Below the pieces are notes generated by a model that had not been told where the DNA came from, did not search any database, and was given only the letters and a program-made list of their open reading frames with translations. This document shows, piece after piece, positions 1 through 43,013 of a stretch of DNA of 43,013 bases. Source of the stretch: Oceanicaulis sp. (lineage in GTDB: Bacteria; Pseudomonadota; Alphaproteobacteria; Caulobacterales; Maricaulaceae); the NCBI GenBank assembly GCA_022565365.1, contig JAIUMW010000004.1, positions 1 to 43,013 of the forward strand. Direction: 5' to 3'. The position numbers were made by a program, and so were the translations under genes. Every line of letters starts with the position of its first letter. Positions within the stretch are counted from its first letter, which is position 1.

Positions 1-1703
1 AAACCGGGATCTTGGGCCCCCTTCGGGGGCGGCTCAATCGGGGCTTTGACCCCCCCGCCACCGCCGCCGCCCGGGGGCGCGGCGCGCTGCCGGCGAATGT
101 GCAGGTGCACGAATTCTTCCTGCAGCCCGGCGCTCTGTTGTCGAACAATCAGGCCCAGCAGGCCTATATGAGCGCCAACTATACGCACGCCGCGCGCGAT
201 CTGCTGGATCGAGGCGTCAATGTCATCGCCCAGATCGTCGCCGTGGACGGCGCCGCGCGCGACCGGGTCAGCCTGTCGTGCAATCCGGACGTGGCGGCCG
301 ATCTCATGCCTTTGGTGGAGGCCTCCCGGCGCGGCGGGCGGCGCATCCATGCCATCGGGCAGATCCACCGCAGCCTGCCCTTTATGTACGGCCCGGCGGA
401 CTGTCCCGCCTCGGTCTTTGACCATCTCATCGATGATGAGGAGGCGCACTTCACCCTGTTCGCCACGCCGCGCCGGCCGGTGGATTCCGCAGACCAGGCC
501 GCCGCCCTGCACATCGCCGGGCTGGTTCCTGATGGCGGCACGCTGCAGATCGGCATCGGCTCGCTGGGCGACGCCGTCTCGGCCGCCCTGATCCTGCGCC
601 ACACCCAGCCCGACGTGTTCGCCGAGACCCAGGCGCGCCTGGCCGCAGACGGCACTCAGCATGCGAGCGAGGCGCGCCCTTTTGAGCATGGGCTCTATGG
701 CTGCAGCGAAATGTTCGTCGACGGCTTCCTCCAGCTCTATCGCGCCGGCGTGCTCAAGCGGCGCGTTTATGATGATCTGGACACCCAGCTGGCGGTCAAT
801 GCCGGGCGGCCGGGCCCTCCTGATGGGGGCGCCGTGCTGCACGGCGGTTTCTTTCTCGGCCCGCCCGCCTTCTATACCGCGCTCAGCGCGATGGCGCCTG
901 AGGAGCGCGCCCTGTTCCCGATGGCGCCGGTCAGCCAGGTCAATCAGCTCTATGGCGGCGAGGCGCTCAGGCGCGCCCAGCGCCAGGGCGCGCGCTTCAT
1001 CAATAACGGCATCATGGCGACACTGATGGGTGCGGTCGTCTCCGACCAGCTGGAGGACGGGCGCGTCATCTCCGGCGTCGGGGGGCAATATAATTTCGTC
1101 GCCCAGGCGCATGCGCTCGAAGATGCGCGCTCCATCCTGATGGTGCGCGCCACCCGCACCAAGGACGGGGATGTGCGCTCCAACATTGTCTGGAATTACG
1201 GCCATGTGACGATCCCGCGCCATTTGCGCGACATCATCGTCACCGAATACGGCGCCGCCGATCTGCGCGGGCAGTGCGACCGCGACGTCATCGCCGACAT
1301 GCTCAACATCGCCGATTCGCGCTTCCAGCCGGACCTGCTGGCGCAGGCCAAAAAAGCCGGCAAGATCGAGCCGGACTATGAAATCCCCGCCGCCTTCCGC
1401 AATAACCGGCCCGAGCGCATCGAAGACGCACTGGCGCCGGCGCGCGAAAGCGGCGCGTTGAAACCCTTCCCCTTAGGCAGCGAATTCACCGATGAGGAAA
1501 TCCGCCTGGGCAAGGCGCTGCGCCATCTGCAGGCGCGCACGCAATCACCCCTGCGCAACGCCGCCTGGCTGGCCGGCGCGCTGATGCGCAAGCCCGGCAA
1601 AGACCACGAAGCCGCGCTCGACCGGATGGATCTGGGCCGGCCCGCCAGCCTGCGCGATCACGCCTATGCCCGCCTCCTGGCCGCCGCCCTCTCCCGGGAC
1701 TGA
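1..1703 (+). CDS. Acetyl-CoA hydrolase/transferase family protein (5' end probably truncated by window edge)
   Basis: ORF open to the window edge; motifs such as GGTLQIGIGSLGDAV, SGVGGQYNFVAQAHALEDARSILMVRATR and SNIVWNYGHVTIPRHLRDIIVTEYGAADLRG are typical of acetyl-CoA hydrolase/4-hydroxybutyrate CoA-transferase family C-terminal domains. Confidence 0.85.
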   Translation, partial: TGILGPLRGRLNRGFDPPATAAARGRGALPANVQVHEFFLQPGALLSNNQAQQAYMSANYTHAARDLLDRGVNVIAQIVAVDGAARDRVSLSCNPDVAADLMPLVEASRRGGRRIHAIGQIHRSLPFMYGPADCPASVFDHLIDDEEAHFTLFATPRRPVDSADQAAALHIAGLVPDGGTLQIGIGSLGDAVSAALILRHTQPDVFAETQARLAADGTQHASEARPFEHGLYGCSEMFVDGFLQLYRAGVLKRRVYDDLDTQLAVNAGRPGPPDGGAVLHGGFFLGPPAFYTALSAMAPEERALFPMAPVSQVNQLYGGEALRRAQRQGARFINNGIMATLMGAVVSDQLEDGRVISGVGGQYNFVAQAHALEDARSILMVRATRTKDGDVRSNIVWNYGHVTIPRHLRDIIVTEYGAADLRGQCDRDVIADMLNIADSRFQPDLLAQAKKAGKIEPDYEIPAAFRNNRPERIEDALAPARESGALKPFPLGSEFTDEEIRLGKALRHLQARTQSPLRNAAWLAGALMRKPGKDHEAALDRMDLGRPASLRDHAYARLLAAALSRD

Positions 1704-1827
1704 CAGCTGATTGAAGACTGGTCCGTCACCTGATCCGGACGCTGCGCGCCTGCCCCCCGGTCCCATGCGCAGCGCAACGGGAGAAACTTGGCCGCAAGCC
1801 GGTGTCAGGAGAAAAAAATTGTGCGAG

Positions 1828-1845
1828 TGTCCAATTTGCTAGACA
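1828..1845. promoter_or_regulatory. Putative PpsR/CrtJ operator TGTCCAATTTGCTAGACA (TGT-N12-ACA) upstream of bchI
   Basis: Exact TGT-N12-ACA palindrome 31 bp before bchI ATG; a PpsR protein is encoded in the same window. Confidence 0.7.
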
Positions 1846-1875
1846 CTTGCAGATCTGACAGTCCGAGGCGCATCC

Positions 1876-2883
1876 ATGACCCTGACCTTTCCCTTCCCCG
1901 CCATTGTCGGGCAGGAAGAGATGAAGCAAGCCCTGTTGATCGCTTGCGTCGAACCCAGAGTGGGCGGGGTGTTGATCTTCGGAGATCGCGGCACGGCCAA
2001 GTCCACCGCCGTGCGCGCACTCGCCGGTCTTCTGCCTGAAATCGAGACCTATGAGCACTGCCCCTATAATTCTGCGCCGGGCTCTGAGCCCATTGGCGGC
2101 GACGCCAAATCGCGCGGCTCTGTGGTGCGCAAGCCCACCCCGGTGGTCGATCTGCCGCTGGGCGTGACCGAGGACCGGGTGGTGGGGGCGCTGGATATCG
2201 AAAAGGCGCTGCGCAAGGGCGAAAAGGCGTTCGAGCCGGGCCTCCTGGCGCGCGCCAATCGCGGCTTTCTCTATATCGACGAGGTCAATTTGCTTGAGGA
2301 CCATATCGTCGATCTTCTACTGGACGTGGCGGCCACCGGTGAGAATGTGGTGGAGCGCGACGGGCTGAGCGTGCGTCACCCGGCCAAGTTCGTGCTGGTG
2401 GGCAGCGGCAACCCCGAAGAGGGCGAGCTTCGCCCGCAATTGCTCGACCGGTTCGGCCTGTCGGTGGAAGTGGCCACGCCGCGCGATATCGAACACCGCA
2501 TCGAAGTGGTGCGCCGCCGCGACGCATTCGAACGCGACCCCCACACATTCTGCGAAAGCTGGGCCGAAGCCGGCGCGGAGCTGAGGGAGCGCGTGGCGGC
2601 GGCTCAGAAACTGGTGGCGAAGATCGAAACGCCGGACGCCGTGCTGCGGCGCGCTTCGGAGATTTGCATGGCGCTGGGCGCCGATGGCTTGCGTGGCGAG
2701 CTCACCCTGATACGCGCCGCGCGCGCGCAGGCCGCGTTGGAGGGGTCTGAGGAGATGACGCTGGATCATCTGCGTGCCGTGGCGCCGTCAGCCCTGCGCC
2801 ACCGCCTGCGCCGTGATCCGCTGGACGAGGCCGGTTCCTCCGCCCGCATTGAACGCGGGCTCGCCGAGGCCTTCGCGGCGTGA
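1876..2883 (+). CDS. bchI: Magnesium chelatase ATPase subunit I
   Basis: FPFPAIVGQEEMKQALLIACVEPRVGGVLIFGDRGTAKSTAVRALAGLLP and LLDRFGLSVEV AAA+ motifs; followed by bchD and bchO. Confidence 0.97.
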   Translation: MTLTFPFPAIVGQEEMKQALLIACVEPRVGGVLIFGDRGTAKSTAVRALAGLLPEIETYEHCPYNSAPGSEPIGGDAKSRGSVVRKPTPVVDLPLGVTEDRVVGALDIEKALRKGEKAFEPGLLARANRGFLYIDEVNLLEDHIVDLLLDVAATGENVVERDGLSVRHPAKFVLVGSGNPEEGELRPQLLDRFGLSVEVATPRDIEHRIEVVRRRDAFERDPHTFCESWAEAGAELRERVAAAQKLVAKIETPDAVLRRASEICMALGADGLRGELTLIRAARAQAALEGSEEMTLDHLRAVAPSALRHRLRRDPLDEAGSSARIERGLAEAFAA

Positions 2884-4640
2884 GCGAGACCGCCCATATG
2901 CGCGATAGCTGGGGCGAAGCGCGCCTGGCCGCCGCGCTGCTGGCGGTGGATCCGGGGCTGGCCGGCGCCGTGCTGAAAGCCCGCGCCGGCCCGGCGCGCG
3001 ACGCCTGGCTTGAGACCTTGCGCCATCTGGTAAATGAAGCCGCGCCCTGGCGGCGCATTCCGGCGGGCGTAGGCGATGAGGCGCTGCTGGGCGGCGTCGA
3101 TTTGGCCGCGACGCTGAAAGCCGGACGCGCCGTACAGCGCGCAGGCCTGCTGGATGAAATCAGGGACGGCGTGGGCGTGCTGGCCATGGCCGAGCGCGCC
3201 GAGACCGGGCTGGCGGCGCGCCTGGCGATGGCGCTGGACGCCGCCCCGGCGCCGATGATCATCGCGCTGGATGAAAGCGCCGACCCGGATGAAGGCGCGC
3301 CCGGGGCGCTCAGCGAACGCCTCGCCTTTCATCTCGATCTGTCGGCCGTGTCCTTGAGCGATCTCAACACCGCCCCGCCCGGCCATGGCCGCGAATCCAT
3401 CGCCATGGCGCGGGTGCGTCTGCCTCATATCGTGAGCGCCGGCGCCGAGCGCGCCCTGCCCCAGACGGCGGCGGCGCTGGGCATCACCTCTCTGCGGCCG
3501 CCCTTGCTGGCCCTGCGCGCCGCGCGCGCCGCCGCCGCGCTCGATGACCTTGACGAGATTGGCGAGGAACAGGCCGCGCTGGCCGCCCGGCTGGTGCTGG
3601 GACCGCGCGCTCTGCACCTGCCCCATGAAGACGAGGCGCAGGACGACCAGCCGCCCGAAAGCGAACCCGACGCCCCGCCCCGGGACGACGAGGCGAACAA
3701 CGACAATAACGAGCCCGATGAGCAGCCCGACGACCAGCCCGACACCGCCCAGACGCCTGACGAGCTGACCGAGATCACCACCGAGGCCGCGCAGGCCGCC
3801 ATCCCCGCCGGCCTGCTGGCGCGGCTGGAGGCGGGCGCGTCCAACAGCCGGGCGAGCAGCGCGGGCCAGTCCGGCGCGACGCGCAAGAGCGGTCAGCGCG
3901 GACGCCCGGCAGGCACGCGGCGCGGCGATCCGGGCGAGGGCCGCAAGCTGGACGTGCTGGCCACCTTGCGCGCAGCGGCGCCCTGGGGCCGGGTACGGCG
4001 GCGCGGCTGGGACCGGCTGAAATCCGGTCCGGCGCTGGAAGTGCGCCGCGAGGATTTCCGCATCAAACACTTCAAGCAGAAAGCCGAGACGCTCACCATT
4101 TTCGTGGTCGACGCCTCCGGCTCGCTGGCGCTCAATCGCCTGTCCGAGGCCAAGGGCGCGGTGGAGCTGATGCTGGCCGAATCCTATGTGCGGCGCGATC
4201 AGGTCGCGCTCATCGCGTTTCGCGGGACCACCGCCGAGACGCTGCTCCCGCCCACCCGCTCGCTCACCCGCGCCAAGAAGAGCCTGGCCGCCCTGCCCGG
4301 CGGCGGCGGCACACCGCTGGCCACCGCCATCGAAGCGGCTGAAGCGCTCGCCCATGGCGCCGCCCGGCAAGGGCGCACCGTGACGCTGGTCTTCCTTACC
4401 GACGGCGCGGCCAACGTGACCCGCGCCGGAACCGGCGGGCGCGATATCGCCCAGGCCGAAGCCCACGACGCCGCCCGGCGCCTGCGCGCTGCGGGCCATG
4501 CGGCGATCATGGTCGACGTCTCCCGGCGCGGCGCCGAGACTGCCCGCTCCGTCGCGCAGAACATGGCCGCACGCTATGTGCGCCTGCCCGCCGGCAATCC
4601 CGCCGCGCTGGCTGATATTGCCCGGACGGCGGCCGCATGA
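2880..4640 (+). CDS. bchD: Magnesium chelatase subunit D (GTG start overlapping bchI stop)
   Basis: Degenerate AAA domain, acidic/proline-rich linker (EDEAQDDQPPESEPD...), C-terminal VWA domain with MIDAS DASGSLALNRLSEAKGAVELML. Confidence 0.96.
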   Translation: MSETAHMRDSWGEARLAAALLAVDPGLAGAVLKARAGPARDAWLETLRHLVNEAAPWRRIPAGVGDEALLGGVDLAATLKAGRAVQRAGLLDEIRDGVGVLAMAERAETGLAARLAMALDAAPAPMIIALDESADPDEGAPGALSERLAFHLDLSAVSLSDLNTAPPGHGRESIAMARVRLPHIVSAGAERALPQTAAALGITSLRPPLLALRAARAAAALDDLDEIGEEQAALAARLVLGPRALHLPHEDEAQDDQPPESEPDAPPRDDEANNDNNEPDEQPDDQPDTAQTPDELTEITTEAAQAAIPAGLLARLEAGASNSRASSAGQSGATRKSGQRGRPAGTRRGDPGEGRKLDVLATLRAAAPWGRVRRRGWDRLKSGPALEVRREDFRIKHFKQKAETLTIFVVDASGSLALNRLSEAKGAVELMLAESYVRRDQVALIAFRGTTAETLLPPTRSLTRAKKSLAALPGGGGTPLATAIEAAEALAHGAARQGRTVTLVFLTDGAANVTRAGTGGRDIAQAEAHDAARRLRAAGHAAIMVDVSRRGAETARSVAQNMAARYVRLPAGNPAALADIARTAAA

Positions 4641-5539
4641 CGATCGCGCGCATCCCGGACAATTGGCCCCATCGCGACGCCAGCCAGATAGTATCGGCGG
4701 GCGGGGTCAGCTGGCATGTCCAGCGCTTTGGCGCCGGCCCGGTCCTGCTGCTCATTCATGGCACCGGCGCGTCAACCCATTCCTTCGATCAGCTGGCGCG
4801 CGCATTGAGCGGCGAGTTCGAGATAATCATGGCCGATCTGCCCGGCCACGGCTTCACCGGTCGGATGGATGCGCCCGAGCTGCCTCTGGTGGCCCAGGCG
4901 CTGGGCGCGCTGATGGCGCGGCTCGGCGTTGAACCCGCTCTCGCAGCGGGCCATTCGGCTGGCGCGGCGGTGGCGCTGCGCATGGTGCTCGATGGAGCCA
5001 TCAGGCCGCAGGCGCTGATCGGCCTCGCCCCGGCGCTGCAGCCCTATGGCGGCGCGGCGGACGGCATCGCGTCCAAAATGGCGCGCCTCGCCCTGCTCAA
5101 TCCGCTGACCCCGCGCCTGTTTTCGATGCGCGCCAATATGGCGAGCGTCGCCCGCCTGATCGCCAAAACCGGCTCCCGCCTCGATGAAGAGGGCGTGGCG
5201 CTCTATCAGCAGCTCCTGAAACAGCCCGGCCACGTGGCCGGCGCGCTGCGCCTGATGGCGCACTGGAAGCTGCGGCCCCTGCTGGCCGACCTACCCCGCG
5301 TGACGACACCTGCGCCCATGGTGATTGGCGAGAATGACCGCGCCAGGCCCCCCGACGATTCCTGGGCCGCGGCCCGGCGCATACCGGGCTGCCAGCAGAT
5401 CCGGCTTCCCGGACTTGGCCATCTTGCCCATGAAGAAGATCCCGGCCAGACGGCCGATATCATCCGCCAGGCTGCGCAGGCAGCAGGGCTTGATGGCGCC
5501 GCCAGCGCACGCACGCACCGCATGGCCGGAGGACACTGA
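4637..5539 (+). CDS. bchO: Alpha/beta hydrolase BchO (magnesium chelatase accessory protein)
   Basis: LLLIHGTGASTHSF, AAGHSAGAAVALRM nucleophile elbow; position directly after bchD with ATGA overlap. Confidence 0.93.
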   Translation: MTIARIPDNWPHRDASQIVSAGGVSWHVQRFGAGPVLLLIHGTGASTHSFDQLARALSGEFEIIMADLPGHGFTGRMDAPELPLVAQALGALMARLGVEPALAAGHSAGAAVALRMVLDGAIRPQALIGLAPALQPYGGAADGIASKMARLALLNPLTPRLFSMRANMASVARLIAKTGSRLDEEGVALYQQLLKQPGHVAGALRLMAHWKLRPLLADLPRVTTPAPMVIGENDRARPPDDSWAAARRIPGCQQIRLPGLGHLAHEEDPGQTADIIRQAAQAAGLDGAASARTHRMAGGH

Positions 5540-6843
5540 TGCCCGCCCTGACCCTGCCCGCCAATCACCCACGCCGCGCCGAGCTGAGCGAAGAGGTTCA
5601 CGCCCGTCCGCCCCAGCCGCTCACCGCGCCGCTGAGCGCCTCCTACATGGTGCTCTATACCGGCCCGGAGGAACAGGCGGCTGACCGGGCGGCCATCGCC
5701 GCCCTCGCCGCCCGCTTCAGCGCGGCGGAGCCATCCGAAGGCGCCACCCATTACAGCGCCCATCTGGGCCCCGTGCGGGTGATCTGGGAGCGCCATACCG
5801 AGTTCACCCGCTACACTTTCATCCGCCAGAGCGGCGATGAGCGCGCCCCGTTCGACAATCCGCCCATCGCCGAGGCGCCCGCCGACTGGCTCGCCAGCCT
5901 GCCCGGCCAGGTGATTTTCGCCGCCCATGTCCTGATGCTCAACACGCCCGACGAGGGCGCGGCGGTGGACGAGACGGCCAAGCGCCTGTTCGGCGACGCT
6001 GAGCTGGTCGGGGCGCGTATCGCATCGGGCGGCGCGGTGGCGCTGACCAGCTTCCGCAGCCATGGCGACGGATTCAACCGCTATCTCATCCGCAATCGCA
6101 GCCTGACGCCGATTCAGGCCGGACGCCTGATGCGCGGGCTTCTGGAGATGGACACCTACCGGATGATGGCGCTGCTGGGCCTGCCGGCGGCGCGCGATCT
6201 GGGGCGGATCATGACCGCACGCGAACAGGAACTGGCGGGCATCACCCATGAGATGGCCGACGGCATCAACTCTGATGAAAGCGGGTTGCTGGACCGGATC
6301 ACGCGGCTGCAGGCCGATATCGAACGGCGCCACTCCCAGCACCGCTACCGCTTTGGCGCCTCTGAGGCTTATTACGGCATTGTGCAGGCCCGCATCGAGG
6401 AACTGCGCGAGCAGCGCCTGGAGGGGTTGCAGACCTTCGGCGAGTTCGTCGAACGCCGCCTGGCCCCGGCCATGAGCACGGTGGAGGCGGTATCTGATCG
6501 TCTCGAATCCATGTCCGAGCATCTGGCGCGCGTGACGCAGTTGCTGTCCACGCGCGTGGCGCTGACCCAGGAACAGCAAAGCCGCCTGCGGCTCGCCGCC
6601 ATGGCCCGCCGCGCCAAGCTCCAGCTGCGCCTGCAGCTGACCATGGAAGGGCTCTCAATTGCGGCCATCACCTATTATGTCGTCGGCCTGATCGCCTATT
6701 TCGCCAAAGGCAGCGAAGTGCTCGGCATGCCGCTGGACGCCGCGATCATCACGGCCGCGGCCGTTCCTGTCGTCGCGCTGGCGCTGATTTTCGGCCTGCG
6801 CCGCGTGCGCGGCCGGCTCGGCAAGTCGGCGCAGGAGGACTGA
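5539..6843 (+). CDS. DUF3422 family membrane-anchored protein
   Basis: N-terminal NHPRRAELSEEVHARPPQPLTAP and C-terminal pair of hydrophobic segments are recognisable DUF3422 features; TGATG overlap with bchO. Confidence 0.8.
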   Translation: MPALTLPANHPRRAELSEEVHARPPQPLTAPLSASYMVLYTGPEEQAADRAAIAALAARFSAAEPSEGATHYSAHLGPVRVIWERHTEFTRYTFIRQSGDERAPFDNPPIAEAPADWLASLPGQVIFAAHVLMLNTPDEGAAVDETAKRLFGDAELVGARIASGGAVALTSFRSHGDGFNRYLIRNRSLTPIQAGRLMRGLLEMDTYRMMALLGLPAARDLGRIMTAREQELAGITHEMADGINSDESGLLDRITRLQADIERRHSQHRYRFGASEAYYGIVQARIEELREQRLEGLQTFGEFVERRLAPAMSTVEAVSDRLESMSEHLARVTQLLSTRVALTQEQQSRLRLAAMARRAKLQLRLQLTMEGLSIAAITYYVVGLIAYFAKGSEVLGMPLDAAIITAAAVPVVALALIFGLRRVRGRLGKSAQED

Positions 6844-6847
6844 TCCC

Positions 6848-8371
6848 ATGCCCAGAGATTCCGAAACATTGACCGACGGCGAGGATCGCAGACCCCACGC
6901 GGTGGTCATCGGCGCCGGGTTTGGCGGGCTGGCCGCTGCGGTCCGGCTGGGCGCGCGCGGCTATCGCGTGACAATTCTGGAAAAGCTCGATGCGCCGGGC
7001 GGGCGCGCCTATGTGTTCCGCGAGGGCGGCTACGCCTTTGACGCCGGCCCCACCATCATCACCGCGCCCTTCCTGTTCGAGGAGCTGTGGTCGCTGGCCG
7101 GGCGCAAGCTGGAAGATGATGTGGAGCTGAGGGAGATCTCGCCCTTTTACGGTATCCGCTTTGATGACGGGTCGGTGTTCCAGTGCTCGCGCGACCCTGA
7201 AGCCATGCGCGCCGAAGTCGCCAAATTCAACCCGTCCGACGTGGCGGGCTATGAGCGCTTCCTGAAAAAAAGCGAAGAGATTTTCCGCGTCGGCTTCGAA
7301 CAGCTCGGCCATGTGCCGTTCAGCACCATCGCCGACATGGCGCGCATTGCGCCCGACCTGATCCGCCTGTCAGGGCATCGCTCGGTGTACGCCCTGGTCT
7401 CGCAATATGTGAAAGATCCCAAAGTGCGCACCGCGCTGAGCTTCCATCCGCTGCTGATTGGCGGCAACCCGTTCTCGGCCAGCGCGGTCTACTGCCTGAT
7501 CTCCTATCTGGAGCGCAAATGGGGCGTCCACTTCGCCATGGGCGGCACGGGCGAGCTGGTGAAAGGCCTGGTCAATCTGGTGCGCGGCCAGGGCGGCGAT
7601 GTGCGCTGCGGGGCTGAAGTGGAGCAGATCGAGGTGGATGAGGGCAGGGTCACCGGCGTGCGCCTCAACGGTGGCGAGGTGCTGCCCGCCGACATCGTCA
7701 TCTCCAACGCCGAGACGGGGCACACCTACAAACACCTTCTGTCGGGCGCCAAACGCAAGCGCTGGACCGACAAAAAGGTGGAGAGCGCGCGCTACTCCAT
7801 GGGCCTGTTCGTCTGGTATTTCGGGGTGCGCCGGACCTATCCGGATGTGGACCACCACACCATCGTGCTGGGTCCACGCTATCGCGGGCTTCTGGACGAT
7901 ATCTTCCACAGGAAACATCTGGCCGACGATTTCAGCCTCTATCTCCACCGCCCCACCGCCACCGATCCCTCGCTGGCTCCGGAAGGGTGCGAAGCCTTCT
8001 ACGTGCTCTCGCCCGTGCCCAATCTGGACGGCGACACCGACTGGGAAACGAAGGCCGAACCCTATCGCCAGGCCATCGAGAAGCGGCTGGAGGAAACCCT
8101 TCTGCCCGGCCTCAAGGATGCGGTGGAAGTGTCCATGGTGATGACGCCGCTGGATTTCCGCGACCGGCTAAACTCGCTGCGCGGCGCCGCCTTCGGGCTC
8201 GAACCGGTGCTGACCCAGAGCGCCTGGTTCCGCCAGCACAATAAAAGCGAAGACATAGACGGCCTGTATCTGGTCGGCGCAGGGACGCATCCCGGCGCCG
8301 GCGTGCCCGGAGTGTTGTCTTCGGCCCGTGTCCTCGACACAGTTGTTCCCGATGCGAGGACCCATGCCTGA
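6848..8371 (+). CDS. crtI: Phytoene desaturase
   Basis: VVIGAGFGGLAAAVRLGARGYRVTILEKLDAPGGRAYVFREGGYAFDAGPT; C-terminal YLVGAGTHPGAGVPGVLSSARV. Confidence 0.96.
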   Translation: MPRDSETLTDGEDRRPHAVVIGAGFGGLAAAVRLGARGYRVTILEKLDAPGGRAYVFREGGYAFDAGPTIITAPFLFEELWSLAGRKLEDDVELREISPFYGIRFDDGSVFQCSRDPEAMRAEVAKFNPSDVAGYERFLKKSEEIFRVGFEQLGHVPFSTIADMARIAPDLIRLSGHRSVYALVSQYVKDPKVRTALSFHPLLIGGNPFSASAVYCLISYLERKWGVHFAMGGTGELVKGLVNLVRGQGGDVRCGAEVEQIEVDEGRVTGVRLNGGEVLPADIVISNAETGHTYKHLLSGAKRKRWTDKKVESARYSMGLFVWYFGVRRTYPDVDHHTIVLGPRYRGLLDDIFHRKHLADDFSLYLHRPTATDPSLAPEGCEAFYVLSPVPNLDGDTDWETKAEPYRQAIEKRLEETLLPGLKDAVEVSMVMTPLDFRDRLNSLRGAAFGLEPVLTQSAWFRQHNKSEDIDGLYLVGAGTHPGAGVPGVLSSARVLDTVVPDARTHA

Positions 8372-9425
8372 ACGTTTCGCCAGCCCCGCCGATCTCGACG
8401 CCTGCCGCCGGGCCATCCGCGGCGGATCAAAAAGCTTCTTCGCCGCCTCGCTGCTGCTGCCCGAAGAGGTGCGCGACGATGCCTACGCCCTCTACGGCTT
8501 CTGCCGGCGCGCCGATGACGCGGTGGATGACGGGTTTGACCCGGCCAGGGCCTGCGCCGATCTGAGCTGGCGCCTGGATGAGATTTACGCCGGCCGTCCG
8601 GGCGATGAGCCGGTGGACCGCGCCTTCGCCGATGTGGTGCGCAAGCGCGCCATCCCCAAATCCCTCCCCGCCGCCCTCATTGAAGGCTTCGCCTGGGACG
8701 CCGAGGGCCTGCGCTTTGAAACGATCTCGCAGCTGCGCGCCTATGGTGCGCGCGTGGCGGGATCAGTGGGCGCCATGATGACCCTGGTCATGGGCGTGCG
8801 CTCGCCCGCCGCCCTGTCGCGCGCCTGCGATCTGGGCGTGGCCATGCAGCTGACCAATATCGCCCGCGATGTGGGCGAGGACGCCCGCGCCGGCCGGCTT
8901 TACCTGCCGCTGGAATGGATGAGGGAGGCGGAACTTGAGCCCGCCGCCTGGATCGCCGCGCCGGAATTCGGGCCGCAGATCGCCAGCGTCATCCAGCGCG
9001 TGCTCGAAGAGGCTGACCGCCTCTATGACCGCGCCCGTCCGGGCATTGCGCTTCTGCCCATGGGCTGCCGCCCCGCCATCCACGCGGCTGCGCGCATCTA
9101 TAGAGAGATCGGCGCCGAGGCTGAACGCGCAGGCTGGGATACGGTCAACCGCCGCGTCGTGACGTCCACGGGCCGCAAACTCTCTCTCGCCGCGGCCGGA
9201 TTGCTGGATGCGGCCCTGACGCGCGGCGATGACGAGGCCGCCCCGCTCGCCGAGACCCGCTTTCTCGTCTCTGCAATTCCCCCGGTTCCGCCCGCGCCGC
9301 CGGCGCCGCCCTGGTGGCGGGTGGACGAGCACTGGGGCCGGATGATCGAAATCCTGCTGGCGCTGGAGCTGCGCGAGCAGGAATCGACCCGCCTGCCTGA
9401 TATGAGACGCGAACGGCAGGGCTGA
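8364..9425 (+). CDS. crtB: Phytoene synthase (start at the ATG overlapping the crtI stop)
   Basis: DDAYALYGFCRRADDAVDD and AMQLTNIARDVGEDARAGRLYLP squalene/phytoene synthase signatures; MPERFASPAD start overlaps crtI end. Confidence 0.95.
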   Translation: MPERFASPADLDACRRAIRGGSKSFFAASLLLPEEVRDDAYALYGFCRRADDAVDDGFDPARACADLSWRLDEIYAGRPGDEPVDRAFADVVRKRAIPKSLPAALIEGFAWDAEGLRFETISQLRAYGARVAGSVGAMMTLVMGVRSPAALSRACDLGVAMQLTNIARDVGEDARAGRLYLPLEWMREAELEPAAWIAAPEFGPQIASVIQRVLEEADRLYDRARPGIALLPMGCRPAIHAAARIYREIGAEAERAGWDTVNRRVVTSTGRKLSLAAAGLLDAALTRGDDEAAPLAETRFLVSAIPPVPPAPPAPPWWRVDEHWGRMIEILLALELREQESTRLPDMRRERQG

Positions 9426-9583
9426 TGCGCGCCTATCTCCCCCTCCTCTTCGAGATCCTGATCGCCGGCGCGGTCATCGGATGGGGCGTGCGCGAGCTGA
9501 TCCTTCTCCATCGCGACGAGAAAAAGAGCGAGCGTGAGGACACAGGCGCGGGCAAGGACGAGACATCCGAAGGCACACCCTGA
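9425..9583 (+). CDS. Single-TM micro-ORF A (52 aa: MRAYLPLLFEILIAGAVIGWGVRELILLHRDEKKSEREDTGAGKDETSEGTP)
   Basis: TGATG overlap with crtB stop; predicted TM helix followed by LHRDxKK...RED; related to the micro-ORF at 10121-10243. Not called in the supplied ORF track (below length threshold). Confidence 0.75.
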   Translation: MRAYLPLLFEILIAGAVIGWGVRELILLHRDEKKSEREDTGAGKDETSEGTP

Positions 9584-9656
9584 GCCGGGATCATTGTCCC
9601 GGACGCGCGCGGGCCTACGTGTTAGCCCGGGCCGACGCGCGAAGGATGCACCGACC

Positions 9657-10124
9657 ATGATCGACGCCCCTCTCTGGACGATTCTGCCTTTTATCGGTGT
9701 GGTGTTCCTCGCCTCCATGACCGGCGCCATCTTCCGCCCGGGCCAGTGGTATGACGAGCTTCGCAAGCCGTCCTGGACGCCGCCCGGCTTTGTGTTCCCG
9801 CTGGTCTGGGGCGTGCTCTATGTGGCCATGGCATACTCGGCCTGGCGCATCTGGGATCTGGAGGGCTTCCATCCCGCCCTGGCGGTGTGGGGTCTGCAGC
9901 TGGCGCTCAATGCGCTGTGGTCAGCGGTGTTCTTCGGGATGCGCAAGCCAGCGCTGGCGCTGGCCGAGGTTGCGCTCCTCTGGCTGGCGGTGGCGGCGAA
10001 CCTCTACGTCTTCGCCCAGATCGACGCCATCGCCGGCTGGCTGCTCGCGCCCTATCTGGTCTGGGTGACCATCGCCGCGACGCTCAATCTGCAAATCGTG
10101 CGGCTGAACGGGAAGGCGGCATGA
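9657..10124 (+). CDS. tspO: TspO/MBR family tryptophan-rich sensory protein
   Basis: GAIFRPGQWYDELRKPSWTPPGFVFPLVWGVLYVAMAYSAWRIWD...LNALWSAVFFGMRKPALAL is a classic TspO signature; located between crtB and crtC as in Rhodobacter. Confidence 0.95.
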   Translation: MIDAPLWTILPFIGVVFLASMTGAIFRPGQWYDELRKPSWTPPGFVFPLVWGVLYVAMAYSAWRIWDLEGFHPALAVWGLQLALNALWSAVFFGMRKPALALAEVALLWLAVAANLYVFAQIDAIAGWLLAPYLVWVTIAATLNLQIVRLNGKAA

Positions 10125-10243
10125 ATAATTACATCTTCCTTGTCGAGATGGTGCTGGTGTTCGGCTTGGTCCTGGGCTTTGCGGTCTGGGAGCTGGTCAA
10201 GCTTCACCGCGACAAGAAGCGTCAGGACCGGCGCGAGGACTGA
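10121..10243 (+). CDS. Single-TM micro-ORF B (40 aa: MNNYIFLVEMVLVFGLVLGFAVWELVKLHRDKKRQDRRED)
   Basis: ATGA overlap with tspO stop; TM plus ELVKLHRDKKRQDRRED tail similar to micro-ORF A. Appears only as the tail of a longer spurious ORF (9887-10243) in the track. Confidence 0.75.
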   Translation: MNNYIFLVEMVLVFGLVLGFAVWELVKLHRDKKRQDRRED

Positions 10244-10259
10244 AGCGCCAGTCAATGCC

Positions 10260-11315
10260 TCAGCGCCAGTAGGCGCGCGGCATGCGGAAGGGCAGCATCA
10301 GCTTCACCACCGGCGAGGAAAACCGCGTCAGGTCGAGGCTTTCATGCATGGACACGCGGCGTTCGCCCATGAGCTCGGTTTCAATGAGGGAGCGCGAATA
10401 GAAGGGCGTATCCTCCAGCGTCTCCATCACCGTCGCCGCCCCGAGCGAGCGCGCGTCGCGGTCCACCCGCCAGCCCGTCCTTGGCAGGGCCTGCACCGGC
10501 GGCGGCTCAAAGCGTTCAGCCCGGCCCGCCCCGTCTATGCGCAAGGCCAGCGATCGCCCGCCGCCATCCGCCCAGACTGAATCGTAGAGAATCGCCGCGC
10601 CATCCGGCATCGCCGTGCGCGCCCAGTTCCAGGAGTGGAAACCGGCTTCCAGCGGCTCGGCGCCGGCATTCATGTCCACATATCCATCGCCAGAGAAGCG
10701 GACATCCGGCGCGTCGAACTCAGCCTCCACCCGCGCGCGCGGCCAGACCGGGCGCCAGACATGGCGGCCGTCTGCGTCCAGCGTGAAGGTCTCGCTCTGC
10801 TCCAGTTCCGGCCGGATCACCACGCGTCCGCGCATGGCTTTAGGCAAGGGCGCGCCATGTTCGGCGATGTCATAGATCAGCGCCCCGTCTTCAAACCGCA
10901 CCCGGCTGGGGCCAAGGGTGAGGCTGTCTGCGCTCGCCTCCACCGCGTCCCGGCGGCGTTCGGTCATCGCCCAGCGCCGCACGCCCGGACCATAAAGACA
11001 GACATTGAGGGCGCAGTGATTGAGCGGATCACCCCGCCCCGACCACGCATAGTAAGGAGAGAAGACGCTGCCCGTCAGCGCGATCAGGACGAGGGCGTAG
11101 CGTCCGTCTTCGCTGACCGCGTCGGCATAGACCCAGCGATACCCGCCGGGCGCCGGGACCGTGTCGAAGCCAAATCGGCCAAGATCGAGCGCGCCGCGAT
11201 CCGGCCCGACAGCATGGCCGTCGGCACGCCCGGCCCCGGATGCACCCCGCCCCCCGCCAGATACAGGCCCGGCAGGCGGGTGCGCGCCCCCGGCCGCTGA
11301 AACGCCGCCCGCCAT
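10260..11315 (-). CDS. crtC: Carotenoid 1,2-hydratase (hydroxyneurosporene synthase); 5' end unresolved, conserved region starts about position 11180
   Basis: GGYRWVYADAVSEDGRYALVLIALTGSVFSPYYAWSGRGDPLNHCALNVCLYG is typical CrtC. The nearest in-frame ATG is at 11315, deep inside crtD. Confidence 0.85.
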   Translation of the reverse strand: MAGGVSAAGGAHPPAGPVSGGGRGASGAGRADGHAVGPDRGALDLGRFGFDTVPAPGGYRWVYADAVSEDGRYALVLIALTGSVFSPYYAWSGRGDPLNHCALNVCLYGPGVRRWAMTERRRDAVEASADSLTLGPSRVRFEDGALIYDIAEHGAPLPKAMRGRVVIRPELEQSETFTLDADGRHVWRPVWPRARVEAEFDAPDVRFSGDGYVDMNAGAEPLEAGFHSWNWARTAMPDGAAILYDSVWADGGGRSLALRIDGAGRAERFEPPPVQALPRTGWRVDRDARSLGAATVMETLEDTPFYSRSLIETELMGERRVSMHESLDLTRFSSPVVKLMLPFRMPRAYWR

Positions 11316-12652
11316 CCGTGCAGGGCGCGCCCGTACAGCGCCCCGCCCGATCCCGGAAAGCGCGCCGCGAACCCGTCCGGCGCCGTCGCCGTCACGGCGT
11401 TGATCGAGAGGGTCAGGCCGCAAGCCTTTAGCCGGTCTGTCGTTCGCGCGAGCCATGTATCGATCTCCTCAGGCGCATACGCGCGCTCATCGCCATCGGC
11501 GGGCGCGTTGAGCAGGATCAGGAAACGCTCCGGCCCGTCGGGGACGGACCCCGCGCCGCGATCCTGGGCGCAGACATAGATCGTCGGCGCATCGGGCATA
11601 CGGCGCGCGTCAAACAGGGCGCGGAACTCGGCGGGGTAATCGCCGGAAAAGAACACGTTATGGCGCTCCAGATCAAAGCCCGACGCCTGACCCGTCGCGG
11701 TCCAGACCAAAGCCGACAGCGCACGTGGACCGGCAGGCGGCGGTGGCGCACTGGCCGCTGCGCTGCCCAGAAGACCGGACCTCAGCGCATCGGGATCGGC
11801 ATTGGCCAGCACGGCGCGGGCGCGCAGGATTTCACCGGTGGATAGGCGCACGCCCGCAGCGCGGCCGCCCTCCACGACAATCTCCTCAACGCTGTCGCCG
11901 TAGCGGATGTCAGCGCCCAGCGACCGGGCGAGCCCGGCCATGGCGTTTGCGAGGCGCGTCATGCCCCCCTCGACAAACCACACGCCCTGCTGCTCCAGCT
12001 CGGCGATCATCAGGAGGGTGGCGGGCGCTTCGAACGGGGATGCGCCGCAATAGGTGGCGTAGCGGCCAAACAGCTGGCGCAGGCGCGGATCGGGAAAATA
12101 CTCGCCCAGCACATCCCACAGCGATGCGAAGGGACGCATGGCTGTCAGCCCCGCCGGATTGCGCATGGCGATGCGCGCGACCAGACCCGCCACGCCGGGG
12201 CGCGACGCTTTCAGGAAGCTCGGCTCCAGCGCCGCGAACAGCCGCCGCCCGTCGCGCAAAAAGCGCTCAAACGCGCGCGCCTGCACCGCGCCGGAGAACC
12301 GGCCCACCTCGTCAATTGTATGCGCCGGATCGGCGTGCAGATCAAAATGACCCGACCCGTCCCAGGCATGGCGGGCGAGCCGGTCAGCGGGTGTCAGGCT
12401 GACATGGTCATTGAGACTGGCGCCGGCATCAGCGAACAGCTCTTCAAACGCGCCGCGCATGGTCAGAACCGTCGGCCCGGCATCCACCGCCGCGCCGCCC
12501 ACAGGCAGGGTGCGCATCTTGCCGCCGGGCGATTCGGCCCGTTCGATCAGCACGACACGCTCACCTTGCGCCGCCAGATCGATGGCGGCGCTAAGTCCGC
12601 CCATCCCTGCACCCACAATCACCACGGGGTCGCCGCCGCGCGCCGGGCTCAT
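11084..12652 (-). CDS. crtD: Hydroxyneurosporene/methoxyneurosporene desaturase
   Basis: VVIVGAGMGGLSAAIDLAAQGERVVLIERAESPGGKMRTL and GLYLAGGGVHPGPGVPTAMLSGRIAARSIL; adjacent to crtC; start ATG at 12652 (MSPARGGDPV). Confidence 0.92.
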   Translation of the reverse strand: MSPARGGDPVVIVGAGMGGLSAAIDLAAQGERVVLIERAESPGGKMRTLPVGGAAVDAGPTVLTMRGAFEELFADAGASLNDHVSLTPADRLARHAWDGSGHFDLHADPAHTIDEVGRFSGAVQARAFERFLRDGRRLFAALEPSFLKASRPGVAGLVARIAMRNPAGLTAMRPFASLWDVLGEYFPDPRLRQLFGRYATYCGASPFEAPATLLMIAELEQQGVWFVEGGMTRLANAMAGLARSLGADIRYGDSVEEIVVEGGRAAGVRLSTGEILRARAVLANADPDALRSGLLGSAAASAPPPPAGPRALSALVWTATGQASGFDLERHNVFFSGDYPAEFRALFDARRMPDAPTIYVCAQDRGAGSVPDGPERFLILLNAPADGDERAYAPEEIDTWLARTTDRLKACGLTLSINAVTATAPDGFAARFPGSGGALYGRALHGWRAAFQRPGARTRLPGLYLAGGGVHPGPGVPTAMLSGRIAARSILADLASTRSRRPAGIAGSMPTRSAKTDATPSS

Positions 12653-12670
12653 TGACAGGCCCGAAAAGAG

Positions 12671-12688
12671 TGTCCAATCTTCATGACA
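12671..12688. promoter_or_regulatory. Putative PpsR/CrtJ operator TGTCCAATCTTCATGACA in the divergent crtD/crtE region
   Basis: Exact TGT-N12-ACA between divergent crtD and crtE starts; additional TGACA half-sites nearby. Confidence 0.7.
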
Positions 12689-12737
12689 GCCAAGCTGACA
12701 GGAAAACTTGACGCGGGCAACTGACGGGGAGGTTAGA

Positions 12738-13604
12738 ATGGAGGCCGAGGCGCGCATTGAGGCGGAGCTGCGAGCCGCCATTGCCCGGGCCACAGGCCCC
12801 GACTGCCCCCCGAAATTCGCCAAAGCGCTGGAGCATGCCGTCTTCCCCGGCGGCGCGCGTGTGCGGCCCAAGCTGTGCCTCGCCGTGGCGGGCGCGTGCG
12901 GTGATCCGCACCCGGCCCTGTCCAGCGCCACAGCCGCGGCGCTGGAGCTGTTGCACTGCGCCTCCCTGGTTCATGATGATCTGCCCGCCTTTGACGGTGC
13001 CGATCTGCGCCGCGGCGCCCCGTCGGTTCATGCCGTCTATGGCGAGCCGCTGGCGATTCTGGCGGGCGACGCGCTGATTGTTCTGGCTTTCGAGATTGTC
13101 GCGCGCGCCGGGGCCGCCGCGCCCGACCGGCTGCCCGCCCTGATGGCCCTGATCGCCCGCTCTGTCGGCGCGCCCAACGGCATCGCCGCCGGTCAGGCCT
13201 GGGAAAGCGAAACCGAGGTGTCGGTGGAAACCTATCACCGCGCCAAGACCGGCGCGCTCTTCGTGGGCGCGACCATGGCCGGCGCGCTGGCCGCGGGCGC
13301 CGACCCCGGTCCGTGGCGGGTGCTGGGCGAAAAGATTGGCGAGGCCTACCAGGTCGCCGATGATCTCATGGACGCCATGGGCGGCGACGAAGCCGGCAAG
13401 CCGGTGGGGCAGGACGTGGCGCTGAACCGCCCGAGTTGCGCGCGTGAACTGGGGACGGACGGCGCGGTGGCGAAGCTGCGATCCCTCGTCGCCGAAGCCG
13501 CCGACGCCGTGCCCGATTGCCCCGGCGCCCCTATGCTGCGTGAGCTGGTGCGGGCGCAGGCCAAGCGCCTGGTGCCCAAAAACCTCGCCGCCGCGGCGGC
13601 CTGA
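12738..13604 (+). CDS. crtE: Geranylgeranyl diphosphate synthase
   Basis: Polyprenyl synthetase motifs GGARVRPKLCL, LLHCASLVHDDLPAFDGADLRRGAPSVH, GEAYQVADDLMDAMG. Confidence 0.94.
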   Translation: MEAEARIEAELRAAIARATGPDCPPKFAKALEHAVFPGGARVRPKLCLAVAGACGDPHPALSSATAAALELLHCASLVHDDLPAFDGADLRRGAPSVHAVYGEPLAILAGDALIVLAFEIVARAGAAAPDRLPALMALIARSVGAPNGIAAGQAWESETEVSVETYHRAKTGALFVGATMAGALAAGADPGPWRVLGEKIGEAYQVADDLMDAMGGDEAGKPVGQDVALNRPSCARELGTDGAVAKLRSLVAEAADAVPDCPGAPMLRELVRAQAKRLVPKNLAAAAA

Positions 13605-13611
13605 GCGAAGA

Positions 13612-14715
13612 ATGAGCTGGAAAGCCGCTCTGGGAGACCTGCGAAACCGGCTGGTCTCCAACCCGGACTTTCGCCGTTTCGCCAAATCCTTCCCCCTGAC
13701 CCGGTCGAAAGCCCGCCACGAGGCGCGCGCCATTTTCGATCTGATGGCGGGGTTTGTGTATTCCCAGACCCTGCTGGCCTGCGTCGAAACCGGCCTGTTC
13801 GATTTCCTCAAAAACGGTCCGCGCACGGTTGACGACATCGCCGCGCAGGCCGGCCTGCCGCCCGAGGGCGCAGACCGCCTGGCCCAGGCCGCCGCCTCCC
13901 TCAATCTGCTGGAGCGCCGCTCAGATAATCGCTTTGCGCTGGGGCCTCTGGGCGCAGCGCTGGCGGGGGATGCGGGCCTCGCCGCCATGGTGCAGCATCA
14001 CCGCCTCCTCTATCACGACCTCATCGACCCCATGGTGGTGCTGCGCGGCGAAACGCCGGGCCAGCTCGCCGATTTCTGGGGCTACGGGCGGGGCGATGGC
14101 GCATCAGGCCGGCCCGACGCCTATTCCGCCCTGATGGCCGACACCCTGCCAATGGTCGCCGATGAAGTGATCGCCGCCGTCGCTATCAAGGCCTACCGCC
14201 AGCTCCTCGATGTGGGCGGGGGCGAAGGCGCCTTTCTGAAAGAAGCCGCGCGCGCGGCGCCGCATCTGGCCCTCGCCCTGTTCGACCTGCCCCCCGTGGC
14301 GGCGCGCGCACGTGACACCTTAAGCGAGACTGGCCTGGCTGACCGCGCCGACATCCATGGCGGCAGCTTTCTTGAAGACAGGCTGCCCGCCGGCGCCGAT
14401 CTCATCTCGCTGGTGCGCATCATTCATGATCACAGCGACGAGGACGCCATACGCCTTCTGCGCGCCTGCCGCGAATCGATTGCGCCGGGCGGTACGCTGC
14501 TGCGGCCCGAGCCCATGGCCGATGCGCGCGGCGCCGCGCCCATGGGGGAGGCCTATTTCGGATTTTACCTGGCGGCGATGGGCGGCGGCCGCCCGCGCAA
14601 TGCGGCGCGTCTGGCGCAAATGCTGGTCGAGGCGGGCTTTGAGCGCGCACGCCTGCACCGCTCGCGCATCCCTCTCATCGCCAATGTCATGACAGCTCAT
14701 CGGGGAAAAGCGTAA
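13612..14715 (+). CDS. crtF: Demethylspheroidene O-methyltransferase
   Basis: LLDVGGGEGAFLKEAARAAPHLALALFDLPPV SAM-binding motif, acetylserotonin O-methyltransferase-like fold; follows crtE and precedes bchC. Confidence 0.92.
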   Translation: MSWKAALGDLRNRLVSNPDFRRFAKSFPLTRSKARHEARAIFDLMAGFVYSQTLLACVETGLFDFLKNGPRTVDDIAAQAGLPPEGADRLAQAAASLNLLERRSDNRFALGPLGAALAGDAGLAAMVQHHRLLYHDLIDPMVVLRGETPGQLADFWGYGRGDGASGRPDAYSALMADTLPMVADEVIAAVAIKAYRQLLDVGGGEGAFLKEAARAAPHLALALFDLPPVAARARDTLSETGLADRADIHGGSFLEDRLPAGADLISLVRIIHDHSDEDAIRLLRACRESIAPGGTLLRPEPMADARGAAPMGEAYFGFYLAAMGGGRPRNAARLAQMLVEAGFERARLHRSRIPLIANVMTAHRGKA

Positions 14716-14736
14716 ATCATAATTGACTGTGAGCAG

Positions 14737-14754
14737 TGTCAATGTAAACTGACA
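14737..14754. promoter_or_regulatory. Putative PpsR/CrtJ operator TGTCAATGTAAACTGACA upstream of bchC, overlapping a plausible sigma70 promoter (TTGACT 14723-14728 / TAAACT 14745-14750)
   Basis: TGT-N12-ACA with symmetric TGTCA/TGACA arms. Confidence 0.75.
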
Positions 14755-14795
14755 GATAGCGCCTTATTCCGACCACAAGCCTGGGGAGGCAAACT

Positions 14796-15731
14796 TTGGA
14801 CGCCCTCGCTATCGTTCTTGAAGAGCCCAAGCGCATTGCGCTCAGCCGGCTCGATATCGCCGTACCCGGCGATCAGGACGTGGTGGTCGAGATTGCCTGG
14901 TCGGGCGTGAGCACCGGCACAGAGCGCCTGCTCTGGTCGGGCGCCATGCCGGCCTTTCCCGGCATGGGCTATCCGCTGGTCCCCGGTTACGAATCCATTG
15001 GACGCGTGGTCCAGGCCGGACCCGCTTCGGGCCGGGCTGAAGGCGACTGGGTCTTTGTTCCCGGCGCGCAATGCTTTGGCGCGGTGCGCGGCCTGTTTGG
15101 CGGCTCCGCCTCGCGGGTCACCCTGCCCGGCGCGCGCGTCACCCCGGTTGATGAAAATCTCGGCGAGCGCGGCGTGCTGCTGGCGCTGGCCGCCACCGCC
15201 TATCACGCCATGGCCAATGTGACTGAGGCGCCCGATCTGATCATCGGGCATGGGGCGCTGGGCCGTTTGCTGGCGCGCATTGCGGTGGCCTCAGGCGGAC
15301 CCGCGCCGACGGTGTGGGAAATCAATCCCATGCGCATGGATGGCGCGGACGGCTATCCGGTCATCCGCCCCGAAGACGATACGCGGCGCGACTATCGCGC
15401 GATCTACGATGTCAGCGGCGATTCCTCCCTGCTCGATTCGCTTGTGGGCCGTCTGTCCAAGGGCGGCGAGATCGTCCTGGCCGGCTTCTACGCCGAGCGG
15501 CTGAGCTTCAATTTCGCGCCCGCCTTCATGAAGGAAGCCCGCCTGCGCATCGCGGCGGAATTCAATCCCGGCGCCCTTGAGGGCGTCGGACATCTCCTCA
15601 ATAGCGGCGCGCTGTCACTGGATGGGCTGATCACCCATTACAGCGCCCCGAACGCGGCCGGCGAGGCGTACGAAACCGCCTTTTCCGACGCCAACTGCCT
15701 GAAAATGATCATTGATTGGAGTGCCCACTAA
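14796..15731 (+). CDS. bchC: Bacteriochlorophyllide a dehydrogenase (TTG start)
   Basis: VVVEIAWSGVSTGTERLLWSGAMPAFPGMGYPLVPGYESIGRV; GGGGAGG Shine-Dalgarno just upstream of TTG 14796. Confidence 0.95.
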   Translation: MDALAIVLEEPKRIALSRLDIAVPGDQDVVVEIAWSGVSTGTERLLWSGAMPAFPGMGYPLVPGYESIGRVVQAGPASGRAEGDWVFVPGAQCFGAVRGLFGGSASRVTLPGARVTPVDENLGERGVLLALAATAYHAMANVTEAPDLIIGHGALGRLLARIAVASGGPAPTVWEINPMRMDGADGYPVIRPEDDTRRDYRAIYDVSGDSSLLDSLVGRLSKGGEIVLAGFYAERLSFNFAPAFMKEARLRIAAEFNPGALEGVGHLLNSGALSLDGLITHYSAPNAAGEAYETAFSDANCLKMIIDWSAH

Positions 15732-16726
15732 TGGACGGCGAATTCAAGCAAGACGGCGGCTCTGACGCGCTGCGGCGCGAAGCGGCGATCGAGCCCGATG
15801 CGGTCCATACCGGGCCGATCAAGAAGACCACTCAGGTCATCGCGATCTATGGCAAGGGCGGGATCGGCAAGGCGTTCACCCTGTCCAATCTCAGCTATAT
15901 GATGGCCCAGCTGGGCAAGAAGGTTCTGCTGATCGGCTGCGACCCCAAGAGCGACACCACGTCGCTTCTGTTCGGCGGACGCGCCTGCCCCACCATCATC
16001 GAGACCTCGTCGAAGAAAAAGCTCGCCGGCGAGACGGTCCAGATCGGCGATGTCTGCTTCAAGCGCGATGGCGTCTACGCCATGGAGCTGGGCGGACCGG
16101 AAGTCGGCCGAGGCTGCGGCGGACGCGGCATCATTCACGGGTTCGAGCTTCTGGAAAGCCTCGGCTTTCACGAGTGGGACTTCGACTATGTCCTCCTGGA
16201 CTTCCTGGGCGACGTGGTGTGCGGCGGGTTCGGCCTGCCGATCGCGCGCGACATGTGCCAGAAGGTGATCGTGGTCGGCTCCAACGACCTGCAATCGCTC
16301 TATGTCGCCAATAATGTCTGCTCGGCGGTGGAGTATTTCCGCAAGCTGGGCGGCAATGTCGGCGTGGCCGGCCTGGTCATCAACAAGGATGACGGCACCG
16401 GCGAGGCCCAGGCCTTCGCCAAGGCGGTCGGCATCCCGGTTCTGGCCGCCATTCCCGCCGATGACGATATCCGCAAGAAGAGCGCGAATTACGAGATTAT
16501 CGGCCGGCCCGGCTCGCCCTGGGCGTCCCTGTTTGAAGAGCTGGGGATCAATGTCGCCGAGGCGCCCCCGGTTCAGCCCACGCCGCTCGATCAGGACGGG
16601 CTTCTGGGGCTGTTCGACGCCGAAGAGGGCGCAGGCTTCACCATGACGCCGGCCACTACGGCGGACATGCGCGGCGTGAACCACGTCGAAAAAGCCTCCC
16701 TCGAAGTCGTGTACGACGAAGTTTGA
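15731..16726 (+). CDS. bchX: Chlorophyllide reductase iron protein subunit X
   Basis: [71 protein letters not shown] overlap with bchC. Confidence 0.97.
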   Translation: MDGEFKQDGGSDALRREAAIEPDAVHTGPIKKTTQVIAIYGKGGIGKAFTLSNLSYMMAQLGKKVLLIGCDPKSDTTSLLFGGRACPTIIETSSKKKLAGETVQIGDVCFKRDGVYAMELGGPEVGRGCGGRGIIHGFELLESLGFHEWDFDYVLLDFLGDVVCGGFGLPIARDMCQKVIVVGSNDLQSLYVANNVCSAVEYFRKLGGNVGVAGLVINKDDGTGEAQAFAKAVGIPVLAAIPADDDIRKKSANYEIIGRPGSPWASLFEELGINVAEAPPVQPTPLDQDGLLGLFDAEEGAGFTMTPATTADMRGVNHVEKASLEVVYDEV

Positions 16727-16737
16727 GGGGCGGCGGC

Positions 16738-18396
16738 ATGGCAAAAGACTCGGTGACCCTGATCAATTCCCGCTCCAAAGGCGAGGTGCGCTATGACGGC
16801 GCCGGCGAGACATCGCTGAACGATACCGCCGTGGCCAGCGCGCCCGACAACGCGGTGACAACGCCGGACGCGCCGGCGCAAGGGGCTCCGGTCGCCGCCG
16901 CTGCGGACGACGGCTCGGGCTGTCATGCCGGCGCCGAGAAAATGCGCGCCCAGGCCAAGGCATCGGGCGCGTCAGAAATTCTCGAGCAATACGAGAAAGA
17001 CTATCCCAAGGGTCCCCACGACCAGCCGCAATCCATGTGCCCGGCCTTCGGCTCGCTGCGCGTGGGCCTGCGCATGCGCCGCACCGCGACGATCCTGTCG
17101 GGCTCGGCCTGCTGCGTGTACGGGCTGACTTTCACCTCGCACTTCTACGGCGCGCGCCGGACGGTGGGCTATGTGCCGTTCAATTCCGAGACCCTGGTCA
17201 CCGGCAAGCTGTTCGAGGACATCCGCGACGCGGTCTATGACATGGCCGACCCGGCCAATTACGACGCCATCGTGATCACCAATCTGTGCGTCCCGACCGC
17301 GTCGGGCGTGCCGCTGCGGCTGCTGCCCAAGGAAATCAACGGCGTGCGCATTATCGGCATCGACGTGCCGGGATTTGGCGTGCCGACCCATGCCGAGGCC
17401 AAGGACGTGCTGGCTGGCGCCATGCTCAATTATGCCCGCACCGAAGCCGCGCGCGGCCCGGGGCAGGCGCCCGACCGTCCGCGCGACGAGCGCCCCACCG
17501 TGACGCTGCTGGGCGAAATGTTCCCGGCGGATCCTGTGGTGATCGGCCGCCTGCTGGAGCCCATGGGCCTGGGCGCGGGACCGGTGGTCCCGACGCGCGA
17601 ATGGCGCGAGCTTTATGCCGCGCTCGACAGCCAGGTCGTGGGCGCGATCCATCCCTTCTACACAGCCTCCATCCGCGAGTTCAAAGCCGCCGGACGCGCC
17701 ATTGTCGGCTCTGCGCCGGTGGGCCGCGACGGCACGGCGGCCTGGCTGGAAGCCATCGGCGCGGCGGCCAATGTCTCCAACGCCAAGATCGAAGCGGCCA
17801 AGCAGGCCGTCCTGCCCGCCATCGAGGGCGCGCTGAAGGCCAAGCCGATCAAGGGCCGCATCACGCTGTCGGGTTATGAGGGCTCGGAATTGCTGGTGGC
17901 GCGCCTGCTGGTCGAAAGCGGCGCGGACGTGCGCTATGTGGGCACGGCCTGCCCCAAAACGCCCTGGTCAGCCGATGATCTGGAATGGCTGAAAGCCAAG
18001 GGCGTGCACGTCCAGTTCCGCGCGTCGCTGGAACAGGACATGGCGGCCTTCCGCGAATTCAAGCCTGACCTCGCCATCGGCACGACGCCCGTCGTGCAGG
18101 CGGTCAAAGAGACCGGGACCCCGTCGCTCTACTTCACCAATCTCATTTCCGCCCGCCCCCGGATGGGTCCGGCAGGCGCCGGCTCGCTGGCCGAAGTGGT
18201 CAATGCGGCCATGGGCTCCAAGCACCGCTTCGACACCATGCGCGACTTCTTTGAAGGCGTGGGAACCGGCCATGCGGCCGGGGTGTGGGAAGACACGCCT
18301 GAAGACAGCCGCACCTTCCGTATGAAGGAAGCGCGCAAGCGGTTCAGCGCCGAAAAGGCCCGTGAAAAAGCGATCGAGGCGCCCACAGGATGTTAG
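16738..18396 (+). CDS. bchY: Chlorophyllide reductase subunit Y
   Basis: [76 protein letters not shown]. Confidence 0.97.
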
Positions 18397-19844
18397 TGCT
18401 CGATCACGACAGGGCTGGCGGCTATTGGGGCGCGGTGTACGTTTTCACCGCGGTGAAGGGCCTGCAGGTCATCATCGACGGTCCGGTGGGTTGCGAAAAC
18501 CTGCCGGTGACGTCGGTGCTGCACTATACCGACGCGCTGCCGCCGCATGAGCTGCCCATCGTGGTCACCGGGCTCGGTGAAGACGAAATGGGCGCGGGCA
18601 CCGAAGAGGCCATGAAGCGCGCCCACGAGACGCTGGAGCCCGACCTGCCGGCCGTGGTGGTCACCGGCTCCATCGCCGAAATGATCGGCGGCGGCGTGAC
18701 GCCTGAAGGCCTGAATATTCACCGCTTCCTGCCGCGCACGATCGACGAGGATCAGTGGCAGAGCGCGGACCGCGCGCTTTTATGGCTGTGGACCGAGTAC
18801 GGCGCCAAGCACGGCAAGCGGCCCAAGGCGAAGAAACGCGCCGACGGCGCCAAGCCGCGCGTCAATATCATCGGCCCGGCCTATGGCATGTTCAACATGC
18901 CCTCGGACCTGGCCGAAATCCGCCGCCTGGTCGAAGGCATCGGCGCAGAGGTCAACATGGTCATGCCGCTGGGCAGCCATCTGGCCAACATGCCGCGCCT
19001 GGTCGATGCAGATGTGAATATCTGCATGTACCGCGAGTTCGGGCGGCTTCTGTGCGAAGCGCTGGATGCGCCGTATCTGCAGGCGCCCATCGGCCTGCAC
19101 TCCACCACAAAATTCCTGCGCAAGCTGGCTGAATTGCTGGAGCTGGACGCCGAGCCGTTTATCGAGCGCGAGCGCCACACCACGATCAAGCCGCTGTGGG
19201 ATTTGTGGCGGTCGGTGACCCAGGACTTCTTTGGCACCGCCAGCTTTGCGGTGGTGGCCAACGAGACCTATGCCCGGGGCCTGAAGCATTTCCTCCACGA
19301 GGAGATGGGCCTGCCGTGCAGTTTCGCCTTCTCCCGGCGCGCCGGGGTGAAGCCGGATAACGCCGCGGTGCGTCAGGCGATCAAGGACACGCCGCCCTTC
19401 ATCATGTTCGGCAGCTTTAATGAGCGGATGTATCTGGCCGAGACCGGCGGACGCTCGCGCTTCATCCCGGCCTCCTTCCCCGGCGCCGTGATCCGCCGGC
19501 ATACCGGCACACCCTTCATGGGCTATTCGGGCGCCACCTATCTGATCCAGGAAACCTGCAACGCGCTGTTTGACGCGCTGTTCCACATCCTGCCGCTCGG
19601 TGCCGACATGGACCGCGCGCCGGCCACGCCCGCGCGCCTCGCCCGCGAGCTCGCCTGGGACAGTGATGCGCGCGACGCCATGGACGATCTGGTCGAGCGC
19701 CAGCCGATTCTCACCCGCATCTCCGCCGCCAAGAGGCTGCGCGACGCCGCCGAGGCGAACGCAAGGCGCGACGGCGCCAGCACGGTAACCTGCGCCCATG
19801 TTCAGGGCGCGGAGCGGTTCCTTCTGGAAGGGCAAGGTGCATGA
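18390..19844 (+). CDS. bchZ: Chlorophyllide reductase subunit Z
   Basis: [58 protein letters not shown]. Confidence 0.97.
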
Positions 19845-19978
19845 GCGCGCCCGCGCCCTTCCATTCTCGTTTCCGGACCGGCCCTGCCGGCCCGGGAAAC
19901 TGTCGCGGCGCCTTTTGCCGCGATTTCACCGGCTGCGGACGTTCCGCAGCGCCTTATGGAGTAAAGTCTCATGAGTGA
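19841..19978 (+). CDS. Short ORF (45 aa, [45 protein letters not shown]) bridging bchZ and pufB; possible leader/coupling ORF, may be fortuitous
   Basis: Starts in ATGA overlap with bchZ stop and terminates inside the pufB start (cATGAGTGA). No PufQ-like transmembrane segment. Confidence 0.3.
19903..19950 (+). other. Two tandem RNA hairpins immediately upstream of pufB (TCGCGGC-7nt-GCCGCGA 19903-19923; GCTGCGGA-cgt-TCCGCAGC 19932-19950)
   Basis: Perfect inverted repeats read directly in the bchZ-pufB intergenic sequence. Confidence 0.75.
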
Positions 19979-20111
19979 CTCAATGTCCGGACTTTCTGAA
20001 AACGAGGCGAAGGAGTTCCACAAGATCTTCGTCACGAGTTTCATCGGATTCACTGTCATCGCCGTCATCGCCCACGTTCTCGTGTGGGTGTGGCGTCCGT
20101 GGCTCGGTTAG
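19971..20111 (+). CDS. pufB: Light-harvesting complex 1 beta subunit (46 aa)
   Basis: [46 protein letters not shown]; BChl-ligand His and RPW C-terminus typical of LH1 beta; below the ORF track length cutoff. Confidence 0.96.
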
Positions 20112-20123
20112 GAGAACGAAATC

Positions 20124-20306
20124 ATGTGGAAAATTTGGCTTCTGTTCGATCCGCGCCGGGCGATTATCGCGCTCTTCGTGTTCCTTTTCACACTGGCGAT
20201 GCTGATCCATTTCATCCTGCTCTCTAGCGACAGGTACAACTGGATCGACGGCGCAGCTGGTGGCGGCATGGCCTCCATCACCGCGACCGAGTCCGTTTAT
20301 CTCTAG
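20124..20306 (+). CDS. pufA: Light-harvesting complex 1 alpha subunit
   Basis: [43 protein letters not shown]. Confidence 0.97.
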
Positions 20307-20311
20307 CGAGT

Positions 20312-20417
20312 TGACGGGCGCTTGACGCCGTCACTAGCGGGCGGCGAGCCAGACGCAAACGCGCGATCTGGTCAATCCTGACGGCCGTACAGCGGGGCCG
20401 GGCGCAATGCGCCCGGC
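20312..20417 (+). other. Intercistronic hairpins between pufA and pufL (TGACGGgCG/CGCCGTCA 20312-20333; GCCGGGCGC-aat-GCGCCCGGC 20397-20417)
   Basis: Inverted repeats seen directly; the second is a perfect 9-bp stem with a 3-nt loop and no U-tract. Confidence 0.8.
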
Positions 20418-20450
20418 GCCGCCCGGACGACCGATAACGGAGATAGTGCA

Positions 20451-21272
20451 ATGGCATTATTGAGTTACGAGCGCAAATATCGGGTCCGCGGCGGAACGCT
20501 GATCGGCGGAGATCTGTTTGATTTCTGGATAGGTCCGTTCTTTGTCGGCTTCTTCGGCGTGACAACGATCTTCTTCTCGGTGCTCGGCACCGGGCTCATC
20601 TTTTTCGCCGCCTCGCTCGGCGATACATGGAATCCCTGGCTGATCGACATTCAGCCGCCTGACGTCAGCTACGGGCTCGCCCTGGCGCCGATGCGAGAGG
20701 GCGGTTTGTGGCAAATCATCACCATCTGCGCGACTGGCGCGTTCATATCGTGGGCGCTGCGAGAGGTGGAAATCTGCCGCAAGCTGGGCATTGGCTATCA
20801 CGTGCCCATCGCTTTTGGTGTCGCGATCTTCGCCTTTGTGACCCTCAACATCTTCCGGCCCATGCTCCTGGGCGCCTGGGGGGAAGGGTTCCCCTACGGC
20901 ATCATGAGCCACCTCGATTGGGTCTCGAACGTGGGCTACGCCTACGTGAACTTCCACTACAACCCGGCGCACATGATCGCGGTGAGCTTCTTCTTCATCA
21001 CGACCTTCGCCCTGGGCCTTCACGGCGCACTGGTTCTGTCGGCGACCAATCCGGGCAAGGGCAAGACCGTGAAGACGCCGGACCACGAGGACACTTTCTT
21101 CCGCGACATCCTGGGCTATTCGATCGGCCCGCTGGGGATCCACCGGTTGGGCCTGTTCCTGGCGCTGTCCGCCGGATTCTGGAGTGCAGTCTGCATCATC
21201 ATCTCCGGACCGTGGGTCCGGTCATGGGTGGACTGGTGGGATTGGTGGCGCGAGCTGCCGATCTGGAGCTGA
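20451..21272 (+). CDS. pufL: Photosynthetic reaction centre L subunit
   Basis: [41 protein letters not shown] ... [36 protein letters not shown]. Confidence 0.98.
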
Positions 21273-21282
21273 GCGGAGACAT

Positions 21283-22215
21283 ATGATGACAACCTATCAA
21301 AACATCTTCACCCAGGTTCAGGTCCGCGGCCCTGTCGAGCAGGGTGTTCACCTGCCGGCCGGCGACGAACCGCGCTATGGCGGGGGCTTCTTCAGCCACC
21401 TCCTCGGCCGGATCGGCAACGCCCAGATCGGTCCGATCTATCTCGGCTTCACCGGTGTCGCCTCGCTTCTGTGCGGCTTCATCGCGATCGAGATTATCGG
21501 CCTGAACATGCTGGCCTCGGTGAACTGGGACCCGCTGGCCTTCGGCCGCGAGTTCTTCTGGCTGACCCTGGATCCTCCGGGGCCTGAATACGGCTTCCAG
21601 CCCTTCGTCCCTCTCAATGAGGGCGGGTGGTACATATTGGCCGGCTTCTTCCTGACCGCCTCGATCCTGCTGTGGGGGGTGCGCACATACCGGCGCGCGA
21701 TCCAGCTGGGCCTGGGCACCCATGTGGCCTGGGCGTTCGCCTCGGCGATCTGGCTCTACCTGGTTCTGGGCTTTATCCGGCCCATGCTGATGGGGGATTG
21801 GTCCCAGGCGGTGCCATTCGGCATTTTCAGCCACCTCGACTGGACCAATAACTTCTCCCTGATCTACGGGAACCTGTTCTACAACCCGTTCCACATGCTC
21901 TCGATCGCCTTCCTGTACGGCTCAGCCCTGCTGTTCGCCATGCACGGCGCGACGATCCTGGCGGTGGGCCGCTTTGGCGGCGATCGCGAGATCGAACAGA
22001 TCAGCGATCGTGGCACCGCCACCGAGCGGGCGGCGCTGTTCTGGCGCTGGACCATGGGCTTCAACGCGACGATGGAATCCATCCACCGTTGGGCCTGGTG
22101 GTTCGCCGTTCTGACCACCCTGACGGGCGGCATCGGCATCCTGATCACGGGCACCGTTGTCGACAACTGGTTCATCTGGGCCAGCGAGAACGGCATCGCG
22201 CGGCCGCTCGACTAA
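21283..22215 (+). CDS. pufM: Photosynthetic reaction centre M subunit
   Basis: [111 protein letters not shown]. Confidence 0.98.
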
Positions 22216-22249
22216 CCTCTAAAGCCCCTGCCTTCAGGGGCGCTCAACG

Positions 22250-22292
22250 GGCCCCCGGGCGGTGCACTCAAGCACCACCCGGGGGCCTTTTT
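22250..22292 (+). terminator. Rho-independent terminator of the puf operon
   Basis: GGCCCCCGGGCGGTGC-actcaa-GCACCACCCGGGGGCC-TTTTT (16-bp stem with one mismatch); a smaller hairpin GCCCCTG-cctt-CAGGGGC precedes it at 22224-22241. Confidence 0.92.
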
Positions 22293-22308
22293 CTTGTGCG
22301 GTGGTCAA

Positions 22309-22408
22309 GAGCGCAATCCGAAAAGTGGGAACCGGTTTTCGGAAATAGTTGCGCTCCAGATGATAGAGCTGGAGCGTGCGGCCTGACGCTGTCAGGCCGG
22401 ATAACGCT
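22309..22408. repeat. Composite intergenic palindromic element (nested/tandem inverted repeats)
   Basis: GAGCGCAA-TCCGAAAA-gtgggaaccgg-TTTTCGGA-aatag-TTGCGCTC (22309-22356), GCTCCAG...CTGGAGC (22353-22375), CGGCCTGAC-gct-GTCAGGCCG (22379-22399). Confidence 0.75.
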
Positions 22409-22975
22409 CTAGCGGGTGAGGCCCAGCGCGTCCCAGCGTTGGAGATAAATGCGCAGCCAGGGCGCAAAGATCTGCGGCGTCGCAGCGATCTCACGCGTCA
22501 GCGCCTCGCGGGTCACCCAGCGCACCTCTGACACTTCCAGCGGATCGAGATCGAAGGACAGGGCGCGCCGGTCCACGTCCGCACGAAACATGCGCACGCG
22601 TTCATGCTCGACCAGTCCGCCGCCCACATCAGCACGGTAGGTGGTCAGGGCGATTTCAGTGAGTTCGAGATCCAGGCCCAGCTCTTCAATCAGACGCCGG
22701 CGGGCGCTGGCGCCCGCGTCCTCGCCCCAGTCGGGATGGGTGCAGCAGGCATTCGCCCACAGCCCGGCGCAATGATACTTGGCCGCCGCCCGGCGCTGCA
22801 GGAGTGTCTCGGCGCCATCAAACACAAACACCGAGACAGCATCGTGCAACAGGCCCTCGCGATGCGCTTTCAGCTTCTCCACAGGGAAGCGCGCGTCGTC
22901 GGGGCCGATGGCCGATATGATGCGATCGTCCGGACCGGAGGTCAGGCGACGTTGAATTTGCGGTGCAGGGCGCAT
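22409..22975 (-). CDS. idi: Isopentenyl-diphosphate delta-isomerase (type I)
   Basis: [53 protein letters not shown] ... [13 protein letters not shown] (Nudix/IDI motifs with TNxCCxH-like site). Confidence 0.94.
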
Positions 22976-24162
22976 TCCGACCAGATTTCCGACAGGGCGG
23001 TGATAAGGCGATCAATATCCGCATCGCTATGAACCGGCGACGGCGTCACACGCAAACGCTCGGCGCCTTTGGGCACGGTGGGATAGTTGATCGGCTGCAC
23101 ATAAATGCCGTGCTGGCTCATCAGCCAGTCGCTGATGCGTTTGCACTTGACCGGATCGCCCACCATCACCGGCACGATATGACTGGGGTTATCCAGCGTT
23201 GGAATGCCCATTGAGGCGAGCTTGGCGCGCACACGGCGCACATTGCGGCGCTGGCGCTGGCGCTCCATGTCGGAGACCTTGAGATAGCGCACCGCCGCCA
23301 GCGCGCCGGCCGCCACGGCCGGCGGCAGGGCGGTGGTGAAAATGAAGCCCGAGGAGAAGGACCGCACGAAATCGCAGAGCGCCGCCGAGCCGGCGATATA
23401 GCCGCCCATCACGCCGTAGGCCTTGCCCAGCGTGCCCTCGATCAGGGTGACGCGGTCCATCAGGCCTTCGCGCTCGGCGATGCCGCCGCCGCGCGGGCCG
23501 TACAGACCCACCGCGTGCACGTCATCAAGATAGGTCATGGCGCCATGGCGCTCGGCCACGTCGCAGATCTCGGCGATGGGGGCGATGTCGCCGTCCATGG
23601 AATAGACCGATTCAAACGCCACCAGCTTGGGTGCGTCGGGATCAAGCTGGCTCAGACGGCGGTCGAGATCATCAGGATCATTGTGCGCGAACACATGCTT
23701 TTCCGCCCGCGAATGGCGGATGCCCTCGATCATCGAGGCATGGTTTTGCGCGTCCGACAGCACGATGCATCCAGGAATGCGCGCCGCCAGCGTGCCCAGG
23801 GTCGCCCAGTTGGACACATAGCCTGATGTGAACAAAAGCGCGGCTTCCTTGCCGTGCAGATCGGCCAGCTCGCGCTCCAGCAGCACGTGATAATGATTGG
23901 TGCCTGAAATATTGCGCGGCCCCCCGGCGCCGGCGCCGCAGCGCTCCAGCGCCTCATGCATGGCGTCGAGCACGACGGCGTTCTGGCCCATGCCCAGATA
24001 GTCGTTCGAGCACCACACCGTCACTTCGGTCTCGATATCGTCCTCATGGCGCGTGGCCACGGGGAAGGCGCCCTTGCGCCGCTCGATGTTGTTGAAGACG
24101 CGGTAATTGCCTTCAGCCTTGAGGCTGGACAGCTCGTCTTCGAAAAAACCCTGGAAGTCCAT
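22942..24162 (-). CDS. hemA: 5-aminolevulinate synthase
   Basis: [80 protein letters not shown]. Confidence 0.96.
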
Positions 24163-24176
24163 GATGTTCCCTCCCC

Positions 24177-24953
24177 TCACAGATCGGGTGAGCGGCGCGG
24201 GTCGCGCGCCGGTAAAAGCCAACGCCACAGCGCTGCGTCAGGCAGCGGCAGGGCCAGAAACAGGTGTTCGATCACCCCCAGGACCGCAAGCGTCCCCAGA
24301 AGAGCGAAGGCGGCGGCCTCAAACGGAGAGGCGGCGGTGGCGGCGCTCCACATCAGAGCCCCGGCCAGCACGGCGATCACGCTTGTGGTGATCACAAAGA
24401 ACCCCCCGGCCGGGCGGGGGCTGAAATAGCTGCGCAGATGGCCAAGCCGTCCGGGCAGGAACTGGTCAGTGAAGTGGGGCGCGCCCAGGAAGAGATTGAA
24501 CTTCGAGCTGAGGCGCAGGGCGAACAGGAGCACGAAGAGCTGCAGCGCCACCATATTGGCCGCGCCGATGCTCATGAGCGCCATCACCACGACGGTGGCC
24601 GCAATGGCCAGCTCATGATGCATCAGCGTCGCCGCAGCGGCCCGGAAGCGCGGCCAGCCGGTCAGATTGTCCGGGCAGGGCTTGCGGTTGGGGCCGGTGA
24701 GATAGCCGAACAGGAAGCTCATCTCATGCCACGCCCACAGCGTCAGCGCGCATAACGCCCCGGCATAAGCGCCCAGCGGCGTCGTCAGGTCACGCACCAG
24801 CCACAGGCCGGCGAGGCTCCCCACCGCCAGCACGCTGACGATGACCATGGCGGCGCGGCGCGAGCGCTCAGAGCGCTCGCCCAGCATCAATATGGCTCCG
24901 GTGGAGATCCACCAGAGCGCCAGCGTGGCGAGGATGGGGGCGACCAGGCTCAT
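24177..24953 (-). CDS. puhE: Putative photosynthetic complex assembly protein PuhE
   Basis: Multi-TM protein with [20 protein letters not shown] and [32 protein letters not shown] typical of PuhE; between hemA and acsF. Confidence 0.9.
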
Positions 24954-24965
24954 GCGCGCAGCTCG

Positions 24966-26054
24966 CTACCAGACCGGGGCCAGACGGATGTCGTCGGGCA
25001 GTTCGTGGCGCTGGACCGGGTGCAGATACAGGCTGACAAAGGTGGTGAAGGCCTGGAAGCCGGCGAGGCCGCGCTTGATCCCGCCCATGAACCCGCCTTG
25101 CGCCTTGGCGTCTTCCATGCGGCCCATGATCACGCGCATGCGCTCAAGGCCGGCGCGGAATTTCGGGCTGTCAGTGTCCAGCGTCAGCGGGAAAACCTGC
25201 CGGGTGATCTCGGTGGTCAGGCGGAAGACCTGGTGGTCGTACTCGGTGGGGTCCACGCCCAGCGCCGCATGGAAGTGCGGGCGCGCGTGATCGCGCACAT
25301 ACATGGTCGAATAGACCGCCACCAGGAAGAAGCGGATCCACAGCTTGTTCATGCCGCGCAGAAGGTGCGGATTGGCCCGCATGATCAGGGCGAACGCCTC
25401 GCCATGGCGGAACTCGTCGTTACACCATTCCTTGAACCAGTTGAAAATCGGGTGGAACTGGTATTCCGGATTCCGCTCGAGCTGGCGGTAGATCGTGATG
25501 TAGCGCGCATAGCCGATCTTCTCCGACAGATACGTCGCATACAGAATGAATTTCGGCTTGAAGAAGGTGTATTTCTTGGTCTTGGTCAGGAAGCCGAGAT
25601 CGACGCCAATCCCGTAATCTTTCAGACACGTGTTGATGAAACCGGCATGGCGGCTTTCGTCGCGCGCCATCATCTTGAACAGCTTGCGCATGTCGGGATT
25701 TTTCGTGTTCTTCACGATCTCCCCGTACAGCACGCAGCCGGAAAATTCGGACGTCAGCGAACTCACAAGGAAGTCGACAAACTCCTTGCGCAGACCCTCA
25801 GGCAGGCTCATCAGCGCATTGTCGAACGCCTCGGTGCGTTTGAAATGGCCGCGATTGGGATCGGCTTCCATTTCCGCGATCAGCTTGTCCCACTCGGCGC
25901 GTACCGGCTCGACCTGAAGCGCGTCCATCTCGTTGAAGTCAGTGGTGTAGAAGCGCGGGCTCAGAATGGTGTCAGTCTGGGCCAGACGGGTGGATTCGTT
26001 GGGCTCCTGGCGCGCGCGTGGCGCGGCGGCCGTGTCGAGGGTCGCGGTGTTCAT
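24966..26054 (-). CDS. acsF: Aerobic Mg-protoporphyrin IX monomethyl ester (oxidative) cyclase
   Basis: [43 protein letters not shown] ... [62 protein letters not shown]. Confidence 0.97.
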
Positions 26055-26344
26055 AATGTCCTCCCGGCGGAAAAGCTGACTTCGTAAAGTTCCGTGATTT
26101 CCAGGCGCGCCATCAGGCGCGTCCACTGGCGCGACAGCCAGCCCGCACGCATCACGGTGGCGCCCCGGTCATAGCGGGCGGCCTCGCCGTAATTGACCCG
26201 GATCGGAGAGCCGTGCACCCGCACCCGGTCGCCCGGATAGATCGGCACATCGCCCTCCAGCGCCACATGGGCGTGGAGATGTTCATTGGTGTGCTCCACC
26301 TCGATGGTGCAGTTCACATCAAACTGGCGCGGACCCCGGCTCAT
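26051..26344 (-). CDS. Conserved PGC-associated hypothetical protein (97 aa), located between puhC and acsF
   Basis: Coupled by ATGA overlaps on both sides; resembles the small uncharacterised ORF found between puhC and acsF in other proteobacterial PGCs. Confidence 0.8.
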
Positions 26345-26838
26345 GACGCGACGCCTTCGGCTTCGGCGCGCAGGCTTTGCTCCTGACGCTCCATGATTTC
26401 GGAGAAGGCGGCCAGATTGTCCGGCCCGAAAGCGTTGAGATACATGTTCACGCCGCTGGCCGGATCGATCAGCCAGAGCGCGCCACCCTCGAAGCGCGAC
26501 AACTGCACCGGGGTCTCCCGGCCCATGCCGCGCATGCGGCGCTGGCGCGCCACGGTGCGCATGATGGCGCGTACGAACACGCCTTCATTCTCGCCATACT
26601 CGATGAGGCGCGCGCCGGTCACGGCGCTGTCCACCGTGACCAGGCCACGCTCGCCGTCTTCGAAGAGGAGTTCAGCGGTCGCCACGGGCGCGCCTTCGGG
26701 CGCATAGCGCGCCCCGCCGCCGGTGAACTGGGTGAACGCCGCCAGCATCACCGTCAGCACGACCAGGACGACCATGCCCTGCACGGCGCGGCGGTGAATG
26801 ACTTCCTGGCGGTTCTCTTTCATGGTCCCGGTTTCCAT
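26341..26838 (-). CDS. puhC: Photosynthetic complex assembly protein PuhC
   Basis: Single N-terminal TM, then FTQFTGGG...SFEGGALWLIDPASGVNMYLNAFGPDNLAAFSEIM-type sequence; position after puhB. Confidence 0.88.
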   Translation of the reverse strand: METGTMKENRQEVIHRRAVQGMVVLVVLTVMLAAFTQFTGGGARYAPEGAPVATAELLFEDGERGLVTVDSAVTGARLIEYGENEGVFVRAIMRTVARQRRMRGMGRETPVQLSRFEGGALWLIDPASGVNMYLNAFGPDNLAAFSEIMERQEQSLRAEAEGVAS

Positions 26839-26844
26839 CAGTTT

Positions 26845-27522
26845 CTAGCTGTTCACCGCAGCGGCGGCGCGGTCAGGCATGGACTGGCGGCGGGGCTTTT
26901 CAGCCGCCGGCACGGCGATGCGCGGCGCGGGCTGACCCGCCTTCTCCGCCAGCGCCCCGGCCAGCATCTGTGCGGCGTTGGCCGCGTCGGGCAGGCCGCG
27001 CAGCATGGGCTGGGCATTGTTGATGCGCCAGGGCCGCACATGCGGCCACAGCGACAGATAGGCTACGCGGTCAGGTCCGGTCAGCTGCAGCGGGATATCG
27101 CCATTGCCGTTGGCGCGGGCCTTGAGCGAGGCCGAGCCGATCACCTTGAACGGGATATTGACCGCCTTGGGCAGCGCCACCCCGGCGCGGATCACCACCC
27201 GCTCATTGGTCACGGTGTAGACCGTGGAGCGGGCGATCAGCCAGGCGAACAGCGACAACAGGCCGATAGCAGCGGCGGCGAGCAGGACCTGCAGGACCCC
27301 CGTCGTGACCGCCTCGCCCATGGCGACACCGGCCGACAGGCCCGAACTGGCCTCCCAGGTGATCAGGATAGCGAAATAGATCGCCACCGCGCGCACGTGG
27401 AAGACGTGCAGGGCCAGCGATTTCCAGTCCGGCCCGCCGCTCCAGAGGATGCGCTCACCCTCAGGCAGATTGTCGGGCAGGCCGGGAATGGGCTCAGGCT
27501 TCATTTTGTCAGGATCGCACAT
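26845..27522 (-). CDS. puhB: Photosynthetic complex assembly protein PuhB
   Basis: PIPGLPDNLPEGERILWSGGPDWKSLALHVFHVRAVAIYFAILITW and YTVTNERVVIRAGVALPKAVNIPF; position after puhA. Confidence 0.93.
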   Translation of the reverse strand: MCDPDKMKPEPIPGLPDNLPEGERILWSGGPDWKSLALHVFHVRAVAIYFAILITWEASSGLSAGVAMGEAVTTGVLQVLLAAAAIGLLSLFAWLIARSTVYTVTNERVVIRAGVALPKAVNIPFKVIGSASLKARANGNGDIPLQLTGPDRVAYLSLWPHVRPWRINNAQPMLRGLPDAANAAQMLAGALAEKAGQPAPRIAVPAAEKPRRQSMPDRAAAAVNS

Positions 27523-27523
27523 A

Positions 27524-28294
27524 TCAGCACCACGGCTCCGCTTTGCCCGGCGTGCCATAGAGCGTGCCCGCCGCGTAATAGGCGCTGATCCGCTCTTCCT
27601 CGAGGCGCGTCACCTGGTCGGGCGAAGCATGAGCCGGGACGCCGGAGAACTGGCCCGACTGCAGCGATTCAATGCGGGCCTGGCGCGCCTTGCCCTTGAT
27701 ATTGGTGAAGGCGAAGGGCGCAAGCACCTTGCGGCCGCCATCGGCCAGCTCGATCTCATAATAGCGCACCAGCGCCTCGGCGCGGTCCACCCAGATATCG
27801 CTGACCACACCGGCCGCCTGGCCATCGCCGCCGATCACGGTCATGCCGCGCGGGGCGGCGTCGCCCTTGGCGACGTCGAAGTCCGGCAGGGTCCGCATCG
27901 GCACGATTTTGGGCAGGTTTTCGTGGGTCAGGTCCGGCGTGTCGTCGCGCAGCGCGTAGGCGCCCGGGCCGACACCGGCCGTCATGGGATCGCCCACCGG
28001 CTCATACGGCGCGCCTGGCCACACAGCGAGCCGCTTCATCTTGTCGGAGACAGGCTCGCGGCGGGAGTCCGGCTTGAAGGCGCTGACGCCGCTGGGCAGC
28101 TTCATCTCCTTGGGCGTGGGAAACCAGGCCGAACCGGGATGTTCCAGCTTGCCGGTGGTGTCAGCTTCCAGCGGATAGCCTTCGCGGCGGTCCTCGCGGC
28201 GCAGGTAGAATACAAGGCCGATGAAGAACGCGACGAATGCTGTGAATAGCAAGGTCGTCAGGTCCAGCGAGCCGATAATTGTTCCATCAGTCAT
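27524..28294 (-). CDS. puhA: Photosynthetic reaction centre H subunit
   Basis: MTDGTIIGSLDLTTLLFTAFVAFFIGLVFYLRREDRREGYPLE ... DTPDLTHENLPKIVPMRTLPDFDVAKGDAAPRGMTVIGGDGQAAGVVSDIWVDRAE. Confidence 0.97.
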   Translation of the reverse strand: MTDGTIIGSLDLTTLLFTAFVAFFIGLVFYLRREDRREGYPLEADTTGKLEHPGSAWFPTPKEMKLPSGVSAFKPDSRREPVSDKMKRLAVWPGAPYEPVGDPMTAGVGPGAYALRDDTPDLTHENLPKIVPMRTLPDFDVAKGDAAPRGMTVIGGDGQAAGVVSDIWVDRAEALVRYYEIELADGGRKVLAPFAFTNIKGKARQARIESLQSGQFSGVPAHASPDQVTRLEEERISAYYAAGTLYGTPGKAEPWC

Positions 28295-28316
28295 GACAAG
28301 GCCTCCCTTTGAGCCT

Positions 28317-29746
28317 TTAGCCGGGGAATTCGGCGATGCCGAATTTTCCGGGTGTGCGCCCCGATCGGCCGCCGGCGTGGCGAGCGAGCGGCCCGATCGC
28401 CACGAGGGCGGCGAACAGGAGCGCAATTTCGATGTGGTAAACTACTGAATATCCAACGGCCGGTCCGGTCATGCCCGGACCCAGCACGCCGGTCTGGGCC
28501 AGCGCCTCGACGCCGTCGCGAATGCCGCCGCCGACCGCGATGGCCAGCCCTGCCGCCGTCGCCTGCACCGCGCCCCAGGCGCCCAGCGCAATGCCGGACC
28601 CGCTGCCCTGCCCGAGCTCCATCGCGGCGGTGAGCGTGCCCACCGCAAACAGGCCGCCGCCCAGCCCGATCAGCACGGCGCCGGCGCGGAACATGAAGGG
28701 CGATCCCAGCGGATCGGACATAATCACAAAGGCAAAGGCGAACACGCCCACCACCATGCCGTAGGCGGCCAGGCGATGGGGATCAAAGCCGGAGGCGAGC
28801 CCTTTGGCCGCCAGTCCGAAGCCGGCCAGCGCGCCCGCCGCCCACAGGGCGGTGAGGACGGTGGTGCCTGCCACCGACAAGCCAAGCACTTCGCCGCCAT
28901 AGGGCTCCAGCAGCACGTCCTGCATGGCGAACGCCGCAGCGCCCAGGCCAATGGCGACCAGCAGGCGCGTCTGGCGTCCGCCGGCCGAGAAGGCGGCCCA
29001 GGCTTCAGCGAAAGTGGGGCGGGGGCGATCGGGGCTGGTCAGCTGCGGCGCCCGCGCCTCCTGGCGCCAAAGGGCGGCGATATTCAAAACGATGGTCAGC
29101 GCAGCGGCGCCCTGAACCACGCGGATCAGCGCCAGCTCCGAGAAATCGATGAGCAGCAGGCCGATCACGATGGAGCTGATCAGCATGCCGACCAGCAGCA
29201 TCACATAGAGCAGCGCCACGACCCGGGGACGGTTTTCCTCCGTCGCCAGATCTGTCGCCAGCGCCAGGCCCGCGGTCTGGGTGGTGTGCATGCCGGCGCC
29301 CACCAGCAGGAAGGCGAGCGCGCTGGCCGCCATGCCTAGCCCCACCGGCGCGCCGGAATCGCCTGACATGACGAGCAGCGCGAACGGCATGATCGCGAGC
29401 CCGCCAAACTGCATCAGCGAGCCGAACCAGATGAACGGCACGCGCCGCCAGCCCAGCGCAGACACGTGGGTGTCGGACTTGAACCCGATCAGGGCGCGCA
29501 GCGGCGCGAATACCAGCGGCAGGGCGACCATCAGGGCGACGAGCACGGCGGGCATGCCAAGCTCGGCGATCATCACCCGGTTGAGCGTGCCGGTGAGCAG
29601 GACCGCCGCCATGCCCACAGAGACCTGGAAGAGAGACAGGCGCAGGAGCTGGGTGAGCGGCAGCTCTTTTGTGGCCACGTCCGCAAAGGGGAGCATGGAA
29701 ATTCCAAGCTCCGCCCAGCGCCGCGCCAGAGATGCCGATCCGCGCT

Positions 29747-29750
<4 letters not shown>
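28317..29750 (-). CDS. lhaA: BCD-family MFS transporter / light-harvesting complex assembly protein LhaA (PucC-like)
   Basis: LLRLSLFQVSVGMAAVLLTGTLNRVMIAELGMPAVLVALMVALPLVFAPLRALIGFKSDTHVSALGWRRVPFIWFGSLMQFGGLAIMPFALLV. Confidence 0.93.
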
Positions 29751-38643
<8,893 letters not shown>

Positions 38644-38699
38644 GACTCGCCCTCCCTGGTTAACTTGCAAGGCCAAAGGTACGGCAGGGTTCGACGAAG

Positions 38700-38717
38700 T
38701 GTCAATATTGTTTGACG
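38700..38717. promoter_or_regulatory. Near-consensus PpsR/CrtJ operator TGTCAATATTGTTTGACG between divergent bchF and aerR
   Basis: TGTCAA...TTGACG, one mismatch to TGT-N12-ACA, in the divergent intergenic region. Confidence 0.6.
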
Positions 38718-38976
38718 TTCTATGGGTTTGACAGTCGGCAACGCCTGCCACAGCGGACGCCCCGAAAATTTCCGGTACGAATTCTCTGGCGCCTGTCCAG
38801 GTTTCCTGTCACCCTTTGTGTCAATTCAGGGGCGGAGGACAACCGGGGCCCCTCGTTCCGGGACGGTTCGCCGCCAATGCCGCCGCCAGAATAAGGCAGC
38901 GGAAAAAGATAAACGTGGCGAGCCTTGGCGGCCCTTACCGCCGGTTATGACCACCCCGGGAGAGAAGGCACCCAAC

Positions 38977-39882
38977 ATGGCGCAGGCGGAGTTCGACCGG
39001 TTCGGATTGGCGGGACTCGCCCGCACGACGCAAGCTTCCCTGAATTGGAAGAACTGGGGACGCAGCTCAAAACCCTGCGACCTGGACAAGGCCGGACCGC
39101 CCAAGGAAGTGCTCGACAAGCTGATTGAGGCCGAGATCATTCCCCGCCTCATGCTGATCAATCGCGAAGCCGCCGAAGCCGAAGGCCCGGCCCGCCCCGC
39201 GTCGAAAAGCGTCGCCTTTGACGCCGTTCTGGTCGAAAGCTTCGCCCTGCGCACCGTGACCAGCGACCCTCAAGAGCTGGTGGACGAGGTCAATGGCCTC
39301 CTGTTCGCCGGCGCGTCCCATGACGACGTTCTGCTCAAGCTCCTCGCGCCTGCGGCACGTCATCTGGGTGATTTGTGGGCAGAGGATGTCTGCGATTTCG
39401 CCGATGTCACCATCGGCCTGATGAAGCTGCACCGTGTACTCGAGCGCATCAACGCCGACGCACCCTGCAATTTGGGCTCGGGCAAGGTGTCGCCGCGCGT
39501 CATGCTGGCGCCCGCGCCCGGCGAGCAGCACGTGTTCGGCATTGTCATGGTGGGTGAGTTTTTCGCCCGCTCGGGCTGGCGGGTGCGCTGCGAGTCGAGC
39601 CCGGACATGGATCATATCGTGTCCGCGGTTGTCGATACGCATTTCGACGTGATAGGCCTGTCGGCGAGTTCGGAAGCGAATATGAAGGACCTGAAGGCGA
39701 TGATCAAATTGATCCGCTCCAGGTCGCAAAACGCCGACATTATTATCCTTGTCGGAGGGCAATTGTTTAACGAGGACATGGGGCTGGCGCGGCGCATCGG
39801 CGCGGACGCGACGGCCACAGATGGCGTACGGGCGGTTGTCACAGCCGAAAGGCTGGTCCATAGGCTGGCGCAGGCGAGTTGA
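38977..39882 (+). CDS. aerR: AerR/PpaA-type B12-binding antirepressor (alternative ATG 38947)
   Basis: DVCDFADVTIGLMKLHRVLERI; HVFGIVMVGEFFARSGWRVRCESSPDMDHIVSAVVDTHFDVIGLSASSEANMKDLKAMIKLIRSRSQNADIIILVGG B12-binding fold; directly upstream of ppsR. Confidence 0.9.
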   Translation: MAQAEFDRFGLAGLARTTQASLNWKNWGRSSKPCDLDKAGPPKEVLDKLIEAEIIPRLMLINREAAEAEGPARPASKSVAFDAVLVESFALRTVTSDPQELVDEVNGLLFAGASHDDVLLKLLAPAARHLGDLWAEDVCDFADVTIGLMKLHRVLERINADAPCNLGSGKVSPRVMLAPAPGEQHVFGIVMVGEFFARSGWRVRCESSPDMDHIVSAVVDTHFDVIGLSASSEANMKDLKAMIKLIRSRSQNADIIILVGGQLFNEDMGLARRIGADATATDGVRAVVTAERLVHRLAQAS

Positions 39883-39911
39883 ATGTTTTGACCATAGCAC
39901 AAGGCGAATCC

Positions 39912-41351
39912 ATGGACATCAAGGCCTCAGAGGGCCCCAATGCAAGGTTCCAATCCCGCGAGATCGCCCGGTCGGCGTTCTCTGACGAGACGGCTGCGGA
40001 CCTCGCCGCAAACGCGGCTGACCTCGCCTTGCTGATCGACCATCGCGGCATTGTTCGCGACGCCGCCTTTTCCGGTGACGAGTTCTCCGAGGACGATGAC
40101 GCGTTTGACAGCTGGATCGGCCGCAAATGGATCGATCTGGTCAATGTTGATTCGCGCGACAAGGTCACCGCCCTCCTCGCCCCCCAGACCACGCCGGGCC
40201 AGCGCCGCTGGCGCCATGTGAATCACGTCCAGCCCAGCGGGCCGGACCTGCCGGTGCGCTATTTCACCCTGCCCACCGGGCGCGAGGGCTGGACGCTGGC
40301 CATCGGGCGCGATCTGCGCGCCGCGTCGCGCATGCAAACACGCCTGATCGAGGCCCAACGCTCCATGGAGCGCGATTATGCGCGCGTGCGCGAGGCCGAG
40401 ACCCGTTTCCGCCTGCTGTTCCAGCTGGCCGCTGAAGGCGTCATCATTATTGACGGCAACACATTCCGGATCACCGATGTCAATGCGGCGGCCTCGCGCC
40501 TGCTGGGGCGCTCCTCGCAGCGCCTGGAAGGCCGCTCGCTGGAAGGCGCGTTTGGCGCCGCTGCCGACATTGTGCGCGAAACACTGGCCGTTGCGCGCCG
40601 GACCGGGCGCACCGAGACCATCGAACTGACGCCGGACGGCGCCAAGAAGCCGTGCAAATTGCTGGCTTCGGTCTACCGCCAGGGGCGCGAGGTCTATTTC
40701 CTCGCCCGCATATCGGCCAAGGATTCTGGCGGATCGGCGGAAACCGACGCGTCCATGGCGCGCCTGGCCGCCATTCTGCCTGACGCTCTCGTGCTCACCG
40801 GCGAAGACGGCAAGATTCTGTCGGTGAATGAAGCCTTCGTCGAGATCGCCCAGCTGAGCGATATCGATTCTGCGGTAGGCATTCCGATCGAGTCCTATCT
40901 GGGCCGCACCGAAACCGAGGTGAACGTGCTGATGGCCAATCTGCGCGAGCATGGCGTCATCCGTAACTTCGCCACCCTGGTGCGCAGCCAGCATGATTTG
41001 CGCGAGGCGGTGGAAGTATCCGCGGTCGCCGCGCCCGGCCCCACGGGCATCGTGTTCGGCTTTTCGATCCGGCCTGTCGGCCGGCGTCTTGTCGCCGGAC
41101 GCCAGCGCGCTGGCGGCGCCATGCCCAGCACCGTCGATCAATTGTCTGATCTGGTCGGACGCGTCGCGTTGAAAGACATTGTGCGCGAGAGCACCGACAT
41201 GATCGAGCAGAGCTGCATCGAGGCGGCGCTGGCCCTGACCAATGATAATCGCGCCTCGGCAGCCGAGATTCTCGGCCTCAGCCGGCAAAGCCTTTACGCC
41301 AAGATGCACCGGCACAATATCGGCGAATTGCAGCCCAAATCCGAGCACTGA
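39912..41351 (+). CDS. ppsR: PpsR/CrtJ transcriptional repressor of photosynthesis genes
   Basis: PAS repeats and C-terminal Fis-type HTH IVRESTDMIEQSCIEAALALTNDNRASAAEILGLSRQSLYAKMHRHNIG; downstream of aerR. Confidence 0.96.
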   Translation: MDIKASEGPNARFQSREIARSAFSDETAADLAANAADLALLIDHRGIVRDAAFSGDEFSEDDDAFDSWIGRKWIDLVNVDSRDKVTALLAPQTTPGQRRWRHVNHVQPSGPDLPVRYFTLPTGREGWTLAIGRDLRAASRMQTRLIEAQRSMERDYARVREAETRFRLLFQLAAEGVIIIDGNTFRITDVNAAASRLLGRSSQRLEGRSLEGAFGAAADIVRETLAVARRTGRTETIELTPDGAKKPCKLLASVYRQGREVYFLARISAKDSGGSAETDASMARLAAILPDALVLTGEDGKILSVNEAFVEIAQLSDIDSAVGIPIESYLGRTETEVNVLMANLREHGVIRNFATLVRSQHDLREAVEVSAVAAPGPTGIVFGFSIRPVGRRLVAGRQRAGGAMPSTVDQLSDLVGRVALKDIVRESTDMIEQSCIEAALALTNDNRASAAEILGLSRQSLYAKMHRHNIGELQPKSEH

Positions 41352-41382
41352 GAAAGCGTCAAGTTTAGTTGACGGTCTGGCT

Positions 41383-41400
41383 TGTCCGCCTTAGCGTACA
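41383..41400. promoter_or_regulatory. Putative PpsR/CrtJ operator TGTCCGCCTTAGCGTACA adjoining the bchG start, preceded by a degenerate copy CGTCAAGTTTAGTTGACG (41357-41374)
   Basis: Exact TGT-N12-ACA plus an upstream palindrome CGTCAA-N6-TTGACG in the ppsR-bchG gap. Confidence 0.6.
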
Positions 41401-41403
41401 GGG

Positions 41404-42321
41404 ATGGAGCGCTCAGCCCCCTTGCCGTCACCAGACCTGCGAACGTCCTTGCTGGCGGTCGTGGAGCTGTCCAAGCCGGTCACCTGGTTTCCGCCCATGT
41501 GGGCGTTCGGCTGCGGCGTCATCTCGTCCGGCCAGTTCAGCCTCGACAATGTCTGGCTCCTGGTCTTCGGCGTGCTTCTGGCGGGGCCTTTGCTGTGCGC
41601 GGGCAGCCAGGCGGTGAACGACTGGTTCGACCGTGAGGTCGACGCCATCAATGAGCCCAACCGCCCAATCCCGTCAGGCCGCATTCCCGGGCGCTGGGGT
41701 CTTTGGATCGCCATTTTCTGGTCCGTCGCCGGCCTTGTCTGGGCGTCCTTTCTCGGTATCTGGGTCCTGGCCGCAGCCGCCGTCGGCGTCGCCCTGTCCT
41801 GGGCCTATAGCGCGCCGCCGGTCCGCCTGAAGCGCAGCGGCGTGTGGGGACCTTTGTCGGTTGGCATTTCCTATGAGGGCCTCGCCTGGTTCACCGGCGC
41901 CGCCGTGATGGCGCAGGCCCTGCCCGACGGGCGCACGATCCTTCTGGCCGTCCTCTACAGCCTGGGCGCCTATGGCATCATGGTGCTCAACGACTTCAAG
42001 GCGATCGAGGGCGACATCAAGATGGGGCTCAAATCCCTGCCCGCCGCCCTCGGCCCGCGCAAGGCCGCCTGGATCGCCTGCATCACCATGGCCGTGCCGC
42101 AGTTCGTCGTGATCGCCCTGCTCGCCGTCTGGAGCCAGCCCGTTTTCGCCGCCCTTGTCGGTCTGTCGCTGGCGATCCAGCTCGGGCTGATGGTGCGCCT
42201 GATGCGCGACCCCAAGGCGCTGGCGCCCTGGTACAACGCCACCGGCGTGATGCTCTACGTGCTGGGCATGCTGGCGAGCGCCTTCGCGCTCTCGGCCCTC
42301 AACCAGGCCGCCGGATCATGA
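41404..42321 (+). CDS. bchG: Bacteriochlorophyll synthase (geranylgeranyl/phytyl transferase)
   Basis: VELSKPVTWFPPMWAFGCGVISSGQF, GPLLCAGSQAVNDWFDREVDAINEPNRPIPSGRIPGRWGL UbiA-family motifs. Confidence 0.97.
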   Translation: MERSAPLPSPDLRTSLLAVVELSKPVTWFPPMWAFGCGVISSGQFSLDNVWLLVFGVLLAGPLLCAGSQAVNDWFDREVDAINEPNRPIPSGRIPGRWGLWIAIFWSVAGLVWASFLGIWVLAAAAVGVALSWAYSAPPVRLKRSGVWGPLSVGISYEGLAWFTGAAVMAQALPDGRTILLAVLYSLGAYGIMVLNDFKAIEGDIKMGLKSLPAALGPRKAAWIACITMAVPQFVVIALLAVWSQPVFAALVGLSLAIQLGLMVRLMRDPKALAPWYNATGVMLYVLGMLASAFALSALNQAAGS

Positions 42322-42527
42322 CGGGGCCGGCCCGTATCCCGCAAATGTGCGTCCGAAATCCCGTCTTTGGCGTCAAAACGCGCGCTGCGGCCGTGTACAG
42401 CCGCCGCATGACCCCGACAACCGGCCTGATGACCCCGAATGCCGGTTTGATGACCCCGAAAACCGGCCTGATGACCCCGAAAAACGCGGACAGCCTGTCC
42501 GGTTCGAGCGCCGCTGGAGGTGGATAG
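42318..42527 (+). CDS. Short repeat-containing ORF (69 aa) bridging bchG and bchP; translation unproven
   Basis: ATGA overlap with bchG stop; TAG overlaps the bchP GTG start (TAGTG); encodes MTPTTGL-MTPNAGL-MTPKTGL-MTPKNAD. Confidence 0.45.
   Translation: MTGPARIPQMCVRNPVFGVKTRAAAVYSRRMTPTTGLMTPNAGLMTPKTGLMTPKNADSLSGSSAAGGG
42408..42487 (+). repeat. 21-bp tandem repeat, about 3.8 copies, unit ATGACCCCGAAAACCGGCCTG
   Basis: ATGACCCCGACAACCGGCCTG / ATGACCCCGAATGCCGGTTTG / ATGACCCCGAAAACCGGCCTG / ATGACCCCGAAAAACGCG read directly. Confidence 0.93.
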
Positions 42528-43013
42528 TGACAGACCCGGTAAAGACCTATGACGCCGTCATTGTGGGCGGCGGACCGGCCGGCGCCACCGCAGCTCAAAA
42601 AATCGCCGAGGCCGGCGCCTCGGTTCTGCTGATCGACAAGCCCGGGCGCATCAAGCCGTGCGGGGGGGCGGTGCCGCCCAAACTTGTCCGCACCTACGAC
42701 ATCCCTGATTCCCAGATCGTCGCACGCACCCAGGGCGCGCGTATCCTCGCCCCCTCGGGCCTGGAAGTGGATATGCCCATCGGCGAAGGCTATGTCGCCA
42801 TGGTCGACCGCGAGCACTTTGACGAATTCCTGCGCGAGCGCGCGGCCAGTGCTGGCGCCGAGCGCCGCAACGGCACGTTCGAGACGTTGGAGCGCGATGA
42901 GCAAGGCGCTGCGATCATTGTATTTTCACCCACCGAGGCGCCTGACGAGCCCGTCCGGGTGCGCGCCCGTGTGGTGATCGCAGCCGACGGCGCGCGCTCC
43001 AAGCTCGCCCAGC
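42527..43013 (+). CDS. bchP: Geranylgeranyl reductase (3' end beyond window; GTG start)
   Basis: YDAVIVGGGPAGATAAQKIAEAGASVLLIDKPGRIKPCGGAVPPKLVRTYDIPDSQIVARTQGARILAPSGLEVDMPIGEGYVAMVDREHFDEFLRERA; GGAGG 6 nt before GTG; absent from the ORF track. Confidence 0.95.
   Translation, partial: MTDPVKTYDAVIVGGGPAGATAAQKIAEAGASVLLIDKPGRIKPCGGAVPPKLVRTYDIPDSQIVARTQGARILAPSGLEVDMPIGEGYVAMVDREHFDEFLRERAASAGAERRNGTFETLERDEQGAAIIVFSPTEAPDEPVRVRARVVIAADGARSKLAQ

Follow-up and report, generated by a model that had tools for sequence, protein, structure and literature searches.

A photosynthesis gene cluster of Oceanicaulis sp. holds two very short reading frames on either side of tspO, and they raise the questions of whether they are genes and, if so, what their products might do. 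The window (the whole stretch of DNA analysed, 43,013 nucleotides) is a photosynthesis gene cluster in which bchI, bchO, bchC/X/Y/Z and pufL/M were confirmed by profile; it thus carries a type II reaction centre gene, pufM (21286-22200). On the plus strand, bchI (magnesium chelatase subunit I; 1876-2883; TIGR02030 above cut-off) is near the start of a presumed bchIDO-crtIB-A-tspO-B operon. Farther along this strand are bchO (4637-5539; TIGR03056 above cut-off), crtI (phytoene desaturase-type, same operon; 6848-8371; assigned by synteny), crtB (phytoene synthase; 8328-9425; PF00494 E = 5.2e-74), whose true start is probably slightly downstream of 8328, and tspO (9657-10124; PF03073 E = 6.5e-44). 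Between bchO and crtI lies a 434-aa ORF (5539-6843), probably DUF3422-like, whose homologues occupy the equivalent position in Acetobacteraceae, Parvularculaceae, and other loci.

Micro-ORF A (9425-9583, plus strand) would encode a single-helix membrane protein of 52 aa and micro-ORF B (10121-10243, plus strand) one of 40 aa. As originally described, both are coupled to the gene before them: the ATG of A shares one base with the crtB stop (TGATG), and that of B overlaps the tspO stop by four bases (ATGA). Convergent with B on the minus strand lies crtC (10260-11456; assigned by synteny with crtC in 80 named genomes), which as called has an over-long N-terminus. The end of B and the crtC stop are separated by 16 bp.

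Micro-ORFs A and B as genes

Forty open codons do not on their own argue for coding here: of the 644 plus-strand ATGs in the window, 375 are followed by a frame of that length or more. The case for A and B comes from conservation instead. Both recur at the same places in genomes of the genus, B-type homologues are found class-wide, and synonymous change exceeds non-synonymous change: pooled within-group pairs of the family give a pN of 0.166 and a pS of 0.453 (pN/pS 0.37), with base differences of 743, 482, and 1436 at the three codon positions. These pairs are not statistically independent, and overlap with crtC confounds the values for the Brevundimonas group. Where no long crtC overlap exists (e.g., f2g20, Bradyrhizobium, and Erythrobacter), dN/dS is 0.04-0.34; the values within the window's own genus are higher and noisier (0.06-0.63 for A and 0.27-0.66 for B). 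Purifying selection on homologues, which had been proposed as a check, was therefore borne out, and on these comparative grounds A and B are confirmed as real, coding genes.

The two proteins are also related to each other. Aligned without gaps from Met1, they share 16 of 39 residues (41%), with 27/39 positive, and score 85, compared with a mean of 26 and a maximum of 64 for shuffled sequences (residues permuted separately within the N-terminus, helix, and tail; n = 5000, none of which reached 85). A-type and B-type families align at the profile level with an hhalign probability of 97. The family profile scores B at E = 4e-18 and A at E = 1e-8; A has R23 in place of the tryptophan but keeps E10, E24, and L25. 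In the remaining genomes of the genus with an inspected crt cluster, crtB and tspO are separated by an A-type ORF of 39-52 aa; in other species its end often falls within the start codon of tspO, unlike that of the window's A. A B-type ORF starts at or near the tspO stop in most of the genus genomes inspected; two (G002 and G003) have an additional copy after B, and three (G001, G012, and G013) carry A alone. The A-type was seen in this genus only: in ten tspO-containing loci from other lineages, no such ORF was present upstream of tspO. This absence, together with the profile scores, supports the reading of B as the canonical gene and of A as its genus-level, divergent duplicate, in line with the duplication first proposed. 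The shared 'LHRD' tail on which that proposal drew is common to A and B of the window's subclade, but does not extend to the A of other species (e.g., LRRMKR). Tandem micro-ORF pairs also occur in Rhodopseudomonas (L225, L234, L262, and L324) and in one f20 genome (L175), and these separate pairs suggest recurrent duplication.

A one-helix membrane family, with an antisense tail in many homologues

A and B almost certainly belong to a single unnamed family of one-helix membrane proteins of 40-65 residues. Across 56 members, about five residues precede one hydrophobic helix (mean best 19-residue hydropathy 2.1), which is followed by a basic tail. Lysine and arginine average 0.1 before the helix and 4.8 in the 15 residues after it, and hence the positive-inside rule predicts an N-out/C-in orientation. 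The family signature is an acidic residue early in the helix and a W/Y-[E/Q]-L helix end: the early position is E or D in 52 of the 56, a glycine lies six residues further in 42, the helix ends in W or Y in 44, and the adjacent residue is E or Q in all 56. Both A and B match the family profile. For micro-ORF B, AlphaFold2 predicts a single helix spanning residues 3-39 (mean pLDDT 90.6).

Many homologues end in a further stretch, [G/R]H[P/A]EG (GHPEG), which we dropped as a peptide motif of the family since it reads as the antisense of the CrtC C-terminal PFRMPR. The motif occurs in 38 copies, each of which extends 20 bp or more into the convergent crtC, whereas it is missing from all 71 copies without overlap. 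In many lineages (L102-L141 and L201-L280), the 3' end of the micro-ORF overlaps crtC by 30-78 bp, giving a tail of GHPEG(Q/E)H. This overlap bears on the possibility that the micro-ORFs are chance intergenic frames, kept open by conserved neighbours or by lying antisense to crtC. GC-rich DNA often has long open frames, and the GHPEG tail is indeed crtC antisense, but the helix region is conserved in loci without crtC overlap and across differing gene contexts, and base change is biased to the third codon position. Conservation thus already makes a chance origin unlikely, and we give it almost no weight.

No family match in Pfam or NCBIfam was returned for A, B, or any of the 56 members, only scattered sub-threshold ones, and a PDB sequence search with the family profile and a Rhodopseudomonas copy gave nothing credible. 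The open-access literature that we searched holds no description of such an ORF, which may have been mentioned as an unnamed ORF in subscription literature. An initial guess that RPA1514 is the R. palustris copy was rejected, as papers call that gene hemF. The family is therefore new to Pfam, NCBIfam, the PDB, and the open-access papers searched.

The closest architectural parallel is CcmD of cytochrome c maturation (PF04995/TIGR03141), which is alike in size, single helix, charged cytoplasmic tail, and accessory role in an enzyme operon. However, the CcmD profiles touch only one of the 56 members, below threshold (PF04995 E 0.008 and TIGR03141 E 0.003), with no match in the other 55, and the neighbours of the micro-ORF are bchIDO, crtI, crtB, tspO, and crtC rather than a ccmABCDE operon. 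By analogy, then, the family may be called CcmD-like in architecture without being CcmD. Small oxidase subunits of the CydX/CcoQ type are alike in general architecture but have no operon or sequence relation; two weak profile matches (L198 and L199) are presumably FixQ-like proteins. PufX, protein W, and PufY are short membrane proteins that form part of RC-LH1 and are restricted to purple phototrophs (PMC7806223, PMC11463270). The micro-ORF resembles them in being short, membrane-bound, and phototroph-restricted, but differs in lying in another operon and in having no sequence match to a solved RC-LH1 chain in the PDB. By its position, the Novosphingobium capsulatum 'hypothetical protein' WP_062786511.1 is a putative counterpart: a small ORF between bchO and crtC of a plasmid-borne photosynthesis cluster, the family's usual place, as a single copy with no tspO in the interval.

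Distribution among phototrophs and place in the pigment operon

A B-type profile found matches in 55 of 398 genomes of the window's order (E <= 0.01), and nearly all of the strong matches inspected follow crtB or bchO and are convergent with crtC. A larger profile traced the family across Alphaproteobacteria. We scored phototrophy by PufM and not by PF07143 ('CrtC'), which misses the window's purple-bacterial CrtC and matches other proteins in 34/398 genomes of the order. PufM is present in 25 of 385 alphaproteobacterial genomes, and the micro-ORF (E <= 1e-3) in 21 of these 25 versus 4 of the 360 PufM-negative ones (Fisher p = 7e-27, which overstates the independent evidence because the genomes sampled share descent). 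Most photosynthetic alphaproteobacteria tested thus carry the family beside pigment genes, and non-photosynthetic ones almost never do.

Among the PufM-negative genomes with a match, G525 is a MAG of 74% completeness whose contig bears bchO-crtI-crtB-ORF-crtC, and the matches in G474 and G582 lie inside long frames without crt neighbours and look spurious. In G529, two tandem weak matches (L193) sit beside Fe-S/Cys-rich (glycolate-oxidase-like) and aldo/keto reductase genes and may be unrelated small membrane proteins. Four PufM-positive genomes have no match; in one, uninformatively, the contig ends inside crtB, and the other three have bchO with no ORF after it. Among 124 genomes of Thiocapsa's class, likewise related by descent, the four strongest matches are all PufM-positive, a result that shows specificity rather than full co-occurrence because PufM was tested only in genomes with matches.

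The micro-ORF lies near crtC in 49 of 80 named crtC loci, the 49 including Bradyrhizobium, Rhodopseudomonas, Sphingomonas, Erythrobacter, Neoroseomonas, and Methylocystis as well as MAGs of Rubrivivax, Competibacteraceae, and another gammaproteobacterium; the family therefore extends to beta- and gammaproteobacterial phototrophs. The other 31 genomes lack it near crtC, but 23 of them have a match at another place (E <= 0.01, with some of the matches weak); in about ten, among them Methylobacterium, Beijerinckiaceae, Brevundimonas, and Bradyrhizobium, this match comes directly after bchO or bchO-crtI-crtB. The best match in some Chromatiales and other gammaproteobacteria is outside the photosynthesis cluster. 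Such outlying matches in phototrophs are L319, L321, and L323 (Thiorhodococcus, Thiocapsa), L338, L339, and L322; L319 is near feoB and a GGDEF gene, and L322 comes after glutathione peroxidase. The micro-ORF was not found beside crtC in the plasmid-borne clusters of Roseobacter litoralis, Sulfitobacter alexandrii, and Roseinatronobacter or in a Rhodobacteraceae MAG, the four Rhodobacterales clusters examined; hence, it is not indispensable. A 'hyp' gene between crtK and crtC in Roseobacter (PMC3176799) was rejected as a family member; in R. litoralis it corresponds to a gene that lies on the same strand as crtC and is annotated as an outer-membrane beta-barrel.

The micro-ORF normally occupies the end of a bchI-bchD-bchO(-crtI-crtB)(-tspO) operon, convergent with crtC. 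B has this position; A comes one gene sooner, after crtB and before tspO. Among 126 scored matches, the nearest upstream gene is crtB in 72, which bears out the co-occurrence with crtB that had been expected, bchO in 22, and tspO in 19. The micro-ORF is joined to the upstream gene by a start/stop overlap in 36/120 cases and follows it at a gap of 0-30 bp in 52/120 (together 88/120). In sphingomonads and Brevundimonas, it follows bchO, the usual upstream partner where crtI/crtB are elsewhere, and in Methylocella/Methylocapsa a PAS-Fis regulator (PpsR-like) is upstream. As copies away from crtC follow bchO or bchO-crtI-crtB, the constant partner is the upstream pigment operon and not crtC; because the upstream gene varies (crtB, bchO, tspO, or the PpsR-like regulator), no single enzyme is an obvious partner. 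The profile search in alphaproteobacterial clusters that the original prediction had called for thus shows what that prediction, centred on tspO, had missed: A and B are two copies of a phototrophy-linked family of alphaproteobacteria and some beta- and gammaproteobacteria.

Candidate functions

Distribution points to photosynthesis, operon to pigment synthesis, and architecture to an accessory subunit or anchor. We therefore favour, at a probability of about 45%, a phototroph-cluster family of small accessory or anchor membrane proteins. Tentatively, the mechanism could be as follows: the protein would sit single-pass in the membrane, N-terminus out and basic tail in the cytoplasm, and, by means of this tail and conserved residues of the helix, would keep peripheral pigment enzymes (CrtB, CrtI, BchO) or what they produce at the membrane, so that pigment could be passed to light-harvesting complexes as these form. 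The gene was duplicated in the genus of the window, which would give two translationally coupled versions around TspO. The earlier suggestion of a carotenoid-enzyme partner or membrane anchor stands as a possibility in this broader form: the sphingomonad and Brevundimonas copies, with no crtI/crtB nearby, indicate that the association may be with the whole pigment operon and not with one carotenoid enzyme.

The same distribution and membrane topology would also suit an assembly factor for photosystems or pigment delivery, one whose brief action would be on LH1/RC proteins and not on the enzymes that its operon encodes, and the recurrent tandem copies (in the window's genus, Rhodopseudomonas, and the f20 genome) would suit a hetero-oligomeric helper. 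Since its operon neighbours are pigment-synthesis enzymes and not puf, puh, or lhaA, we regard this as rather unlikely. A structural role in RC-LH1 or the light-harvesting complex, as a small subunit like PufX, protein W, or PufY that might, for example, fill a gap in the LH1 ring, appears improbable. A single-helix protein restricted to phototrophs would suit this role; the Rhodobacterales clusters examined are without the micro-ORF near crtC, and Rhodobacter uses PufX. However, the micro-ORF was not found in puf or puh operons, and no PDB chain matches the profile or the Rhodopseudomonas copy. As Rhodopseudomonas genomes encode the micro-ORF and R. palustris RC-LH1 structures exist (PMC7806223), this lack of a match leaves a structural role disfavoured.

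The partnership with TspO first proposed for A and B, in which they would modulate TspO-dependent regulation or porphyrin transport, is weakened, and we put its chances as slim. In the window, A and B do flank tspO with stop/start overlaps, and tspO is directly upstream in the 19 loci noted above, one of them (G427) away from crtC. Most homologues, however, follow crtB or bchO with no tspO between, and in the Roseobacter and Sulfitobacter clusters tspO lies near crtC but the micro-ORF is missing; the many loci without tspO disfavour such a role.

Photosynthesis gene clusters are among the best-studied bacterial gene sets, and yet those of most phototrophic alphaproteobacteria tested include a further conserved membrane gene that has no name in the protein libraries searched. 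We see even odds that the micro-ORF is a conserved part, of real functional importance, of the photosynthetic apparatus of purple bacteria or of the supply of pigment to it, one diversified in the window's genus into two or three co-translated, possibly hetero-oligomeric, partners; its small size, and its apparent absence from the Rhodobacter relatives that serve as models, would have kept it from notice. The micro-ORF could underlie ways in which other phototrophs depart from the Rhodobacter model in making pigments or assembling photosystems, and it offers a concrete, easily deleted target in tractable strains.

Follow-up and report, generated by a model that had tools for sequence, protein, structure and literature searches.

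The interval between the bacteriochlorophyll genes bchG and bchP in an Oceanicaulis sp. genome (G000) raises the question of whether a short open reading frame (ORF) that fits exactly between two genes is itself a gene. The window, the whole stretch of 43,013 nucleotides that was analysed, carries on its plus strand a ppsR/crtJ-type regulator with PAS and HTH_8 domains (39879–41351), followed by bchG (41404–42321), which encodes the bacteriochlorophyll synthase, a UbiA prenyltransferase (Pfam UbiA, 7.9e-39) with orthologs 77–93% identical in nine congeners. The downstream gene is bchP (42527–43013, +), encoding the geranylgeranyl reductase; the contig end cuts this gene, leaving its 5′ part, and the product matches Pfam FAD-binding families and shows 77–91% identity to its congeneric counterparts. 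As the initial annotation had described, one ORF of 69 codons (42318–42527, +) fills the interval. Its ATG overlaps the bchG stop codon as ATGA (42318–42321), and its TAG overlaps the GTG start codon of bchP as TAGTG. Overlapping stop/start joins of this type are the usual signature of translational coupling. The annotation had accordingly offered several readings of the ORF and its in-frame 21-bp repeats: a frame maintained to carry ribosomes from bchG to bchP, a new small protein, or the scar of a lost gene.

A gene has indeed been lost here. The flanking genes and their order are identical to those of the purple-bacterial bchG–orf427/orf428 (bch2)–bchP operon, and five congeners (G005, G002, G003, G011 and G010) keep the MFS gene intact, with a length of about 1.35 kb, between bchG and bchP, whereas it is absent in the window genome and four relatives (G013, G012, G001 and G009). 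This absence, already noted in the initial annotation, was judged against the nine bchG-bearing congeners and most Alphaproteobacteria. The sole PUCC-family gene in the window genome is lhaA, and in the five MFS-less species no PUCC-family gene of comparable score was found besides lhaA. In a tree of PpsR, BchG and BchP, the MFS-bearing and MFS-less sets split with 100% support, so that a single loss suffices; the MFS gene was lost once, recently, in the five-species clade. Among 80 surveyed loci, the MFS gene adjoins bchG in 64, while bchP directly follows bchG without it in 13, all from Chromatiales-type Gammaproteobacteria (L044, L054, L058, L070, L081, L082, L087, L096, L099, L102, L103, L105 and L109), and neither the MFS gene nor bchP lies within reach of bchG in the other three. 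The absence in the Chromatiales-type Gammaproteobacteria is independent. Since the loss of this widely conserved photosynthesis gene is dated within one genus, the need for it can be tested across close species.

We compared the spacer among the MFS-less species to assess the conservation of the frame. The window genome and its nearest relative, G013, have a common 205-bp spacer with zero indels, and the frame is open in both. Between them, 40 of 210 positions differ, distributed as 11, 11 and 18 over the three codon positions (17, 8 and 72 in bchG). The third codon positions of the ORF are mildly enriched in substitutions (18/40, p ~0.06), which counts against an incidental frame. Meanwhile, its dN/dS, from this one informative pair and hence of low power, was 0.59, as compared to flanking-gene values of 0.11 and 0.07, and was indistinguishable from neutral. 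The openness of the frame is likewise unexceptional, with P ~0.2 in dinucleotide shuffles of the spacer and 0.53 when the array was kept, and under simulated neutral change the frame stayed open in about half of the runs (P 0.5). As controls for divergence, we used fifteen other spacers of the same pair, some of which may hide short genes. Because these diverge by 17.2% with 0.026 indels per substitution, the 19.5% divergence of the bchG–bchP spacer without indels is ordinary; at the control rate, zero indels are expected with P ~0.35. The lack of indels was therefore rejected as a sign of coding, since, of the ten controls with a length of 100 bp or more, six have none either.

In the next relatives, G012 and G001, the frame is lost. 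The annotation had proposed asking whether relatives keep the frame while the length varies in 21-bp steps; these two spacers instead differ from that of the window genome by frame-disrupting indels of about 71, 8 and 6 bp, giving a length difference of 69 bp, and in both of them the frame ends after 35 codons at a shared in-frame stop (codon 36). Their repeats are read in a different frame than in G000. Disruptions of this kind in relatives are what the annotation had named as refuting its reading of a maintained frame. In G009, only a bare gap of ~50 bp separates bchG and bchP, and there is no ORF. On the other hand, the start region of bchP is unchanged. The gene has its own strong Shine-Dalgarno sequence, and its ribosome-binding site and start, GGAGGTGGATAGTG (42516–42529, +), are identical in G000, G013, G012 and G001, and thus also in two species without the ORF. 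Since the TAG of the ORF sits inside GGAGGTGGATAGTG, the TAGTG overlap is best read as a by-product of the conserved bchP start region rather than of a kept frame. The locus thus resembles translational coupling in its ATGA and TAGTG overlaps, but differs in that bchP has a separate Shine-Dalgarno sequence, conserved where the upstream ORF is missing. The 69-aa product has no match to a Pfam family, and its homologs elsewhere are low-complexity matches only; the cases that were checked lie in a linker gene or on the strand opposite to a GDINPF-repeat protein. BchP might also have extended N-terminally across the array, since that frame is open in the window, but a stop closes it in G013 and the extension was rejected. 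Taken as a whole, the sequence comparison suggests that the short ORF is unlikely to be a gene.

The repeat itself is real and far beyond chance. Tandem Repeats Finder (TRF) reported a period of 21 bp with 3.6 copies and 83% matches at 42408–42483, and no other tandem repeat in the window is as strong. The units lie on the plus strand at 42408–42428, 42429–42449, 42450–42470 and 42471–42491, and their translations are MTPTTGL, MTPNAGL, MTPKTGL and MTPKNAD. Of the four in-frame copies initially annotated, three are good and the fourth is partial, since only its first ~13 bp match well and its translation departs after MTPK. A degenerate outlying unit, TTTGGCGTCAAAACGCGCGCT (42366–42386, +), precedes unit 1 by 42 bp (±1 bp); its position weight matrix (PWM) score of 12.7 exceeds the 99.99% genome quantile of 10.9, and its G013 counterpart scores 12.1. 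The array scores 55.5 in the window and 54.9 in G013. Counted across species, the locus has four good units and one outlying unit in G000 and G013, and in G012 and G001 two degenerate units at a spacing of 21 bp. Within each unit, few of the differences separating G000 from G013 fall in the first 10 bp (1/16, permutation p 0.002), although the p value is 0.03 for an 8-bp window, 0.06 for a 12-bp window and 0.06 without the degenerate fourth unit. This hints at either a constraint on the unit core or homogenisation.

Conserved RNA structure was rejected, as the sense-strand z-scores of five spacers were between −1.5 and +0.9 (−0.49 for the window); the antisense strand of G001 gave −2.49. No significant hairpin was detected at the bchG–bchP locus, and five array loci including this one gave no Rfam match up to E = 1. 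Neither PpsR (TGT-N12-ACA) nor FnrL-like (TTGA-N6-TCAA) sites were present in any of five spacers, and no sigma-70-like promoter was found in the bchG–bchP spacer.

The repeat between bchG and bchP belongs to a clade-restricted, dispersed family of 21-bp-period arrays, usually of two to four units with the core [AT]TG[AT]CCCC, found mostly in DNA of low coding potential. A search of the genus with the spacer first matched a stretch of 36 bp in a proline/acid-rich linker gene (E 2.5e-8), and the idea that the array had been copied from this gene was superseded once more array loci emerged. In 1.64 Mb (54%) of the G013 genome, TRF found roughly twenty period-21 arrays, three of them with the core TGACCCCGAA. 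A profile search found further arrays, and its reversed controls were clean. When the unit PWM was summed over three units, 13 arrays in the same 1.64 Mb scored at least 22 at a lag of 21, as compared to none at lags of 17–20 or 22–25 and none in the reversed sequence. To avoid circularity, a hold-out PWM was built from arrays outside G013, and the G013 orthologs of these arrays were left out of the result. At lag 21 it gave five G013 arrays scoring at least 18 (maximum 36.5), and the other lags from 15 to 27 gave no such array. The median coding potential of fifteen array sites ranked at the 13th percentile genome-wide. Here a codon-usage score replaced ORF-based gene calls, as long spurious ORFs abound in high-GC DNA.

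A sequence model (R1), built from twelve seeds of which one proved false, was searched in 149 genomes with strict filters, under which some arrays will be missed. It gave 6 hits in G000, 7 in G001, 6 in G012, 10 in G013 and two in G006, whereas the remaining phototrophic congeners had no hits. One weak hit each appeared in G004 and in six genomes outside the genus, close to what noise would give at E 0.01; two of those inspected, in G145 and G146, look like coding sequence. The false seed, the G013 array at 209390, and its hits in G012 and G001 are purD coding sequence. After this false positive was excluded and overlapping hits were merged, about 4 to 7 loci per genome remained in G000, G001, G012 and G013. 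Searches of open-licence papers for intergenic repeats in these groups gave no result, and an earlier description of the family elsewhere is possible.

Further arrays were found in G001 and G012, and some loci reveal how their length changes. An intergenic array flanked by genes for an L,D-transpeptidase-like protein and a response regulator has orthologs in G000 and G001, and is shorter by exactly 21 bp in G001. Upstream of a lipoprotein gene, the G013 array is exactly 42 bp longer than those of G001 and G006 between fixed anchors. The gene contexts of the arrays are mixed, with tandem, divergent and convergent neighbours and one site inside the coding linker. The linker gene (L129:857-2008, L130:1083-2234) encodes a 383-aa protein without a Pfam match, with in-frame 21-bp repeats of the family core (DDPETRP), and its linker length and repeats vary among species. 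In addition, the N-terminal part of the L,D-transpeptidase-like ORF (L159:456-1082, L180–L182) consists of family 21-bp units, read as heptads such as FRGHEDA and GQNGPLD, and this array may be translated. With one member in a coding linker and another possibly translated, the arrays are not purely intergenic.

We consider it likely that the bchG–bchP spacer is the gap left after the loss of the MFS gene, filled by an array of the dispersed family, and that the 69-aa ORF is incidental. The bch2/orf427-type MFS gene was deleted once in the ancestor of the five species, and in four of them a clade-specific 21-bp-period array occupies the gap. At the transpeptidase-like and lipoprotein loci, arrays of the family change in length by whole 21-bp units, most simply, we suppose, by slippage or unequal recombination. 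One unit corresponds to seven codons, so that a frame without a stop in the unit stays open at any copy number, and the 69-aa ORF would be a frame of this kind, limited by the bchG stop codon and by a TAG that chances to lie within the ribosome-binding region of bchP. The in-frame repeats are thus explained by the divisibility of 21 by 3. The conservation of its Shine-Dalgarno sequence suggests that bchP is translated from its own site, and we infer that the ORF has neither a peptide function nor a needed role in bchP translation. More generally, the emergence of a tidy in-frame ORF, complete with in-frame repeats and with joins of the ATGA and TAGTG type, requires no coding function, as a repeat unit in multiples of three bases leaves frames open for free.

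Other readings of the spacer were weighed against this one. A real small protein, or a leader moving ribosomes from bchG to bchP, would fit the overlapping joins and the indel-free open frame of G000 and G013. However, the frame is open in this nearest relative only, being interrupted by stops and indels in G012 and G001 and absent in G009, while the bchP ribosome-binding site is retained; zero indels are usual among the spacers of the G000/G013 pair, the dN/dS is 0.59 and the product matches no family. Both coding proposals of the initial annotation are consequently very unlikely. The spacer might instead be a decayed remnant of the MFS gene, given that the ORF starts and ends where that gene did and that its first residues, MTGPAR, resemble by eye the MTDTAR of G005. 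Nevertheless, local alignments of two array-bearing spacers to the MFS regions of five congeners were no better than shuffles, and related arrays occur at many unrelated loci as members of a dispersed family, so that the earlier suggestion of a scar now appears extremely improbable.

The family itself could be questioned, if the likeness of the arrays were convergence among GC-rich, codon-like repeats. In favour of this, heptad repeats are frequent in coding sequence, G013 contains further period-21 repeats with no relation to the family, and one seed of the model proved to be plain purD sequence. Against this, the hold-out scan was specific to lag 21 with clean controls, orthologous arrays occupy matching intergenic places in several species, and the 149-genome search showed strong clade restriction, which together make convergence improbable. 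Regulatory DNA deserves somewhat more weight: the arrays may consist of direct-repeat sites with a spacing of 21 bp, or two helical turns, onto which a DNA-binding protein loads, here within the bchG–bchP operon. The fixed period at many loci, the conserved and substitution-poor core and the mostly non-coding placement are consistent with such sites, but the mixed gene contexts, even a coding linker, are unlike a regulon, the cores are degenerate at bchG–bchP in G012 and G001, and no PpsR, FnrL-like or sigma-70-like site occurs at this locus. We therefore regard a regulatory role in this operon as possible, though rather unlikely. Slightly more doubtful still is the full form of the proposal, in which clade-specific, helically phased arrays for a putative new DNA-binding protein have become dispersed over roughly ten or more loci in each genome, mostly between genes and among them the gap in the bacteriochlorophyll operon. 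If the arrays do bind a protein, gene loss would have been followed by the acquisition of a regulatory array in a bacteriochlorophyll operon.

The family invites comparison with known bacterial repeats. Like minisatellites and mycobacterial interspersed repetitive units (MIRU), it consists of short tandem units at many, mostly intergenic loci with whole-unit copy variation, seen here at two loci, and some MIRU likewise start or stop frames near gene overlaps. MIRU units are longer than 21 bp, however, and the present unit is much more degenerate; the likeness is one of organisation. Rickettsia palindromic elements are similarly dispersed between genes and, in frame, inside genes, but the present arrays are tandem direct repeats instead of single palindromic inserts, and the bchG–bchP locus has no significant hairpin. 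What emerges is a clade-restricted, dispersed repeat family with a fixed 21-bp period and a possible protein partner; the period, the partner and the spread of the family can all be tested.

Several minor observations accompany these results. On the minus strand of the window, an ORF of 201 aa (42299–42904) also crosses the array, with the heptad FGVIRPV; antisense frames over the G013 spacer are likewise open, with no sign of selection. The G013 photosynthesis cluster is split at the bchF–aerR boundary (window 38740–38774; L160–L165), with the aerR-ppsR-bchG-bchP part near 2.87 Mb and the remainder near 1.82–1.86 Mb. Its lhaA (L154:1993-3427) seems to consist of two frames, with runs of N at the join, so that the apparent split is an assembly or masking effect. 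Finally, another genus of the family (g9; L173, L174, L175 and L177) carries period-21 arrays of up to 13 copies, which on the opposite strand read as GDINPF-type heptads after an apparent signal peptide.
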